DNA of 64,000 bases from Catellatospora sichuanensis (GTDB lineage Bacteria > Actinomycetota > Actinomycetes > Mycobacteriales > Micromonosporaceae), in the NCBI RefSeq assembly GCF_007483665.1, contig NZ_VIQO01000033.1:1-64000 (forward strand), in the 5' to 3' direction. The notes under the pieces are model-generated. The model did not search any database, was not told the origin of the DNA, and saw nothing but the letters and a program-made list of their open reading frames with translations. Below, in pieces: positions 1 through 64,000 of the stretch (position 1 is its first letter; every line of letters begins with the position of its first letter). The position numbers and the translations under genes were made by a program.

Positions 1-209
1 GGCGGGACCTGCCCCAGGATGCCGTTGTCATGCGACGCGACGACCAGCGACCAGTACAGCGGGAACCCGGAGAACAGCGCCAGCGCGGCCAGCGCCAGGT
101 AGGCCAGCTTGCCCGGCCGCCGGTCGGCCATGAACGACCGGCGACGCCGGACCGCCTTCTTCTCCTCCGTCGTCGCGACGGTCCTGGGGATGGTGGTGGT
201 CGTGGTCAT
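1..209 (-). CDS. Sugar ABC transporter permease, MalG-like (partial)
   Basis: This is the N-terminal 69 or so residues of a binding-protein-dependent permease; the rest lies beyond the left edge. The ATG at 209 overlaps the stop of the upstream permease by one base (TGATG), which implies translational coupling. The visible part has a basic N-terminal tail (residues 1-30, with a run of Arg/Lys) and then the first membrane segment (about 32-52), followed by the start of a periplasmic loop. That is the usual N-terminus of a MalG/CUT1-type inner permease. The family assignment rests mainly on position, as third gene after a binding protein and a MalF-like permease. The EAA loop is not visible. 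Confidence 0.8.
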   Translation of the reverse strand, partial: MTTTTTIPRTVATTEEKKAVRRRRSFMADRRPGKLAYLALAALALFSGFPLYWSLVVASHDNGILGQVP

Positions 210-1105
210 CAGGACCTCCGCAGGCGGCTGGTCAGGAAGTAGTTGATCGCCGCGACGATCACGATGATGCCGAACATCGCCCACGCCGCGGTCGAGGCGT
301 AACCGAAGTCGAACCGCGAGAACGCCACCTCGTACAGATACAGCGACAACGTCTGGAACTGCCGGTCACTGCCACCCGTCACCGACGCACCGCCGAACAG
401 CAGCGGCTCGGCCAGGACCTGCATACCACCGATCGTCGAGATGATCACCGTGAAGATGATCGTCGGACGGATCGCCGGAACCGTGATCCGCGTCAACTGC
501 TGGAAACTGCTCGCCCCGTCCAGGGACGCGGCGTCGTAGAGGTCCTTGCTCACGGCCTGCATCGCGGCCAGGTAGATCAGCGCGTTGTAACCCGTCCACC
601 GCCAAATGATCATCACGGAGATCGCGATCTGCGACGACGCCGTCCCGGCCTGCCAGTCGATCCGCCCCAGACCCAACGACTCCAGGATCCAGTTGACCAG
701 GCCGTAGTCCTTGCCGAAGATCTGCCCGAAGATGATCGCCACCGCGGCCACCGACGTGATGTTGGGCAGCACCGCCGTCATCCGCCAGAACGTCGGCGCC
801 CGCAACCGCTGATTCAACACATGCGCCAACACCAGAGCCATCAGCAACTGCGGAACCGTCGACAGCACCCAGATCTGGGCCGTGTTACGCAACGCGTTCC
901 AGAAATACTCGTCAGCGAACAGATCCTTGTAGTTCTGCAGACCGATGAACGTATGCGTCTCGGCCAGCAGGCTCCACTCATGCATGGAGACCCACGCGGT
1001 GTACGCCAACGGGAAAATCCCGAACGCGGCGAAAAGGAAAAAGAACGGGACGATATAGAGATAGGGCGAGCCCTTGACGTCCAGGCGGTAGAGCAGGGAT
1101 TTCAT
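209..1105 (-). CDS. Sugar ABC transporter permease, MalF-like
   Basis: A 298-residue CUT1-family permease with six predicted membrane segments. It has a short N-terminal tail, the first segment near residues 18-40, and the permease signature loop near residues 190-215 (DAASLDGASSFQQLTRITVP), which is the EAA motif that contacts the ATPase. It would pair with the MalG-like protein downstream and the binding lipoprotein upstream to import an oligosaccharide. No ATPase gene is visible, as is usual for actinomycete sugar importers that share MsiK. Genes are in the order binding protein, MalF, MalG. The gap to the binding-protein gene is 78 bp and holds a hairpin. Substrate is not deducible from the permease. 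Confidence 0.93.
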   Translation of the reverse strand: MKSLLYRLDVKGSPYLYIVPFFFLFAAFGIFPLAYTAWVSMHEWSLLAETHTFIGLQNYKDLFADEYFWNALRNTAQIWVLSTVPQLLMALVLAHVLNQRLRAPTFWRMTAVLPNITSVAAVAIIFGQIFGKDYGLVNWILESLGLGRIDWQAGTASSQIAISVMIIWRWTGYNALIYLAAMQAVSKDLYDAASLDGASSFQQLTRITVPAIRPTIIFTVIISTIGGMQVLAEPLLFGGASVTGGSDRQFQTLSLYLYEVAFSRFDFGYASTAAWAMFGIIVIVAAINYFLTSRLRRS

Positions 1106-1139
1106 GTCCGGCCAACGGTCCCTTCGGGCAGGTGGGGCC

Positions 1140-1175
1140 GGGCCCGGCCGCGGCGGTCACGCGACGGCCGGACCC
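1140..1175 (-). promoter_or_regulatory. Intercistronic hairpin between binding-protein and permease genes
   Basis: Arms 1140-1150 and 1165-1175 pair over 11 bp with one mismatch and a 14-nt loop. It sits just after the stop of the solute-binding gene. Stem-loops here commonly stabilise the binding-protein mRNA or attenuate the permeases, which gives an excess of binding protein. That role is inferred. Confidence 0.5.
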
Positions 1176-1183
1176 GGCACGGT

Positions 1184-2482
1184 TCACAGAAGCGCGTTGA
1201 CGTCCTTGAGGGACTGCGTCCAGGCCTCGTCAGGCTTCTGCTTGCCCTGCTCCACACGGGTCAGACCATTCTGAATCGCCGTGTTGATGTCACCGGACTT
1301 CGGACCCATGTACTGCGGCACCATCGTCTTCACCGAGTTCGAGAAGATCTGACCGACGGGCGCGTTGTTGAAGAACGGGTTCTTGAAGTCCTTGATGACC
1401 GCCTCCTCGTACAGGGACACGGTCGACGGGAAGTTGCCCAGCGCACGGAACACCTTCGCCTGCTGCTCGGGGGCGACCAGCCACTTGGCCAGCTTCGCCG
1501 CCTCGGCCACGTTCTTGCCCTGCTTGGGCAGCGTCAGGAACGAACCACCCCAGTTACCGCCACCACCAGGAACCGCAGCGATGTCCCACTTACCCGAGGA
1601 GTCCTTGGCCTGGCTCTGGATGTAGGCCATCATCCACGACGGGCACGCCAGGGTCACGAAGCTGCCCTTGGCCATACCCGCGTTCCAGTCAGCCGACCAC
1701 GGCGCGATCTTCGCCGACAGACCCTTGTTGATCGCATCGATCGTCAGATCCCACGCCTTCTTCACACCCGGGTTGCTCTCCACGACCACCTTGTCACCGT
1801 CGTAGATACCCACGGCCTGCTGGCCCAGGATCGACCGGTAGATGATCGTCGGACCATCCATCCACGACGAGCCCTTGATGTTCGCGTTCTTGAACTTCAC
1901 GCCCGTGGCGATGTACTCCTCCCACGTCGGCCACAGCTTCGACACGGCCTCACGGTCGGTCGGCAGGCCCGCCTTCTCGAAGATGTCGCGGCGGTAGCAC
2001 ATCGCCATACCGCCCACGTCGGTACCGAGGCCGACGACCTCACCCTTGGCCGACGAGCCCTGCTGCCACTTCCACGCCGGCCACTGCGACTTGATCTCGC
2101 CCGCACCGTAGTCGTTCCAGTTGTAGAACTTGCCCGGGTTCGCCGTGAACTGCCCGGCCCAGCCCTCCTCGATCGCCTCGATGTCAGCGGCACCGGTGTT
2201 CGTGGCCAGGTGCGCGGCGAGGTTCTTGTGGTGATCCTCGGCCTTCGTGATCCGCTCCACGATCTCCACATTCGGGTTCGCGGCCATGTACTCCTTGTAC
2301 AAGTCCTTGTACCCGAACTCGCCGAACGTCGCGATGGTCAGCTTGACCTTCTCACCCGGCTTCGCCGGGTCGTCACTGCCACCACAGGCAGCCGTGGTCA
2401 TGACCAGCGCGGCAGCGAGCAGCGGAACCGCGACCGTGACGGCGCGGCGGCGCAGGCTTGCGCCGTTGAGGGCTGGACGCAT
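1184..2482 (-). CDS. Extracellular solute-binding lipoprotein (sugar ABC transporter)
   Basis: A 432-residue family 1 solute-binding lipoprotein. I chose ATG at 2482 because GGAGGAAA lies directly upstream; a longer open frame to 2578 would run through the operators. Residues 10-32 form a signal peptide with arginines and a hydrophobic core, ending in the lipobox TAAC (Cys33), so the mature protein is lipid-anchored outside the membrane. The remainder has the bilobal CUT1 binding-protein pattern, beginning KLTIATFGEFGYKDLYKEY and including the typical EEG...W ligand-proximal segment. It is the first gene of the operon with MalF and MalG. Two LacI-type operators lie 65-93 bp upstream, so expression should respond to the neighbouring LacI regulator. 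A beta-glucan or cello-oligosaccharide ligand is a guess from the GH1 and GH16/GH2-like neighbours. Confidence 0.93.
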   Translation of the reverse strand: MRPALNGASLRRRAVTVAVPLLAAALVMTTAACGGSDDPAKPGEKVKLTIATFGEFGYKDLYKEYMAANPNVEIVERITKAEDHHKNLAAHLATNTGAADIEAIEEGWAGQFTANPGKFYNWNDYGAGEIKSQWPAWKWQQGSSAKGEVVGLGTDVGGMAMCYRRDIFEKAGLPTDREAVSKLWPTWEEYIATGVKFKNANIKGSSWMDGPTIIYRSILGQQAVGIYDGDKVVVESNPGVKKAWDLTIDAINKGLSAKIAPWSADWNAGMAKGSFVTLACPSWMMAYIQSQAKDSSGKWDIAAVPGGGGNWGGSFLTLPKQGKNVAEAAKLAKWLVAPEQQAKVFRALGNFPSTVSLYEEAVIKDFKNPFFNNAPVGQIFSNSVKTMVPQYMGPKSGDINTAIQNGLTRVEQGKQKPDEAWTQSLKDVNALL

Positions 2483-2546
2483 GCTTTTCCTCCAAACACA
2501 GGAAGGGATGGTGCGTTCTTTTGGGGTAACGTGCTGAGGAGCTTCG

Positions 2547-2575
2547 TGAGAGCGCTCTATCGGAGAGCGCTCTCC
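2547..2575. promoter_or_regulatory. Tandem LacI-type operators upstream of the ABC operon
   Basis: Two palindromes lie side by side: 2547-2560 (TGAGAGCGCTCTAT) and 2562-2575 (GGAGAGCGCTCTCC). The second is a perfect 14-bp palindrome with the central CG pair typical of LacI-family sites. The same sequence recurs at 3867, 7636 and 7814, always upstream of genes of this cluster. Confidence 0.85.
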
Positions 2576-2688
2576 CACGCCAGAGCATCGCGCCGCCGCC
2601 CAGTCCTGTCAAGAGTCAGTTGCCGTGCTGTTACAGGGACCGACATCCGCGCAGGTTACGGCAGACCGGTCGATGCGATCAACGAAAT

Positions 2689-2747
2689 TTGATCATGAAG
2701 TTGAGGGCGCGACACACCGGCGAATCGCGCCATAAGTTCATGATCAA
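2689..2747. repeat. Palindromic intergenic element (TTGATCATGAA family), probable lacI terminator
   Basis: An imperfect inverted repeat with arms of about 22 bp: 2689-2712 opens TTGATCATGAAGTTGAGGGC, and 2726-2747 reads as its near complement. It lies just past the 3' end of the LacI gene, in an otherwise gene-free 310-bp stretch (2483-2792) that also holds the ABC-operon promoter and operators. A related element follows the alditol oxidase gene at 10825-10883. A terminator role is inferred from position. Confidence 0.6.
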
Positions 2748-2792
2748 CGGGAAACGATGATCCAACGCGGACCGGTGGGTCGGGACGGTGGG

Positions 2793-3845
2793 TCAGGCGG
2801 AGGCGCGCTGGACCAGGTCGGGATCGAAGATGACGCTGGTGGTGCGGTTGGCGCGCTGGTCGATGCGGGTGAGCAGGAGGCGGGCCATCTCGGCGGCCAT
2901 GTCCTCGACCGGCTGGCGCACGGTGGTCAGCTGCGGACGGCTGGCCAGCGCCGCGCTGCTGTCGTCGAAGCCGATGACGGCCACGTCGTCCGGCACGGAC
3001 TTGCCGGCCTCGCGCAGCACCATCATCGCGCCCTGGGCCATCACGTCGCTGGCCACGAAGACGCCGTCCACCTCGGGGTGCTCGGCGAGCAGCCGCTCCA
3101 TGGCGCGCTCGGCGCCCTCCTGGGTGAAACCGCCGTCATAGGAGGGCACGTACGCCACGCCCTGCTTGGCCATGGCCTCGCGGAAGCCGTTGAGGCGGTC
3201 CACGCCGGCCGGCATGTCCACCGAGCCGGAGATGGTGGCCACGTGCTGGCAGCCACGCGTGACCAGATGGTCCGCGGCCAGCTTCGCGCCCTGGTAGGTG
3301 GCGACGTCGACGTAGCTGATCGGCATCGGCGCGGCAGGGCGGCCGTAGAGGACCGCGGGCACACCCGCGTCGGCCAGCAGACGCGGCAGCGGATCGTGCG
3401 GGTGCAGGGACAGCACCACGACGCCGTCGACCTGGCCCTGGCGCACATCCGAGACGACCTTGGCGCAGGCGTCCTCGTCACCGGCCAGCACCAGCGCCAG
3501 GTGCACCCCGGACGGCCGCAGCACGCTGAGCACGCCGCCGACCACCCGGCCGAAGAACGGGTCGGAGAAGAAGCGGCCGAGGAACGGGTCGTCCGCGGCG
3601 CGGTTCTCCGCCTCGGAGACGACCAGCGCGATCGCGCCCGTACGACCGGTGACCAGCGACCGAGCAGCCCGGTTGGGCACGTATCCGGTGGCGGTGACCG
3701 CGTCCCAGACCACCTTGTGCAACTGCGGGTCGACGTTGCGGATGTTGTTGATCACCCGCGAGACGGTGGCCCTGGACACGCCCGCCACCTGGGCGACGTC
3801 CTCGAGCGTCGGCAGCCGCTGTGCCGGCGTCTGGTCACTGGTCAT
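2793..3845 (-). CDS. LacI-family transcriptional repressor
   Basis: A 350-residue LacI/GalR regulator. Residues 12-60 are the LacI helix-turn-helix and hinge (LEDVAQVAGVSRATVSRVIN, ending at NRAARSLVTGRTG). Residues 70-345 are the periplasmic-binding-protein-like effector domain, with typical blocks such as GVDRLNGF and IGFDDSSAA. It probably binds the GGAGAGCGCTCTCC sites next to its own gene, the ABC operon and both glycosidase genes, and is released by an imported oligosaccharide. One operator overlaps its own promoter, so autoregulation is likely. The start is ATG 3845, preceded by a TATAAA -10 only 7 nt away, so the mRNA is probably leaderless. Confidence 0.95.
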   Translation of the reverse strand: MTSDQTPAQRLPTLEDVAQVAGVSRATVSRVINNIRNVDPQLHKVVWDAVTATGYVPNRAARSLVTGRTGAIALVVSEAENRAADDPFLGRFFSDPFFGRVVGGVLSVLRPSGVHLALVLAGDEDACAKVVSDVRQGQVDGVVVLSLHPHDPLPRLLADAGVPAVLYGRPAAPMPISYVDVATYQGAKLAADHLVTRGCQHVATISGSVDMPAGVDRLNGFREAMAKQGVAYVPSYDGGFTQEGAERAMERLLAEHPEVDGVFVASDVMAQGAMMVLREAGKSVPDDVAVIGFDDSSAALASRPQLTTVRQPVEDMAAEMARLLLTRIDQRANRTTSVIFDPDLVQRASA

Positions 3846-3852
3846 GAACGTC

Positions 3853-3880
3853 TTTATAGCACAAAGGGAGAGCGCTCTCC
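3853..3880 (-). promoter_or_regulatory. lacI promoter -10 and overlapping operator
   Basis: On the minus strand TATAAA (3858-3853) lies 7 nt before the LacI start codon. The perfect palindrome GGAGAGCGCTCTCC at 3867-3880 lies immediately upstream of this -10, in the spacer/-35 region, where a bound repressor would block polymerase. Confidence 0.75.
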
Positions 3881-4036
3881 GCTCCCCACCTGCACGGACT
3901 TGGGCGCTTTTCCCGGCCGAACAGGCCCGCGCGGGGACGGGATCGCCCGGCTTGCCAGGCAGGTGGGCGAGTGGCGCTTCAAGATACGCCCACGTGCCTG
4001 GCGAGTCGAACGATCATGCGACGGCGAGCAGGTGAT

Positions 4037-4074
4037 GGTGCGGCGGGCGGGTCGATGCCTCCACCCGCCGCACC
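4037..4074 (-). terminator. Hairpin downstream of the multidomain glycosidase gene
   Basis: Perfect 11-bp arms at 4037-4047 and 4064-4074 (GGTGCGGCGGG and its complement) with a 16-nt loop, starting 18 bp past the stop codon of the minus-strand gene. There is no T-run, as is common in high-GC actinomycetes. Confidence 0.65.
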
Positions 4075-4091
4075 CGGTGAGCGGTCCGGCG

Positions 4092-7000
4092 TCAGCTCTG
4101 GTAGACGCCGAACTCCCACAGTGAGAAGCCGTACGTGGTGGCCCGTTCCGAGCCGTTCATACGGACATAGCGGCCGGTCGCGGTGACCGGGAGGATGTCG
4201 AACCCGCCATTGCCGGCGGTGGTCGAGTAGACCGTGTTCCAGTTGGTCCCGTCGTTGGAGACCTGGATCTGGTAGGACTTGGCGTACGCCGCCTCCCAGC
4301 CGAGCAGGACGTTGTTGAAGGTCCTCACCGAGCCGAGGTCGACCTGGAGCCACGCCGTGGTCAGCCACTCGCTGGCCCAGCGGGTCCCGTAGTTGTTGTC
4401 CACCGCGTACGACGGCAGCTGCGGCCCGTTGGTACCGGTCGGCTGGTACGACGACGCGGTTGCCGGACGGCCCTGGGCGATGTTGGTGCCCGGCACCGTC
4501 GGCGCGACGACCCGGATCGACTTCTGCTCGATGCCCACGTTGCCGTGGCCGTCGAACACGTACACGTAGATCTTCCAGACGCCCATCTGCTGCGGCGCGG
4601 TCACCGAGAACTCGTTGCTGCCGCCCAGTTGGGTGAAGCGCACGTTGTCGAAGCCGCGGTTGCCGTTGATGTGCTTGTTGCTGTACATGATGTTGTAGCG
4701 CAGCAGGTCGCCCTGCGGGTCGCTGGCGCCTACGTACAGCGTGAACTGGCTGCCCGCCGGGACTGACGTCTGGTTCGACAGGGTCAGGCTGGTGATCTCC
4801 GGCGGGGTGTTCGCCGACGGCGTGCCGCTGTAGGCCTGCTTCAGGGCGTGGTACCCGTGCCGGCGCCAGCCGCCGGTCAGCGTGTTGAGCCAGACGCCGC
4901 CGAAGTCGTTCTCCAGGCCGTAGTGGAACTCGGTGCCGCCGAGCGCGACGCCCGGGTGGTTGAGCAGCGCATTCCAGCTCGCCGTGTACTGCGCCCGCTT
5001 CTGCAGGTCGGTCGGCTCCAGGGGCACCCCGTTGACGTCGTTGGGCACCTCCCACTCGCCGTCCGGGCCGCCTTCGGTGAGCACGTACGGCTTGGTGTAA
5101 CCGCCGTCGATCCAGGCCTGCTTGAGGCCGCCGACCGCGCCATAGGAGTTGATGCCGTAGACGTCCAGCGCGGGCGAGTGGTTCTTGTAGTACGGCCACG
5201 CGCCGACCCACGCGTCGGTCGAGGTGACCGGGTGGTTGGGGTCCGCGGCGTGGATCGCCACGGCGACCTCGTTGACGAACGCGGCGTACGCGTTGCGGCG
5301 CGCCTCGACCTCCGCGGCCGGCAGCCCGAAGTCCTGCATGGTGAGCAGCACCTCGTTGCCGACGTCCCACATCAGCACGCCCTGGTTGTTCTTGAGCGTG
5401 TTGACCCGGGCCACGATCTCGGCCTTGACCGCGTTCTTGTACGCGGTGTCGTTGACGTAGTCCGCGCCCTGGTTGAGCCAGTGCCCGACGATCACCTTGA
5501 GGCCCTGCCGGGCCGCGGTGTTCAGCAGCACCGGGGTCTGCGTGTCGTCCACGCCCCAGGTGCGGATCGTGTTGACGCCCATGTTCTTCAGGTCGCGCAT
5601 GTAACCGTCGGCGGCGCCCTGCGGCGGGCCGTAGGTGAGGCCCTTGACCAGGAACGGCGCGCCGTTGACCTGGAGCTGCCAGTTGCCCTGCGTGCCGGTG
5701 ATGCGCACGACGCTCGGGCCGCCCGGGATCGCCGGGTCGGTCATCGCCGGTGCGGTGCTGCCGGTCTGCCTCGACACGGTGACCTTGTCGACGGCGAGCA
5801 CGCCGCCGGAGGTGGTCTCCGCGGTCGGCACGGTCTCGCCCGCGATGGCGTTCGGGTAGAGGCCGCCCATGGCCAGGTCGAGCCGCAGGTAGAAGCCGTG
5901 GTGCACGGCGGCCTGCCAGGCGGCGACGCCGACCTGGCTCTCCCGCACGACCCAGGTCTGCCGGCCGTCGAGGTAGAAGCGGATCTCCTCGTCGGTCTTG
6001 GTGCGGTCGATGACCTGCGCGTACTCGTGGAACGCGGTCTGGCAGCCGAGGCAGGTCGCCAGGCCCGAGGTGCGCCCGTTGTACTCCCCGCACGGACCGT
6101 CGGGGGCGGTGCCGCAGTGCAGGGTGTTCGACAGCTGGCTGCGGCCGTTGACCCCGCTCATGATGTCGGTTTCGCCGACGCCCGGCCAGTTGTTGTAGTT
6201 GCCGCGGTACGCCGCGCCGGTGGCCCGGAACGCCGGCCAGTAGCCCAGGCCGTTGGCCACGTTGGGCTGCTGGATGACGGCGGAGAAGCGCAGCAGCTCG
6301 CCCGGCTGCGGGGCGAAGTCGGTGCGCTGGGTCTCCAGCCGGCCCGAGGTCCACGCGCCCGCGCCGTCCCGGATCGCCTTGATGTTCAGCTTGCCGTCAC
6401 CGGTGAGGTAGACGTTGGCGGTGGAGTTGCTGGCGGTCTCGACCTCGCCGGTCCCCCAGTTCGCCGCGCCGCCCGGGTACTGCGTGCCGGTGCGCATGAG
6501 CCAGTTCGCCGCGCTCGGCGAGGTGCCGGCCGCGCCGTCGAAGTTCTCCTCCCAGACCGTCGTCCAGTTGCCCGACGGGCTGGGGCTGGTCGACGGGCCG
6601 GTGCTCGGCGAGGTGGACGGGGAGGTCACCACACCGCCGGTGAACACCTTGAACTCCCACAGCGAGTAGCCGTAACCGTTGGCGCGGGTGGTGCCGTACA
6701 TCCGGATGTAGCGCCCACTGCCGCCCACGTTCAGCGTCTGGGTGCCGCCGGGGCCGGTGGTGGTGCTGTAGATGTTCGTCCAGCCGCCGGTGCCGGTCGC
6801 CGAGGTCTGCAGCTGGAAGGCCGTCGCGTACGCGCCCTCCCACTGCAGCACCACCTGGCAGATGCTCTGCGTGCTGCCGAGGTCGACCTGCAGCCACTGC
6901 GGGTCGCTGTACAGGCTGGACCAGCGGGTGCCCGCGTTGCCGTCGACGGCCGCGGAGGCGGGGGTGCCCGCGTTCTCCACCGAGGAGGTGGTGGCCGTCT

Positions 7001-7583
7001 TGCCCTGGGCGACGTTCGTGGTGCCGCAGGCGCCGGGATTGGCGCTCGGGCTCGGAGCCGACCCGAATGAGCCGATCACCTTGAACTCGAACAGCGAGTA
7101 GCCGTAGCCGGCGTTGCGCACGGTGCCGTGCATGCGCACGTACCGGCCGGAGCCGGTGACGTTGAGGGTCTGCGTGCCGCCGGGGCCGGTGGTGGTCGTG
7201 TAGATCGGGGTCCAGTTGACGTCGTCGGCCGAGGTCTGGATCTGGAACGAGCGCGCGAACGCGCCCTCCCACTCCAGGATCACCTGGCTGATCGACGCGG
7301 TCTGGCCGAGATCGATCCGGATCCACTGCGGGTCGCTCCACTGGCTGCCCCAGCGGGTGCCGGAGTTGCCGTCCACGGCGTTGGCCGCGGCGAGGTCGGC
7401 GCCCTGGACCGAGGACGCGGTGACGGGCTTGCCCTGCGAGATCAGCGAGTCGGCGGCGCTGGCGCTGGTGAACGGGATCACGAGCGCGAGCGACGAGATC
7501 ACCGTGGTGACCGCGATGGGTATGGCTATCCGCCAGCGGCGGGCGATGTGCCGCGCACCCGGGCGGTGACTGACGGGGGTCAT
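4092..7583 (-). CDS. Secreted multidomain glycosidase: F5/8C x2, GH16-like, GH2-like TIM barrel, Ig-like, F5/8C
   Basis: A 1163-residue exported enzyme; ATG 7583 follows AGGAG. Residues 1-44 are a long signal peptide (ASA cleavage). Two discoidin-like F5/8C carbohydrate-binding domains follow (about 50-175 and 190-315; both have AVDGN and RYxRM). A Ser/Pro/Thr linker leads to a GH16-like jelly roll (345-610), then a clan GH-A barrel resembling the GH2 catalytic domain (625-925), an Ig-like domain (930-1035) and a third F5/8C domain to the end. The barrel keeps both expected acids, in WDVGNEV and VLTEGGP. The GH16-like part reads GETDIMSG where active enzymes have ExDxxE, so the second glutamate (acid/base) is replaced by Ser. 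It probably attacks a beta-glucan or related wall polymer outside the cell; substrate uncertain. An operator lies 53 bp upstream. Confidence 0.85.
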   Translation of the reverse strand: MTPVSHRPGARHIARRWRIAIPIAVTTVISSLALVIPFTSASAADSLISQGKPVTASSVQGADLAAANAVDGNSGTRWGSQWSDPQWIRIDLGQTASISQVILEWEGAFARSFQIQTSADDVNWTPIYTTTTGPGGTQTLNVTGSGRYVRMHGTVRNAGYGYSLFEFKVIGSFGSAPSPSANPGACGTTNVAQGKTATTSSVENAGTPASAAVDGNAGTRWSSLYSDPQWLQVDLGSTQSICQVVLQWEGAYATAFQLQTSATGTGGWTNIYSTTTGPGGTQTLNVGGSGRYIRMYGTTRANGYGYSLWEFKVFTGGVVTSPSTSPSTGPSTSPSPSGNWTTVWEENFDGAAGTSPSAANWLMRTGTQYPGGAANWGTGEVETASNSTANVYLTGDGKLNIKAIRDGAGAWTSGRLETQRTDFAPQPGELLRFSAVIQQPNVANGLGYWPAFRATGAAYRGNYNNWPGVGETDIMSGVNGRSQLSNTLHCGTAPDGPCGEYNGRTSGLATCLGCQTAFHEYAQVIDRTKTDEEIRFYLDGRQTWVVRESQVGVAAWQAAVHHGFYLRLDLAMGGLYPNAIAGETVPTAETTSGGVLAVDKVTVSRQTGSTAPAMTDPAIPGGPSVVRITGTQGNWQLQVNGAPFLVKGLTYGPPQGAADGYMRDLKNMGVNTIRTWGVDDTQTPVLLNTAARQGLKVIVGHWLNQGADYVNDTAYKNAVKAEIVARVNTLKNNQGVLMWDVGNEVLLTMQDFGLPAAEVEARRNAYAAFVNEVAVAIHAADPNHPVTSTDAWVGAWPYYKNHSPALDVYGINSYGAVGGLKQAWIDGGYTKPYVLTEGGPDGEWEVPNDVNGVPLEPTDLQKRAQYTASWNALLNHPGVALGGTEFHYGLENDFGGVWLNTLTGGWRRHGYHALKQAYSGTPSANTPPEITSLTLSNQTSVPAGSQFTLYVGASDPQGDLLRYNIMYSNKHINGNRGFDNVRFTQLGGSNEFSVTAPQQMGVWKIYVYVFDGHGNVGIEQKSIRVVAPTVPGTNIAQGRPATASSYQPTGTNGPQLPSYAVDNNYGTRWASEWLTTAWLQVDLGSVRTFNNVLLGWEAAYAKSYQIQVSNDGTNWNTVYSTTAGNGGFDILPVTATGRYVRMNGSERATTYGFSLWEFGVYQS

Positions 7584-7635
7584 GGGGCTCCTACCTGTTG
7601 CAACGGGGAGAGCTCCGGCCGGAGGGCCGTGAGGT

Positions 7636-7649
7636 GGAGAGCGCTCTCC
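7636..7649. promoter_or_regulatory. LacI-type operator upstream of the multidomain glycosidase
   Basis: Perfect palindrome GGAGAGCGCTCTCC, 53 bp upstream of the start at 7583 in the divergent intergenic region. Confidence 0.85.
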
Positions 7650-7813
7650 GAGTGTTACGCCGATATTTCTCCGCTGTCAAGACAGCGACCCCCGACGATG
7701 CCGAACTGTCCGCATGAGACGTATTTGTTAGCCGCTTCATCGATTCCCTCATTGCCTCGCGGTCATTCGCCCTTGACATCGGCGGGCCGTTGCCGGGAGC
7801 CTGAGACTCATTC

Positions 7814-7827
7814 GGAGAGCGCTCTCC
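7814..7827. promoter_or_regulatory. LacI-type operator upstream of the GH1 gene
   Basis: Perfect palindrome GGAGAGCGCTCTCC, 55 bp upstream of the GH1 start at 7882. A degenerate half-site (GGCGCGCTCTCC) follows at 7840-7851. Both divergent genes therefore have their own site. Confidence 0.85.
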
Positions 7828-7881
7828 ACCGCGTTTCCCGGCGCGCTCTCCGCACCGGCCCGTTTCCACGAAAGGGAACCC

Positions 7882-9288
7882 ATGCCCACCCAGACCGAGG
7901 CACCAGCCGCAGCCACCGCCAAGGAGCTGCGGTTTCCCCCCGACTTCTGGTGGGGTGCGGCGACCGCCGCGTACCAGATCGAAGGCGCCGTGGCGGAGGA
8001 CGGCCGCACCCCGTCGATCTGGGACACCTTCTGCGCCACCCCGGGCCTGGTGGCCGAGGGCCACACCGGCGACGTCGCCGCGGACCACTACCACCGCTAC
8101 CGCGAGGACGTCTCGCTGATGCGCGAGATCGGGCTGTCCGCGTACCGGTTCTCGGTGTCCTGGCCACGCGTGCAGCCGGGCGGGCGCTCCGGGGAGAACC
8201 CGGCCGGCATCGCCTTCTACGACCGGCTCGTCGACGAGCTGCTGGCCGCCGGGATCAAACCCGCGGCCACCCTCTACCACTGGGACCTGCCGCAGCACCT
8301 GGAGGACCGCGGCGGCTGGACCGCCCGCGACACCGCGCTGCGCTTCGCCGACTACGCCGCCGTCGTCGCCGCGCGCCTCGGCGACCGGGTGCAGCTGTGG
8401 TGCACCCTCAACGAGCCGTGGTGCTCGGCGTTCCTGGGCTACGGCGCCGGCTTCCACGCTCCCGGCCGCCGCAACCCCGCCGACGCCCTGGTGGCCACAC
8501 ACCACCTGCTGCTCGGCCATGGCCTGGCGGTGCAGGCGCTGCGCGCCGCGGTGCCGTCGGCGCAGGTGTCGATCGCCCTCAACCAGGGCGCAGTGCGCTC
8601 GCTCACCGAATCGGCCGCCGACCGCGACGCCGCCCGGCGCATCGACGGCCTGCTCAACCGCATCTACCTCGACCCGATCATGACGGGGACGTACCCGGCC
8701 GACGTCATCGCCGACACCGCCGAGGTCAGCGACTGGTCCTTCCTGCGCGACGGCGACCTGGCCGTGATCTCCGCGCCGATCGACGCGCTGGGCGTGAACT
8801 ACTACGCCCCCGACCTGGTCAGCGCCGCGACGACACCGAACGAGGAGCCCTCGGTGTATCCGGCCAGCCAGGACATCACGTTCCACCAGACCCCCGGCCC
8901 GCGCACCGAGATGGGCTGGACCGTCGACCCGACCGGCCTGCGCGACGTGCTGACCACCCTGCACCGCCGGCACCCGGACCTGCCGCTCTACGTCACGGAG
9001 AACGGTGCCGCGTACGACGACAAGGTCGACGCCGACGGCCGGGTCCGCGACGGCGAGCGCATCGCCTACCTGCGCGCACACCTCGCCGCGGCGCACGAGG
9101 CCATGACCGCCGGGGCCGACCTGCGCGGGTATTTCGTGTGGTCGCTGCTGGACAACTTCGAATGGGCGTTCGGCTACGGCAAACGCTTCGGCATCGTCCG
9201 CGTCGACTACGACACCCAGCAGCGCCTGCTGAAGGACAGTGCGCTCTGGTACCGCGATGTGATCAGCGCCGGCGGCATCGCGGCCTGA
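7882..9288 (+). CDS. GH1 beta-glucosidase
   Basis: A 468-residue family 1 glycosidase without signal peptide, so cytoplasmic. Both catalytic glutamates are visible: the acid/base in TLNEPW (Glu178) and the nucleophile in YVTENG (Glu373). N-terminal [19 protein letters not shown] and C-terminal [20 protein letters not shown] are GH1 signatures; length is standard. It would hydrolyse imported beta-linked di- or oligosaccharides to glucose. It is the inward-facing end of the regulon and carries the same operator as the transporter and repressor. The start at 7882 is supported by AAAGGG 6 bp upstream. Specificity (cellobiose, laminaribiose or another) cannot be read from sequence. Confidence 0.95.
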
Positions 9289-9430
9289 CACCGTCCCGGG
9301 GCTGGGACGGTGTCAGCACCGGGCGGCGTCGTCGACCTCTCCGACGACGCCGCCCACAGACCCCCTTGCCGCAACTCGTGAAGACTCGCGCCTTCCGAAG
9401 CGTCCCCGTGCGCGAGTCTTCACGAGTTGC
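9286..9430 (+). terminator. Three consecutive perfect hairpins after the GH1 gene
   Basis: Hairpin 1 has 12-bp arms, 9286-9297 and 9304-9315, and includes the stop codon. Hairpin 2 has 14-bp arms, 9321-9334 and 9342-9355. Hairpin 3 has 21-bp arms, 9371-9391 and 9410-9430 (GCAACTCGTGAAGACTCGCG and complement). All arms are perfect. This is an unusually strong termination zone in a 277-bp gap that contains no gene. Confidence 0.75.
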
Positions 9431-9565
9431 CGCAGGGGCGGGAGGATGGCCCGCGCGGACGGCACCCGCCTGCCGGTGTGGGCGTCGGGCGGGCGGCCCT
9501 CCGGCGCCGCCTCAATCCGGGCGACCGTTCCCGGCGGGGACGGATGTGATCTAGGCTCACGTGTC

Positions 9566-10828
9566 ATGGCCACCGACGGGACCAACTGGGCCGGCAACGT
9601 CACCTTCAGCGCGGCCCGGCTGCACCGCCCGTCCACGGTGGACGAGCTGCGGGCCGCCGTCGCAGGCGCGCGCCACGTGCGGGCGCTGGGCACCGCGCAC
9701 TCGTTCAACCGCATCGCCGACACGGCCGACGACCTGGTCACTGTCGCCCGGCTGCCACGGGTCGCCGAGCTGGACCGCGAGCGCTCGACGGTCCGGGTCT
9801 CGGCCGGCACCCGCTACGGCGAGCTCGCGCCGTACCTGCACCGCCACGGGTACGCGCTGCACAACCTGGGCTCGCTGCCGCACATCTCGATCGCGGGTGC
9901 GGTCGCCACGGGGACCCACGGTTCCGGCGACCGCAACGGCAATCTGGCCACCGCGGTCCGTGGCATCGAGCTGGTCACCGCCGACGGTGACCTGATCACG
10001 GTCGACGCGGCCGACCTGCCGGGCAGCGTGGTGTCACTGGGCGCGCTGGGGGTGGTGACCGCGCTGATCCTCGACGTGGTGCCGACCTTCGAGGTGCGCC
10101 AGCACGTCTACGAGGACCTGCCGCGCGCCGCGCTGGAGGAGCACTTCGACGAGGTGTTCGGGGCGGCGTACAGCGTCAGCCTGTTCACCCGCTGGCGCGG
10201 GCCCGACGTCGAACAGGTGTGGCTCAAGCAGCGCGCCGACGCCTCACCCGTCAGCGGGGACCTGTTCGGGGCGCGGCCCGCCGACGGCCCCCGTCACCCC
10301 ATCGTCACCATGTCGCCGGTGCACTGCACGGCGCAGCAGGGGGTGCCGGGCCCGTGGCACGAGCGGCTGCCGCACTTCCGGCTCGACTTCACCCCGAGCG
10401 CCGGCGACGAACTGCAGTCGGAGTACTTCGTGCCGCGCTCCCGGGCGCTGGAGGCGTTCGCCGCGCTGGATGGGATCGCCGACCGGATCGCGCTGGTGGT
10501 ACAGGTGTCCGAGGTCCGCAGCATCGCCGCGGACGAGCTGTGGCTCAGCCCGGCGCACGGCCGGGACAGCATCGCGTTCCACTTCACCTGGATCGCCGAC
10601 GAGGCCGCGGTCGCTCCGGTGGTCGGCGCCGTCGAGGACCGCCTGGTCCCGCTGGGCGCACGGCCGCACTGGGGCAAGGTCTTCGGCGTCGCACCCGGCC
10701 TGGTACGCGCCCAGTACCCGCGCCTGGCCGACTTCACCGCCCTGGCCGCCCGGCTGGATCCCGCCGGCAAGTTCCGCAACCGCTTCCTCGACCGCTACCT
10801 GCCGCCCGCCGCTCCACCCACCCGTTGA
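9566..10828 (+). CDS. aldO: FAD-linked alditol oxidase
   Basis: A 420-residue VAO-family flavoprotein that closely follows Streptomyces alditol oxidase AldO along its length (NWAGN start, PHISIAGAVATGTHGSG FAD-binding block, CT.Q.GVPGPWHERLPHFR, RPHWGKVF, LDPAGKF.N.F end). His45 in GTAHSFN is the expected covalent flavin attachment site. AldO oxidises the terminal hydroxyl of xylitol or sorbitol with oxygen, giving an aldose and H2O2. I chose ATG 9566: no Shine-Dalgarno is present, but TAGGCT at 9552-9557 fits a -10 for a leaderless transcript, and homology begins at this codon. It stands alone on the plus strand, followed by a palindromic element. Confidence 0.9.
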   Translation: MATDGTNWAGNVTFSAARLHRPSTVDELRAAVAGARHVRALGTAHSFNRIADTADDLVTVARLPRVAELDRERSTVRVSAGTRYGELAPYLHRHGYALHNLGSLPHISIAGAVATGTHGSGDRNGNLATAVRGIELVTADGDLITVDAADLPGSVVSLGALGVVTALILDVVPTFEVRQHVYEDLPRAALEEHFDEVFGAAYSVSLFTRWRGPDVEQVWLKQRADASPVSGDLFGARPADGPRHPIVTMSPVHCTAQQGVPGPWHERLPHFRLDFTPSAGDELQSEYFVPRSRALEAFAALDGIADRIALVVQVSEVRSIAADELWLSPAHGRDSIAFHFTWIADEAAVAPVVGAVEDRLVPLGARPHWGKVFGVAPGLVRAQYPRLADFTALAARLDPAGKFRNRFLDRYLPPAAPPTR

Positions 10829-10883
10829 TCATGAATTTGTGGCGGCGACCCGCCGTCGAGCCTGCCCATAAGTTCATGATCGA
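10825..10883. repeat. Palindromic intergenic element (TTGATCATGAA family) between convergent genes
   Basis: The left arm opens TTGATCATGAATTTGTGG (10825-10842) and includes the TGA stop of the upstream gene. The right arm complement opens TCGATCATGAACTTATGG (10866-10883). It shares TGATCATGAA..TT..GG with the element at 2689-2747. It lies between convergent aldO and the sirtuin gene, so a bidirectional terminator is likely. Confidence 0.6.
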
Positions 10884-10898
10884 CGCAGGCGGGCGGGC

Positions 10899-11750
10899 TC
10901 AGGCGAGGGTTTCGGTGAGGCGGCGGCCGGCGAGGCGGTGGACGAGGGTGGGGAGGGCCTGGCCGAGCGGCGCGTCGACGGTGAGGGTGGCCTGGGCGTC
11001 GGAGCGGGTGGTGCCGCGGTTGACGATGGCAACGGGGATGCCGAGTTTGACCGCCCGGATGACGAAGCGGCGGCCGGACATCACCGTCAGGGAAGAGCCC
11101 AGCACGAGCAGCAGACGGGAACGTTCGACGAGGTCGAAGCACTCCTGGACGCGTACGGGCGGCACGGTCTCGCCGAAGAAGACCACGTCGGGTTTGAGCA
11201 GGCCGCCGTCGCAGCCGGCACAGTCGACGGTGCCGAAGCCGGCCAGCTCGTCGTCGCCGAACTCGACGTCGCCGTCGGGGTGCACGGCGGTGATACGGGC
11301 CGAGAAGCCGGGGTTGGCGCGGTGCAGCCGCCGATCCAGCTCGGCGCGCGGCGTGACCTCCCCGCAGCCCAGGCAGATCACCCGGTCCAGGCTGCCGTGC
11401 AGCTCGATCACGCCCTCGGCGCCCGCGGCCTGGTGCAGTCCGTCGACGTTCTGGGTGACGATGCCGGAGAGCAGGCCGTGCCGCTGCAGTGCGGCCACGG
11501 CCTGGTGGCCGGCGTTGGGCGAGGCGCGGGCGATGGTCCGCCAGCCGAGGTGGCTGCGCGCCCAGTAGCGCACGCGGGATTGCGGCTCGCGGGTGAAGGC
11601 CTGGTAGGTCATGGGCGCATGGCGCCGCTGCACCCCGTCCGGCCCGCGGTAGTCGGGGATGCCGGACTCGGTGGACAGCCCGGCGCCGCTGAGCACCGCC
11701 ACGCCGCCTTCGGCCATCATCGCGGCGAGCTCCGCGACGCTCTCGTTCAT
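10899..11750 (-). CDS. Sir2-family NAD-dependent protein deacylase
   Basis: A 283-residue sirtuin. Visible motifs: GAGLSTESGIPDYRG (NAD binding), TQNVDGLHQAAG, the catalytic histidine in ELHGSLD, a four-Cys zinc site (CLGC and CAGC), and LKPDVVFFGE. It removes acyl groups from lysines using NAD, releasing nicotinamide and O-acyl-ADP-ribose. The start is taken as ATG 11750 with AGGG upstream; a GTG three codons earlier is also possible. It is a single-gene unit, divergent from the chitinase gene. Confidence 0.93.
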   Translation of the reverse strand: MNESVAELAAMMAEGGVAVLSGAGLSTESGIPDYRGPDGVQRRHAPMTYQAFTREPQSRVRYWARSHLGWRTIARASPNAGHQAVAALQRHGLLSGIVTQNVDGLHQAAGAEGVIELHGSLDRVICLGCGEVTPRAELDRRLHRANPGFSARITAVHPDGDVEFGDDELAGFGTVDCAGCDGGLLKPDVVFFGETVPPVRVQECFDLVERSRLLLVLGSSLTVMSGRRFVIRAVKLGIPVAIVNRGTTRSDAQATLTVDAPLGQALPTLVHRLAGRRLTETLA

Positions 11751-11807
11751 CGCTTGCACCCTGTCATGCTGCCTTGTCCGGGCAGCCGGTGACCACTGTC
11801 GATCACC

Positions 11808-11862
11808 ATTACGCGAACGCAGCGTAATGAATCATTGAAACCTGTCTTTACTATTAGGTTTC
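11808..11862. promoter_or_regulatory. Two inverted repeats in the sirtuin-chitinase divergent region
   Basis: ATTACGC (11808-11814) pairs with GCGTAAT (11822-11828) across a 7-nt spacer. GAAACCT (11837-11843) pairs with AGGTTTC (11856-11862) across 12 nt, in an AT-rich stretch that probably holds the chitinase promoter. Neither matches a regulator I can name with confidence. Confidence 0.45.
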
Positions 11863-11922
11863 TTTAATTTATGTTGGCGATTACATGAAGTCAGCCTGCA
11901 CCCCCAAGGTAGGTGGTAGCTC

Positions 11923-13662
<1,740 letters not shown>

Positions 13663-13684
13663 CGCGTACCGTCCCACCACATCG

Positions 13685-13721
13685 GAGCGGCAGGCGCCTT
13701 CCCACGGGGCGCCTGCCGCTC
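13685..13721 (+). terminator. Chitinase terminator hairpin
   Basis: Perfect 14-bp arms, 13685-13698 and 13708-13721, start 23 bp after the chitinase stop codon. Confidence 0.75.
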
Positions 13722-13812
13722 TCCCGTCCCCGGTGGACGGACCACCTGGCCGAACGGCTGGCAGCAGCGGTTGCGTACCATCTGCGCAGCCCTTCGTCAC
13801 CAGGAGTAGCCG

Positions 13813-14241
13813 ATGTCCAGCGCGGAATCCCCCACCCCGCTGAAGCGGACCAGCGCGATCGTCACCATCGTGGCCGCCGTCGTCGGCACGGTCCTGGCCT
13901 ACCTGTCGCTGGCCGCCGCGGTGAAGTGGCCGCCGTTCCAGGAGGGGGCGCAGCCCAAGGTCACCGTCTTCCGCGGCGACAACCCCCGCGCGGACAACTG
14001 CTCCGGGTCCGCGTGCGCCTACATCGGCGTGCAGCTGGACGGGTTCGCGCCCGGCAGCACGGTGCACTGCACCTTCGACAGCGCCGACGGCCGCGGCGTC
14101 TTCGGCCTGTACGTCACGAACGTCGACGAGGACGGCAGCCGCCGGGCCACCACCACCAACTACTACGGCAGGCCCGAGGGCTGGGTCAGCGCCACCTGTG
14201 GCGACGCCACGGGCGCCCTGAACCCGTGGGGCGGCTCCTGA
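13813..14241 (+). CDS. Membrane-anchored hypothetical protein
   Basis: 142 residues with no family I recognise. A cytoplasmic N-tail (1-13) leads to one membrane segment (about 14-37), then an extracellular domain of about 100 residues. That domain contains four cysteines (Cys60, 65, 81 and one near 126), which could form two disulfides, and a C-terminal GGS. AGGAG lies 8 bp before the ATG. It stands alone between the chitinase and another membrane-anchored protein. Function unknown. Confidence 0.75.
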   Translation: MSSAESPTPLKRTSAIVTIVAAVVGTVLAYLSLAAAVKWPPFQEGAQPKVTVFRGDNPRADNCSGSACAYIGVQLDGFAPGSTVHCTFDSADGRGVFGLYVTNVDEDGSRRATTTNYYGRPEGWVSATCGDATGALNPWGGS

Positions 14242-14635
14242 CCGACCCCGGCGGGCACCTGGCATCCGCAGCCTGCGGAGCGCCGAGCCGTCTCAACTCT
14301 CGTAGCCGGCGTCCCACGGGTTGGAAGAAACCTCTCCGACCGGCGTGATCTCTGTCACCTGTGGCCGATCCGGTGGAGCACGGTCACGAAAGCGCCGAGC
14401 GGCGGTGAGGGTATGTCCGATCCCCACCGGGCGGCACGTCCGCAAAGGCGGCGAACTGCGCTTACGTTCCCGCGGAGCAACGCGGTCCGACGCCATGCCG
14501 GATCGGTCGCCGTTACACCCCATGGGTGACTGCCGGCCACCTCGACGTCGGCGTGAAGTCGCGACCGGTGGCGCGAGGACTCTACGGTCCTCAGACGTTG
14601 GTTTGAATTCTGCACATCAGGTGAATGGATCACAC
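14242..14635. other. 394-bp stretch without a recognisable gene
   Basis: Short open frames occur on both strands but none has convincing codon pattern, start site or family. The right end is relatively AT-rich (GTTTGAATTC at 14601-14610) and probably carries the promoter of the following gene. I see no strong hairpin. Confidence 0.5.
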
Positions 14636-15511
14636 GTGAGCGACCCCTACGCCCAGCCCCCCGGCCAGCCCGACCCGTACCGCTCGCCGAGCGACCCGTA
14701 CGCCCAGCCGGTCTCGTCCCAGCCCGCCGGCCCGCAGTCCTACGGCGCGCCGGGCCAGCAGCCGTACAGCGGCCAGCCGGCTTACGGTCAGCAGCCCTAC
14801 GGCCAGCCCGGCTACGCGCCGCAGCCGCCGGCCAAGTCCAAGAAGGGCCTCATCATCGGCATCGTCGCCGGCGTTCTGGTGCTGCTGCTGATCCTGTGCG
14901 GGGTCGGCGTGGCGCTGATCGCCAACGCCGCCGACGACGACGACCCGATCAGCCCGACCACGCCGACGCGCAGCTCGGCGCCCGGGACGTCCGCGACGGC
15001 CGCGCCGCCGGGCAACAACAACGCGATCACCGCGGACTCTTCCAGCGATTTCGAAGACGTGTGCCAGGGCGGCTCGATCCTCAATGCGGCCGAGTACGCT
15101 GCCCCGGCCTCGGCCAAGGCGTACGTCTTCGGCAACAGCCCGGCCCGGCCGACCAGCTGGAGCTCCAAGTCCCTCGACTCGCGGGCGTCGTACTACGCGA
15201 AGTCCTCGGAGTACGCGCAGGTGAGTGTCGTCGGCTGCCTGGCCTACGTCGAGGGCAGCGAGGCTTCCGGTAAGAAGTGCGACATCAAGGCCAGCGACGG
15301 GACGAAGCTGACCGTGGACTACATGTCCTCGCGCTACACGCTGACCTTCCACAACGCCAGGACCGGCGAGAAGATCGGCGACGGCGGCACCGTCAACGCG
15401 CCCGCCAACCGCTGCCCGTCCTTCCTGACCTACAGCAAGGAGACGCTGAAGTCGTACGCGTCGCCGGACACCGCCTCGATCAACGCCGCGGTCAAGAAGC
15501 TGCTCTCCTGA
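14636..15511 (+). CDS. Membrane protein with Pro/Gln/Tyr-rich N-terminus and secreted domain
   Basis: About 291 residues from GTG 14636; the open frame extends upstream but without coding character. Residues 1-63 are a low-complexity cytoplasmic tail rich in Pro, Gln, Tyr and Ser (YAQPPGQPDPYR-like repeats). One membrane helix follows (about 67-93), then an Asp-rich patch, a Thr/Ser linker and an extracellular domain with four Cys residues. Such QPY-tailed single-pass proteins are common in actinobacteria and mostly uncharacterised. The start is uncertain because no clear ribosome-binding site is seen. Confidence 0.75.
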   Translation: MSDPYAQPPGQPDPYRSPSDPYAQPVSSQPAGPQSYGAPGQQPYSGQPAYGQQPYGQPGYAPQPPAKSKKGLIIGIVAGVLVLLLILCGVGVALIANAADDDDPISPTTPTRSSAPGTSATAAPPGNNNAITADSSSDFEDVCQGGSILNAAEYAAPASAKAYVFGNSPARPTSWSSKSLDSRASYYAKSSEYAQVSVVGCLAYVEGSEASGKKCDIKASDGTKLTVDYMSSRYTLTFHNARTGEKIGDGGTVNAPANRCPSFLTYSKETLKSYASPDTASINAAVKKLLS

Positions 15512-15528
15512 GCCGTCTCCACACCGCC

Positions 15529-15565
15529 TGGACGGCCGCCTCCCACCCCGGGACGCGGCCGTCCA
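15529..15565. terminator. Bidirectional hairpin between convergent genes
   Basis: Perfect 11-bp arms 15529-15539 and 15555-15565 (TGGACGGCCGC and complement) lie between the plus-strand membrane protein and the minus-strand hydrolase. Confidence 0.65.
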
Positions 15566-15627
15566 CCGTTCCCGCGCCATGTCGCGCGCGTGAGGATGCG
15601 CCGGTGGTGGGCCAACGGGAGACGGCG

Positions 15628-16371
15628 CTATCCGGTGGCGGCGGGCGGGTCGGCCAGGAACGCCAGCAGCAGCGTGTTCATGGCGCCGTCGAGCAGGGCG
15701 ACGCCGTGCTGGTAGGAGTCCGGCAGCACCAGCTTCTTGTGCGGTGAGACCGACAGCCGGTGCAGTTCGCGGGCGGCGTCGGCGAACCGGGCCTCACCGG
15801 CGCCGGCCGCGATGATGACCGGTGCGGACAGCTTCGCCACCGCGGCGCGGGCGTCGGCGTCGTACACGGTCGGCGCGGACAGGCTGGCCACACCGTCCAC
15901 CGGCGGGGTCACGCCCGCCGCCGCGGCCAGGGCGATGGTGCCGCCGCGGGAGGCGCCGACGACGAAGACCCGCTTGGCCCCGGTCGCGCGCAGGTGTGCC
16001 ACCGCCGCCTGCGCGAACTCCACCGCGTCGCGGGAGCTCACGTCCACCGACAGGGCCCGGTGCCCCTGCTCGACCAGCAGCCCGGCGAAGCCCGACCACT
16101 GGCACAGCCCGGCGTCCAACTGGTGCAGCAGCACGACGCCGGTGTCGCCCTGCCCGGTCTGCCACGCGACGGTCAGGTCATGCTTGACGTTCTCGATCAC
16201 GACGAGTTGAGCGCGGTCGGTGACACACGGCGCGTCGGCGTCGTCGAGCACACGCTGGCGTGCCGCCGCGGCCGGATCGGGTGGCGTCTGCGGCTCCCCG
16301 CCGCACGCGCCTGTGCCGATCACCATCGCCGCCAGCGCCACCAGCGCGGCCGTCCTCCACGTTGTTCTCAT
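15628..16371 (-). CDS. Alpha/beta-hydrolase lipoprotein
   Basis: A 247-residue exported lipoprotein. Its signal peptide ends in the lipobox GTGAC (Cys at about 23). An alpha/beta-hydrolase core follows, with the nucleophile elbow GASRGG (about 141-146) and a late His in SYQHG. The arrangement is like dienelactone-hydrolase or carboxylesterase relatives. The likely triad is Ser in GASRGG, an Asp before the last helix and His in the SYQHG segment. GAGG lies 5 bp before the ATG. Substrate unknown. The upstream gene on the same strand is the GlxA-type regulator, 61 bp away, so co-transcription is possible. Confidence 0.82.
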   Translation of the reverse strand: MRTTWRTAALVALAAMVIGTGACGGEPQTPPDPAAAARQRVLDDADAPCVTDRAQLVVIENVKHDLTVAWQTGQGDTGVVLLHQLDAGLCQWSGFAGLLVEQGHRALSVDVSSRDAVEFAQAAVAHLRATGAKRVFVVGASRGGTIALAAAAGVTPPVDGVASLSAPTVYDADARAAVAKLSAPVIIAAGAGEARFADAARELHRLSVSPHKKLVLPDSYQHGVALLDGAMNTLLLAFLADPPAATG

Positions 16372-16432
16372 ACCGGCCTCGACCCGGTGGCCGTACGATC
16401 TCGTGGGGTCCTTTCTTAAAGTTTGCTAACTG

Positions 16433-17407
16433 TTATTTGCCCGGCGCAGACGTCCGGCGGCGGAACGTCTGGCGGTAGGTCTGCGGCGAGATCGAGGTGA
16501 AGCGGCGGAAGTGCTGGCGCATGTTGACCGCCGAGCCGAAACCGGTGCGCAGCGCGATCCGCTCCACCGGCTCGTCGGTGGTCTCGAGCAGCTCCTGCGC
16601 CCGGCGGATGCGCTGCTCGAGAACCCACTGCAGCGGGCTTACCCCGAGGTTGTCGCGGAACCGGCGGGCGAACGTGCGCGGACCCAGGTGCGCCTGCCGG
16701 GCCAGGTCCGCCACGGTCAGCGGCTGGTCGAGCCGGTCGCGGGCCCAGTCCAGCACCAGCGCGATCTCCGAGCGGGCCTCGCCACGCGCCAGCGGGTGGG
16801 CGAACTGCACCTGCCCGCCCTCGCGATGAGGAGGCACCACCATGCGCCGGGCCACCTCGTTGGCCACCGCCGCGCCGAAGTCGTTGCGTACCAGGTGCAG
16901 GCACAGGTCGATGCCGGCACCGGTGCCGGCCGAGGTGAGCACGTCACCCTCGTCGACGTAGAGCACCTCCTGGTCGACCTTCACGTCGGGGAAGCGGTTG
17001 GCGAAGTCGACCATGTTCATCCAGTGCGTCGTGGCCCGTCGACCGTCGAGCAGGCCGGCCGCGGCGAGCACGTACGCGCCGCTGCAGATGGAGGCGATGC
17101 GCGCGCCCCGGGCGTGCGCCTGGCGCACCGCGTCGACGACGGCCGAGGGAGGACCGCACTGCACCATCCGGTTGCAGGCAGGAATGATCACCGTGTCGGC
17201 GTCGGCGAGCCCCTCCAGGCCGTGCCGCGGCTGCACGGTCAGACCGCCGCGCACCGACAGCGGGCCGGGCTCGGCGGCGCACAGGCGCAGCTCGTACCAG
17301 GGATCCACCAGATCGGAGCGGTCGATGCCGAACACTTCGCACGGCACTGCCAGCTCGAACACGGGAATGTCGTCGGTCAGCGCCAGCGCGACCACGTGCC
17401 GCTTCAT
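16433..17407 (-). CDS. GlxA-family transcriptional regulator (DJ-1/PfpI + AraC)
   Basis: 324 residues. The N-terminal 180 or so form a DJ-1/PfpI (class I glutamine amidotransferase-like) domain with the elbow SICSGAY. The C-terminal 100 are an AraC-type double helix-turn-helix (TVADLARQAHLGPRTFARRF and RIALRTGFGSAVNMRQHFRR). Such GlxA-type proteins typically activate metabolic or transport genes. It is divergent from an APC permease, its probable target. TAGGAT (minus strand, 17419-17414) lies 6 nt before the ATG, so the transcript is probably leaderless. Confidence 0.93.
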   Translation of the reverse strand: MKRHVVALALTDDIPVFELAVPCEVFGIDRSDLVDPWYELRLCAAEPGPLSVRGGLTVQPRHGLEGLADADTVIIPACNRMVQCGPPSAVVDAVRQAHARGARIASICSGAYVLAAAGLLDGRRATTHWMNMVDFANRFPDVKVDQEVLYVDEGDVLTSAGTGAGIDLCLHLVRNDFGAAVANEVARRMVVPPHREGGQVQFAHPLARGEARSEIALVLDWARDRLDQPLTVADLARQAHLGPRTFARRFRDNLGVSPLQWVLEQRIRRAQELLETTDEPVERIALRTGFGSAVNMRQHFRRFTSISPQTYRQTFRRRTSAPGK

Positions 17408-17441
17408 GGCAGAATCCTATCGCACGGAGGCATTCCTGCCA
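17407..17441. promoter_or_regulatory. Divergent promoter region with imperfect inverted repeat
   Basis: TGGCAGAAT (17407-17415) and ATTCCTGCCA (17432-17441) form an inverted repeat around the regulator's promoter, in the 71-bp gap shared with the permease gene. It is a candidate site for the GlxA-type regulator. Confidence 0.4.
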
Positions 17442-17478
17442 CTGTTGTGACCACCCCGCACAGGACAGGCTGTAAGGC

Positions 17479-18783
17479 ATGACCGAGACCATCGCCAGGC
17501 CGCAGGCCCCTACCGCAGCCGGCCCTCCGCACGCCGGACGCCTCACCACGGCCCAGGGCGCGGCGCTCTACGTCGGCGCGGTGCTCGGCACCGGCGTCAT
17601 CGCACTGCCCGCGCTGGCCGCCCAGGCCGCCGGACCCGCCTCACTGATCGCCTGGCTGGGACTGGTACTGCTGTCCATCCCGCTGGCCATGACCTTCGCC
17701 GCGCTCGGCGCCCGGCACCCCGACGCGGGCGGCGTCTCCACCTACGTCCGGCTCGCCTTCGGCCCCCGGGCCGCCGGGGCGATCGGCTGGTGCTTCTACT
17801 TCGCGGTGCCCGCCGGGGCCCCCGCCGCCGCCATGTTCGCCGGGGCGTACGTCGAGGCCGCGCTCGGCGGCGGGCAGCGCACCGTGCTGCTCACCGCGGC
17901 CGTGCTGATGATCGCCGTCACCGTCACCAACATCTTCGGCGTCACCGTCTCCGGCCGGGTCCAGCTGGTGCTCGCGGTGCTGCTGGTCGCGCTGCTGCTG
18001 ACCGCCGTGATCAGCGCCGCTCCGCACGGCGACACCGCGAATCTGCGCCCGTTCGCGCCGCACGGCTGGCTCGCCATCGCGCCCGCGGCCGCACTGCTGG
18101 TGTGGAGCTTCGCCGGCTGGGAGGCGATCACGCACCTGGCTGCGGACTTCCGGCGGCCCGAGCGGGACCTGCCCCGGGCCGCCGCCATCGCGGTCGCGGT
18201 GGTGGGCGTGCTGTACCTGGCCGTGGCCGGTGCGGGCATCCTGGTGCTCGGTCCGGACGCCACCGCGGACGCGCCGCTGGCCCGGCTGCTCGCGATCGGG
18301 CTCGGCGGCCCGGCGAGCGCGCTGGCCGCGGCGGCGGCGCTGCTGCTGACCTTCGGCACCATGAACGCCTACTACGGCAGTGCCGCCAAGCTCGGCGCGG
18401 CACTGGGCCGCGACGGCGCGCTGCCGGCCTGGCTGGCCCGCGGCGCGAGCGCCGGTGACGTGCCTCGGCGCAGCCTCGCCGTCACCTCCGGCCTGTCGGC
18501 GGTGGCCATGGCCGCGGTCGCGCTCACCGGCACCGGGGCGGAGCCGCTGGTGCTGCTGGCCACGGGTGCGTTCGTCGCGGTGTACGCCCTGGGCGCGGCG
18601 TCCGCGCTGCGGCTGCTGCCGCGCGGCTCGGCCGCCCGCAAGCACGCGATGATCGCGCTGATCGCGGTCGTCGGCCTGCTGGCAGCCACCGGCTGGTACC
18701 TGCTCTGGCCCCTGCTCCTGACCGCCGGCGCCCTCCTCTACCACCGCAACCGCCAGCGCCCGGTCCGCGACCGCCACGCGTAG
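17479..18783 (+). CDS. APC-family amino acid permease
   Basis: 434 residues with about 12 membrane segments. The N-terminus carries the APC helix-1 pattern (GAALYVGAVLGTGVIALPALAA), where the GxG break binds the substrate carboxylate. The overall pattern resembles YjeH-like exporters/permeases of the amino acid-polyamine superfamily. Substrate and direction of transport are unknown. It is divergently arranged with the GlxA-type regulator, which may sense the transported compound. Its stop codon lies inside a long palindrome. Confidence 0.88.
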   Translation: MTETIARPQAPTAAGPPHAGRLTTAQGAALYVGAVLGTGVIALPALAAQAAGPASLIAWLGLVLLSIPLAMTFAALGARHPDAGGVSTYVRLAFGPRAAGAIGWCFYFAVPAGAPAAAMFAGAYVEAALGGGQRTVLLTAAVLMIAVTVTNIFGVTVSGRVQLVLAVLLVALLLTAVISAAPHGDTANLRPFAPHGWLAIAPAAALLVWSFAGWEAITHLAADFRRPERDLPRAAAIAVAVVGVLYLAVAGAGILVLGPDATADAPLARLLAIGLGGPASALAAAAALLLTFGTMNAYYGSAAKLGAALGRDGALPAWLARGASAGDVPRRSLAVTSGLSAVAMAAVALTGTGAEPLVLLATGAFVAVYALGAASALRLLPRGSAARKHAMIALIAVVGLLAATGWYLLWPLLLTAGALLYHRNRQRPVRDRHA

Positions 18784-18843
18784 ACGATGGCCTATCTCAT
18801 CGAGAATGATGCACATTTTCTCGATGAAATAGGCCATCGTCTA
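18781..18843. repeat. Palindromic intergenic element (GGCCTAT-TCATCGA family)
   Basis: Arms 18781-18806 and 18818-18843 match at 25 of 26 positions around a short loop; the left arm opens TAGACGATGGCCTATCTCAT. It includes the permease stop codon and separates convergent genes. The element at 43185-43243 is a relative. Confidence 0.75.
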
Positions 18844-18899
18844 TTTAAAATGGGGTGCGGTGCGTGTGGACGCTGCGGACGGGCGACGGGTCGGATGGG

Positions 18900-18943
18900 C
18901 GAAGCTCCGTCCTGGCCGGGGAGGCAGCCTGGACGGAGCTTCG
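18900..18943 (-). terminator. Hairpin downstream of lipoprotein gene
   Basis: Perfect 13-bp arms, 18900-18912 and 18931-18943 (CGAAGCTCCGTCC and complement), lie 25 bp past the stop of the minus-strand lipoprotein gene. Confidence 0.65.
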
Positions 18944-18967
18944 ACTACGGGGCCGCGGGCGGCTCGG

Positions 18968-19837
18968 TCACTTGCCGAGGGACTCGCAGCCGGTCTCGTC
19001 GGGCAGCAGCGGACGCAGGGTGACGGTCCAGTTCTTGCCGCCCGAGGTCCACTGCGTGATGGCGGTGGCCTTGGCGGCCGCCGCGAGCACCGCGGGCGCC
19101 TCCTTGTCGGCCACCACGCAGCCCAGGTTCAGGCCCTCGCCCAGCGATGCGCCCGGCAGGGCCGGACCCGGCCAGGCCACGGCGGGGCCGGCGTCGACCC
19201 CGGCGCCCGAGTCCTGCCACTCGGTGGCGACGGCCGCGACCTTGGTCGGGGTGTACAGCTCGACCGGGCCGACCTTGCCGGCCCCGAGCGAGGTGTCCAG
19301 GTCGGTCAGCGACTTGATCAGATCCAGCAGCTTGCGCCGCGCCTGCTCCTGGGCGGGGGTCAGCCCGGCGTTGGTCATGTCGTCGAGCAGCGCGTACGCC
19401 TCGGTCTTCTTTACGCCGTCGGCGGTGGTGACGACGATCCGGGTGTTCGGCAGATCGGTGACGCCGGGGGTGCCGAGGTCGGTCGGCTGGCCGACGCCCG
19501 CCTCGACCGCCTTGGCGACCAGTGCCTGCACGTCGCCGGTGGAGACGCGGCGCACCTGGATGTTGGGCAGCGCCCGGCCGGGGTACTCCAGGGTGGTGGG
19601 CCCCTGGGTGATGACACGGCCGTCCGCGTACACGCTGACCGCCGGCAACCGGGTCAGGTTGACCGTCGCGGGCACGAAGCCGCCGACGTGGTCCACGCGC
19701 AGCGCGACCGTGTCGCCACCGGGGAACGAGTAGCCGCCGCCCTCGCCGTCGGCGGCGTCGGTCGGACGCCCACACCCGGCAGCAAGCAGCACGAGCGACG
19801 CGAACGCCACCCGAAGTCCAAGAGTCGTAGCCTTCAT
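18968..19837 (-). CDS. Hypothetical lipoprotein
   Basis: 289 residues from ATG 19837; an upstream in-frame ATG lacks a ribosome-binding site. The signal peptide ends in LAAGC, a clear lipobox, followed by an Asp/Gly-rich spacer. The mature part is a mixed alpha/beta domain of about 250 residues with no motif I recognise. Two late cysteines (in LGCVV and TGCESL) may pair. Similar lipoproteins are common in actinobacteria without known role. Confidence 0.78.
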   Translation of the reverse strand: MKATTLGLRVAFASLVLLAAGCGRPTDAADGEGGGYSFPGGDTVALRVDHVGGFVPATVNLTRLPAVSVYADGRVITQGPTTLEYPGRALPNIQVRRVSTGDVQALVAKAVEAGVGQPTDLGTPGVTDLPNTRIVVTTADGVKKTEAYALLDDMTNAGLTPAQEQARRKLLDLIKSLTDLDTSLGAGKVGPVELYTPTKVAAVATEWQDSGAGVDAGPAVAWPGPALPGASLGEGLNLGCVVADKEAPAVLAAAAKATAITQWTSGGKNWTVTLRPLLPDETGCESLGK

Positions 19838-19912
19838 GCCCCTGTGACCGCGCCGGTCGCGGTTCGGTTCCCAGCCCTCGGGCAACTTTTCCGCAAAGCC
19901 GCCCGCGCCGCG

Positions 19913-20404
19913 TCAGCCCAGGCCGGCGAAGCCGTCGGCGGCCAGTTCCTCCAGTTCGGCCAGCGCCTGCCAGGCCCGTGCCGCGGTGCCGGGTTCGCGT
20001 TCGGGCAGCCCGCTGGCGAGGAACTCGTCCTCGTCCAGGCGCAGCGGCGCGCCGCCGTCGGCGGGCACCCACAGGTCGAGGTCCAGGTCCACGACCTCGA
20101 TCACGCCCCCGCGTTGCACGGCCGGCCGGGTCACGTCGCAGTACCAGCCCTTGCGGCTGCCGGACGCGTCACGCACCTCCTTGACCGCGTACCAGCGGTC
20201 GCGCCAGAAGTGCTCGGTGAAGACGTCGCCCTGCTCGAAGCGTACGAAGCCGAAGTCGCGGGCCTGCGTGCCCGCCCACGGGGCCCGGACCACGAGGTGC
20301 GCGCCGTCGTCGGCGAGCACGTCCGCGGTGTAGCGGATCTTCTCCCGGTCCTCCTTGAGCAGGAGCACCTCGATCCGGTCGCCCACGACCAGTGCCTGCC
20401 CCAT
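19913..20404 (-). CDS. DUF402 domain protein
   Basis: 163 residues; ATG 20404 is preceded by GGGAG at suitable spacing. The central part has the DUF402 pattern: WY...V (RWYAVKEV), WYCDVTRP, and VVDLDLDLWVP followed by LDEDEF. These supply the acidic cluster and the Tyr/Trp pocket that bind divalent metal and a nucleotide in the FomD/Ntdp nucleoside-diphosphatase family. A phosphohydrolase acting on a nucleotide or nucleotidyl ester is plausible, but the substrate is unknown. It is separated from its neighbours by about 75-100 bp. Confidence 0.85.
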   Translation of the reverse strand: MGQALVVGDRIEVLLLKEDREKIRYTADVLADDGAHLVVRAPWAGTQARDFGFVRFEQGDVFTEHFWRDRWYAVKEVRDASGSRKGWYCDVTRPAVQRGGVIEVVDLDLDLWVPADGGAPLRLDEDEFLASGLPEREPGTAARAWQALAELEELAADGFAGLG

Positions 20405-20505
20405 CGCCTTACTCCCTGCCTGAGGCGGGCCGTTCCACGAGCCCGCCAGAAATGATCTCCAGCTGACGCAGCGTACCGGCCGCCCGGCGGCGCACACCGG
20501 GGTTT

Positions 20506-21465
20506 TCAGCGCCCCATGACGGCGTCGACGGTCCTGGCCAGCTCGTCGGCGGTCAGCCCGACGTCCAGCATCGCCCGCATGCCGCCGACATCGCGGACGT
20601 ACAGCTGATCCACGTCGAGGCCGGCCTCGGCCAGCGCCGACCGCACCGGCCACAGGTCGACCAGCCGCCGCGCCAGCTCACGCAGGCCGGGCTCGACCAG
20701 CACCGGCGGCACCTCGTCGAGCACGTCGGGGCACAGCGCCACCTGCCGGATGTGCGCGTCGCCCCAGAAGTCGAGCGTCCACCCCGGCCACAGCGCCGGC
20801 CAAGCCTCCCGCAGCCCGCGCAACGGCCGGATGCTCCACAGCCCGGCGGTGCGGGTCGCCGGGTCCAGGTGCAGCCCGGTGCCGGGGATCTCGTCGCACC
20901 ATTCCAGCGGTTCCCCTGCGGCGAGCCAGTCGACCAGCGCGGGGCCTGCCCGGAACGGCTGCGCGTCGGCCAGGTCGGGGCTGAGCCCGTAGGCCCGGCA
21001 GCCCTGCTCGCCTGCGACGGTGACCAGGGCCGTCAGGGGCAGCTCGGGGTCGTGGCCGTCGTAGCGCGGCAGCCGCGGCGCGTCCAGCGGGACCCGGGCC
21101 GCGGCGGGGTCGCCCCCGACGTACGTGATCAGGTCTGCGACGCCGTCGTAGGCCCAGCGGATCTCCCACCCGGGCCAGGTGCGGCGGAAGGCGTCGAGCA
21201 CGGCGGCGCGGTAGGCGTAGTCGCCAAGCAGGTTGGCGAACAGCAGCAGCACACGCCGGTCGGTGTCGATCAGCACGCCGCCCGTGCAGAGCGGGTCGGT
21301 CAGCCACTCGCCGGTCACCTGCTCGCCCAGCTGCGCGATCCACCGCAGCACCACGTCCGGGCCCGGCGCGAACAGATAGTCGAGGCTGTCCCCGGCGCCG
21401 CCGCCGTGGAAGTACAGCGTGTGCGAGCCGTCGCGGATCACGGCGTAGTTCACCCTACTGCCCAC
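20506..21465 (-). CDS. Hypothetical protein, 319 residues
   Basis: Starts MGSRVNYAVIRDG and has no signal peptide or membrane segment, so cytoplasmic. It is Trp-rich (many isolated Trp, e.g. PGWEIRWAYDG and PGWTLDFWGDAHIR) with alternating short strands, which suggests a repeated beta-rich fold. I do not recognise the family. Coding character is strong over its full length. It lies between DUF402 and an SGNH esterase on the same strand. Confidence 0.8.
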   Translation of the reverse strand: MGSRVNYAVIRDGSHTLYFHGGGAGDSLDYLFAPGPDVVLRWIAQLGEQVTGEWLTDPLCTGGVLIDTDRRVLLLFANLLGDYAYRAAVLDAFRRTWPGWEIRWAYDGVADLITYVGGDPAAARVPLDAPRLPRYDGHDPELPLTALVTVAGEQGCRAYGLSPDLADAQPFRAGPALVDWLAAGEPLEWCDEIPGTGLHLDPATRTAGLWSIRPLRGLREAWPALWPGWTLDFWGDAHIRQVALCPDVLDEVPPVLVEPGLRELARRLVDLWPVRSALAEAGLDVDQLYVRDVGGMRAMLDVGLTADELARTVDAVMGR

Positions 21466-21529
21466 CCGCGCAGGTTAGTGCGGCGTCGTCGGCCGCACCA
21501 GCCTGCGCGAGGACACACTTCGATGAACG

Positions 21530-22312
21530 TCAGGCGCGCAGCGCGGCCTCCACCACGCCCGCGTACCCGACGTGCCCGGCCTTGTTCGGGTGGTAGGACT
21601 CTCCCGTCGGCCAGGACGTGCCGTTGAGCCATTCCACGTCATCGCAGACCGCGTGACCGGTGAACGGCCCGCGCGCGTCGACGAAGCCGAAACCGCGGGC
21701 CGCGGCGCGCGCCTTGATGGTGGTGGCCAGCAGGTCGGCGGCGGCGTTCAGTTCGGCCTGCTCGCCGGGCGAGATGCGGGCGATGGCGTTGCACTCCTCC
21801 CCGTTGAACAGCCGCGGATAGCCGACCACGACCACGGTCGCGTTCGGGGCCAGCGTGCGGATGCGGGTGTACAGCTGGTCGAGCTGGCCGGGCAGGGTGT
21901 TGCGGATGTAGGTCTCGGCCTTGTCGATGTCGCCCCAGCAGGTGTACGGCCAGGGCTTGGCGCACTGCACGATCACCGCGGACCAGCCGATGTCGTTGCC
22001 GCCCGCGCTCACCGTGACGTAGCGGGTGTCGGCGTTGAGACTGCCCAGCTGTCCGTTGAGGATGGCGGGGATCTTCGCCCCGGCACAGGCGGCGAAGGTG
22101 AGGGTGGCGCCGAGCCGGGCGGCGTCGAGCACCGGGTAGGCGCTGTTCGAGCGCTGGCAGGTCGTGTCGAAGTACTCGCGGGTGCCGGTGCCGGAGGCGT
22201 AGGAGTCGCCGAGGGCGGTGTACGCCGGGGCGGCGGCGTGCGCGGGCGTGCCGAGCAGGACGAACGAGAGCGCCGCCAGCAGGGGGATGGCGGCGCGGAG
22301 CGGGAACACCAT
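21530..22312 (-). CDS. Secreted SGNH/GDSL esterase or lipase
   Basis: 260 residues from ATG 22312, with GGAG upstream; the longer open frame is not supported. A signal peptide (1-26, PAHA cleavage) precedes a GDSL/SGNH hydrolase. Block I is ALGDSYASG (nucleophile Ser37), block III SAGGNDIGW (oxyanion Asn), and the last block SYHPNKAGH gives the catalytic His. Six cysteines probably form three disulfides, as in the extracellular Streptomyces esterase/lipase of this family. It cleaves ester or lipid substrates outside the cell. Confidence 0.92.
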   Translation of the reverse strand: MVFPLRAAIPLLAALSFVLLGTPAHAAAPAYTALGDSYASGTGTREYFDTTCQRSNSAYPVLDAARLGATLTFAACAGAKIPAILNGQLGSLNADTRYVTVSAGGNDIGWSAVIVQCAKPWPYTCWGDIDKAETYIRNTLPGQLDQLYTRIRTLAPNATVVVVGYPRLFNGEECNAIARISPGEQAELNAAADLLATTIKARAAARGFGFVDARGPFTGHAVCDDVEWLNGTSWPTGESYHPNKAGHVGYAGVVEAALRA

Positions 22313-22471
22313 GTGGGCTCCATCACGGGGGTGTGGGGTGGGTGCGCACATGCTGTCAGAAACATTCAGGACCGTGAAGATTACCTGGCGGAATTCTTCG
22401 CGGGCCGAGCACTGTGGACGCGAACGAGGGATTCCGCCCCACGAGCGCCGCGGCGTCACTAACCTCAGGGC

Positions 22472-23071
22472 ATGAGCCCGTTGCCGCGCGCCCTGCTGTG
22501 GGACCGGATGGTCGAGGTCGGCACCGACATCGCCCTCGTCGATCTGCGCCCCGAGAAACTGCTAGCCCACGGCCAGGTGGTCGCCGCCGAACCGGTGCCG
22601 CACGCCTGCCGCTACCAGCTGACCACGGTGGACGGTTTCGCCACCGACACCGTGACCGTCGAGTCCGAGGGCGCCGGCTGGCAGCGCGAGGTGCGGCTGG
22701 AACGCTCGGGCAACTCGTGGCGCGTCACCACCAGCGAGCAGGGCAAGTTCGGGTCCGTACAGCTGCCCGGCATCGTCGACCCGGGCCGGCTGGCCGGGGT
22801 GCTCGACGTGGACCTGGAGGCCACCGCGCTGACCAACACGCTGCCGATCCGGCGGCTGGGGCTGCTCGGAGCGGAGCCGGGCACCACGCACACCGTGCCG
22901 ATGGCCTGGATCCGGGTGCCGTCGTTGCAGGTCATCCCGGTGGAGCAGACGTACACGGTGATCGGCGCGGACACCATCCGCTACTCCTCGGGCAGCTTCA
23001 CCGCCGACCTGACCGTCGACAAGGACGGCTTCGTGGTCAACTACCCGGGATACGCCAGCCTGGTGGTCTGA
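22472..23071 (+). CDS. Putative glycolipid-binding protein
   Basis: 199 residues, cytoplasmic. The sequence follows the putative glycolipid-binding family (Pfam PF06475), a beta-rich fold with YQLTTVDGFATDTVTV near the start, LPIRRLGL in the middle, and IRYSSGSFTADLTVDKDGFVVNYPG at the end. The natural ligand is unknown in the family at large. It is convergent with rnhA; only 6 bp separate the two stops, so their transcripts must overlap or end within coding sequence. Confidence 0.82.
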   Translation: MSPLPRALLWDRMVEVGTDIALVDLRPEKLLAHGQVVAAEPVPHACRYQLTTVDGFATDTVTVESEGAGWQREVRLERSGNSWRVTTSEQGKFGSVQLPGIVDPGRLAGVLDVDLEATALTNTLPIRRLGLLGAEPGTTHTVPMAWIRVPSLQVIPVEQTYTVIGADTIRYSSGSFTADLTVDKDGFVVNYPGYASLVV

Positions 23072-23077
23072 GGCCGG

Positions 23078-23542
23078 TCAGCGGGCCGCCGCGCGCGCCT
23101 CGGACATGCCCTTGTTGGCAAGCGCGTCGGCGCGCTCGTTGCCGGGGTCGCCGGCGTGCCCCCGCACCCAGCGCCACTCGACGGTGTGCCGCGCCACCGC
23201 CTCGGCCAGCCGCTGCCACAGGTCGGCGTTCTTGACCGGCTTGCGATCCGAGGTCAGCCAGCCGTTGCGCCGCCACCCGTGCATCCACTTGGTGATGCCG
23301 TCGCGCACGTACGTGCTGTCGGTGTGCAGCTGCACGCTGACCGGCCGCGTCAGCGCCTCCAGCGCCGAGATCGCCGCGGTCAGCTCCATCCGGTTGTTCG
23401 TCGTCGGCCCAGGGTCACCCCCGCACATCTCCCGCTCGTGCCCCCCGTACCGCAGGATCGCCCCCCACCCGCCGGGCCCCGGATTCCCCGAACACGCCCC
23501 GTCGGTATAAACCACCACAACCTGCCCGTCACCCTCACCCAC
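23078..23542 (-). CDS. rnhA: Ribonuclease HI
   Basis: 154 residues, typical length. The catalytic acids are in place: Asp14 ([11 protein letters not shown]), Glu53 (NNRMELTA), Asp75 (HTDSTYV) and the late Asp in GNERADALA. The basic handle ([11 protein letters not shown]) is present. It degrades RNA in RNA-DNA hybrids. Stand-alone gene, convergent with the glycolipid-binding protein gene. Confidence 0.95.
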
Positions 23543-23570
23543 CCCGGCACCGTACCAGCCCCCACCCCCG

Positions 23571-23658
23571 ACGATCTTGCGTGAACGGTGGGGACGACAC
23601 GCGCGAACCGGTCATATACGCAACAGTTCGCGCAAGATCGTCTCGATCTTGCGCGAAC
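23571..23658. repeat. Three-arm palindromic element
   Basis: Arm a (23571-23586, ACGATCTTGCGTGAAC) is complementary to arm b (23626-23641) at 15 of 16 positions. Arm b also pairs perfectly over 15 bp with arm c (23644-23658) around a 3-nt loop. The two hairpins exclude each other. It lies after the DoxX gene and before the rnhA promoter, and probably terminates doxX transcription. Confidence 0.65.
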
Positions 23659-23670
23659 CGGGCAGCGGGG

Positions 23671-24126
23671 TCAGGGAAGGTTTGTTGGGCCGTGGGGGGT
23701 GGTGGTGGGGGCGCGGTTGGCGGCGATGGCGTGGTCGACGCTGTAGAGGCCGGCACCCACGGCGGCGAGCAGGAGGCTGCCTACGCCGAGGGCGATGACG
23801 AGTTCGGCGCCGCCGGAGCTGACGAACAGGCCGTGGCCGACGTGCACGGTGAAGAACGCGCCGAGCATGTCGAGGAAGAGCAGCACGCCCGCGATCGGCA
23901 CGGCCAGGCCGACGATCAGCATCGCCCCGCCGATGAACTCGACGAGCCCGGCGAACCAGGCGGACAGGGTAGGCAGCGGCACACCTATCGCCTTGAAACC
24001 GGCCGCGGTGGGGCCGATGCCGATGGTGAACAGCTTCTGCCAGCCGTGGGCGAAGAAGACGATGCCGATGCCGAGCCGGGCGATCAGGATCGCCAGGTCG
24101 CGGATCTGCGCAGGAAAGACGAACAT
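23671..24126 (-). CDS. DoxX-family membrane protein
   Basis: 151 residues with four membrane segments. The pattern LARLGIGIVFFAHGWQKLF and GLVEFIGGAMLIVGL is typical of DoxX/SURF4-like proteins, which in mycobacteria act with thiol/superoxide-stress enzymes. Start is ATG 24126 behind GGAGG (the preceding GTG is possible). The promoter region is AT-rich and divergent from the small protein gene at 24414. Confidence 0.88.
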   Translation of the reverse strand: MFVFPAQIRDLAILIARLGIGIVFFAHGWQKLFTIGIGPTAAGFKAIGVPLPTLSAWFAGLVEFIGGAMLIVGLAVPIAGVLLFLDMLGAFFTVHVGHGLFVSSGGAELVIALGVGSLLLAAVGAGLYSVDHAIAANRAPTTTPHGPTNLP

Positions 24127-24413
24127 CACGCCACCTCCGGTCGGACACGTGCAATGAATGGCATGAACATCACTTTTTCATACCTATGACAGGGTTGACG
24201 GTGATATCGGGGATCACCGAAGGTGAACGACACGCGTGTCGACCACGGATGAGTCCCCTGGGTACCCACCGCGTCCGCGGACATGGTGAGATGCGGTGGT
24301 GCGTACGGGTCGTGAGGATCGCGCCCGGTTCGCGGAGCCTGTTGGCATCGCTGCCGTTTCGGCTTACCCTGACGTGGCCGTATGAACATCAACTGGGGAG
24401 AACGGAGGACCCG

Positions 24414-24692
24414 ATGTCGTCCGATCGTCTGATCAACCGGCGCTTCGAGTACAACGGTCACCACTGCACGGTGGCCGACTACGACGGCGGCAAGCGCCTT
24501 GCGATCGTCATGGACGACCAGCCGCACGTGGTCTACTCCGTCAACGTCGACCTCAGCGACCGCAACATCGGGCGCCAGCTCGACCTCTACCTCGCCGACG
24601 GGCAGTACTACGCCTGGCCGGCCCGCGGCCGCGGTAAGCCGCCCGTGCTGCTCACCCCCGACGCGATGGTGGAGCGCACCAAGGATCTGTGA
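24414..24692 (+). CDS. Small hypothetical protein (92 residues)
   Basis: Starts at ATG 24414 with GGAGAACGGAGG upstream. It has no signal peptide or membrane helix. The sequence alternates beta-strand-like segments (RRFEYNGHHCTVADYDGGKRL, QLDLYLADGQYYAW), suggesting a small beta-barrel or sheet. I do not recognise the family. Followed by a palindromic element between convergent genes. Confidence 0.72.
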   Translation: MSSDRLINRRFEYNGHHCTVADYDGGKRLAIVMDDQPHVVYSVNVDLSDRNIGRQLDLYLADGQYYAWPARGRGKPPVLLTPDAMVERTKDL

Positions 24693-24794
24693 CGGACGGA
24701 CATCGTCCGGCTCCGCCGCCCGGGCCTACGGTCGCGACCCGGTGCACGGGTCGGACAAGACCCTCGCCATCCCGCGCTTCCGACACAGTGATGG

Positions 24795-24845
24795 CAGGAA
24801 GGGCACCTGCTACCACGCGGAGCGTTGAGAAGGCGCCCGTCCTTG
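24795..24845. repeat. Palindromic intergenic element (AAGGGCACCTTCT family, degenerate)
   Basis: CAGGAAGGGCACCTGCT (left) faces AGAAGGCGCCCGTCCTTG (right), an imperfect version of the element at 32193-32238. It shares the loop sequence GCGGAGCG. It separates convergent genes. Confidence 0.55.
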
Positions 24846-24848
24846 CCT

Positions 24849-26174
24849 TCAGGCGTCGAGTTCGGCCAGGGCGATCGGGAGGGCTTCGGTGAGCTTCTCC
24901 ATGTCGGGCAGGGCGGCGCCGTCGGCGTACAGGCCGATGTGGACGCCGTCGCGGTAGCGGGACAGGCCGATCGCCAGGGCGTGGCCGCTGGCCAGCGGGG
25001 CGATCGGGTACAGCTCTTCCAGCTGTGCGCCGCCCAGGTGCAGTGGCAGCGGCGGCAACGGCACGCTGGTCACCACGATGTCGAACAGCAGCGGCGCGGC
25101 GTGCGCGGCGAACGGGGCGGCGAGGCGGTTGAGGGCCGACGGGAGCATGCCCGCGAGCACCGGGATCGCGCCCGCGCCCCGGCGCGGACCGGCCGCCTTG
25201 TTGCGGTCCATGGCCTCGCGGACCAGGGCGAGCCGGCGGGCCGCGGCGGGCTCGCCGACCGGGAGATCCAACAGGTACGCCGAGAGCTGGTTGGCGTCGT
25301 CGCTGCCGCCCGAGCGCACCCGCTGGCTCGCCGGGATCAGCGCGCGCAGCACGTCGACCGGCCGGTCGTGTCCGATCAGCCAGTGCCGCAGCGCCCCGGC
25401 GACCACCGCGAGCAGCAGGTCGTTGAACGTGCCGCCGTGCTTGCGGCGGATGCGCTGCAGCTCGCGGGTCTCCAGGCTGACGAACGCGGCCCGCCGGGTG
25501 CCCGACGGGGCCGCCAGCAGCGGCGTCGGCGCGGGGGCGCGCATCCGGCCCACGATCGCCGAGGCGATGTCGAACATCGTGCCGGCCCGGCCGATGACGT
25601 CGCCGACGACGTGCTCGGGCCGGCTGATCAGATCGGCGCCCTGGCGGGCCAGCGCCGACAGCGGCGACGGCGCGCTCGGGCGGGCCGCCGGCCGCTCGGC
25701 GAGGAGCAGGTCCCCGCCGTCGAGCAGGCCGAGTCCGATCCCGACCGCGCCCTGCCCGTCGCACAGCGCGTGGTGCATCTTGGCCAGCAGCGCGAATCGG
25801 CCACCCGCCAGCCCGCTGACCAGGTGCAGCTGCCACAGCGGGCGGTTGCGGTCCAGGGGGGCGGTCATCAGGTCGGAGACCAGTGCGGCCAGGTCGTCCC
25901 GGCCGCCGTCCTCCAGCCTGTGGTGGAAGACGTGGTTGCGCGCGTTGAAGACCGGATCCTCGCTCCACGCCGCGCCGCCGAGCACGGTGGGGCCGACCTT
26001 GCGGCGCATCCGGGGCACCCGGCCCGCCCGCTCGACCAGCAGGGCGACGAGCTCGTCGGGGCGTACGGGGTCGGCCGGGTGGAACACCGCGACCGCGCCC
26101 AGATGCATGGGCGAGGCGGTGTTCTCCAGGCACAGAAACGACATGTCCAGAGCGCTGAGCCGCCCGTCCTCCAT
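24849..26174 (-). CDS. Wax ester synthase/diacylglycerol acyltransferase (WS/DGAT)
   Basis: 441 residues from ATG 26174 (GTG two codons upstream also possible; GAGGG precedes). The active-site motif HHxxxDG is present as KMHHALCDGQGA near residue 130, and the N-terminus (LSALDMSFLCLENTASPMHLGAV) and the late block are family-typical. These enzymes esterify fatty acyl-CoA to diacylglycerol or a fatty alcohol to make storage triacylglycerol or wax esters. Single gene, no lipid neighbours. Confidence 0.93.
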   Translation of the reverse strand: MEDGRLSALDMSFLCLENTASPMHLGAVAVFHPADPVRPDELVALLVERAGRVPRMRRKVGPTVLGGAAWSEDPVFNARNHVFHHRLEDGGRDDLAALVSDLMTAPLDRNRPLWQLHLVSGLAGGRFALLAKMHHALCDGQGAVGIGLGLLDGGDLLLAERPAARPSAPSPLSALARQGADLISRPEHVVGDVIGRAGTMFDIASAIVGRMRAPAPTPLLAAPSGTRRAAFVSLETRELQRIRRKHGGTFNDLLLAVVAGALRHWLIGHDRPVDVLRALIPASQRVRSGGSDDANQLSAYLLDLPVGEPAAARRLALVREAMDRNKAAGPRRGAGAIPVLAGMLPSALNRLAAPFAAHAAPLLFDIVVTSVPLPPLPLHLGGAQLEELYPIAPLASGHALAIGLSRYRDGVHIGLYADGAALPDMEKLTEALPIALAELDA

Positions 26175-26362
26175 GGTCACCCTCGCGTCGTGTCGTCGTG
26201 GGACGTGGTCGGTACGCCGAGCGGCTGCTCTGCCGCGTCTAGGCGACCTGACCTTGATACAACGTCTGAGACCACGTTAAGGCTGCGGTTTGTCGGCGCT
26301 GTTACAGGCCTGTATTAAGGTGTCGCCGGACACCCCCGCTGCGCATCACCGCTGGTGGATTG

Positions 26363-26599
26363 CTAGGCCCCGTCGCGGCGCTCCAGACGCAGCCGCTCGT
26401 CGTGGCTGATGTGCCCCGTGGCCTCCTGCGCCTTGGCGACATCCTTGGCCCGCTGCCGGGCCTCGTCCTCGTCGACCGCGGCGACCCGGGCTCGGCCCTC
26501 CTGCTCCCAGCGCTGGTTGTGGGTGACCTTGCCGGCCACCTCCTCGGCCTTGCCGACCACCCGCTGCGACATGTTGTGGATCTTCTCGTCGAATCCCAT
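26363..26599 (-). CDS. CsbD-like stress protein
   Basis: 78 residues from ATG 26599. It is charged, alanine-rich and predicted helical, with the repeating KAEEVAGKVT pattern and a second KDVAKAQEATG unit, as in CsbD-family general-stress proteins. The function of CsbD is unknown; expression in other bacteria follows stress sigma factors. Downstream of ctaF on the same strand, 70 bp apart. Confidence 0.78.
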   Translation of the reverse strand: MGFDEKIHNMSQRVVGKAEEVAGKVTHNQRWEQEGRARVAAVDEDEARQRAKDVAKAQEATGHISHDERLRLERRDGA

Positions 26600-26669
26600 G
26601 GCCCCCGCCTCCGCTCCGCGCTCCACCGGCGCGACTGCGTCACACCTCGATTGTCGCGCGTCCGGGACG

Positions 26670-27095
26670 TCAGTGCTCGGCTGTGCGCCGAGTGCCCGTG
26701 TAGTACTCGAACAGCAGCGCCGACGCCGCCACGATCGTCGCGATGATCCCGACAGCGATCAGCCACCACATCCAGAACACCAGCCCCAGCGAGACGACCA
26801 GGGCCGCGAGCGCGATGCCGAACGGCCAGTAGCTGCCGGGGCTGAAGAAGCCGACCTCGCCCGCCCCTTCGGCGATCTCGGCGTCGCCGCGGTCCTCCGG
26901 GCGCAGGTCGATGCGGCGCGAGACGAACCAGAAGTAGCCCCCGCACATCAGGCACAGCAGGCCGCTGAGCGTCAGCGCGGTGGTGCCGATCCAGTCGTAC
27001 TGCGGCAGCGCCGCCCCGCTCCAGAACCAGTACACGACGGCGGTCACGAACAGGAACGCGGCCACCCCGAGGAACAATCGATACTCGGTCTTCAT
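26670..27095 (-). CDS. ctaF: Cytochrome c oxidase subunit IV, actinobacterial type
   Basis: 141 residues from ATG 27095. Four membrane helices, with MKTEYRLFLGVAAFLFVTAVVYWFWS at the start (first 20 match the CtaF pattern), a central cytoplasmic loop containing the RPEDRGDAEI signature, then GFFSPGSYWPFGIALAA. CtaF is a small accessory subunit of the aa3 oxidase in the actinobacterial bcc-aa3 supercomplex. In most relatives it lies near ctaC-ctaD; here no other oxidase gene is visible in the window. Confidence 0.88.
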   Translation of the reverse strand: MKTEYRLFLGVAAFLFVTAVVYWFWSGAALPQYDWIGTTALTLSGLLCLMCGGYFWFVSRRIDLRPEDRGDAEIAEGAGEVGFFSPGSYWPFGIALAALVVSLGLVFWMWWLIAVGIIATIVAASALLFEYYTGTRRTAEH

Positions 27096-27200
27096 CGCGA
27101 TCCCCCGAAAGGCGTCGGAAACGGTGCGGCAGGCACGGGGGGCGTCAGCAAAATAGCATCGGCGCCACCGCACCCGCCCCGGTTCCGGCGGTTCGGCGTG

Positions 27201-27569
27201 TCAGCCGACGTGCTCCTCCACCTGCTCCTTGTGGTGGCTGAGCTGGCGGCGCAGCGAGGCGACCGCCTCGTCCACCGGGTGTCCGCGCATCAGCTCCGCC
27301 ACGGCGAAGCCGGCCAGCGCGCCAAGCCCGGCGGCGGCCACCACCCAGCCCCAGCGCACCGGGGCCGGCCGGCCCGCGAGCGCGTCGAGGGCCAGCGAGG
27401 CACGGTGCCGTGCCTCGGAGCCGGTGTCGGACAGCGCCTCGCGCACGCTCCCCGCCTTCTCCTTCGCCCGCTCGGCTGCCACGTCTCGAGTGCTGCCCAG
27501 CCCGTGCAGGAACTCGTTCCACGTGGCCGTGGCGACATTGTCGTTGTTCCGGGTACGGAGGAACATCAT
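27201..27569 (-). CDS. Small membrane-associated hypothetical protein
   Basis: 122 residues. AGGAG precedes ATG 27569. A charged N-terminal helix (about 25-65, Ala/Glu/Arg-rich) leads to one membrane helix (72-92), then a short amphipathic tail with several His and Glu. This resembles the envelope-stress companions of CsbD/YtxH-type proteins but no family match is claimed. It follows the phosphoesterase gene by 12 bp and is probably the last gene of that operon. Confidence 0.72.
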   Translation of the reverse strand: MMFLRTRNNDNVATATWNEFLHGLGSTRDVAAERAKEKAGSVREALSDTGSEARHRASLALDALAGRPAPVRWGWVVAAAGLGALAGFAVAELMRGHPVDEAVASLRRQLSHHKEQVEEHVG

Positions 27570-27581
27570 GATCTCCTGACG

Positions 27582-28364
27582 TCAGACGTCGTGCGACAGC
27601 GAGTCGATACCCCGCCCGGCACCCTGCGAAACGGGTGTTCTCGCCGGTGAGGCCGCATCCAGCTGGTAGACGCTGTACGCCTGGCGGATCACCGGGTGCG
27701 CCACGTTGCGCACGCGCACCCCGCCCGGGGTGACGCCGCGCTCCACGCCCGCGTGCGCGTGCCCGTGCACGGCCAGCGCCGTGGGCGCGGAGTCGATCGC
27801 CTGGCCCAGCAGGTACGAACCCAGGAACGGGTAGATCTCCAGCGGCTCGCCCAGCAGCGTGTCCGGCACCGGCGCGTAATGCGTCAGCGCCACCAGTACG
27901 TCCGCGTCCAGCGACAGCAGGGCGGCCTGCAGGCGGGTCGCGGCGCGTTCGGTCGTCCGCACGAAGTCCTTGATCTCCTGCTCGCCGAACATGCTGGCGC
28001 AGCGCCCTGCGAAGCCGCCGCCGAAGCCCTTGATCCCGGCCACGCCGAACTTCACGTCGCGGCAGCTGATGGTGATGCCCTCGCCCTCCAGCACGGTGAT
28101 GCCGCCCGCGGCCAGCACCTTGGTGACCTCGTGCTGCTGGTCGCTGTGGTAGTCGTGGTTGCCCAGCACGGCCACCACCGGCACCGGCAGGTCGCCGAAC
28201 TCGCGGGACACGCACTCGGCCTCGTTGACGGTGCCGTGCCGGGTCAGGTCACCGGCCAGCAGCAGCACGTCGGCGCGCTCGCCCAGCTGCTCCAGGGATG
28301 GGCGGTACCGGCCGAGCACGTCGACGTCCATGTGCACGTCACCGACCGCCGCCACGCGTATCAC
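27582..28364 (-). CDS. Calcineurin-like metallophosphoesterase
   Basis: 260 residues with GTG start overlapping the BON gene stop by 4 nt. All metallophosphoesterase blocks are visible: GDVHMD (metal I), LAGDLT (metal II), LGNHDY (Asn/His), THYAP, and the GHxH pair in HGHAH. Two metals hydrolyse phosphoester bonds; substrate is unknown. Coupling to a BON-domain protein and a nucleotidyltransferase suggests a joint role I cannot name. Confidence 0.9.
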   Translation of the reverse strand: MIRVAAVGDVHMDVDVLGRYRPSLEQLGERADVLLLAGDLTRHGTVNEAECVSREFGDLPVPVVAVLGNHDYHSDQQHEVTKVLAAGGITVLEGEGITISCRDVKFGVAGIKGFGGGFAGRCASMFGEQEIKDFVRTTERAATRLQAALLSLDADVLVALTHYAPVPDTLLGEPLEIYPFLGSYLLGQAIDSAPTALAVHGHAHAGVERGVTPGGVRVRNVAHPVIRQAYSVYQLDAASPARTPVSQGAGRGIDSLSHDV

Positions 28365-28624
28365 GTGATCACCTCTGGTTCGGACGGATCCGCGACCGCG
28401 GTCACCACGATGTCGTTGTGCACGTGCTTGTCCGGGAACATCGCCGCCACCCGATCGCCGATCGCGTCCCGGCGGTGCACGGTCTCGACCTGGCCGCGCA
28501 GCAGCACCGCCCCGTCCCGGCGGATCACCTCGATGCCCTGCTCGCAGATCGTGCCGTCCTCGGTCAGGATGCGATGCACCTCGGCGTCGGAGTACTCGTC
28601 AACGACCTTCGGCTCGCTCACCAT
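28361..28624 (-). CDS. BON-domain protein
   Basis: 87 residues without signal peptide. It covers one BON (OsmY-like) domain: DAEVHRILTEDG, then the hydrophobic strand pair VIRRDGAVLLRGQVET and the helix RRDAIGDRVAAMFPD, ending VHNDIVVTAV. BON domains bind membranes or lipids. Start ATG 28624 lies inside the end of the nucleotidyltransferase gene (7-nt overlap) and its stop overlaps the phosphoesterase start, so all three are translationally coupled. Confidence 0.85.
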   Translation of the reverse strand: MVSEPKVVDEYSDAEVHRILTEDGTICEQGIEVIRRDGAVLLRGQVETVHRRDAIGDRVAAMFPDKHVHNDIVVTAVADPSEPEVIT

Positions 28625-29268
28625 GCCCCCGTCCTGTCCGCTCCGGCAGGCACCGAGGCCTGCCCGTTCTGGGCTTGCTCCTGCGGCGGTCTCTCGTGCG
28701 CCCCGCCCTCGCTGGCCGGCGGGATGATCTCCAGCAGGCTGAGCAGGTAGAGGCAGGCCTCGGCGTACACCGAGTGGGCCGTGTCGCGCCGGACCTGGTC
28801 CCAGTCGATCTGCTCGCGCAGCGACCGGGCCAGCGGCAGCGCACGGGAGTAGTCGCAGTGGTGCTGGGAGAAGGTCAGCAGCTTGTGCTCCATCAGCATG
28901 GTCGCCGACAGCACGGGGATGTGCAGCGCGCCGACCGGCACGATCGAGCTCTCCGCCAGGACCTCCTCGGTCACCTGACGCTGCACCGGCCGGAAGATCA
29001 GATCCACCAGCCGGTCCTCGTCGTACACCTTCACCAGCCAGTCCTCAGGGGGGCGCTCGGTGCGGAAGCCCTCCTCCGCATACGCCTCCAGCGTTCGCTC
29101 GACGTCCTCCTCACGGATGACGAAGTCCACGTCATGCTCGCTGGAGGTGCCGCCGCGGGCGTAGACCGCGAACCCGCCCGCCAGTGCGAAGGGCACCTCG
29201 GCGCGGCGCAGCACGCTGGCCGCACGCTTCATCGTCTCCAGGAGCTCTGCACTGATCTCGCTGAGCAT
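28618..29268 (-). CDS. Nucleotidyltransferase-fold protein (AbiEii/MNT-like)
   Basis: 216 residues from ATG 29268. The N-terminal half has the nucleotidyltransferase pattern: FALAGGFAVYARG followed by SEHDVDFVI (paired acids) and a third acid in RLVDLIF. The second half is helical with MEHKLLTF, a segment typical of AbiEii-like or LinB-type nucleotidyltransferases. There is no clear antitoxin partner next door. TATAGC lies about 9 bp upstream of the ATG on this strand; no Shine-Dalgarno, so possibly leaderless. First gene of a four-gene operon. Confidence 0.82.
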   Translation of the reverse strand: MLSEISAELLETMKRAASVLRRAEVPFALAGGFAVYARGGTSSEHDVDFVIREEDVERTLEAYAEEGFRTERPPEDWLVKVYDEDRLVDLIFRPVQRQVTEEVLAESSIVPVGALHIPVLSATMLMEHKLLTFSQHHCDYSRALPLARSLREQIDWDQVRRDTAHSVYAEACLYLLSLLEIIPPASEGGAHERPPQEQAQNGQASVPAGADRTGAW

Positions 29269-29354
29269 GGGGTCGCTATACCCGACGCGTGTTCGTCTCA
29301 CACATCACCGGGCGCGCTAACCTCGCGGACGTGACCGAAGAGGCCGGGACCGGC

Positions 29355-30011
29355 ATGAAGGTGATCGTTTTCGGGGCGACCGGCATGGTCGGCCAGGGCG
29401 TCCTGCGTGAGTGCCTGCTCGACGACCGGGTGGCGCGGGTACTGGTGGTGGGCCGCACCGCCACCGGCCGCAGCCACCCCAAGCTGACCGAGATCGTCCG
29501 CGACGACCTCCACGACCTGTCCCCCGTCGCCGCCGACCTGGCCGGCTACGACGCCTGCTTCTTCTGCCTGGGCGTGTCCGCCGCGGGCATGACCGAGGCC
29601 GCCTACACCCGGATCACCTACGACCTCACCATGGCCGCCGCGGGGGTCCTGGCCGAGGTCTCCCCCGGCACACGCTTCGCCTACATCTCCGGCAGCGGCA
29701 CCGACTCCACCGGGCACGGCCGCATGATGTGGGCCCGGGTCAAGGGCCGTACCGAGAACGCCCTGCTCGCGATGCCGCTGGACGCGTACATGTTCCGCCC
29801 CGGCTTCATCCAGCCCCGCCACGGCATCACCTCCAAGACCGGCTGGTACCGCACCCTCTACAAAATCACCGGTCCCCTCCATCCCCTCCTCGCACGGATC
29901 CCCGGCCTGGCCACCACCACCGACCAGCTCGGCCGCGCCATGATCCACGTCGGCCTCTCCGGCGCCCCGAAACGCATCCTCACCAACCGCGACATCAACA
30001 CCCTGTCCTGA
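29355..30011 (+). CDS. NAD(P)-binding Rossmann-fold protein
   Basis: 218 residues from ATG 29355, where the Rossmann motif begins (MKVIVFGATGMVGQGVLREC). Later landmarks CFFCLGVSAAG and FAYISGSGTDST resemble short-chain epimerase/YbjT/HTATIP2-like NAD(P)-binding proteins. The catalytic residues of classic SDRs are not obvious. GTG 29331 preceded by TAACCT is an alternative leaderless start. Immediately after its stop, and in the same frame, lies a GNAT remnant. Confidence 0.85.
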   Translation: MKVIVFGATGMVGQGVLRECLLDDRVARVLVVGRTATGRSHPKLTEIVRDDLHDLSPVAADLAGYDACFFCLGVSAAGMTEAAYTRITYDLTMAAAGVLAEVSPGTRFAYISGSGTDSTGHGRMMWARVKGRTENALLAMPLDAYMFRPGFIQPRHGITSKTGWYRTLYKITGPLHPLLARIPGLATTTDQLGRAMIHVGLSGAPKRILTNRDINTLS

Positions 30012-30140
30012 CTCCAGGTCCCGACCGGCCAGGACGCCGCCATCGCCCTCTACGAACGCACCGGCTGGCGGCGCACCGGCGCCGTCTTCGGCTGGACCAC
30101 CCCGACCGGCGACATCCACGTGCACCGGTACACCGCCTAA
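30012..30140 (+). pseudogene. C-terminal remnant of a GNAT acetyltransferase
   Basis: Directly after the previous stop and in the same frame, 42 codons read LQVPTGQDAAIALYERTGW, then RRTGAVFGW and IHVHRYTA, ending in TAA. AIALYERTGWRR is the hallmark of the final helix and strand of GNAT enzymes, which bind acetyl-CoA. The N-terminal two thirds are absent and there is no start codon, so this is a broken gene, probably left by a deletion that joined it to the upstream gene. Confidence 0.7.
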
Positions 30141-30196
30141 CCCGTCACGCCCCGAGGCCCGGCAGCGGCACCCGACCGTTGTGCTTGACTGGGCCG

Positions 30197-30772
30197 ATGG
30201 CCGCCGACGCCCCGACGCTGACCTTCACCGACGCCGACGCCTTCGACCAGTGGCTCGCCGCCCAGCCCGCCGGCAGCGCCGGCGTGTGGCTCAAGCTGGC
30301 GAAGAAGGCCTCCGGCGTGCCGTCGGTCGACTACTCCCAGGCACTCGACGTGGCCCTGTGCCACGGCTGGATCGACGGCCCGAAGGCCGGCGTCGACGAG
30401 GTGTACTGGCTGCAGAAGTTCACCCCGCGCCGGGCCCGCAGCCGCTGGTCGAAGATCAATCGCAACCGGGTGGCGTCGCTGATCGAGCAGGGCCGGATGC
30501 GGCCCGCGGGCCTCGCCGAGATCGAGCGTGCGCAGGCCGACGGGCGCTGGGAGGCGGCCTACGACAGCATGACGACGGCCGAGGTGCCCGACGACCTCGC
30601 CCAGGCGCTCGCCGCGAACCCGGACGCGGCACGGTTCTTCGAGACCGTCGACCGGCAGAACCGGTACGCCGTCCTGTACCGGATCCAGGAGGCCAAGCGG
30701 CCGGAGACCCGTGCCAGGCGGGTCGCGCAGTACGTCGCCATGCTCGCCGAGGGCAGGAAGATCTATCCCTGA
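30197..30772 (+). CDS. YdeI/OmpD-associated family protein
   Basis: 191 residues from ATG 30197. It carries the YdeI/OmpD-associated pattern: FDQWLAAQPAGSAGVWLKLAKK near the start, then VDYSQALDVALCHGWIDGP, and FTPRRARSRWSKINRNRVASLI. The C-terminal basic helix (EAKRPETRARRV) is typical. Function in general is unresolved; some relatives affect resistance to cationic peptides. Single gene without ribosome-binding site. Confidence 0.87.
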   Translation: MAADAPTLTFTDADAFDQWLAAQPAGSAGVWLKLAKKASGVPSVDYSQALDVALCHGWIDGPKAGVDEVYWLQKFTPRRARSRWSKINRNRVASLIEQGRMRPAGLAEIERAQADGRWEAAYDSMTTAEVPDDLAQALAANPDAARFFETVDRQNRYAVLYRIQEAKRPETRARRVAQYVAMLAEGRKIYP

Positions 30773-30852
30773 CGGGGCCTGCTCGGGTCGGTGTCGCAGC
30801 GCACCGCGGCCAACCACGCCCAGGCCGCGGACACGCCGGTAGCATGGCGATC

Positions 30853-31254
30853 ATGGCAACGGTAAGGGTCGAACGCACTGACGACGGTTTCATCGCCACC
30901 AACGAGCGCGGGGCCTCCGTCGCCGTCGGCAGCTCCGATCAGGACGGCGTCTTCTCTCCGGTCGAGCTGCTGCTGGTGGCCCTGGGCGGGTGCGAGATCG
31001 TCACTATCGAGCCGCTGACCGCCAAGCGCGGCCACCGCCTGGTCAAGCTGGCGGTACGCGTCGACGCGGAGAAGGTCGCGCCGACGAAGCTCGGGCCGAT
31101 CACGACGACGTACGAGATCGAGCTGCCGCCCGGCGACGACAAGGCCGCCGAGGTCTTCGAGTCGGTCGCGCACCGGGTGCACGAGAACCACTGCACCGTC
31201 GGCCGCGCGCTGCGGGAGGGCACCGAGACGATCCAGGTCCTGCCGCCCCGCTGA
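30853..31254 (+). CDS. OsmC-family protein
   Basis: 133 residues. TAGCAT at 30840-30845 lies exactly where a -10 would put transcription start at ATG 30853, so I chose this leaderless start over the ATG at 30844. The OsmC/Ohr fold is clear: FSPVELLLVALGGCEIVTIE with the first catalytic Cys, then VHENHCTVGRALREG with the second. These proteins reduce organic or fatty-acid hydroperoxides with two cysteines. The arrangement (Cys in GGC and HCTV) supports activity. Confidence 0.88.
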   Translation: MATVRVERTDDGFIATNERGASVAVGSSDQDGVFSPVELLLVALGGCEIVTIEPLTAKRGHRLVKLAVRVDAEKVAPTKLGPITTTYEIELPPGDDKAAEVFESVAHRVHENHCTVGRALREGTETIQVLPPR

Positions 31255-31354
31255 CCGACTGCGGCGGATGTCCCGTTCCGGCGTTCCCGTCCCGCGATGC
31301 GGCGTACCGTGAGGGCACAAGGGACCGGCGACGCCGGTGGGGGCGGTCACCGAC

Positions 31355-31762
31355 ATGGAGCACCCGTGGGGCCAGGCCTCGCTGGCCAATCTGGTCGACC
31401 TGCTCGTCATGCTGGTCGAGGCGGCCGGTGCCGTGGTCATCTTCGTCGGGGCGGCGATCGCGTTCACGCAGTTCGTGGGTGCGGCGATCCGCGGGCGACA
31501 TACCGCCGGCTTCGTGCCGATCCGGCTGGGCCTCGGCCGCTTCCTCACGCTCGGTCTGGAGTTCCAGCTGGCGGGTGACATCCTGCGCACCGCCGTCGCG
31601 CCGACCCTGCGGGAGATCGCCGAACTCGCGGCCATCGCCACCATCCGTACCGCACTGAACTACTTCCTCAACAAGGAGATCCAGGAGGCGCGTACCGAAC
31701 TGCGCGGCCTCAGCGAGATGACCGCGCCCGGCCCCGGCGGCACGGCGCGGGGCACGCCGTGA
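31355..31762 (+). CDS. DUF1622 membrane protein
   Basis: About 135 residues. Two or three membrane helices: VDLLVMLVEAAGAVVIFVGAAIAFTQF (first half), then RLGLGRFLTLGLEFQLAGDILRTA, which is the DUF1622 signature, and a last segment NYFLNKE. Unknown function. The start is uncertain (GTG 31337 also in frame). The stop overlaps the next start by 4 nt. Confidence 0.83.
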   Translation: MEHPWGQASLANLVDLLVMLVEAAGAVVIFVGAAIAFTQFVGAAIRGRHTAGFVPIRLGLGRFLTLGLEFQLAGDILRTAVAPTLREIAELAAIATIRTALNYFLNKEIQEARTELRGLSEMTAPGPGGTARGTP

Positions 31763-32037
31763 CCCTGCTGCCCGACGATTTGGTACGCGGAGCGGCGCAG
31801 CTCTGCGTGGCGGCGGGTTTCGTCGCCGGGGCGCTGGTGTTCGGGCGGTGCCGCTCCGGTCGCGTGGCCCTGTCGGTGGCGCTGGACTTCTGGCTCGCGG
31901 CGGGACTGCTCACGCTGTCGCTGGCCACCACATGGACGGCGATCCTGGCCGCGGCGGCGATCGTCGGACTGCGCCGGATGCTGGCCCTCGCCCTGGCCCA
32001 GCGGCCACACCAGGCGGCCGGCGAGCGGCCGGGGTGA
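31759..32037 (+). CDS. Small membrane protein coupled to DUF1622
   Basis: 92 residues; the GTG start overlaps the DUF1622 stop (GTGA). Three hydrophobic segments (about 9-28, 36-57, 59-80) and a basic C-terminal tail. No family known to me. Overlap suggests the two proteins work together in the membrane. Confidence 0.75.
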   Translation: MTLLPDDLVRGAAQLCVAAGFVAGALVFGRCRSGRVALSVALDFWLAAGLLTLSLATTWTAILAAAAIVGLRRMLALALAQRPHQAAGERPG

Positions 32038-32192
32038 CTGCTGGCCGGACTGCACGCGGCGGCGGGCGACGAGCGTCACCCGCCCGGTCAGCGATCTCGG
32101 CGACGTTGACGAGCCGATGATCGCCTAGGACGGCGCATGCCGGGCACGAGCCCGAACCCGCCTCCCGCCTGGCCACGGGCAACAAGCCGTTG

Positions 32193-32238
32193 GGAAGGGC
32201 ACCTTCTACATCGCGGAGCGATAAGAAGGTGCCCTTCC
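32193..32238. repeat. Palindromic intergenic element (AAGGGCACCTTCT family)
   Basis: Perfect 15-bp arms GGAAGGGCACCTTCT (32193-32207) and complement (32224-32238), with a loop containing TCGCGGAGCG. It lies between convergent genes, six bases from the GH3 stop. Relatives occur at 24795 and 48200. Confidence 0.75.
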
Positions 32239-32243
32239 TTCGC

Positions 32244-34982
32244 TCAGGTGCAGGGGGTGGCGTTGAGGGCGAAGTTGGTCGGGTTGGGGTTCGAGCCCGA
32301 GTAGGTGCCCTGGAGGCCGAACTGGGCGTTGGCGGTCGGGGCGATGGTGGCGTTCCAGCCGCCGTCGCGGGCCGTGACAGTGGAGCCGGACTGGGTGACG
32401 GTGGCGTTCCAGGCGCTGGTGACCTGCTGGTTGCCGGTGAAGGTCCAGGTCAGGGTCCAGCCGTTGACGGTGGTCGAGCCGGTGTTGACGATGGTGACGT
32501 TGGCGGTGAAGCCGTTGCCCCAGCTGTTCGGGGTCCAGGTGACCCGGCAGCTCGCGCCGGTGCCGCCGCCGGTCGTGGTGACGGTGACGGTGTTGGAGTT
32601 GCCGGAGACGTTGCCCGCCGCGTCACGGGCCCGGACGTAGAACCGGTACGTGCTCGACGGGGACAGGCCGGTGGGCGAGAAGGTGGTGCCGGTGGCCGTG
32701 CCGACCTGCGTGAACGAACCGCCGCTGCTGCCGGGGGCCTGGAAGACCTCGTACCCGGTGACGGCGACGTTGTCGGTGGACCCGGTCCAGGCGAGGGCGG
32801 CCCCGGAGCTGGTCACGGTGGTGGCGGCCAGGTTCGACGGGGTGGTCGGGGCCTGGGTGTCGCCGCCCGCGGCGGTGGTCACCGCGACCGTGCCCGAACG
32901 TGCCGAGCGGTTGCCTGCGGCGTCCTTGGCGTAGACCGCGAAGGTGTACGCCGTCGAGGAGGTCAGCCCCGTCAGCGACGCGGTGCTGCCGACCGGCGAC
33001 GACACGACGGTCTCCGTCGAGCCCTGCACCCGCACCACGTCGTACCCGGTCACGGCGACGTTGTCGGTGGACGCCGCCCAGGAGAGCGAGGCGCCGGAGG
33101 CGGTCACGTTGGACGCGGTCGGGGTGCCGGGTGTGGACGGCGGGGTCGTGTCGACCGGGGTGCCGCCGTAGGTCAGGCCGAAGCCGTACGCGAACAGCGG
33201 GGTCTTGCCGTCGCCGTCGTTGATCGGCTGCTGGCTCGCGCTGCTCATCCAGGTCACCGGCAGCTTGCCGGTCGGCTGGACGGCGCCGAACAGCACGTCG
33301 GCGACGCCCTGCCCTTCGGTGCCGGGCAGCCAGGCGGCGACCAGCGCGTTCCAGTTCGGCAGCTGCGCCGCGATGTCCAGCGGGCGGCCGGAGACGAGCA
33401 CGACCACCACCGGCACGCCGGAGTTGCGCAGCGTGGTGAGGGTGTTGAGGTCGGTGCTGTCCAGGCCCATGCTGTTGGGGCGGTCGCCCTGGCCTTCGGC
33501 GTACGGCTGCTCGCCGACGACCGCGATCGCCACCCGGTAGGAGCCGTCGATGCCGCTGCCGTTGCTGTTGTAGGTGACGGTCGTGCCGGAGCCGACGGTG
33601 TTGCGGATGCCCTGCAGGATCGTGGTGCCGGGGGTGGTGTTGCCGGACGCGCCCTGCCAGGAGACGGTCCAGCCGCCGCTCTGCAGGCCGATGTTGTCGG
33701 CGTGCCGGCCCGCGACGAAGATCTTGCCGCCGGCGGCCGGGATCGGCAGCACGTTGCCGCTGTTCTTCAGCACGACCTGCGACTTGGCGACGGCCTGGCG
33801 GGCCAGGGCGCGGTGCGCGGTGCCGCCGACCGACGACAGGTAGGAGCGGTCGGCCAGCGGCCGCTCGAACAGGCCCAGTTCGAACTTCTTGGTCAGGATG
33901 CGGCGCACCGCGTCGTCGACGCGCGCGTTGCTGACCCGGCCCGCGTTGACCTCGGTACGGAGCAGGTCGATGAAGCTCTTCCAGGCGGTGGGCACCATCA
34001 CCATGTCGATGCCCGCGTTGACCGCGCTGCGCACGTCGGTGGCGCTCATGCCGGTGGCGCCGTCGATCTGGTCGATGCCGTTCCAGTCGGACACGACGAT
34101 GCCGGAGAAGCCCAGCTCGCCCTTGAGCACGGTGGTGATGAGGAACTGGTTGCCGTGCAGCTTGGCGCCATTCCAGCTGCTGTAGGAGATCATGACCGAG
34201 CCGACGCCGCGCTGGATCGCGGCCTGGAACGGCGGCAGGTGGATCGCGCGCAGCTCCGCTTCGGACAGCTGGGTGTTGCCCTGGTCGGTACCGTTGGCGG
34301 TGCCGCCGTCGCCGAGGTAGTGCTTGGCGGTCGCGAGCACGGAGGCCGGGCCGCCCAGGGCGGTGCCCTGCAGCCCGGTGACGATGGTCGCCATCGAGCC
34401 GACCAGGTCCGGCTTCTCACCGAAGGACTCGTAGGTGCGGCCCCAGCGGTCGTTGCGGGCCACGCACAGGCAGGGCGCGAAGTTCCAGTCGACGCCGGTG
34501 GCGGTGACCTCCTCGGCGACCGCCCGGCCGATGTTCTGGGCCAGCGCCGGATCGCGGGTCGCGCCGAGGCCGATGTTGTGCGGGAAGATCGTCGCGCCGA
34601 CCACGTTGTTGTGGCCGTGCACGGCGTCGGCGCCGTACAGCAGCGGGATCTTCAGGGGTGTGGCCAGCGCGGCGTTCTGGAAGCCGTCGGTCATGTCCGC
34701 CCACGAGGCGGCGTTGTTGGACGCGGGCGCGGAGCCGCCGCCGGACAGCAGCGAGCCGAGCCGGTACTGGGTGATCTCGCTGCTGGTGACCGAGGCCCGC
34801 TCGGCCTGGGTCATCTGGCCCAGCTTCTCGTCCAGCGTCAGCCGCGACAGCAGGTCGGCGACGCGGGTGGCCACGGGCAGGGCCGGGTCCTGGTAGGGGA
34901 AGTCGGCGGCGATCGCGGGCGGGGCCACCGCGAGGGTGGCGGCCACCAGGACCGCGGGCACGGCCAGGCGTAGGAGCTTCAT
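32244..34982 (-). CDS. Secreted GH3 beta-glucosidase with two FnIII domains and CBM2
   Basis: 912 residues from ATG 34982 (AAAGG upstream); an open frame extends further but is not coding. A signal peptide (1-26, AIA cleavage) is followed by the GH3 N-terminal barrel with nucleophile Asp299 in VVSDWNG, the GH3 C-terminal domain, two fibronectin type III domains (each with DNVAVTGY) and a C-terminal CBM2 (CRVTWTPNSWGNGFTANVTI), a cellulose- or chitin-binding module. It probably releases glucose from beta-glucan or cello-oligosaccharides at the polymer surface. A CelR/CebR-like box lies 195 bp upstream, unlike the operator of the cluster at 2.5-7.8 kb. Confidence 0.93.
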   Translation of the reverse strand: MKLLRLAVPAVLVAATLAVAPPAIAADFPYQDPALPVATRVADLLSRLTLDEKLGQMTQAERASVTSSEITQYRLGSLLSGGGSAPASNNAASWADMTDGFQNAALATPLKIPLLYGADAVHGHNNVVGATIFPHNIGLGATRDPALAQNIGRAVAEEVTATGVDWNFAPCLCVARNDRWGRTYESFGEKPDLVGSMATIVTGLQGTALGGPASVLATAKHYLGDGGTANGTDQGNTQLSEAELRAIHLPPFQAAIQRGVGSVMISYSSWNGAKLHGNQFLITTVLKGELGFSGIVVSDWNGIDQIDGATGMSATDVRSAVNAGIDMVMVPTAWKSFIDLLRTEVNAGRVSNARVDDAVRRILTKKFELGLFERPLADRSYLSSVGGTAHRALARQAVAKSQVVLKNSGNVLPIPAAGGKIFVAGRHADNIGLQSGGWTVSWQGASGNTTPGTTILQGIRNTVGSGTTVTYNSNGSGIDGSYRVAIAVVGEQPYAEGQGDRPNSMGLDSTDLNTLTTLRNSGVPVVVVLVSGRPLDIAAQLPNWNALVAAWLPGTEGQGVADVLFGAVQPTGKLPVTWMSSASQQPINDGDGKTPLFAYGFGLTYGGTPVDTTPPSTPGTPTASNVTASGASLSWAASTDNVAVTGYDVVRVQGSTETVVSSPVGSTASLTGLTSSTAYTFAVYAKDAAGNRSARSGTVAVTTAAGGDTQAPTTPSNLAATTVTSSGAALAWTGSTDNVAVTGYEVFQAPGSSGGSFTQVGTATGTTFSPTGLSPSSTYRFYVRARDAAGNVSGNSNTVTVTTTGGGTGASCRVTWTPNSWGNGFTANVTIVNTGSTTVNGWTLTWTFTGNQQVTSAWNATVTQSGSTVTARDGGWNATIAPTANAQFGLQGTYSGSNPNPTNFALNATPCT

Positions 34983-35177
34983 GATCCTTTTCCCGTCTGG
35001 AGGGGTGGAGACGGGGCGGGACAGGGTGGGGACCGGTCCCGCCGTCACGGTCCGCCCGCGCCCGCGGCCCTGATCGGCGGCCGCGGCGTGGGGGCGGTGA
35101 GGCAGGGGGCGCAGGCGCTCGCGGCAGCGGCACTGCGGCCGCGGCCGGAAACGCCCGGCGGTGCCCGGTCTCGCCGT

Positions 35178-35191
35178 TGGGAGCGCTCCCG
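35178..35191. promoter_or_regulatory. CelR/CebR-like operator upstream of the GH3 gene
   Basis: TGGGAGCGCTCCCG matches the known CelR/CebR consensus TGGGAGCGCTCCCA at 13 of 14 bases. It lies in the 444-bp gap (34983-35426) between the GH3 and DyP genes; the gap also holds the DyP promoter block and has no gene. The regulator is not encoded in this window. Confidence 0.65.
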
Positions 35192-35270
35192 CGCCCGAGC
35201 CTACGGGACATTCACCGACTTGAAAAGAAGCCGCAATGCCGTGCCGGGTGACCGGCGCCCAGGCCAGGGC

Positions 35271-35330
35271 CTGCATTCCGGGGGTACGACAGCAGGCGAC
35301 ATGGCACGATTCCGGTGAGAAGGCATCCGG
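35271..35330 (+). promoter_or_regulatory. Promoter block upstream of the DyP-encapsulin operon (copy A)
   Basis: Copy A of a 60-bp block that recurs at 37370-37430. TGGCACGATTCCGGTGAG (35302-35319) is identical in both, and the 31 bases before it match at 19 positions, including GCATTC 27 bp upstream. Located 97 bp before the DyP start. Confidence 0.6.
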
Positions 35331-35426
35331 CCGCCGCGCGACGGTGCGGGCGACGCGCACGAGAACGACGCCCGGCCGGTGATCGGACGAGGCAACCTCG
35401 CCTGACTGTCCTGATCGGGAGGTCGT

Positions 35427-36554
35427 GTGCGCAGCGTCGAGTCGCAGCCGGTGCTGACAGGAATCACCGAGGCCGCCGTCTTCCTGATCGTGACCGTGCG
35501 CGACGGGGCCGAGGACGATGTCCGGGACGTGCTCGGCGACGTGTCGAGCCTGGCGCGGGCCGTCGGGTTCCGGGTGCCGGACGGCCAACTCCAGTGCGTG
35601 GTCGGCATCGGCTCGCTGCTGTGGGACCGGCTGTTCGGCGACCCGCGCCCGGCCGGCCTGCACCCGTTCCGCGAGATCGCCGGCCCGCGGCACGTCGCCG
35701 TCGCCACTCCCGGCGACCTCCTGTTCCACCTGCGGGCCCGCCGGATGGACCTGTGTTTCGAGCTGGCCAAGCAGTTCATGGCCCGGCTGGCCGGCCGGGT
35801 CGACGTGGTCGACGAAACGCACGGCTTCAAGTACTTCGACGAGCGCGACCTGCTCGGGTTCGTCGACGGCACGGAGAACCCGACCGGCAACGCGGCCGCC
35901 GCGGCGGCCTTGATCGGCGACGAGGATCCCGATTTCCTCGGCGGCAGCTACGTGATCGTGCAGAAGTACCTGCACGACATGGCCGCCTGGAACGCGATCT
36001 CGGTGGCCGAGCAGGAGCGGGTGATCGGCCGGACCAAGCTGGACGACATCGAGTTCCCCGACGAGGCCAAGCCCGCCGACTCGCACCTGACCCTGAACAC
36101 GATCACCGACGCCGACGGCACCGAGCATAAGATCGTGCGCGACAACATGCCGTTCGGCTCGGCCGGCGAGGGCGAGTTCGGCACCTACTTCATCGGGTAC
36201 GCGGGCCGGCCCGAGATCACCGAACTGATGCTGGAGAACATGTTCGTCGGCAAGCCGCCCGGCACCACCGACCGCATCCTCGACTTCTCCACCGCGGTGT
36301 CGGGCAGCCTGTTCTTCGTGCCGTCGGCGGACCTGCTCGACGACCTGCCGCCGCCGGCCGGGTCCGGCGCCGTACCGACGGCCGAACCGGCGCAGGCAGA
36401 GCCGGTGGCGGCCGCGCCGGTGGAACTCGGGCCGGTGGGTGCGCCGGGCGCCCTGGCCGTCACGACGGGCGCGACGGCGACGCCGGTATCGGCGGAGATC
36501 GGGCCCGGCGACTCTTCGCTGGGTATCGGCAGCTTGAAGGAGAGCCGGGCATGA
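35427..36554 (+). CDS. DyP-type heme peroxidase, encapsulin cargo
   Basis: 375 residues from GTG 35427 (GGGAGG upstream). It is a class B/P dye-decolorising peroxidase: GFVDG motif (Asp147), proximal heme His220 (DSHLTLN), Arg238 (VRDNMPF) and the end of the fold near residue 308. A 50-residue Pro/Ala/Val/Glu-rich linker follows, and the last residues DSSLGIGSLKE (362-372) match the encapsulin cargo-loading peptide known from DyP cargos. The enzyme oxidises bulky substrates with H2O2 and is packaged inside the shell encoded by the next gene, which overlaps it by 4 nt (ATGA). Confidence 0.95.
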   Translation: MRSVESQPVLTGITEAAVFLIVTVRDGAEDDVRDVLGDVSSLARAVGFRVPDGQLQCVVGIGSLLWDRLFGDPRPAGLHPFREIAGPRHVAVATPGDLLFHLRARRMDLCFELAKQFMARLAGRVDVVDETHGFKYFDERDLLGFVDGTENPTGNAAAAAALIGDEDPDFLGGSYVIVQKYLHDMAAWNAISVAEQERVIGRTKLDDIEFPDEAKPADSHLTLNTITDADGTEHKIVRDNMPFGSAGEGEFGTYFIGYAGRPEITELMLENMFVGKPPGTTDRILDFSTAVSGSLFFVPSADLLDDLPPPAGSGAVPTAEPAQAEPVAAAPVELGPVGAPGALAVTTGATATPVSAEIGPGDSSLGIGSLKESRA

Positions 36555-37357
36555 ACAACCTGCATCGCGAACTCGCCCCCATCTCGGACGAGGCGTGGGA
36601 GAACCTGGAGGCCGAAGCACGCCGCACCTTCACCCGGCACGTGGCGGCCCGCCGGGTCGTCGACGTGATCGGCCCGGCGGGCCTGGACCAGGCCGCCGTC
36701 GGCACCGGTCACCTGCACTCGGCCGCCGACTCCGGCGGGGCGGTCCAGGCGAGGGTGCGGGAGGCCCGCCCGCTGGTCGAGTTCCGGGCGCCGTTCACGG
36801 TGAGCCGGCAGGCGGTCGACGACGTCGCCCGCGGGGCCAAGGACCCGGACTGGCAGCCGGTCAAGGACGCCGCCAAGCAGATCGCCTTCGCCGAGGACGG
36901 CATGGTCTTCGACGGCTTCGCCGAGGCGGGCGTGGTCGGCATCCGGCTGGCGGCGTCCAACCCGCCGATAGCCCTGCCCGGCGACGCCGCCGCCTACCCC
37001 GATGCGGTCGCGCAGGCCATGACCGAGCTGCGCCTGGCCGGGGTCGCGGGGCCGTACACGCTGCTGCTCAGCGCCGATGCGTACACCGCGGTGGCGGAGA
37101 CGACCGACCACGGCTACCCGATCCGCGAGCACCTGTCCCGGGTGCTGGGCAAGGAGAGCCACATCATCTGGGCGCCAGCCCTGACCGGCGGGCTGCTGCT
37201 GTCGACCCGCGGCGGCGACTACGAGTTGCACCTGGGCCAGGACCTGTCGATCGGCTACCTGTCCCACGACGCGTCGGAGGTGCAGCTGTACTTCCAGGAG
37301 TCGCTGACCTTCTTCGTGCAGACCACCGAGGCCGGGGTCGAGCTCACCGCCGGATGA
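36551..37357 (+). CDS. Family 1 encapsulin shell protein
   Basis: 268 residues, the standard size for a T=1 encapsulin of HK97 fold (linocin M18/Cfp29-like). Landmarks: NNLHRELAPISDEAWENLE at the start, HVAARRVVDVIGPAG, the E-loop region with VEFRAPFTVSRQAVDD, and GGDYELHLGQDLSIGYLSHD near the end. Sixty copies assemble into a roughly 24-nm cage that captures cargo through the C-terminal peptide seen on the DyP protein. Start overlaps the DyP stop (ATGA). Probable antioxidant compartment. Confidence 0.96.
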   Translation: MNNLHRELAPISDEAWENLEAEARRTFTRHVAARRVVDVIGPAGLDQAAVGTGHLHSAADSGGAVQARVREARPLVEFRAPFTVSRQAVDDVARGAKDPDWQPVKDAAKQIAFAEDGMVFDGFAEAGVVGIRLAASNPPIALPGDAAAYPDAVAQAMTELRLAGVAGPYTLLLSADAYTAVAETTDHGYPIREHLSRVLGKESHIIWAPALTGGLLLSTRGGDYELHLGQDLSIGYLSHDASEVQLYFQESLTFFVQTTEAGVELTAG

Positions 37358-37369
37358 CCGCCGGACTGC

Positions 37370-37430
37370 CCGCATTCGGGCGTGCCGAGGGCACCTGACG
37401 TGGCACGATTCCGGTGAGGAGGCGTGCGGT
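37370..37430 (+). promoter_or_regulatory. Promoter block (copy B) upstream of the SDR-like gene
   Basis: Copy B of the block at 35271-35330. TGGCACGATTCCGGTGAG at 37401-37418 is identical, flanked by similar sequence on both sides. It lies 13 bp past the encapsulin stop and about 40 bp before the SDR-like gene, giving a second promoter inside the cluster, probably under the same control. Confidence 0.6.
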
Positions 37431-37469
37431 GACGCTCCTTCCCGACCCGCCCGTGAGGGGATGAGGATG

Positions 37470-38249
37470 ATGCTCTCCGGCAAACGCGCCCTGGTGTTCG
37501 CCGCCGACGAGCGGCTCGCCGAAACGGTGGCCCGCCACCTGGGCAAGCAGGGCGCACAGGTGTGGGTCAGCGGCCTGGACACCGAGGCCGTCGAGGCACT
37601 CGCGGAGAAGATCCACGCCGATGGCGGCGAGGCGCATCCGGCCACCGTCGACCCCAGCGACCCGCACCATGTACGCGAATACGTCACCGCCGTCGCCGCG
37701 AAGGGCCCGCTCGACGTGTGCTTCAACGGCTTCGAGCTGCCCGCGCACGCCGCCGGAGTCGGCGTGCCCTACCGCGACCTGGATCCCACCGTGCTCGCCG
37801 AGGCCCTCGGCGAGGTGATCGGCGCGCAGTTCCTGACCGCGCGGGAGGCCGCCCGGGTGATGGTCCCGGCCGGGCGCGGCTCGATCATCACGGTCGCGTC
37901 GACCAACGGCAGCAGCGGCCGCCCGCACACCGGCGCGCTCGGCGCGGTGGCCGGCGCGCTGGAAGCCCTGGCCCGCAGCATGGCCACCGAGTACGGCCCG
38001 TCCGGCGTACGGGTCAACCACGTGCGGGCCACCCGGCTGTCGAGCGGCCCGATGTACTACGAGAACGCCCTGGGCCGGCCGGTGACCGTGGACGAGGTCG
38101 CTGCGGCCGTGGCCTGGCTGTCGTCCGACGCGTCCGGCGGCGTCACCGGACAGGTGATCGAGGTCAGCGGTGGGGAGCACGGGCTCAGCGAGGCCGTGGC
38201 CGCCCGCGGGCCGAGGAGGGAGCGCCATGTCGAACTCGATCTACCATGA
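37470..38249 (+). CDS. Degenerate SDR-family protein in the encapsulin cluster
   Basis: 259 residues from ATG 37470 (GAGGGG about 9 bp upstream; ATGs at 37461 and 37467 are also in frame). Overall it has the length and order of a short-chain dehydrogenase (GSIITVASTNGS, SMATEYGPSGVRVNHVRATR, AWLSSDASGGVTGQVIEVSGG). Key residues are lost: the TGxxxGIG loop reads FAADERLAE, NNAG reads FNGFE, and the YxxxK pair is replaced in TGALGAVAGALEAL. It may bind without catalysing a redox reaction. Position and shared promoter suggest a link to encapsulin function. Confidence 0.85.
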   Translation: MLSGKRALVFAADERLAETVARHLGKQGAQVWVSGLDTEAVEALAEKIHADGGEAHPATVDPSDPHHVREYVTAVAAKGPLDVCFNGFELPAHAAGVGVPYRDLDPTVLAEALGEVIGAQFLTAREAARVMVPAGRGSIITVASTNGSSGRPHTGALGAVAGALEALARSMATEYGPSGVRVNHVRATRLSSGPMYYENALGRPVTVDEVAAAVAWLSSDASGGVTGQVIEVSGGEHGLSEAVAARGPRRERHVELDLP

Positions 38250-38625
38250 CGAATACGGCACCATCAGCCGCGACGACGGCCGCGGCCTGCTGGAGCTGAC
38301 CTGGTCCCCGGCGACCGACCACATCAGTGACGCCGAGTTCAAGGCGCTGATGGCCCGCTTCGCGCAGACCGCCGAGCAGCTGCCCACCCGCTACGTCGTG
38401 GTCGACGCCCGCCACCTGCACCACCGGCCGGACGCCGACTTCGACAGCTGGTGCGACCAGAACGTCATCCCCTGCTACAACCGCGCCGGGGTGGCCAAAC
38501 TCGCGTACCTGATGCGGCCCGCCGAGGCCGCGGAGGCCGAGCCGGCGCCCGAGGGCCCGGCGACGTTCCCGACCGCGTACTTCGATTCGATGGAGTCGGT
38601 GCAGGATTGGCTCAAGACCGGCTGA
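38227..38625 (+). CDS. Small protein resembling STAS/SpoIIAA-like family
   Basis: 132 residues; GAGGAGGGAG precedes ATG 38227, inside the last 23 bases of the SDR-like gene. The pattern (LLELTWSPATDHISDAEFKALM, then RYVVVDARHLHH, then CYNRAGVAKLAYLM) looks like the alternating strand-helix order of STAS or SpoIIAA-like proteins, some of which bind lipids or regulate partners. Assignment is tentative. Co-transcription with the SDR gene is implied by the overlap. Confidence 0.72.
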   Translation: MSNSIYHDEYGTISRDDGRGLLELTWSPATDHISDAEFKALMARFAQTAEQLPTRYVVVDARHLHHRPDADFDSWCDQNVIPCYNRAGVAKLAYLMRPAEAAEAEPAPEGPATFPTAYFDSMESVQDWLKTG

Positions 38626-38693
38626 GAACGATGGCGTGACAGTGCAACAGAGCGCCTCCGCCCGGCGTAGATACCGGGTGGAGGTGGCGACTG

Positions 38694-39203
38694 GTGCCGG
38701 ATCATTCGTTCGACGACTTCGTCCATGCCGCCCTGCCCGCGCTCGGCCGGTACGCGTACGCCCTGACCGGCGAGCGCGCGGCCGGTGAGGACCTGATCCA
38801 GGACACCCTGGTCAAGGTCGCCGGAGCGTGGCGGCGGGTGCACCGCGACGGCAGTCCGCTGGCGTATGCGCGCACGACGATGCTCAACACGTACCTGAGC
38901 GCGTGGCGGATCCGCCGCAGGCGGCCGGCCAGCGTGCCGCTGGAGGACGACTGGCCCGGCCCTGACGCGTACGGCCCGGTCGATGTGCGTGATCAGCTGC
39001 GCCGCGCGCTGGACGCGCTGCCGCGGGCCCAGCGGGCGGTGCTGGTGCTCGGTTTTCTCGACGATCTGTCCGATGAGGAGATCGCCCTGATGCTGGACCG
39101 CCGCCCGGCCACGGTGCGCTCGCTGCGCCACCGCGGCCTGGCGGCGCTGCGCCGGCAGCTCGACGGCGACCAGGTGGAGGGCGGTCCGTATGCACGACGT
39201 TGA
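38694..39203 (+). CDS. SigE-family ECF sigma factor
   Basis: 169 residues from GTG 38694. Sigma region 2 (FDDFVHAALPALGRYAYALTG, GEDLIQDTLVKVA) and region 4 (LDALPRAQRAVLVLGFLDDLSDEEIALMLDRR.ATVRSLRHRGLAALR) are clear. This is the Streptomyces/Micromonospora SigE-type ECF subgroup. It should direct RNA polymerase to its own set of promoters. The next gene overlaps it by 14 nt and encodes a membrane protein, probably its anti-sigma. It lies between two encapsulin loci, which could be targets. Confidence 0.92.
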   Translation: MPDHSFDDFVHAALPALGRYAYALTGERAAGEDLIQDTLVKVAGAWRRVHRDGSPLAYARTTMLNTYLSAWRIRRRRPASVPLEDDWPGPDAYGPVDVRDQLRRALDALPRAQRAVLVLGFLDDLSDEEIALMLDRRPATVRSLRHRGLAALRRQLDGDQVEGGPYARR

Positions 39204-40386
39204 GCGACTCCTGCGCGAGGAACTGAACCGGCGGTCGGAGCTGCCCGCTCCTTCGGCAGCCGCGGTCGTCACCGCGGTGCACGGCCTGCGCCACCGCCGC
39301 CGGGTCACCGCGGTCGCGGCGTTGTGCGCGGTCACGGTGCTGGCCACGCTGGCCGGAACGATCTCCGCGTTGCGGCCCTCGGCTTCCGCACCACCGGCGG
39401 TTCCGTCCCCGCCGCCCGTCGGCGAGGTGTGGCTGACCCTGCCGCCGGACGTCCGCTTCGCCGACGCCGACCATGGATTCGCCCTGGCCCGGTCGTGCTC
39501 GGCGAACCTGTGCCAGCTCTACCTCGCGGCGAGCGCGGACGGCGGCGCGACCTGGCAGCGGCACCCCGTGCCGGGCGAGACGTTTCCCGAGGAGCAGCGC
39601 GCAGGGCAGGTCCACCTGCGCGTGCTCGGCGCCACCAAGGTCGCGCTGGACGCGTTCGACGGCACCCGGCGCAGGTTCACCGCCGACGGCGGCCGGACCT
39701 GGACCAGTCCGCGCGTGGAGCCGCAGGGCACGGTGGCGGAGATCCCCGACGGCGGGCTCGCCGAGGTCCGGTCGAACACCGGGCGGCCCATCGACATCGT
39801 GGTGCTCCGCCCGGACGGCACCTCGGCGCTGCTCGCCACCCCGCCTCTGACCAAGCCGCTGACCTCGATGTGGACGAACGTGCTGCGCGGCGACGACGGC
39901 AGCGCCTGGGTGTACGGCGGCGACGACACCAGGACCTGGTTGTGGGTCAGCCGGGACCGGGGCCGCACCTGGCGGGACGTGCCGCTGCCCGGCGACGCCG
40001 CGGGGCCGGGCGCGGGCCAGGGTCCGCACCTGGAGTACGGCCGGATCGTGTATGTCGTGGAGACGTTCCCGAAGCGCCGGGTGTGGCGCAGCACCGACGA
40101 CGGCGCGCACTGGGCGGACATCAGCCGGGACCTGCCACCGGACCCGGGCGGAGACGCCGGGCTGGGTGCGGTGGTCTGCTTCGACGGCACCCTGCTGGTG
40201 TACGAGCCGATGACGGGCGCCGTCTACCGGGCCATGCCGTCCGAGGCCAGGTTGGGCCGGGTGGGCGACGCGCCGCTCTGGCAGCGGGCCGGCGGCCGCT
40301 ACCTGCGGGGCGCCGGGCCGAAGGGGTCCGACGGGCCCTACGAGCATTCCCCCGACGGGCTGACCTGGACCCCGCTGACGCTGTAG
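39190..40386 (+). CDS. Membrane-anchored beta-propeller-like protein, putative anti-sigma
   Basis: 398 residues. A cytoplasmic N-tail (1-38) leads to one membrane helix (39-62), a Pro/Ala linker and an extracellular domain with repeated Asp-box-like motifs (SADGGATW, TADGGRTW, SRDRGRTW, STDDGAHW), as in sialidase/BNR propellers. Proteins encoded after SigE-family sigma factors often hold them at the membrane. The short N-tail lacks a zinc-binding HxxxCxxC motif, so anti-sigma function is only inferred from overlap and topology. Confidence 0.8.
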   Translation: MHDVERLLREELNRRSELPAPSAAAVVTAVHGLRHRRRVTAVAALCAVTVLATLAGTISALRPSASAPPAVPSPPPVGEVWLTLPPDVRFADADHGFALARSCSANLCQLYLAASADGGATWQRHPVPGETFPEEQRAGQVHLRVLGATKVALDAFDGTRRRFTADGGRTWTSPRVEPQGTVAEIPDGGLAEVRSNTGRPIDIVVLRPDGTSALLATPPLTKPLTSMWTNVLRGDDGSAWVYGGDDTRTWLWVSRDRGRTWRDVPLPGDAAGPGAGQGPHLEYGRIVYVVETFPKRRVWRSTDDGAHWADISRDLPPDPGGDAGLGAVVCFDGTLLVYEPMTGAVYRAMPSEARLGRVGDAPLWQRAGGRYLRGAGPKGSDGPYEHSPDGLTWTPLTL

Positions 40387-40398
40387 CCGGGCACCGAT

Positions 40399-40442
40399 CA
40401 AGGCTCCGTTCACGCCGCTCACCCGGCGAGGACGGAGCCTTG
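40399..40442 (+). terminator. Hairpin after the anti-sigma-like gene
   Basis: CAAGGCTCCGT (40399-40409) pairs with its complement (40432-40442), with an inner 5-bp stem (40413-40417, 40424-40428). Confidence 0.65.
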
Positions 40443-40516
40443 GTCTTGTCCGGGGGCGGCCGCACCCTAACAGAGGACGATCACCACTTCCAGACCTTTC
40501 GTTCATACCACTTGAA

Positions 40517-40570
40517 CACTAAGAATTAGTGCGAACCGGACACACCGGCGGGAAGACTCCCGCCGGTTCG
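40517..40570 (+). promoter_or_regulatory. Leader of the family 2B encapsulin gene: palindrome and competing stem-loops
   Basis: CACTAAGAATTAGTG (40517-40531) is a palindrome in the AT-rich promoter area. Downstream, ACCGGCGGG (40544-40552) pairs with CCCGCCGGT (40559-40567). The end of that second arm overlaps a segment (40563-40570) that can pair with CGAACCGG (40532-40539). The two hairpins cannot form together. The second ends 19 bp before the start codon. Confidence 0.55.
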
Positions 40571-40588
40571 TACTACCAGAGGTGGGTG

Positions 40589-41995
40589 ATGGTGGTGTCT
40601 GTGGATTCCTCCGCGGAAGTCGAGAGTGGACAGGCACGGTCGAGTCTGGCCACGGCGGCGGCCCGCAATCTGGCGACGACGACGAAGTCGGCGCCGCAGA
40701 TGCAGGAGATCTCGTCCCGGTGGCTGCTGCGCATGCTGCCGTGGGTGCAGGTCAAGGGCGGCACGTACCGGGTCAACCGGCGGCTGAGCTACGCGGTCGG
40801 CGACGGACGGGTCAGCTTCACCACGATCGGCGCGCAGGTCAAGGTGGTGCCACCGGAGCTGTGCGAGCTGCCGCTGCTGCGCGACTTCGAGGACCTCGGC
40901 GTGCTCGGCGCGCTGGCCGACCGCTTCACGCAGGCCGAGTACGCGCCCGGCGACGTGATCGTGGAGGCCGGCCAGCCAGCCGACAAGGTGCACCTGATCG
41001 CCCACGGCAAGGTCAACAAGCTGGGCACCGGCAAGTACGGCGACCGGATCGTGCTCGGCGTACTGGCCGACGGGGAGTACTTCGGCGACCAGTCGCTGGT
41101 CAAGCTCGGCAGCACCTGGGACGTCACCGTCAAGGCGGTGACCAGCTGCATCGTGATGTCGCTGAGCCGTGGCGCGTTCGACGAGGTCGTCGGGCAGTCC
41201 GAGCAGCTGCGCGACCACGTCCGGCGCCACCAGGCCAACCCGGTACCGCCGCAGAACAAACACGGCGAGGCCGCGATCGAGATCTCGGCGGGCCACATCG
41301 GCGAGGCGCAGCTGCCCGGCACGTTCGTCGACTACGAGCTGACCCCCCGGGAGTACGAGCTCAGCGTCGCGCAGACCGTGCTCCAGGTGCACACCCGGGT
41401 CGCCGACCTCTACAACGAGCCGATGAACCAGATCGAGCAGCAGTTGCGGCTCACCATCGAGGCGCTCAAGGAACGCCAGGAGCACGAGCTGATCAACCAC
41501 CGGGAGTTCGGGCTGCTCCACAACGCCGACCTCAAACAGCGGATACACACCCGCACCGGGCCGCCGACCCCCGACGACCTGGACGAGCTGCTCAGCCGGC
41601 GGCGCAGCTCGCACCTGTTCCTCGCCCACCCGCAGGCCATCGCCGCCTTCGGCCGCGAGTGCACCCGCCGGGGCATCTACCCGCAGGGCGTGGAGATCAA
41701 CGGGAGCACGGTGCCCGCCTGGCGCGGCGTGCCGCTGCTGCCCTGCAACAAGATCCCGGTGAGCCCGACCCGGACCACCTCGATCCTCGTGATGCGTCTC
41801 GGCGAGCAGGAGCAGGGCGTCATCGGCCTGCACCAGACCGGCCTGCCCGACGAGTACCAGCCGAGCCTGTCGGTGCGCTTCATGGGCATCAACGACAAGG
41901 CGATCCTGTCGTACCTGGTCAGCGCCTACTACTCCGCCGCGGTGCTGGTCCCCGACGCGCTCGGGGTGCTGGAGAACGTGGAACTCGGCCACTGA
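40589..41995 (+). CDS. Family 2B encapsulin shell protein with cyclic-nucleotide-binding domain
   Basis: 468 residues from ATG 40589 (AGAGGTGG upstream). N-terminal shell segment (1-75: [20 protein letters not shown]), then an inserted cNMP-binding/Crp-like domain (about 80-195: [38 protein letters not shown]), then the HK97-type remainder ([48 protein letters not shown]). This is the family 2B encapsulin architecture, often misannotated as a transcription regulator. It forms a protein cage whose inserted domain may sense a nucleotide. The next gene is its expected cargo type. Confidence 0.93.
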
Positions 41996-42002
41996 TTCCG
42001 CC

Positions 42003-42049
42003 GCCGGGCACCTTGCCGGCGTGTGCGCACGTTGGACAGGGTGCCCGGC
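42003..42049 (+). promoter_or_regulatory. Intercistronic hairpin between shell and cargo genes
   Basis: GCCGGGCACC (42003-42012) pairs with GGTGCCCGGC (42040-42049). It may reduce read-through to the polyprenyl synthase and so set the shell-to-cargo ratio; this is inferred. Confidence 0.5.
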
Positions 42050-42086
42050 GTCTTGTCGTTAGCCCTTCGGGAGAGGTGGTACCACC

Positions 42087-43124
42087 ATGAGCACTGTGGA
42101 GATGGCACGCGGTCAGTCCGCACGGGACGTGCTGGCGTGGAGCCGCACCCTCGTCGACCCCGCGTTAAGAACCGCGGTCGGCACGCTGCGGCCCTCGATG
42201 CGCCGCATTTCGGGGTATCACTTCGGCTGGTGGGACGCCGACGGCACGCCCGCCACCGGGGACGCCGGCAAGGCGATCCGCCCGGCGCTGGCACTCGTGG
42301 CGGCCGAGTCGGTGGGCGGCGACGCCGCCCACGCGGTGCCCGCGGCGGTCGCGGTGGAGTTGATCCACAACTTCTCGCTGCTGCACGACGACATCATGGA
42401 CGGCGACGTCACCCGGCGGCACCGGCCCACCGCGTGGACGGTGTTCGGGCAGGCCCCCGCCATCCTGGCCGGTGACGCGCTGCTCGCCCTGGGCTTCGAC
42501 GTGCTCGCCGGATGCGGGCACCCGGCCGTGCCCGAGGCGGGCCGCCTGCTCAACACCGCGGTCCAGGAGCTGCTCGACGGGCAGAGCGCGGACCTGGAGT
42601 TCGAGGAGCGCGACGACGTACGCCTCGCCGAGTGCCTGTCCATGGCCGAGTCGAAGACGGCCGCGCTGCTGGGCGGGGCGTGCGCCCTCGGCGCCCTGCT
42701 CGGCGGCGGAACGTCCGAGCAGGTCGCGGCGCTGACCGAGTTCGGCCGCCGGATGGGGCTGGCCTTCCAGTTCGTCGACGACCTGCTCGGCATCTGGGGC
42801 GACCCGGCGGTCACCGGCAAGCCGGTGCACTCCGACCTGGCCAGCCGCAAGAAGTCGCTGCCGGTCGTCGCCGCGCTCACCTCCGGCACCCCCGCCGGGC
42901 ACGAGCTGGGCCTGCTCTACCAGCGCCAAGGCCCACTCGACGGACCGGAGCTGACCCACGCCGCCGAGCTGGTCGACGCGGCAGGTGCCCGCGCCTGGGC
43001 CCGCGCCCGAGCGGACGCCCTGCTGGCCCAGGCGCTACGCCGGCTGCACAGCGCCGACCTGGCCCTGGCCCCCGCCTCCCAGCTACACGCCCTGGCCCGC
43101 CTCGCCACCCACCGCCAACGCTGA
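42087..43124 (+). CDS. Polyprenyl synthase, probable family 2B encapsulin cargo
   Basis: 345 residues, all-alpha trans-prenyltransferase. First Asp-rich motif DDIMD (101-105) and second DDLLGIWGD (231-239) bind Mg-diphosphate; RxxxxH/Lys motifs are typical. It condenses isopentenyl diphosphate onto an allylic primer; the chain length is not certain, though a Phe five residues before DDIMD suggests a shorter product. Known family 2B encapsulin loci often pair a shell with such a polyprenyl transferase. The N-terminal stretch before the fold is only about 35 residues. Follows the shell gene by 91 bp with its own GGGAGAGGTGG. Confidence 0.92.
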   Translation: MSTVEMARGQSARDVLAWSRTLVDPALRTAVGTLRPSMRRISGYHFGWWDADGTPATGDAGKAIRPALALVAAESVGGDAAHAVPAAVAVELIHNFSLLHDDIMDGDVTRRHRPTAWTVFGQAPAILAGDALLALGFDVLAGCGHPAVPEAGRLLNTAVQELLDGQSADLEFEERDDVRLAECLSMAESKTAALLGGACALGALLGGGTSEQVAALTEFGRRMGLAFQFVDDLLGIWGDPAVTGKPVHSDLASRKKSLPVVAALTSGTPAGHELGLLYQRQGPLDGPELTHAAELVDAAGARAWARARADALLAQALRRLHSADLALAPASQLHALARLATHRQR

Positions 43125-43140
43125 CCCGCCCCACCCCCGC

Positions 43141-43243
43141 CTTGCGTAGACGCTGGCCCTTGCGTAGACGCTGGCCCTTGCGTAGACGCTGGCCTATGTC
43201 ATCGAATTCGATCTACTTATTGTCGATGACATAGGCCAGCGTC
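43141..43243. repeat. 18-bp tandem repeat x3 leading into a palindrome
   Basis: CTTGCGTAGACGCTGGCC is repeated exactly three times (43141, 43159, 43177). The last copy forms the left part of an inverted repeat with perfect 21-bp arms (43185-43205 and 43223-43243). The palindrome is related to that at 18781. It lies between convergent genes. Confidence 0.8.
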
Positions 43244-43304
43244 GATGACAGCGGCGGGCGTGGACGCGAATCGGACCGCCCGGCCGCGGCTCGGTTCGGC
43301 CGGG

Positions 43305-43844
43305 TCAGGAGAGCAGGGTGGAGAGTTTGGTGACCGTGTTCCAGTTGCGGGCGGTGGCGACGGTTACGCCTAGGCGCTTCTGGAAGAGCAGGTGGGTCAG
43401 TTTGGTCTCGGCGGAGCCGGCGGGCAGCCACATGTGCACCTCGCGCTCCCCCGCAGCGACCTGCTCGCCGGGCTTGGCCAGCGCCTCGACCTCGGCCAGT
43501 TTGGCGGGGTCGACCGGGCCGGACAGGAACACCACGAAGTGGCGGGACGGGTTGTCGGCCACCTTGCCGAGCGGGTCGTGCGCGATGATCCGGGCCAGGT
43601 CGGCCCCGTCACGGACCAGGCAGCCGACGGACATACCCAGCTCGGCCTCGATGGCCCGCTCCAACTGCTTGGCAAGCGCCTGCTGGTCCGACGACGCGCT
43701 GCCGAAGACCACGTTGCCGCTCTGCAGCAGCGTCTTCACGTCCTCGTGGCCCAGGCCCTCGACCAGTTTGCGCAGGTCGGCCATGGCGATCTTCTTGTTG
43801 CCGCCGACGTTGATCCCGCGCAGCAGTCCCGCGTATCGCTTCAC
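43305..43844 (-). CDS. DUF1697 protein
   Basis: 179 residues from GTG 43844 (AAGGG upstream; overlaps the glycosylase stop by 4 nt). DUF1697 pattern: YAGLLRGINVGGNKKIAMADLR at the N-terminus, LLQSGNVVFGS, and WLPAGSAETKL. Unknown function; often annotated as YbaK-unrelated uncharacterised. Coupled to the DNA glycosylase gene. Confidence 0.87.
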   Translation of the reverse strand: MKRYAGLLRGINVGGNKKIAMADLRKLVEGLGHEDVKTLLQSGNVVFGSASSDQQALAKQLERAIEAELGMSVGCLVRDGADLARIIAHDPLGKVADNPSRHFVVFLSGPVDPAKLAEVEALAKPGEQVAAGEREVHMWLPAGSAETKLTHLLFQKRLGVTVATARNWNTVTKLSTLLS

Positions 43845-44653
43845 GACGCGCCCTTCTGACAGGTGGCACACCAGTACGAGTTGCGCCCGGCCAGCGCGCC
43901 GCGGCTGACCACGGTGCCGCAGACCAGGCAGGGCTGGTCCGGGCGGCGGTACACGTAGACCTCGCCGCCGTGCCGGTCCACCCGCGGCGGCCGGCCCATC
44001 GCCTCGGGTTCGTGCTCGGGGCGTACGGTGTCGATCCGGCCGCTGAGCACGGCCTTGCCCATCAGGTCGACCAGGTCGGCCCACAGCTCCCGCCAGCCGT
44101 CGGGAGTGAGCGTGCGACCGGGCGCGGTCGGCGCGAGTCCGGCCCGGAAAAGCGCCTCCAGCACGAAGATGAGGCCGGTGCCGGCCACGATCGACTGATC
44201 GAGCAGCAGCGCGGCCAGCGCGTTGTTGCTGCGCCGGATGCGTTCGTACGCCTGCTCCGGCTTGGCGTCGGCACGCAGCGGGTCGGCGCCCAGGCGGGCG
44301 CGCAGCGCGTCGACCTCCGGCGGGTCGAGCAGTTCGCAGGCGGTCGGGCCGCGCAGGTCGAGCCAGTGCCGGGTGTTGGCCATCCGCAGCCGGATCTGCC
44401 CGACCGGCAGCGGGACGGGCAGGTCGCCGTCGGCGAACTTGCCGTAGAGCCCCAGGTGCACGTGCAGGGTGACGTCGCCGTAGTGGTGCAGCAGGTGCTT
44501 GCCGTACGCCTCGGTGTCGAGCAGCACCGCGCCGCTGATCCGGGCCGCGCCTTCCGCGAACCTGCCCTGCGGGCTGGTGACGGCGACCGGCTCCCCCGCG
44601 AACAGTTCACGGTGCCGGTCGGCGAGCCGGCGTACGGTGTGTCCCTCGGGCAT
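43841..44653 (-). CDS. Fpg/Nei-family DNA glycosylase
   Basis: 270 residues from ATG 44653. N-terminal PEGHTVRRLADRH, where Pro2 is the nucleophile and Glu3 assists, with a central helix-two-turn-helix (DQSIVAGTGLIFVLEALFRA) and a C-terminal zinc finger (CLVCG...YWCATCQ). It excises oxidised bases from DNA and cleaves the abasic site. PEGH rather than PELP points to an endonuclease VIII (Nei) type, as in actinobacterial Nei1/Nei2. Confidence 0.93.
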   Translation of the reverse strand: MPEGHTVRRLADRHRELFAGEPVAVTSPQGRFAEGAARISGAVLLDTEAYGKHLLHHYGDVTLHVHLGLYGKFADGDLPVPLPVGQIRLRMANTRHWLDLRGPTACELLDPPEVDALRARLGADPLRADAKPEQAYERIRRSNNALAALLLDQSIVAGTGLIFVLEALFRAGLAPTAPGRTLTPDGWRELWADLVDLMGKAVLSGRIDTVRPEHEPEAMGRPPRVDRHGGEVYVYRRPDQPCLVCGTVVSRGALAGRNSYWCATCQKGAS

Positions 44654-44717
44654 CGGTACACGATAGTCGGCGGGCCGCGCCCGCCGCGACAGCGCGCGGC
44701 GCGGTGTCGGCCTGGGG

Positions 44718-45173
44718 TCAGCCGAGCAGGTGCGCCCGCATGCGCGTGTACGCGTCGCGGATGTGCGCACGGTCGGCCTCACTCAGGTGGTCGAACATGT
44801 GCGCGCGCACCGCGCTGACGTGGCCGGGAGCGGCCTCGGCGAGCTTGGCCGCGCCCGCCTCGGTGAGCTCGGCGTGCATGCCGCGCCGGTCGTCGTCGCA
44901 CTCGACCCGGCGCACCCAGCCCGCGTCCTCGAGCCGGGTCACCGCGCGGGTCACCCCGCTGCGGGAGGTGAAGCTGGCGTCGGCGAGGTCACGCATGCGC
45001 AGGCGGTGCCCCGGTGCCTCGGACAGGAGGACGAGCAGCTCATAATCGGCGAAAGAGACCCCGGAGTCCGTTTCGAGCTGCCGGTCGAGCGCGTGGATCA
45101 GCAGCCGGGTGCCCTCCAGGTATGCCCGCCACGTCGCCTGCTCGTCATCGTCCAGCCACCGCGTCTCTGCCAT
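44718..45173 (-). CDS. MarR-family transcriptional regulator
   Basis: 151 residues. Winged-helix core: YELLVLLSEAPGHRLRMRDLAD, SRSGVTRAVTRLEDAGWVRR and the wing CDDDRRGMHAELTEAG. It probably represses itself and the divergent pirin gene through the twin GTTG-CAAC palindromes between them. Inducing ligand unknown. Confidence 0.93.
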   Translation of the reverse strand: MAETRWLDDDEQATWRAYLEGTRLLIHALDRQLETDSGVSFADYELLVLLSEAPGHRLRMRDLADASFTSRSGVTRAVTRLEDAGWVRRVECDDDRRGMHAELTEAGAAKLAEAAPGHVSAVRAHMFDHLSEADRAHIRDAYTRMRAHLLG

Positions 45174-45194
45174 GCCTGCAGTCTACCGGGAATA

Positions 45195-45246
45195 GTTGAC
45201 CACGCAACAATGTCGTGTATGCTGTAGTCGTTGACAAAGCAACGAC
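45195..45246. promoter_or_regulatory. MarR-pirin divergent promoter with twin operators
   Basis: Operator 1 GTTGACCACGCAAC (45195-45208) and operator 2 GTTGACAAAGCAAC (45230-45243) share arms and spacing; the latter extends to GTCGTTGACAAAGCAACGAC. Operator 1 overlaps a -35 TTGACC (45196-45201) and 16 bp later is a -10 TATGCT (45218-45223) of the pirin promoter. Confidence 0.75.
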
Positions 45247-45266
45247 CCGATCGAAAGGCAACGGCC

Positions 45267-46043
45267 GTGAAGACCTCCACCGCCAAGCCCCGCCGCGAGC
45301 TCATCGACGTCCGGTACGCCGACGAGCGGGCCAAGACCCGCATCGGCTGGCTGGACTCCAAGCACTCGTTCTCGTTCGGTCGCCACTACGACCCGCGCAA
45401 CACCCACCACGGGCTGCTGCTGGTCAACAACGACGACATCGTCACGCCCGGCTTCGGCTTCGAGACGCACCCGCACCGCGACATGGAGATCGTGACCTGG
45501 GTGCTGCGCGGCTCGCTGGTGCACCAGGACTCCACCGGCCACTCCGGCGTCATCTACCCGGGCCTGGCCCAGCGGATGAGCGCGGGCACCGGCATCATGC
45601 ACTCGGAGAAGAACGACTCCTGGCGGCTGCAGGGCGACAAGCACGCCGACCCGGTGCACTTCATCCAGATGTGGGTGGTGCCGGACACCGACAGCATCAC
45701 GCCCGGCTACGAACAGCTCGAGATCGACGACGAGCTGCTGCGCGGCGGCCTGGTGACGGTGGCCTCCGGCATGAAGCAGCACGCCGGTGCCTCCGCGATC
45801 CGGATCAAGAACCGGCACGCGGCGCTGCACGTCGCACGCCTGGAGGCGGGCGACAGCGTCGAGCTGCCGAACGCGCCGTACCTGCACCTGTTCGTGGCGC
45901 GCGGCGCCGTGACCATGGAGCAGGCGAGCACCCTGGCCCAGGGCGACGCGGTGCGGCTGACCGGCAGCGGCGGCCAGCGCATCACCGCGAGCGCGCCGGC
46001 CGAAGTGATGGTCTGGGAGATGCACGCCACCATCGCCGGCTGA
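45267..46043 (+). CDS. Pirin-family protein
   Basis: 258 residues from GTG 45267 (AAAGG upstream; a TTG further up is within the operator). Two cupin domains. The N-terminal metal site is clear: THPHRDMEIVTWVL (two His and Glu) and HSEKN. Pirins are iron-binding and include quercetinases and redox-sensitive regulators. Divergent from MarR, with promoter overlapping the operators. Confidence 0.93.
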   Translation: MKTSTAKPRRELIDVRYADERAKTRIGWLDSKHSFSFGRHYDPRNTHHGLLLVNNDDIVTPGFGFETHPHRDMEIVTWVLRGSLVHQDSTGHSGVIYPGLAQRMSAGTGIMHSEKNDSWRLQGDKHADPVHFIQMWVVPDTDSITPGYEQLEIDDELLRGGLVTVASGMKQHAGASAIRIKNRHAALHVARLEAGDSVELPNAPYLHLFVARGAVTMEQASTLAQGDAVRLTGSGGQRITASAPAEVMVWEMHATIAG

Positions 46044-46056
46044 CGGCCCCACAGCC

Positions 46057-46097
46057 CCGGACCCCCGACCTGCGCCCTAACGCGGCCGGGGGTCCGG
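46057..46097 (+). terminator. Pirin terminator hairpin
   Basis: CCGGACCCCCG (46057-46067) with perfect complement (46087-46097). Confidence 0.7.
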
Positions 46098-46230
46098 CCC
46101 CACGCCGGGCCCGCCGTGATCGGCGACCGCCGGGCCGCCGTGGCAGCGGCGGCCGACGGAGTCCGGCCGAGACCGAGGGCGATGGGAAATGCGCTGGCCG
46201 CGGGCGTCGCGGCCGGGGCACGATGGCCGG

Positions 46231-46710
46231 GTGCCGCCGACCGTCACCATCGCCCTCACCTCCCCGCACACCACCGCGGCCCGCGGCGCGCTGCGCGCCT
46301 ACTTCACCGACATCGTCGGCCGCTACCACGGCCGTGCGGCCTGTTCGACCGAGATCGACCAGGTGCTCGCCGACACCGACGCCCTCGAACCACCGCACGG
46401 CCTGCTCTGGCTCGCCGGCCAGGAGACGGCGGTGCTCGGCTGCGCCGGGCTGCGATTCGTGCCCGGTGGCATCGGCGAGGTGACCCGGGTGTGGGTCAGT
46501 CCTGCGGCGCGCCGCCGCGGCGTGGCGTCGGCGCTGCTGGCGACTGTGGAGGCGGCCGCCCGCGAGCACGGGCTGTCGCTGCTGCGCCTGGACACCCGCG
46601 ACGATCTGGTCGAGGCCCGCGCCCTGTACGCCCGCTGCGGCTTCACCGAGGTGCCCGCGTTCAACGACGACGTCTACGCCCGGCACTGGTTCGCAAAAAC
46701 GCTCGGATGA
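46231..46710 (+). CDS. GNAT acetyltransferase
   Basis: 159 residues from GTG 46231. The acetyl-CoA loop is VWVSPAARRRGVASALLATVE, and the end is the usual LYARCGFTEVPAF helix-strand unit. It acetylates an unknown amine substrate. Start site uncertain as no ribosome-binding site is evident. Confidence 0.87.
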   Translation: MPPTVTIALTSPHTTAARGALRAYFTDIVGRYHGRAACSTEIDQVLADTDALEPPHGLLWLAGQETAVLGCAGLRFVPGGIGEVTRVWVSPAARRRGVASALLATVEAAAREHGLSLLRLDTRDDLVEARALYARCGFTEVPAFNDDVYARHWFAKTLG

Positions 46711-46815
46711 CCGACGTATCAACCCACGCGCGCTGACTGGACCTGGACGACCTCCTGCCCGGGCATCGCGCGGCGAGGCACGTCGCCCGTCCGGCCAACT
46801 CGCCGCACATGACAC

Positions 46816-46864
46816 TTGAGCATTTGCTCAAATAATCCTACAGTTTCCTTGAGCAGATGCTCAA
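46816..46864. promoter_or_regulatory. Twin palindromes upstream of the DUF2071 gene
   Basis: TTGAGCATTTGCTCAA (46816-46831) and TTGAGCAGATGCTCAA (46849-46864), both perfect 7-bp-arm palindromes with 2-nt centres, 33 bp apart. The intervening AATAATCCTACAGTTTCC is AT-rich and likely promoter DNA. The matching regulator is not adjacent. Confidence 0.65.
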
Positions 46865-46883
46865 AATCGAAGGAGCTGTCGAG

Positions 46884-47633
46884 ATGCTGCCGCGCTTACA
46901 GAGCGAGATCCAACGTCGCCTGCTGGTGAACTACCGCGCCGACCCCGACCTGGTCGCCCGGCTGCTGCCCGAGCCGTTCCGGCCGCAGCTGGTGCGTGGC
47001 GCGGCCGTGGCCGGCATCTGCCTGATCCGGCTGGGCGACACCCGACTGCCCGGCCTGCCTCGCGCCGCCGGCCTGCGCGCCACCGAGAACGGCGCGCACC
47101 GTCTCGCCGTCGAGTGGAACAGCCCCGACGGGGTCCGCACCGGTGTCTTCATCCCCCGCCGCGACAGCCACTCCCGCGCCACCGTGGCACTCGGCGGACG
47201 GCTCTACCCCGGTCGGCACCACCGCTCGGTCTTCACCGCCACCGAGACCGACATCGACCTGCGGGTGTCGTTCCGCTCCACCGACGACGAGGCGTACGTC
47301 GACGTCCACGCCCGCATCACCGACCACCTCAGCGGCAGCACCCTGTTCACCGACCTCGACGAGGCCTCGCGGTTCTTCCGCACCGGAGCCGACGGCTACT
47401 CCCCGTCCCGCCGCCCCGGCGTCCACGAGGGCCTGCGCCTGGTCTCCTCGCGATGGGACGTCGAGCCTGCTCAAGTGCTGCACGCCCGCTCATCGTTCTA
47501 CGACGACCGCAGCCTGTTCCCGGCCGGCTCCGTCGAGCTGGACGGGGCGCTGGTCATGCGCCGCATTCCGGTCACCTGGCAGGCCCTGCCCCCACTCACC
47601 GCGCCCGTCCGCGAACCCGCCGCGGCACGCTGA
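46884..47633 (+). CDS. DUF2071 (YqjF-like) protein
   Basis: 249 residues from ATG 46884 (AAGGAG upstream); an in-frame ATG 46857 lies inside an operator. DUF2071 pattern: RRLLVNYRADPDLVARLLPEPFRPQL, GICLIRLGDTR, and SSRWDVEPAQVLHARSSFYDD. Fold is acetoacetate-decarboxylase-like; function unknown. Regulated, by inference, through the two palindromes. Confidence 0.86.
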   Translation: MLPRLQSEIQRRLLVNYRADPDLVARLLPEPFRPQLVRGAAVAGICLIRLGDTRLPGLPRAAGLRATENGAHRLAVEWNSPDGVRTGVFIPRRDSHSRATVALGGRLYPGRHHRSVFTATETDIDLRVSFRSTDDEAYVDVHARITDHLSGSTLFTDLDEASRFFRTGADGYSPSRRPGVHEGLRLVSSRWDVEPAQVLHARSSFYDDRSLFPAGSVELDGALVMRRIPVTWQALPPLTAPVREPAAAR

Positions 47634-47697
47634 AGATCTGTTTTCGTGGGCGCTGGATGCTGCCATGGCGACGTCCAGCGTCCACAAGAACGGATCT
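47634..47697. terminator. Palindromic element after DUF2071 gene
   Basis: Arms 47634-47657 and 47674-47697 match at 20 of 24 positions, and several mismatches become G-U pairs in RNA. It opens AGATCTGTTTTCGTGGGCGC right after the stop codon. Confidence 0.65.
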
Positions 47698-47763
47698 TGC
47701 CGCCCTTGGCGAACGATAGGGTTCCGGGCGTCCGGACACGGGACGACGGAGGAGACGGGAACC

Positions 47764-48111
47764 ATGACCGACCTGGGCGAGCTGCAGCAACGGGCCCTGC
47801 GGGTGAGCGACCTCTACGACGAGCTGAACCAGCGCGGACGCGGTCGCACGTGGACCCGCGAAGAGCTGATGCTCGGCTTCGTCGGCGACGTCGGCGACCT
47901 GGCGAAGCTGGTGATGGCCGCCGAGGGCGCCCGGCATATGCCCGGCGGCCGCGACGCGCTCGCCCACGAGCTGGCCGACTGCCTGTGGTCGGTGCTGGTG
48001 CTGGCCCGCAAGTACGACTTCGATCTCGCCGCGGAGTTCGGCCGAACAATGGACCAGCTCGAACAGCACGTCACCGCCATGATCGCCGAGCTGCCCGCCA
48101 CCGAAGCCTGA
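47764..48111 (+). CDS. MazG-like protein with altered metal site
   Basis: 115 residues; GGAGGAGACGGG precedes the ATG. MazG-type four-helix fold: the first motif is GDVGDLAKL, where active enzymes usually have EExGEL, so three acids are replaced by Gly/Asp/Asp; the second ELADCL retains the ExxD pair. Active MazG hydrolyses nucleoside triphosphates to monophosphates and pyrophosphate. Catalytic activity here is questionable. Confidence 0.8.
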   Translation: MTDLGELQQRALRVSDLYDELNQRGRGRTWTREELMLGFVGDVGDLAKLVMAAEGARHMPGGRDALAHELADCLWSVLVLARKYDFDLAAEFGRTMDQLEQHVTAMIAELPATEA

Positions 48112-48199
48112 CCGGCGCCGAGGGCTTTGTCCGGGCTGACACGCCCACCGCGCCCCGCCGCGCGTGCCGCCGCAGCCCAGAGGCCACCCCCCGTTAAGC

Positions 48200-48243
48200 A
48201 GGTGCCCTTCCTCTACCTATAGCGATGTGAAGGTGCCCTTCCT
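48200..48243. repeat. Direct repeat of AGGTGCCCTTCCT (half of the AAGGGCACCT family)
   Basis: AGGTGCCCTTCCT occurs at 48200-48212 and 48231-48243. This is the right arm of the palindromic element at 32193-32238, here in direct orientation so that no hairpin forms. Between convergent genes. Confidence 0.6.
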
Positions 48244-48246
48244 TCG

Positions 48247-49698
48247 TCAGAGGGTGTGGTGGCCGGGGGTGAGGGGGATTTCGCGGTCGGGGAGGGAGAG
48301 GGTGATCGGGCCGTCGGTTTCGACGGTGAGGGTGGTGTCGTCGGCGATGACGGTGACGCGGGTGTCGCCGACGCGGAGGTTGCGGATGCCGGTGCGGCCG
48401 GGCAGGTGGCGGCGGTAGCGGACGGTGCGGGTGAGGGCGTCCACGCGGAAGCCGAGGACGTGCTCGATGAGCATGGAGATCGGGGCGAGGGCGGACCAGC
48501 CGCAGAAGTCGGGGCGTACGGGAGTGCGGTCGTCCTTGGCCGTCGACGGGGCCGGGCGGGTGGGTGAGTAGGCCTCCCAGATGGTCGCGGGCGAGTACTC
48601 GGACCAGGTGCGGGCCATGTGGCGGATCAGGTCGCGGGACGCGCGGTGGGCCAGGTCCTCGTGGCCGGAGTCGGCCAGCGCGCGGGCGCTCGCGTAGGCG
48701 ACCGGGACCCACACGCCGCCGCGCCAGTACATGCCGTCGGGGCGGAACTCGGGGTCGTCGCGGGCCACCGACGGCCAGGGCACCGGTCCCCCGAAGCACT
48801 TCGGGTCGGCCAGCGCCGCCGCCAGCGCGTCGGCCTGGGTCGCGTCGCAGGCGCCGGCCAGCAGCGGCCAGTACACCGCGGGCGTGCGGACCCGGTGGAA
48901 GTTGTACGGCTCCTCGGCGAACCGGTCGAAGTAGCAGCCGTGCTCAGCCGACCAGAAGTCGTTCACCAGCGCGACGAGCCGCGCGTGGTGCGCGTCGTAC
49001 TCGTCGGCCAGCACCGTCTCGCCGATGAGCCGGGCCAGCGTGGCGATGGACCGGGCGGACAGGGCCTGCTGGGCCGCGACGTCGAACCACAGGATGTCAC
49101 CGGACGTGCCGTGCTCGCCCTGGATCGGCGCGCGCGGCGTGTTGTCCATGCCGCTGGTCACGCCCTCCCAGAGGTAGCCGCGCGGCACGCGCTCCACGGT
49201 GGTCGCGATGTTGCTGTGCGGGAAGCGGCTGCCCGCCGGGGTGCCCTCCATGAACGCGAAGTGCTGCTGCAGGTAGGCCTTGTCGCGCAGCAGCCACCGG
49301 ACCCGGTCGAGGTCGCCGGTGTGGCGGACGTACTCCTCCTCGGACCAGGCGAACAGCGGCGGGTTGTCCGGGTGGTGGATCTTCAGGGAGGTGGGTTCGG
49401 CGTCGTACATCGGGCGGTAGAAGTTGTCGAAGCTCTCCACCCCCGGGAACAGGTCGGGGGCGTACTTGCAGAAGTGCGCCATGAAGCAGGTGTCCCAGAT
49501 CCAGATCGTGTCCGGATCGAAGCCCTCGTCCATGTACGGCGAGCGCGGCGCGCCCTCGCGCGTGACCACGTGGTCGTAGGCCAGCTCCCAGGCGGCCCAG
49601 TACAGGTCGACGAGTTCGGGTTCGGCGTCGAGGACCGGCTCGGGCAGCGCGGCCCGGTCCAGCGGGCGGCCGACGGCGACTGGCTGGGGCAGGTTCAT
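48247..49698 (-). CDS. GH63/MGH1-like glycoside hydrolase
   Basis: 483 residues from ATG 49698, overlapping the MalG stop (ATGA). An (alpha/alpha)6-barrel of the trehalase/GH63/MGH1 type: PYMDEGFDPDTIWIWDTCFMAHF near the N-terminus, GYLWEGVTSGMDNTPRAP in the middle and MYWRGGVWVPVAYASAR then TIWEAYSPTRP near the end, with catalytic Asp and Glu in GMDNT and WEAYS blocks. No signal peptide: intracellular. Being last in a sugar ABC operon, it probably cleaves the imported oligosaccharide. Precise specificity unknown. Confidence 0.85.
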   Translation of the reverse strand: MNLPQPVAVGRPLDRAALPEPVLDAEPELVDLYWAAWELAYDHVVTREGAPRSPYMDEGFDPDTIWIWDTCFMAHFCKYAPDLFPGVESFDNFYRPMYDAEPTSLKIHHPDNPPLFAWSEEEYVRHTGDLDRVRWLLRDKAYLQQHFAFMEGTPAGSRFPHSNIATTVERVPRGYLWEGVTSGMDNTPRAPIQGEHGTSGDILWFDVAAQQALSARSIATLARLIGETVLADEYDAHHARLVALVNDFWSAEHGCYFDRFAEEPYNFHRVRTPAVYWPLLAGACDATQADALAAALADPKCFGGPVPWPSVARDDPEFRPDGMYWRGGVWVPVAYASARALADSGHEDLAHRASRDLIRHMARTWSEYSPATIWEAYSPTRPAPSTAKDDRTPVRPDFCGWSALAPISMLIEHVLGFRVDALTRTVRYRRHLPGRTGIRNLRVGDTRVTVIADDTTLTVETDGPITLSLPDREIPLTPGHHTL

Positions 49699-50606
49699 TT
49701 GATCTCCGCGATGGCGACGCCCTTGTCGATGTACTTCTGCCCGAGGGCGTACAGGACGACGGGTGGGATGAGCGAGATGACGATGGCCGCCATGAGCATG
49801 GGCAGCGACGAGCCGAACGGCGAGGTGAAGTAGAGCAGGCCCAGCGGCAGGGTGCGGTTCTCCTCGCCGGTGAGGTAGATCAGCGGGCCGAACAGCTCGC
49901 GCCAGCTGCCCAGGAACGTGAACACCGCGACCACGATGATGACCGGTTTGGACTGCGGCAGGATGATGTGCCACCAGGTGCGCAGGGTGCCGCAGCCGTC
50001 GATGCGGGCGGCCTCGTCGACCTCGCGCGGCAGGCTCAGGAAGAACTGCCGGAACAGGAAGATCTCGAACGCGGCGCCGAACAGCTTCGGGATCAGCAGC
50101 GGGTAGAAGGTGTCGATCCAGCCGATCTCGCGGTAGAAGCGGTACAGCGAGATGGTCATGACCTGGCCGGGCAGCATCATGGTCGCGAGCACGACCATGA
50201 ACAGCGCGTTGCGGCCGGGGAAGCGGAAGCGGGAGAAGCCGTACGCCACGAACGACGACGACAGGATGTTGACCACCACGGCGTACACGGCGAGCCACAG
50301 GCTGTTGCCGATGTAGTGCAGGAACTCGTACTTGAAGATGACGTCGGTGAAGTTCTCCCAGCGGAACGGGCTCGGGATCCACTCGAACGGCACCGCGAAG
50401 TACTGGTTGGTGTCCTTGAGCGACTGCGACACCAGCCATACGAACGGGAACAGCAGCAGCAGGCAGAACAGGCTCAGCGCGGTGATCCGCGCGGTCAGCT
50501 CCCAGCGTGCCCGGCTGTTGCGGCGGCGGCGCACGGTGGCGGTGCGCGCGGCCGGGGCGGCGGGCGGCACGTCGCCGCTGCGCGGCTTGTCCAACACGTC
50601 TTGCAT
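49695..50606 (-). CDS. Sugar ABC transporter permease, MalG-like
   Basis: 303 residues, six membrane helices. The EAA loop is EAARIDGCGTLRTWWHIILP (about 212-231). Cytoplasmic N-tail is rich in Arg. Partner of the MalF-like permease and binding protein upstream (27-bp gap). The ATPase is presumably shared MsiK. Overlaps the downstream hydrolase by 4 nt. Confidence 0.94.
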   Translation of the reverse strand: MQDVLDKPRSGDVPPAAPAARTATVRRRRNSRARWELTARITALSLFCLLLLFPFVWLVSQSLKDTNQYFAVPFEWIPSPFRWENFTDVIFKYEFLHYIGNSLWLAVYAVVVNILSSSFVAYGFSRFRFPGRNALFMVVLATMMLPGQVMTISLYRFYREIGWIDTFYPLLIPKLFGAAFEIFLFRQFFLSLPREVDEAARIDGCGTLRTWWHIILPQSKPVIIVVAVFTFLGSWRELFGPLIYLTGEENRTLPLGLLYFTSPFGSSLPMLMAAIVISLIPPVVLYALGQKYIDKGVAIAEIK

Positions 50607-50633
50607 GGCAATCCTCCGGTGGGTGGGCCGCGG

Positions 50634-51602
50634 TCAGTTCTGGTCGGCGTCGCCGTACGCGGTGAAGCGCCGGGCCAGCCAGAGCACCAGGCCGGTCAGC
50701 ACCAGGGTCGCGGCGAACATGATGAACGCCAGCGCCGACGCGTAGCCCATGTCCTGGTAGACGAAGCCCTTGACGTACAGGTAGGTCACGAACGTGCCGA
50801 GGCTGTTCTCGTAGCCCAGCGGGTTGCCGGTGGCGACGCCGCCGCTGTTGGCGAAGGCGAGCGGGGTCTCGAAGACCTGGATGTGCCCGATCAGCGCCAT
50901 GACGGTGTTGAACACGATGACCGGCGACAGCAGCGGCAGGGTGACCTTGCGAAACATCTGCCACGGCCCGGCCCCGTCGACCCGGGCGGCCTCGAAGTAG
51001 CTGGCCGGAATGCCCTTGAGCCCGGCCAGGAAGATCAGCATGGTGCCGCCGGCGAACCACACGTTGACCAGGATCAGCGCGACCAGCGCCAGCCAGGGCT
51101 TCTCCGAGTCGCCGAGCCAGTTCACCGGCTCGGTGCCGAACAGGCTCAGGAACATGTTCGCCAGGCCCACCTCACCGCCCCGGAACACCTGCTTGAACAG
51201 GTATGCGGTGGCGATGCCGACGAGCAGGCTGGGCACGTAGATCAGGGTGCGGAAGACGTGGTTGCCGCGGAAGTCCTTGAACAGCAGCAGGGCCAGCACC
51301 AGGCCGAGGCAGATCGAGATGACCGTCGAGCCGATCACGTAGATCAGCATGTTGCCGGCGATGGTGGCGAACACCGGGTCGTCGGTGAGGATCTTCTCGT
51401 AGTTGTCGGTGCCCACGAACCGGATCGTGCGGAACACGTTGGCCTTGGACAGGCTGGTCATGAACGCGGCGATGAGCGGCGCGACGCCGAACATCAGGAA
51501 GCCCAGCAGCCACGGGCTGATGTAGAGGTAGCCCTGCACGCCCTCGCGCCGCCACCAGCGCCGCTTCAAGCGCGGCCGCTGCTCGGCCGAAACCATGCTC
51601 AT
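50634..51602 (-). CDS. Sugar ABC transporter permease, MalF-like
   Basis: 322 residues from ATG 51602 (GGAGG upstream); a longer open frame reaches 51731 through the hairpin and is not coding. Six membrane helices. EAA-type loop in YFEAARVDGAGPWQMFRKVT. Part of the four-gene operon binding protein, MalF, MalG, hydrolase. Confidence 0.94.
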   Translation of the reverse strand: MSMVSAEQRPRLKRRWWRREGVQGYLYISPWLLGFLMFGVAPLIAAFMTSLSKANVFRTIRFVGTDNYEKILTDDPVFATIAGNMLIYVIGSTVISICLGLVLALLLFKDFRGNHVFRTLIYVPSLLVGIATAYLFKQVFRGGEVGLANMFLSLFGTEPVNWLGDSEKPWLALVALILVNVWFAGGTMLIFLAGLKGIPASYFEAARVDGAGPWQMFRKVTLPLLSPVIVFNTVMALIGHIQVFETPLAFANSGGVATGNPLGYENSLGTFVTYLYVKGFVYQDMGYASALAFIMFAATLVLTGLVLWLARRFTAYGDADQN

Positions 51603-51684
51603 GATGTACGCCTCCGGTCGGAACCTGTGGAACGGCAGTGAACGGGCGAAACGCCGTCCGGCAGCCCCCGTGGCGGCCGGTCGG

Positions 51685-51724
51685 GCCGGTGCGGCCCCGC
51701 GTGAACCTGCGGGGCCGCACCGGC
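51685..51724 (-). promoter_or_regulatory. Strong intercistronic hairpin after the binding-protein gene
   Basis: Perfect 16-bp arms 51685-51700 and 51709-51724 (GCCGGTGCGGCCCCGC and complement) around an 8-nt loop, 9 bp after the binding-protein stop. It is expected to partially terminate or protect the mRNA 3' end, reducing permease output. The first ABC operon has a similar feature. Confidence 0.7.
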
Positions 51725-51732
51725 GGGTCACG

Positions 51733-53043
51733 CTACTGCGACAGCAGCGCGTTGCCCTTCTTCTCGATCTCGCCGGCGGCCTGCTCGGGGGTGAGCTTGC
51801 CGCGGCCGAGGTCGTCGATGATCAGGCCGACGTCCTTGCCCAGCTCCTCCTTGACGGTCAGCAGACCGGGGCGGAAGGCCGGCACGGAGGCCAGCAGGGT
51901 CGGGCCGAACTCCTTGGGGGTGATGAAGTCCGGCAGCTTCTTGAGCGCCTCGACGTCGACCGGCACGTCGCTGAACTTCGCGAACTCGACCTGGTTCTCG
52001 GTCTTGAGCATCCACTTGAGGAACTGCCAGGCCTCCTTCGGGTGCTCGCTCTCCGCGGAGATCGCGTACCCGTTGGCGCCGGAGTAGAGGACCAGGCTGT
52101 CGCCGACCTTCGGCAGCGGGAAGACGCCGATGTTCGGGGACTTGGCGGCGATGTCGGCGAAGTTCCAGGGACCGACCCGGGCCATGGCGACCTTGCCGGT
52201 ACGCAGGCTGTCCAGGTCACCGTTGAGCCACTGGTTCTCGCGCTGCTCGTCGATCGGCGGCACGATCTTGTCGGTGAACAGGCTGGCGTAGTCGGCCAGG
52301 CCCGCGATGCCCTGCGGGCTGTTCACGGTGACCTTCGTCGGGCTGACGAAGTTGTCGTACATAGAGCCGCCGCGCATCGCGATCAGCGACTCCCAGAAGT
52401 TGATGCTGCCCGGGTGCAGGGCGTACTGGGTGACCTTGCCGGCACCGTTGACCTTGGTGAGCTTCTTCGCCATCTCCTTGAAGGCGTCGAAGGTCATCGG
52501 TACGGACGGGTCGGGCGTGGCCACGCCGGCGGCCTTGAAAAGGTCCTTGTTGTAGCCGACCAGCGGCACGGAGATGCCGACGGGCATCGCGTACTGCTTG
52601 TCCTTCCAGCCGAACACGCCGACCGGGCCGGGCTGGGCACCGGCGATGGCGCCGGAGTAGTCGTCCATCTTCTTGAGGTCGGCGAAGACCTCGTTGTCGA
52701 AGTACGACGCCGCGAAGCAGGAGCACAGGCCGACCACGTCGTAGGCGTTGCCGCCGGCGGTGGTGGTCTTCACCTTGTCCCAGTAGGCGTCCCAGGGCAG
52801 GAACTCAGACTTGATCTTGATGTTGGGGTTGGCCGCCTCGAAGCCGTCGAGCCACTTGCGGTAGAGCGCGTCCTTCTCGGGGGTGTTGCTCCACCAGCCC
52901 CAGCTGATGGTGACCGGGCCGCTTTCGGCCTCGGGTTCGTCGGCACTGCCGCAGGCCGCCGTGACGAGCGACGCGGCCAGCAGCAGCGCGCTCAGGACGA
53001 CGCCGGGCCTCCGGCGGGACTTCCTGGATCGAGCATGCTCCAT
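51733..53043 (-). CDS. Extracellular solute-binding lipoprotein (second ABC system)
   Basis: 436 residues from ATG 53043 (AGGAG upstream). Lipoprotein signal peptide ending VTAAC (Cys31). CUT1 sugar-binding fold, starting VTISWGWWSNTPEKDALYRK. First gene of the minus-strand operon; divergent from the LacI gene. The ligand is probably an oligosaccharide related to beta-mannan or beta-glucan if the adjacent GH5 and GH1 genes are its suppliers and consumers. Confidence 0.94.
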   Translation of the reverse strand: MEHARSRKSRRRPGVVLSALLLAASLVTAACGSADEPEAESGPVTISWGWWSNTPEKDALYRKWLDGFEAANPNIKIKSEFLPWDAYWDKVKTTTAGGNAYDVVGLCSCFAASYFDNEVFADLKKMDDYSGAIAGAQPGPVGVFGWKDKQYAMPVGISVPLVGYNKDLFKAAGVATPDPSVPMTFDAFKEMAKKLTKVNGAGKVTQYALHPGSINFWESLIAMRGGSMYDNFVSPTKVTVNSPQGIAGLADYASLFTDKIVPPIDEQRENQWLNGDLDSLRTGKVAMARVGPWNFADIAAKSPNIGVFPLPKVGDSLVLYSGANGYAISAESEHPKEAWQFLKWMLKTENQVEFAKFSDVPVDVEALKKLPDFITPKEFGPTLLASVPAFRPGLLTVKEELGKDVGLIIDDLGRGKLTPEQAAGEIEKKGNALLSQ

Positions 53044-53438
53044 AGTGAACTCCTGTGAGGTGCGATGCGCGTGGAGAGGTGCGGAAGCGTTGCGTCCGGC
53101 CGGCTCGTGCGGGCCCCCGGAGTGCGAACCCCCGGCGGTCCTGTCGCGACCCATCAAGACGCGATGGCGAACTAAATCGAAACAGTGACCGGGACCATAG
53201 CCCGCCCTCGCAAGTACGTCAACACCGTGTTACGCCGGAAACTTTTGCGCCATGTCCTCAGAGGAGCATTACCGCAGATGAGCCTGTATCCCATCCTGTG
53301 TCAGCGATCAGCCCCAGCCCGCCTCGGATCGACCGGGGTCTTCCGCACGACGGAGCGCGCTGCTACTGTCCCGGTCCGTAACAAAATCGGTTTAGTAGCA
53401 ACGACCAGGGAGCTGCCCATGCGGAACGGAGGACGGCC
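53044..53438. promoter_or_regulatory. 395-bp divergent control region of the second sugar regulon
   Basis: No gene here. It should hold the promoters of the ABC operon and of lacI. Candidate palindromes: AACACCGTGTT (53221-53231), AAATCGGTTT (53384-53393, central CG typical of LacI sites) and a long inverted repeat TGCTACT/AGTAGCA (53361-53367, 53394-53400). No copy of GGAGAGCGCTCTCC occurs, so this repressor must use another site. Confidence 0.45.
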
Positions 53439-54461
53439 GTGAAGCGCCCGACCATCGCCGACATCGCCGGCCGCGCGGGTGTATCCCGGTCTGCGGTCTC
53501 GTTCGCACTCAACGACCAGCCCGGCGTCTCCGAGGAGACCCGCCAGCGGGTCCTGGCGGTGGCGTCCGAACTGGGCTGGCGACCGCACAGCGCGGCCCGC
53601 GCCCTGCGCGGCGGCCGGGCCGGCGCGATCGGCCTGGCCCTGCAACGGCCCGCGCGGCTGCTCGGGGCCGAGCCGTTCACCATGGAGCTGATCAGCGGCC
53701 TGGAGTCCGAACTGTCGGCCCGCTCCTGCGGGCTCAACCTGCAGGTCGTCGAGGACACCGAGGCCGAGATCGCCACCTACCGCCGGTGGTGGGCCGAGCA
53801 CCGGGTCGACGGCGTCATCGTGCTCAACCTGCGCGACGACGACCCCCGTGTCGGTGTGCTGGAAGACCTGCACCTGCCCGCGGTCGTCATCGGCGGGCCC
53901 GCCGGCACCGGAACGCTGCCGAGCATCTGGTCGCAGGACGCGTCCGGCATGACCGACGTCATCGAATACCTGGCCGCACTCGGCCACCGGCGGCTGGCCC
54001 ACGTGTCCGGCGATCCGAACATGCGCCACATCGTCGACCGCGCCGACGCGCTGCGGGAGGTGTGCCGCCTGCGCGGCCTGCCCGAGCCGCTGACGGTGCG
54101 CGCCGACTACTCCGACGAGGACAGCGCGCAGGCCACCCGGCGGTTGCTGGCCGCACCGGACCGGCCGACCGCGATCATCTACCACACCGACCTGACCGCG
54201 GTGACCGGACTCGAAGTGGCGCTGGAGATGGGCCTGTCCGTGCCGGACGAGCTGTCCCTGGTCGCGTTCAACGACTCCCGGCTGTGCCGCCTGGTCAACC
54301 CGAAGCTCACCGCACTGGCCCACGACATCCCGGGCCGGGGCGCGCAGGCGGCGCGCATGCTCTTCGCCGCCATCGAGGGCGGGCCGGGAGCCGACTCCCA
54401 GCCCGCCGAGCCCTACCGGTTGCTGCCCCGCGGCAGCACCGGCGTGTACCGCACGCGCTGA
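53439..54461 (+). CDS. LacI-family transcriptional repressor (second regulon)
   Basis: 340 residues from GTG 53439 (GGAGGA upstream). Helix-turn-helix RPTIADIAGRAGVSRSAVSFALN (about 3-25) and hinge (HSAARALRGGRAG); then the sugar-binding domain. It differs from the first LacI in its recognition helix (RSAVSFAL versus RATVSRVI). Followed by GH1 after 39 bp, forming a two-gene unit. Confidence 0.94.
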   Translation: MKRPTIADIAGRAGVSRSAVSFALNDQPGVSEETRQRVLAVASELGWRPHSAARALRGGRAGAIGLALQRPARLLGAEPFTMELISGLESELSARSCGLNLQVVEDTEAEIATYRRWWAEHRVDGVIVLNLRDDDPRVGVLEDLHLPAVVIGGPAGTGTLPSIWSQDASGMTDVIEYLAALGHRRLAHVSGDPNMRHIVDRADALREVCRLRGLPEPLTVRADYSDEDSAQATRRLLAAPDRPTAIIYHTDLTAVTGLEVALEMGLSVPDELSLVAFNDSRLCRLVNPKLTALAHDIPGRGAQAARMLFAAIEGGPGADSQPAEPYRLLPRGSTGVYRTR

Positions 54462-54500
54462 ACCGCCCGACAGGGCCCTCACCCGCAAGGAGAGCCGCCG

Positions 54501-55931
54501 ATGACCGCCCCCACGGAGACCGCGCCCGACCGCCGTTTCGCACCGCCGGAGTTCCCCGCGGGATTCCGCTGGGGCGCGGCCACCGCGGCGTTCCAGGTCG
54601 AGGGCGCCCTGGACGTCGACGGGCGTACGCCGTCGGTCTGGGACACCTTCACCGCCGTCCCCGGGCGGGTGGACAACGGCGACCGGGCCGACCTGGCCGT
54701 CGACCACTACCGCCGCTACCGCGACGACGTGGCGCTGATGGCGCAGCTCGGCCTGAACACCTACCGCTTCTCGGTGTCGTGGCCCCGGGTGCAGCCCGAC
54801 GGGCGCGGCGCGGCCAACGGCAAGGGGCTGGACTTCTACTCCCGGCTGGTGGACGAACTGCTGGCCAAAGGGATCGAGCCGATGCTGACCCTCTACCACT
54901 GGGACCACCCGCAGGTGCTGCAGGACGCGGGCGGCTGGGCGAACCGGGACATGACCGAACGCTTCGCCGACTACACCGCGCTGGTCGCGGCACGGCTCGG
55001 CGACCGGGTGCCGCTGTGGGTCACCCTGAACGAGCCGTGGTGCACCGCGTTCCTGGGGCACGCCTCCGGCATCCACGCCCCCGGCATCGCCGACGACGCC
55101 ACCACCCTGACCGTGGCCCACCACCTCAACCTGGCCCACGGCCTGGGCGTGCAGGCACTGCGGGCGGCCCTGCCACGCACCGCGCAGGTATCCGTCGCGC
55201 TCAACCCGGCCCCGGTGCGCACACCCGTGGACACCCCGGAGAACCGGGACGCGGTGCGCCGTGCCGACGCGCTGCGCAACCGCATCTTCCTCGACCCGCT
55301 GCTGCGCGGGGAGTATCCCGCCGACCTGATCGCCGACACCGCGCACGTCACCGACTGGGGCTTCGTGCACGACGGGGACCTGGCCACCGTCACCGCGCCG
55401 ATCGACCTGCTGGGCGTGAACTACTACACGCCGCTGTACGTCGCCGCGGGTCCCGGCCCCGCCGACCCGTACAACCGCTGGGTCGGCAGCGACGGCCTCG
55501 TCCACATCGCACCCGCCGACGGCCCGTCCACCATCCACGGCGTCGTCGACGCGGGCGCCCTGCGCGAGCTGCTCAACCGCATCCGCCACGATTACGGCCC
55601 GGTGCCGATCGTCATCGCCGAGAACGGGGTGGCCTCCCCTGACCAGGTGGGCCCCGACGGCCGGGTCGACGACGCGGGACGGGTCGCCTACCTGCACGCG
55701 CACCTGGCCGCGCTGCACGACGCCATCACCGACGGCGTGGACGTGCGCGGCTACGTGATGTGGTCCCTGATCGACAACTTCGAGTGGGTGTACGGCTACA
55801 GCCAGCGCTTCGGCCTCATCCACGTCGACCGGGACACCCAGCACCGCACCATCAAGAACAGCGGCCACTGGTTCCGGCAGGTCATCGCCGCGAACGCCAT
55901 CCCACCCCTGGACCCGCCCGCAGCCGGCTGA
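54501..55931 (+). CDS. GH1 beta-glycosidase (second copy)
   Basis: 476 residues; AAGGAGAG upstream. Acid/base Glu178 in TLNEPW and nucleophile Glu374 in IAENG. No signal peptide, so cytoplasmic. Similar in length and pattern to the GH1 at 7882 but with differing loops (PPEFPAGFRWGAATAAFQVEGA). Could be beta-glucosidase or beta-mannosidase; context with a mannanase-like GH5 favours oligosaccharides of that type without proving it. Confidence 0.94.
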   Translation: MTAPTETAPDRRFAPPEFPAGFRWGAATAAFQVEGALDVDGRTPSVWDTFTAVPGRVDNGDRADLAVDHYRRYRDDVALMAQLGLNTYRFSVSWPRVQPDGRGAANGKGLDFYSRLVDELLAKGIEPMLTLYHWDHPQVLQDAGGWANRDMTERFADYTALVAARLGDRVPLWVTLNEPWCTAFLGHASGIHAPGIADDATTLTVAHHLNLAHGLGVQALRAALPRTAQVSVALNPAPVRTPVDTPENRDAVRRADALRNRIFLDPLLRGEYPADLIADTAHVTDWGFVHDGDLATVTAPIDLLGVNYYTPLYVAAGPGPADPYNRWVGSDGLVHIAPADGPSTIHGVVDAGALRELLNRIRHDYGPVPIVIAENGVASPDQVGPDGRVDDAGRVAYLHAHLAALHDAITDGVDVRGYVMWSLIDNFEWVYGYSQRFGLIHVDRDTQHRTIKNSGHWFRQVIAANAIPPLDPPAAG

Positions 55932-55983
55932 CGGGCGTAGCAAGGAGCGGACCCGGGGACGCCTGCGTCCGTATTGGTTCAAA

Positions 55984-55993
55984 AATGCGCATT
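55984..55993. promoter_or_regulatory. Candidate operator upstream of the GH5 gene
   Basis: AATGCGCATT is a perfect 10-bp palindrome with central CG, 88 bp before the GH5 start, in an AT-rich stretch. It may be a LacI-family site, but no second copy is clear. Confidence 0.35.
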
Positions 55994-56080
55994 AATCGAA
56001 GCACGTCGCGTTCGGGGCGCCCGGCCCCGGATGCGGCGCTCCCCCCAGAGCACCAGGAGAGACACAGGTAGGAGACCTGC

Positions 56081-58441
56081 ATGAAAGCTCTTCGGCTCAA
56101 CCGGCTCACCATCCCGTTCGTGATTGCGATGGTCCTCGCCGTGGTGTTACCACTGATGGTCGGCAACAAGGCGAACGCCGCCCCCGGCTTCGTCACCACG
56201 TCGGGCACGAAGTTCATGCTCGACGGCAAGCCCTTCTACGTCGCGGGCACCAACAGCCACTACCTCGGCTGGGGCACGCGCGGCGAGGTCGACTCGATGC
56301 TCGGCTACGCCGACGCGAGCAACTACAACGTCGTACGCGGCATCCTGCACTCGGTCACCGGGTCGCTGGACGGCACCACCAAGCCGCACATCTGGAACCC
56401 CGCCAGCACCGGTGACGCGTCCAACATGGGTATGCACGGGACGTACCTGATCTACTGGGACACCGCCACCAACACGTACGCCTTCAACCCGAGCACCACC
56501 AACGGGCTCGGCCGCTGGGACTACGTCATCGCCAGGGCCGCGCAGCTCGGCCTGAAGCTGAACATCGCGATGATGGACTTCTGGCAGTGGGCGGGCGGCA
56601 CCCAGCAGATCAACTCGTGGTACATCCCGGGCTACAACGGGTCGAGCCACGCGCAGCGCTACACGTTCTTCTACAGCGACCCCCGCACCAAGCAGCTGTA
56701 CAAGGACTGGGTCAGCTTCGTACTCAACCGCACCAACAGCATCACGGGCGTGAAGTACAAGGACGACCCGACCATCTTCGCCTGGGACCTGATGAACGAG
56801 CCCGAGGTCAGCTCGGTGTCCCTGGCGCAGGGCTGGTACCAGGAGATGGCGTCCTACATCAAGGCGCAGGGCGCCCAGCAGCTGGTCACCACCGGCAGCG
56901 AGGGCTTCTACGGCGGGCAGGCGGGCTCCGACCCGAACACCGAGGCCGCCAACGTGCCGGCGATCGACTTCCAGACCTGGCACACCTACCCGACGTACCA
57001 CAACGTCTCCCCCGCGCAGGTCAACAACCTGATCAACCAGCACTGCGCGACTGCGGTGGCCAGCGGCAAACCTGTGCTCATGCAGGAGTTCGCCTACCCG
57101 GCACGCAGCGCGGCGGAGAAGGTCACCCGGTCGAACATCTACAGCGGCTGGGCCGACACGATCTACAACAACAACGACTGCGCCGGCTGGCTGTCCTGGC
57201 GGGTCGAGGGCAAGGTCGTGCCCCCGGCGACCAGGCCGCACCCGCAGGACGACAACGTCAACCCGGCCACGTTCATCTGGCCGCCCGACAACGGCGAGGG
57301 CTTCTCCATCTACGGCGAGCCCGACACGTCCAAGGTGCAGTACGACCCGGCGTACCAGATGTTCGCGACCCAGGCCGCACGCCTGATCGCGAAGAACGGC
57401 GGCGTCCTGCCGTCGTCGCCGCCGCCGGCCTCTCCCTCTCCCCCGGCCTCGCCGTCGCCGTCGGCCAGCCCGTCGCCACAGCCCCCGGGCACCGTCAACG
57501 TCGACGACTCGGTCCAGGGCACCGGGCAGAACCAGTGGAACTACAGCGGCTGGAACCACTGCACCGCCTGCAACGAGACCGCCCCGGCGGTCTACTACAA
57601 CGCCAGCCAGAGCTGGAGCCTCAACGCCGGTGAGACCGCGACGCTGGCCTTCAACGGCACCCGGGTCGTCTACCGGGCCGTGACGGGCTCACACCACGGC
57701 ATCGCCGCGGTGTCGATCGACGGCGGCACCGAGGTGAACGTCGACCTCTACGCCACGACCAAGACCGGCGACGTGGCGGTCTGGACCAGCCCGGTGCTGT
57801 CCGCGGGCAACCACACGCTGCGGATCCGCAACACCGGCACCAAGAACGCCAGCGCCGCCGGCACGGTCGTCACCCTTGACCGGGCCGTCGTCACCGGCGG
57901 GTCCACCACCTCCCCGTCGCCGTCCGCGCCGCCGGCCTCGCCGTCGCCGCAGCCGTCGACCAGCCCGCCGGCCACCGGTTTCGTCAAGGGCATCAACCTC
58001 AACGGGCCCGCGGTCGTCGTCGAGGGCAACCAGTGGGTCAGCCAGACCCAGGCCCAGTCCACCGGTTTCACCGTCTCCGGTGGCACGGCCCACACCAACA
58101 CCGTCACGCCCAGCCCGCTGCCCGACGCCGCCACCGTGGACATGCTCCACACCGGGCTGCTCGGCACGGACCTGGGCACCATCACCATGAGCCAGACCGT
58201 GGCCAACGGCACCTACCAGGTGTACGTCTGGGAGATGGAGTCGGTGCAGGGCAACACCCGCCGGTTCAACGTCACCCTGGAAGGCATCCTCAAGGCCAGC
58301 AACCTCGGTGACCTGGCGCTGGGCCACTGGCGTGAGAACGGCGCGTACACCGTCACGGTGTCCGACGGCGTCCTCAACGTCAACGTGACCGGCGCGTACG
58401 GCAAGCCCGCCATCATGGGCCTGGCCATCTACCGCATCTGA
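56081..58441 (+). CDS. Secreted GH5 mannanase-like enzyme with CBM35- and malectin-like domains
   Basis: 786 residues. Signal peptide (1-34, NAAP cleavage). A GH5 subfamily 7-like catalytic domain (about 38-440: FMLDGKPFYVAGTNSHYLGW, DLMNEPEV with acid/base Glu240, LMQEFAYP with nucleophile Glu336), typical of endo-beta-1,4-mannanases. A Pro/Ser linker leads to a CBM35-like jelly roll (about 468-605: VNVDDSVQGTGQNQWNYSGW) and another linker to a malectin-like domain to the end (TGFVKGINLNGPAVVVEGN). It should depolymerise beta-mannan outside the cell. Confidence 0.9.
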   Translation: MKALRLNRLTIPFVIAMVLAVVLPLMVGNKANAAPGFVTTSGTKFMLDGKPFYVAGTNSHYLGWGTRGEVDSMLGYADASNYNVVRGILHSVTGSLDGTTKPHIWNPASTGDASNMGMHGTYLIYWDTATNTYAFNPSTTNGLGRWDYVIARAAQLGLKLNIAMMDFWQWAGGTQQINSWYIPGYNGSSHAQRYTFFYSDPRTKQLYKDWVSFVLNRTNSITGVKYKDDPTIFAWDLMNEPEVSSVSLAQGWYQEMASYIKAQGAQQLVTTGSEGFYGGQAGSDPNTEAANVPAIDFQTWHTYPTYHNVSPAQVNNLINQHCATAVASGKPVLMQEFAYPARSAAEKVTRSNIYSGWADTIYNNNDCAGWLSWRVEGKVVPPATRPHPQDDNVNPATFIWPPDNGEGFSIYGEPDTSKVQYDPAYQMFATQAARLIAKNGGVLPSSPPPASPSPPASPSPSASPSPQPPGTVNVDDSVQGTGQNQWNYSGWNHCTACNETAPAVYYNASQSWSLNAGETATLAFNGTRVVYRAVTGSHHGIAAVSIDGGTEVNVDLYATTKTGDVAVWTSPVLSAGNHTLRIRNTGTKNASAAGTVVTLDRAVVTGGSTTSPSPSAPPASPSPQPSTSPPATGFVKGINLNGPAVVVEGNQWVSQTQAQSTGFTVSGGTAHTNTVTPSPLPDAATVDMLHTGLLGTDLGTITMSQTVANGTYQVYVWEMESVQGNTRRFNVTLEGILKASNLGDLALGHWRENGAYTVTVSDGVLNVNVTGAYGKPAIMGLAIYRI

Positions 58442-58450
58442 CCCCTCCCC

Positions 58451-58474
58451 GCCGGCCTGCTCCCGCAGGCCGGC
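58451..58474 (+). terminator. GH5 terminator hairpin
   Basis: GCCGGCCTGC and GCAGGCCGGC, perfect 10-bp arms with TCCC loop, starting 10 bp after the GH5 stop codon. Confidence 0.75.
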
Positions 58475-58484
58475 GCCTACCCAG

Positions 58485-58544
58485 GATCGCCGTCTCGTAT
58501 CGAAACCTGAGGTCCGACCTCGTTTTCGCCACGAGACGGCGATC
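58485..58544. terminator. Palindromic element with inner stem between convergent genes
   Basis: Outer perfect 14-bp arms 58485-58498 and 58531-58544 (GATCGCCGTCTCGT and complement), inner stem GAGGT...ACCTC at 58509-58521. Likely bidirectional terminator. Confidence 0.7.
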
Positions 58545-58551
58545 TTTCTGG

Positions 58552-59082
58552 TCACCGGGGCGGGTCAGCCGCGCTCTCGCCGCGCGGTGCGGCAGAGGCC
58601 GCCAGCCATCGTCCGATGGCGGCGAAGTCCGCGCCGGTGAGGCCTCGGCCAGGGTCGACACGGTGCAGCAGCGCCCGGCCGCCGTGGTTCTCGGCCACCC
58701 ACACCCGGTCCCGGTCGGTGAGCTCGTCGTCGACCCAGACGAACGCGCGTCCGGCGGCCCATTCGACCAGGCCACGGGTCTTCCAGTGCAGGCGCTCGTC
58801 CGGCTCGTCCTCGTCCGGCCAGTGCACGACCGGCAGGTCGGGCAGCCCGAGCCGTGGTGCGATCACCTCGTTGGCGTCGGCCATCCACGTCGTGGCCCAG
58901 ACCAGGTCGCACGGCAGCGCCGACAGCAGACGGCCGTGCTCGGGATCCAGCCGGGCGAGCAGGGGGTGTGCATCGTCGTGCGGTGGCTCCGAGCGCGCGG
59001 GCTGCGGCGTGCTGCCGCCGAACGGGATCAGCGGTCCGTCGACGTCGAGGAACAGCAGCGGTCGGTCCACGGAACCCGGCAT
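58552..59082 (-). CDS. HAD-superfamily protein
   Basis: 176 residues from ATG 59082. HAD motif I LLFLDVDGPLIPF (DxDG), then ATTWMADAN (motif II-like Thr) and a late acid pair VWVDDELTDRD. Lacks a membrane helix. Such small HAD-like proteins are common and uncharacterised; phosphatase activity is plausible. TATCCT before the ATG suggests a leaderless transcript. Confidence 0.8.
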   Translation of the reverse strand: MPGSVDRPLLFLDVDGPLIPFGGSTPQPARSEPPHDDAHPLLARLDPEHGRLLSALPCDLVWATTWMADANEVIAPRLGLPDLPVVHWPDEDEPDERLHWKTRGLVEWAAGRAFVWVDDELTDRDRVWVAENHGGRALLHRVDPGRGLTGADFAAIGRWLAASAAPRGESAADPPR

Positions 59083-59295
59083 CAGCGCAGGATAACCGCT
59101 GTGGCGACCGAAGCGGTCGGCACCGGTGCGCGGTCGGTCTCCGTGCTGCGTCCCGCCCCGCGGACCGGCCCCCGGTCCGACGCAGCGCGGACCATTTCGG
59201 CCGCGCAGATCCGGAACGAGGACGTCGAGCCGGTATGCGGCATTAGGCTGAATGTGGTCCGCGACATCGGGAAATGCGTGGCATGGCGGGATGTG

Positions 59296-60753
59296 ATGGG
59301 TCGCCACCTCAGCAAGGATGTCATCGATGACGTGACCGAGGTCGCGGCCGGCTGCGACTCGGTGGCACGCGCCTGCAACGCCGCGGTGTCCGTGCTGCAC
59401 GGGCACACCGGCGCCGCGGTGGACGTCCTGCTGCTCAGCCCCGGCCAGCTCTCGGTCGTCGCGTTCAGCGGCGCCTGGCAGGCCCCCGCCGCGGTGCCGA
59501 GCCACTACGGCGTCGTGGGCCATGTGCTGGCCACCGGCAGGCCGGCGGCGATCGACGACGCCTCGATCGCGTATGCGGGCCTGCACACCGGACGCCCCGT
59601 CGGCTCCGTGGTCTGCGCCCCGCTCAGCGAGCCGTCCGACCTGCCCATCGGCGTGCTCAACATCGAGTTCGACCACGTCGTCACCGACCCCGTGCTGTGG
59701 GCGGACGAGCTCGCCGAGGTCGGCCGGCGGCTCCGGCAGCGCATCGACGAGCTCGGCGGCCCGCCCGCCGAATCGCGGGAGGAGCTGCTGCTACGGCATA
59801 CGCTCGGCTTCGCCACCGCACACAGCGGCGTGCAGCTGGCCGGGATGGCCTGCCGCGCCGCGATCGAACTCACCGGCCTCGGCAGCGCGACGGTCCTGAC
59901 GCGGCGCATCACGCCGCCGGGCCAGGCACAGCACCCGCTCCGGCAGACCGCCGCCCACACCGCCGCCGGGGCATGCGACCTCCCCGCGCAGGTCACCGAG
60001 CTGCCGACCCACCTGCTGTCGGCCCTGGTTGACGCGGTCTGCCGGCACGGGGCCTCGCGCACCCTGGGCGACCCGTCCGGGGAGGACGTCCGGGGCTTCG
60101 AACCTCTCGTGCAGGCCGGGGTGCGGACGCTGCTCGCCTTCCCGGTGCGGGGAACGGCGCCCGACCCGCGGCTGGAAGTGGCGATGCTGGTCATGGACGA
60201 GCTGGAGGTGCGCGTCGACCCGGGCACCGTCACCGTGCTGGAACTGCTCATGGCCAACGCCGCCGAGTGCTACGACCGCCTCGGGGCGCTGCACCAGATG
60301 CAGGCGCTGGCCGAGACGGATCCGCTGACCGGCCTGCGCCACGTCGGCCCGTTCACCGAGCAGCTCGCCGCGGCCCGGATCGGGCGCACCGCGCTGCTCG
60401 TCATCGACGTGGACAACTTCAAGCAGATCAACGACCGGCTCGGCCACGCCGCCGGCGACAAGGTGCTCGTCGACCTCGCCACCGGGATGCGCGAGTGCCT
60501 GCGAAAGGGCGACGAGCTGTTCCGGGTCGGCGGCGACGAGTTCGTCGCGATCGTCGACGTCCCCGACGACGCCGAGGCCGTGCGTGTCGCCGACCGGCTC
60601 GTCGCCGCGGCCCGCGACAACGGCAGCGCGGTCAGCGTCGGCGTCGCGTTGCGCCGGCCCGCCGAGCCCGCCGAAGCCACCCTGCGCCGCGCCGACCTGG
60701 CCATGTACAGCGCCAAGCAGGACACCCAGTACGCGGTGTGCTCGGCGGAGTGA
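59296..60753 (+). CDS. GAF-GAF-GGDEF diguanylate cyclase
   Basis: 485 residues. Two GAF-like sensor domains (about 10-150 and 170-310) and a C-terminal GGDEF domain (about 325-480). The GGDEF motif is intact (FRVGGDEFV) and the inhibitory RxxD site lies five residues before it (RKGD). It makes c-di-GMP from two GTP in response to an unknown signal. Start is uncertain; ATG 59296 chosen because the fold begins there, but upstream in-frame codons exist. Confidence 0.9.
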   Translation: MGRHLSKDVIDDVTEVAAGCDSVARACNAAVSVLHGHTGAAVDVLLLSPGQLSVVAFSGAWQAPAAVPSHYGVVGHVLATGRPAAIDDASIAYAGLHTGRPVGSVVCAPLSEPSDLPIGVLNIEFDHVVTDPVLWADELAEVGRRLRQRIDELGGPPAESREELLLRHTLGFATAHSGVQLAGMACRAAIELTGLGSATVLTRRITPPGQAQHPLRQTAAHTAAGACDLPAQVTELPTHLLSALVDAVCRHGASRTLGDPSGEDVRGFEPLVQAGVRTLLAFPVRGTAPDPRLEVAMLVMDELEVRVDPGTVTVLELLMANAAECYDRLGALHQMQALAETDPLTGLRHVGPFTEQLAAARIGRTALLVIDVDNFKQINDRLGHAAGDKVLVDLATGMRECLRKGDELFRVGGDEFVAIVDVPDDAEAVRVADRLVAAARDNGSAVSVGVALRRPAEPAEATLRRADLAMYSAKQDTQYAVCSAE

Positions 60754-60807
60754 CCGCCGCCGCCCGAGTCCGCACCCGAGCGCGGGCCGACCGTGGAGAC
60801 TGGATTC

Positions 60808-61488
60808 ATGGCCGACGTCCCGTCCCCGACGCTGTATCACCGGTGGCTGGGCTGGCACGCCCCGGCGCTGCGGCGCGCTGCCGTGGTGGCGTGCCTCGGC
60901 ATCGTCACGGGGGCCGCACTGGCCATGATCACATCCTGGGAGCTGGCCGCGATCGGCGGCTGGAACGTGATGGCACTGACCTTCCTGGTCGCGACCTGGC
61001 CGATGATCATCAGGGCGAACGGCGCCACCACCCGCAAGCTCGCCGTACGCGAGGACGAGAGCCGTGGCTCCGCCACGCTGCTGCTGCTCGCGGCGAGCGT
61101 GGCCAGCCTGACCGGTGTCTTCGTCGCGTTGCGGCTGGCCGGGCTGTCCAGCGGCTCGCTACGGGGACTGTTCGTCGCGGTCGCGGGGTCGACGGTCGTC
61201 GTCTCGTGGGTCGTGGTCAACACCGTGTTCACACTGCGCTACGCGCACCTGTACTTCCGCTCGCCGGGTGGCGCGATCCAGTTCGGAGCGCAGCAGCAGG
61301 AGCAGCCCGACTACCGCGACTTCGCGTACGTGGCCTTCACCATCGGGATGACGTACCAGGTGTCGGACACGACGTTGCGCGACCGGCGGGTACGGCGGAC
61401 CGTGCTGGTGCATGCGCTGGTGGCGTACCTGTTCGGGGTGGTGATCGTCGCGGGGGCGATCAATCTCATCGCCGGGCTGGTCCGCTAG
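60808..61488 (+). CDS. DUF1345 membrane protein
   Basis: 226 residues. Five membrane helices. DUF1345 signature: LTFLVATWPMI early, and PDYRDFAYVAFTIGMTYQVSDT before the last helices. Unknown function. GTG 60793 is an alternative start. Confidence 0.86.
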   Translation: MADVPSPTLYHRWLGWHAPALRRAAVVACLGIVTGAALAMITSWELAAIGGWNVMALTFLVATWPMIIRANGATTRKLAVREDESRGSATLLLLAASVASLTGVFVALRLAGLSSGSLRGLFVAVAGSTVVVSWVVVNTVFTLRYAHLYFRSPGGAIQFGAQQQEQPDYRDFAYVAFTIGMTYQVSDTTLRDRRVRRTVLVHALVAYLFGVVIVAGAINLIAGLVR

Positions 61489-61611
61489 CCGAAGCAGCTC
61501 GAGCAGCAGGCAAGCCGCCAAGATACGCCCCGTACCCGGACCTGCTGTCTCCCCGGAGTGCTGGTGCGCTATTCGGGCAAACGATGCGCTTTGGGATGGT
61601 ATGTATGAAAC

Positions 61612-63192
61612 GTGATGATCATCGAGGCGGGCAGAGCCCGTCCACACCATGTTCACAGCGCCCGGTGTCCCAACGGACGATCCAGGCCGGGCGCCGGACG
61701 TAGCCGGGTCGTCTGGACCGGCCTGGTCGCCGGACTGATCCTGTGGCCCGGCATTGCGGCGGCCGCCAGCCCGCTTGCGCCGGGGAGCACTCCCCAACGG
61801 TGGATCGCCGCGGTGGCGGCATCCGGTCATGGCGGTGCCGCCGGCCCCGCCGCGGGCGGCGACCACGGTGATGGTCGCGGCTGCGACCTCGACCCGCGGC
61901 CGGGGCATCCGTCCGGGCAGCCAGCCGCGGCCGGGGCCGCCCGGACACGGGCCAGTCAGGATCCGCCGGCTGCCGCACCGGGACGGCTGCTGCCGCCGAC
62001 CGCCACGCGCGTGCAGGCCGGGCGCGTCTCCTACTGCCGGTACGACGGCATCTTCGAGGGACGGACGTCCACCGGCGCGTTCCGGGTGCCGTACCGGCTG
62101 TCGACCAGCGGGCACCCCCGCCACGGCGACGGGACCGTCATCGTGGAGCCTTCGCACTTCGCCATCGGGCTCGGGCTTCTCGAGCAGCGCCTGCAACCCG
62201 ACCTGATCTTCGGCAACGGGTTCACCCATGCGGGGATCGGCTGGAGCACCGCATCGTTCGGGCCGGGCGCGGACCTGCGCATCCTCGATCCGACCGTGCC
62301 CGGAGTGTTCATCGAAGGCGGGTTCGTCGAGGAGAACGGGCGCACCGACCACGAGATCATCGCCGAGTTCGCCCGTACCCTCGCGGTCGACGATCAGGCG
62401 CGCGCCGTCCTGGGCTCCATCAAGCGGAGGTACCTGGCCGGGCTCTCCGACTCCACCATCCCCGTGCTCGACCTCGTCACGACCGGCCGCGCCACGGGAG
62501 TGTCCGATCTGGCCCTGGCGGTGACCACCGAGTTCACCGACCCGCAACTCGCGCTGCAGGCCGGCGCATACCCGGGCAAGGTCATCATCGTCAACTCCGA
62601 GATCGACGTCTCCGGCAACCTCATCGACAGGGGTGTCGTCCCCGGCCAGTACCGCTTCTACGCCGTGGCCGGCACGCCGCACATCCCTGACGACCTCGAC
62701 GTGTCCGATGAACTCGACCGGACGACACCCGCGTCGTACGTGCCGGCGCTGCGGGCGCACTTCCTGCAGGCTGACCGGTGGGTGCGGCACGGCACGCCGC
62801 CGCCGGCGAGCTACCACCTGCAGAAGGACGGCAGCGAGGTGGTCCGCGACGCAAGCGGCAACGCGTTGGTCCTGGACACCCAGAACCGGCCCGTGCCACG
62901 GCTGCCGTTCCTCGAACTGGGCGAGGCCCGGTTCGTCGGCGACTTCATCGGCGGCTACGACAACGTGAGGTCCATCGCGGAGATCGGGTTCAGCTCGCAC
63001 CGCGCATACCTCGACGCGTTCGCGCAACGGCTAGCCGACTACGCCGCGGCCGGGTACATCACCAAGAAGGACGCCGCCGACATGCGCGCCCGTGCGGCGC
63101 TGTGCGCGCCGTCGACGTTCACGCAGACCTACCGCGACCACTACGACAACTTCGTCACGATCACGCGCTGCCCATACGGCGACGGACGCTGA
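61612..63192 (+). CDS. Secreted alpha/beta-hydrolase-domain protein
   Basis: 526 residues. Long N-terminus with a membrane-like segment (about 33-50, ending AAAA) and then a low-complexity Gly/Ala/Pro/His stretch (55-130) before the folded part. The folded part matches the alpha/beta hydrolase domain family seen in secreted actinobacterial proteins (GTVIVEPSHFAIGLGLLEQRL, GFTHAGIGWSTASFG). Its start is weakly supported: no ribosome-binding site, and the low-complexity part may not be translated as such. Role unknown. Confidence 0.75.
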   Translation: MMIIEAGRARPHHVHSARCPNGRSRPGAGRSRVVWTGLVAGLILWPGIAAAASPLAPGSTPQRWIAAVAASGHGGAAGPAAGGDHGDGRGCDLDPRPGHPSGQPAAAGAARTRASQDPPAAAPGRLLPPTATRVQAGRVSYCRYDGIFEGRTSTGAFRVPYRLSTSGHPRHGDGTVIVEPSHFAIGLGLLEQRLQPDLIFGNGFTHAGIGWSTASFGPGADLRILDPTVPGVFIEGGFVEENGRTDHEIIAEFARTLAVDDQARAVLGSIKRRYLAGLSDSTIPVLDLVTTGRATGVSDLALAVTTEFTDPQLALQAGAYPGKVIIVNSEIDVSGNLIDRGVVPGQYRFYAVAGTPHIPDDLDVSDELDRTTPASYVPALRAHFLQADRWVRHGTPPPASYHLQKDGSEVVRDASGNALVLDTQNRPVPRLPFLELGEARFVGDFIGGYDNVRSIAEIGFSSHRAYLDAFAQRLADYAAAGYITKKDAADMRARAALCAPSTFTQTYRDHYDNFVTITRCPYGDGR

Positions 63193-63200
63193 TCGACGTC

Positions 63201-63242
63201 TCGGGGTCATGAGCTGCGGTCGACCGCAGCTCATGACCCCGA
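63201..63242. repeat. Perfect 42-bp palindrome between convergent genes
   Basis: TCGGGGTCATGAGCTGCGGT (63201-63220) is followed by its exact reverse complement, offset by one base so that the centre is GTCGAC (63219-63224). All 21 base pairs match with no loop. Probable bidirectional terminator or cruciform-forming element. Confidence 0.85.
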
Positions 63243-63285
63243 CGGCAGCGCCTACAGGTAGTACGTCTGATCATTGACCGATCTG

Positions 63286-64000
63286 TCAGCCCCAGATCGC
63301 GGTGGCCCACTCCGGGTGGTCGATGAACGGGTTCCGGTTGCGCTGCCAGCTGTCGTAGATGACCTGGTTGCGGCGCTTCTCGAAGGCGTCCGGCGGGTCC
63401 TGCAGGTTCCACTGCAGCAGCACTGACAGCTTGCCGATGTAGGGCACCGACCCGTTGCTGGTGGAGTTGTTCAGCTCCAGGTTGGGCCAGCCGTCCTCGC
63501 CCTCGTACCGGATGGCCATGTACATCAGCATCCGTGCGACGTCGCCCTTGACCGCGTTGCGCGGCTCCCACGAGTCGGTGTCGGTGTAGTTGCCCGGCGC
63601 CTCGCCGACGGACGAGCCGCCCAGGTCGAAGTCCTTGTTGCCACGCGTCGAGTTGACCGTCACGTCCTCGGGGCGCAGGTGGTGCAGGTCGGTGCCGGGG
63701 CCGGTGGCGGTGCCGAAGTCACCGTGCGACTGCGCCCAGACGTGCTCGCGGTTCCAGTCATTGACCCCGCCGCCGTTGGTGGTCTTGCTCTGCGAGCGCC
63801 CGCTGTAGATCAGGATGACGTTGGCCGAATTGTTGGGATCCTGGTCGGTCGCCTTCAACCCCTCCCACACCTGCGCGTAAGTGATCTTCGTCTGCACCTT
63901 GATGATGCTGTGCAGCGCGGTCCGCAGCGCAGGGCCGGTCTTGCCGAGCGCACTCGCGTAGTACGTGGGGTCGTATGGTCCGCTCGACGAGCTGGGCGCG
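63286..64000 (-). CDS. Secreted endonuclease I family protein (partial)
   Basis: The last about 237 residues of an endonuclease I (EndA/BsnI) family nuclease; the N-terminus lies beyond the right edge. The visible part begins with SSSSGPYDPTYYASALGKTG. The catalytic block is DWNREHVWAQSHGDF (His of the beta-beta-alpha metal site) and DLHHLRP, typical of these Mg-dependent nucleases. It probably degrades extracellular DNA. Palindrome at 63201 follows it. Confidence 0.9.
   Translation of the reverse strand, partial: APSSSSGPYDPTYYASALGKTGPALRTALHSIIKVQTKITYAQVWEGLKATDQDPNNSANVILIYSGRSQSKTTNGGGVNDWNREHVWAQSHGDFGTATGPGTDLHHLRPEDVTVNSTRGNKDFDLGGSSVGEAPGNYTDTDSWEPRNAVKGDVARMLMYMAIRYEGEDGWPNLELNNSTSNGSVPYIGKLSVLLQWNLQDPPDAFEKRRNQVIYDSWQRNRNPFIDHPEWATAIWG

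Follow-up and report, generated by a model that had tools for sequence, protein, structure and literature searches.

A DyP and family 1 encapsulin operon, probably inserted beside an older family 2B encapsulin locus in Catellatospora, with a promoter-like element repeated across part of the locus

The DNA analysed here (hereafter the window) is a stretch of 64,000 nucleotides from the soil actinobacterium Catellatospora sichuanensis (assembly GCF_007483665.1, contig NZ_VIQO01000033.1, positions 1 to 64,000), in which two encapsulin shell genes lie close together, each beside a cargo gene (Table 1). An earlier note on this DNA had read the first pair as a family 1 encapsulin with DyP cargo at 35427-37357, which we confirm: both frames are intact and the curated models are passed. 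The peroxidase matches Dyp_perox_C (1e-58) and TIGR01413 (279.6 bits, cut-off 100.5), a solved relative is 7bok (2.7e-137), and its C-terminal tail is DSSLGIGSLKESRA. The family 1 targeting-peptide consensus is given as GSLxIGSLK-type in the accessible part of PMC10960027, and a peptide of this type, SLGIGSLKESRA (SLGIGSLK), stands here on a cargo that adjoins a family 1 shell; it was found in genomes G003 and G005 too. The ATG of the shell gene overlaps the DyP stop, and the shell itself (268 aa) matches NF041155 encap_f1 (324.4 bits, cut-off 100) and Linocin_M18 (3.5e-93), with full-length alignment to solved family 1 shells (9i8d, 2e-107).

The second pair, proposed to be a family 2B encapsulin with a polyprenyl synthase at 40589-43124, also proved to have intact frames and to pass curated models. 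The shell scores 801 bits against NF041163 encap_f2b (cut-off 400) and carries a cNMP-binding domain at residues 137-222 (PF00027, 3.1e-16), its nearest solved shells being 9bix and 9bhu; the synthase scores 491 bits against NF041169 f2_encap_cargo4 (cut-off 450) and has 3nf2 as a solved relative. For the shell gene we prefer the ATG at 40589, after AGAGGTGGG, to the mechanical start at 40529, because the hairpin at 40544-40567 is conserved in 10/10 genomes. The synthase has 64 residues before its RPAL motif, much of that stretch being well conserved; among 22 entries compared, first ATG and RPAL are separated by 55-72 residues in six other loci of the family and by 103-225 in three, the remainder giving no figure. 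The accessible part of PMC8346489 describes, on 2B polyprenyl cargo, an N-terminal domain of 50-100 residues that is disordered and lacks annotation. No long disordered N-terminus of this kind was found on the window synthase, so that we infer its loading into the 2B shell. From the family 1 stop to the 2B start we computed 3231 bp, in line with the estimate of about 3.2 kb, and the shells pass separate curated models (NF041155 vs NF041163), which bears out that they are from different families and did not arise by duplication. A search of the entire genome (9.45 Mb, 65 contigs) brought up a single shell above cut-off for each of the two families, 1 and 2B.

Table 1. Genes and regulatory features of the two-encapsulin locus (positions in the window)
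Feature	Positions	Strand	Basis
Upstream copy of a 62-bp imperfect direct repeat, before DyP	35269..35330	+	Local alignment
Promoter-like core, DyP copy, ATGGCACGATTCCGGTGA	35301..35318	+	Motif searches
DyP-type peroxidase, family 1 cargo	35427..36554	+	Frame, domain models, targeting peptide SLGIGSLKESRA at C-terminus
Family 1 encapsulin shell	36551..37357	+	Curated model, solved-shell match
Downstream copy of the 62-bp direct repeat, before the SDR-like gene	37368..37429	+	Local alignment
Promoter-like core, SDR copy, GTGGCACGATTCCGGTGA	37400..37417	+	Motif searches
SDR-like protein without the usual Tyr and Lys	37461..38249	+	Kept together with F2B in the genus
Small STAS-like protein (putative fold)	38227..38625	+	With F2B in 10/10 F2B-bearing Catellatospora; absent from the one genome without F2B
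ECF sigma factor, SigE family	38694..39203	+	Same five genomes as DyP
BNR-like protein, its gene overlapping that of the ECF factor; candidate membrane-bound anti-sigma factor or sensor	39190..40386	+	Pfam matches, all below cut-off
F2B leader with hairpin 40544-40567	40387..40588	+	Conserved in the genus
Family 2B encapsulin shell, internal cNMP-binding domain	40589..41995	+	Curated model, solved-shell match
Polyprenyl diphosphate synthase, predicted family 2B cargo	42087..43124	+	Curated cargo model

Between the pairs, the SDR-like protein (Pfam adh_short_C2, 2.7e-32) contains a stretch GRPHTGALGA(V/I)AGALEAL with neither Tyr nor Lys in 10/10 genomes, and the first two glycines of its nucleotide motif are replaced in 10/10 genomes, the third in 5/10; we take these to be the SDR catalytic and nucleotide positions. 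The description of this protein as a 'degenerate SDR' holds for it as an enzyme but not as a decaying gene, conserved as it is in all ten genomes, and because the usual Tyr and Lys are missing throughout, a role as binding or structural partner is more likely for it than oxidoreductase activity. The small protein at 38227-38625 has no Pfam match, its 'STAS-like' label deriving from the SpoIIAA-like match of a distant homologue (15.4 bits, below the cut-off of 25); it occurs in 11/354 genomes of the family, namely the ten F2B-bearing Catellatospora and, weakly (4.7e-17), one genome of another genus. The ECF sigma gene predicted between the pairs passes the curated SigE-family model TIGR02983 (143.7 bits, cut-off 141.55).

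Among 11 Catellatospora genomes, the family 1 shell (F1) is present in 3 and the 2B shell (F2B) in 10, and all 3 F1 genes are linked to 2B, so that both shells lie within 10 kb in 3/11. By family 1 shell identity, the nearest named loci are those of Catellatospora paridis (96%) and C. coxensis (93%), with the same gene order; 13 other named loci show no F1-F2B linkage. Across the family, F1 was found in 17/354 genomes, F2B in 95/354 and both in 12, scoring the best four or fewer F2B candidates per genome. On the same scoring of the 354 genomes, nine genomes outside Catellatospora have both shells and 0/9 have them within 10 kb: five carry them on separate contigs and four on one contig, at distances of about 42 kb (G016), 132 kb (G135), 407 kb (G132) and 7.2 Mb (G324). 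No F2B lies in the stretch examined around any of the family's 14 remaining F1 loci. Forty F2B loci from other genera, chosen from the 95 F2B-bearing genomes, contain no DyP or F1, and the SDR-like and STAS-like genes were not detected in them; the locus points to these two proteins as lineage-specific partners of the 2B encapsulin. A class sample of 394 genomes out of a larger group gave, among the matches listed, 24 genomes besides the window with F1 and a strong F2B match (leaving out 11 F1 genomes with a weaker 2B profile match, E about 1e-100 to 1e-111), and in 0/24 do the shells lie within 10 kb; among the matches listed, 20 have them on separate contigs, and in 4 they share a contig at distances of 1.3 to 5.6 Mb. 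Genes on separate contigs may still be neighbours, so that these linkage counts are lower bounds. The idea that close linkage might be general among relatives did not hold, the two loci being rarely adjacent outside the genus. Nor was the linkage found described in open-licence literature, including the accessible parts of PMC8346489, PMC10960027, PMC12140327, PMC3827479 and PMC12407261, where Catellatospora together with encapsulin gave no match in our searches of that literature.

Comparison within the genus points to an older locus and later additions. The order SDR-like, STAS-like, F2B, synthase is found in 10/10 F2B-bearing Catellatospora (10 of 11 genomes), and DyP and the ECF/BNR pair are both present in the same five of these ten loci (in G002 the downstream flank matched well as a fragment only; the DyP count covers the ten loci). 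We considered the SDR-like gene as a DyP-F1 accessory of the mycobacterial style and rejected this, since loci lacking DyP-F1 still have it together with F2B. In a tree built from SDR, F2B and synthase, the five DyP-less loci fall outside the DyP-bearing five. In G001 and G006 the GH3 flank joins the SDR promoter directly with no trace of DyP or F1, and in all five loci without DyP no such trace was found between GH3 and the SDR-like gene (best scar match, E 0.67). These observations suggest an older unit made up of the SDR-like and STAS-like genes, the F2B shell and the polyprenyl synthase; just upstream of it, in the ancestor of the five-genome subclade, an operon of DyP and the family 1 shell would have inserted together with a duplicated promoter-like segment, leaving the DyP-F1 and SDR-like operons each behind one copy, and the ECF/BNR pair would likewise have been gained, between STAS and F2B. 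A single insertion is the simplest history, and preferring it over several traceless losses is a parsimony argument that we draw from ten loci. If DyP-F1 were instead ancestral to the genus and had been lost without trace in the outer lineages, F1 shells elsewhere in the family (17/354) and the grouping of the Catellatospora F1 with three genomes of genus g17 (support 0.958) would fit; the absence of any trace from 5/10 loci, the two outer branches of the tree among them, makes this very unlikely in our view. The DyP tree groups G003 with G004 (0.985), in conflict with the SDR-F2B-synthase tree, so that recombination or exchange between species is likely. No named donor of the insertion was found, the F1 and DyP trees putting the clade on a long branch. 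Altogether, we favour, with a probability of roughly 0.7, the reading that two separate compartments came to share one locus through lineage history, by insertion of DyP-F1 beside the older locus and with partly shared control.

The evidence for shared control is an imperfect direct repeat: 35269-35330 aligns with 37368-37429 at a score of 64, reached by 0/1000 block shuffles (largest 39). For the repeat flanking DyP-F1 in each DyP-bearing genome, the number of 1000 block shuffles reaching the score is 0 in G000, G005 and G010, 5 in G004 and 23 in G003. Its core, GTGGCACGATTCCGG, stands 50 to 69 bases upstream of the SDR-like gene in 10/10 genomes (7 exact, 3 with 2 mismatches), and copies with 1 to 3 mismatches stand 38 to 126 bases upstream of DyP in 5/5. 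In all five, the flanks and the start distance of the DyP copies have diverged while the core is kept, which suggests selection on the element. The exact 17-mer has two copies, both at this locus and the sole exact ones in 9.45 Mb; in the 11 genomes, all 7 exact occurrences of GTGGCACGATTCCGG are at this locus, and among 11 further matches with one mismatch are the DyP copies of G000 and G010, the other 9 being at other sites. In our reading the repeated element is a promoter or operator that was copied along with the insertion and has been retained, and a cis-element shared by DyP and the SDR-like gene is plausible on these sequence comparisons. The motif occurs also in genomes without the ECF pair and is therefore not simply the target of that ECF factor. 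A genome-wide regulon for the motif is unsupported: with 2 or fewer mismatches allowed, the 17-mer occurs at four genomic sites, two of which belong to this locus. Also unsupported is the motif as a promoter that DyP-F1 or F2B operons use generally: in other loci, the best sites ahead of 24 DyP and 49 F2B matches have at least 5/18 mismatches, which is within the range of random stretches. At 4 other loci a match with 3 or fewer mismatches lies further in and has the form G(C/T)G(G/A)CAAGATCCCGGTGA; these are probably F2B coding sequence.

The F2B leader is conserved in 10/10 genomes and lacks the motif, so that the repeated element would reach F2B only by read-through and co-regulation of both shells is unproven. 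The shared regulation suggested by the earlier note thus stands in part: a promoter-like repeat precedes both DyP and the SDR-like gene, but F2B has a separate, motif-less leader. What the common element would connect is DyP-F1 and SDR-STAS; F2B would come under it solely through such read-through. Transcription of all genes as one operon is not favoured, DyP-F1, SDR and F2B each having an upstream element of their own. A sigma-70 scan of the region found no promoter, and terminator-like sites number 3 vs 1.6 +/- 1.3 in shuffles. Between F1 and SDR, G003 has a strong hairpin (-74.1 vs -44.4 +/- 3.6 kcal/mol in single-base shuffles); the other four DyP-bearing genomes show nothing beyond shuffles there, and a terminator is clear in 1/5. 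The Rfam family RF02735 was tried as an RNA gene at this locus and rejected.

Two of the five DyP-bearing genomes, those of the sister species G004 and G010, have lost the family 1 shell gene by deletion; in both, DyP is present and open and no family 1 shell is found anywhere in the genome. The G004 deletion joins the window-equivalent positions 36540 and 37329, and DyP there ends in SLGIGSL directly before the stop; the G010 deletion joins 36473 and 37261, with the peptide lost from DyP and the last shell residues still readable behind the DyP stop. Each genome keeps sequence lost in the other, which indicates two separate deletion events. For the DyP core, pairwise dN/dS ranges from 0.137 to 0.246 over 10 pairs and is not raised where G004 or G010 is one of the pair, which fits continued use of DyP but may only reflect recent deletions. 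Two independent losses would thus have followed the insertion while DyP stayed open; the shell would be dispensable in those two species, DyP being what was kept, and G004, with the peptide but no shell, appears to be an exceptional case that arose when the shell was lost.

How much the neighbourhood means is a separate question. It could be chance, DyP-F1 having landed here without functional meaning and the repeat being a mere insertion duplication. We give this a real but minority chance: the arrangement is confined to one lineage, and random placement in 9.45 Mb would bring the shells within 10 kb in about 0.2% of genomes (our own arithmetic), so that one such case among several dozen two-shell genomes, some of them related, is not very unlikely; DyP encapsulin operons are, moreover, known on mobile elements (PMC12140327, accessible part). 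Against chance speaks the core kept in 5/5 DyP copies between diverged flanks and start distances (-38 to -126). At the other extreme, the locus could be one co-regulated module in which peroxidase and isoprenoid compartments are switched on together from the repeated element, possibly via the resident ECF factor. The repeated core upstream of both transcription units, the placement of all genes on one strand and the linkage kept in 3 genomes of the subclade fit such a module, which we nevertheless consider unlikely: the conserved leader of F2B is separate and motif-free, the motif is found where the ECF pair is missing, the family 1 shell was lost in 2/5, and in other lineages the shells are not adjacent. 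A reading as a functional unit is possible, weakened by its rarity, the separate F2B leader and the two shell losses; its best support is the cis-element common to part of the locus.

Returning to the favoured reading, an insertion with partly shared control, what the two compartments would do can be drawn from their families. The family 1 shell would load a DyP hexamer via the SLGIGSL peptide and act as a peroxidase compartment; the 2B shell would hold the prenyl synthase, with the cNMP domain as a possible control, and mixing of family 1 and 2B shells is not expected. The DyP compartment probably uses peroxide, and the prenyl diphosphate synthase probably sits in the 2B shell. That the newly gained peroxidase encapsulin came under a duplicate of the promoter element already present at the host locus, and that this wired a redox compartment to an isoprenoid one, is a speculation we rate as rather improbable. 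It is an open question what leads bacteria to enclose DyP peroxidases in shells, and close relatives here hold, in the same gene neighbourhood, DyP with a shell, shell-less DyP with the core of a targeting peptide, and neither. If the dual-compartment wiring is true, this series of relatives (both shells, shell-less DyP, neither) would make it possible to test what the shell adds to the peroxidase. The locus also lets one ask directly whether a single cis-element can come to govern two unrelated compartments.

Compared with known systems, the first pair resembles the family 1 DyP encapsulin operons of the Mycobacterium, Brevibacterium and Klebsiella type, with DyP followed by the shell, overlapping genes and a C-terminal SLGIGSLK, and differs in having a family 2B locus as its neighbour. 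Short-chain oxidoreductases are frequent in mycobacterial DyP operons, according to the accessible part of PMC8346489; unlike these, the SDR-like gene of the window belongs with F2B, because it is kept where DyP-F1 is absent. The second pair resembles the actinobacterial 2B polyprenyl transferase operons, of which 900 are reported (PMC8346489, accessible part), in having a cNMP-domain shell followed by a prenyl synthase; set against those operons, the window has a single shell gene, the SDR-like and STAS-like genes in front and 64 residues before the RPAL of the synthase. Two HK97-fold shells also stand together in the two-component 2B locus of Streptomyces lydicus, where, as far as the accessible part of PMC12407261 describes it, two 2B paralogues co-assemble, whereas the shells of the window belong to families 1 and 2B.

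Several sequence features accompany the two encapsulin shell genes, family 1 (F1) and family 2B (F2B), and the SDR-like gene that lies between them. In this SDR-like protein, the glycine positions that we take to be its nucleotide motif lack the third glycine in exactly the five genomes that gained DyP, the F1 cargo. In one of these, G003 (locus L036), a 106-base stretch between F1 and the SDR-like gene forms a long near-perfect inverted repeat, seen only there among the five species; its folding energy is -74.1 kcal/mol, vs -44.4 +/- 3.6 for shuffles. The palindrome near GH3, the gene flanking the locus upstream of DyP, resembles a sugar-repressor operator.

Features of the locus, in window coordinates
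Feature	Coordinates	Strand	Position and details
Palindrome GGGAGCGCTCCC	35177-35190		GH3 upstream region
SDR-like gene	37461-38249		Between F1 and F2B
Hairpin ACCGGCGGG-loop-CCCGCCGGT	40544-40567		A short distance upstream of F2B start; kept in 10/10 Catellatospora genomes
Rfam RF02735 (Sernc350, Saccharopolyspora antisense sRNA) match	40620-41133	minus	Antisense to F2B gene; 195.9 bits
Perfect tandem array of an 18-base unit (3.1 copies)	43140-43194		A short distance 3' of synthase gene

Elsewhere, a genome from another genus of the same family (G016) carries both shells on a single contig, ~42 kb apart. At G348:C1:2112651, G636:C15:56988 and G660:C126:27094, a 2B shell gene whose match contains one stop codon lies next to a second 2B shell gene.

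The RF02735 match was likewise present in all five other F2B loci tried, and the covariance model probably mirrors the F2B coding sequence itself. The reported target of Sernc350 is SACE_3976, a CAP-family transcription factor according to PMC3827479; if the model does mirror F2B coding sequence, SACE_3976 is probably a 2B encapsulin shell.
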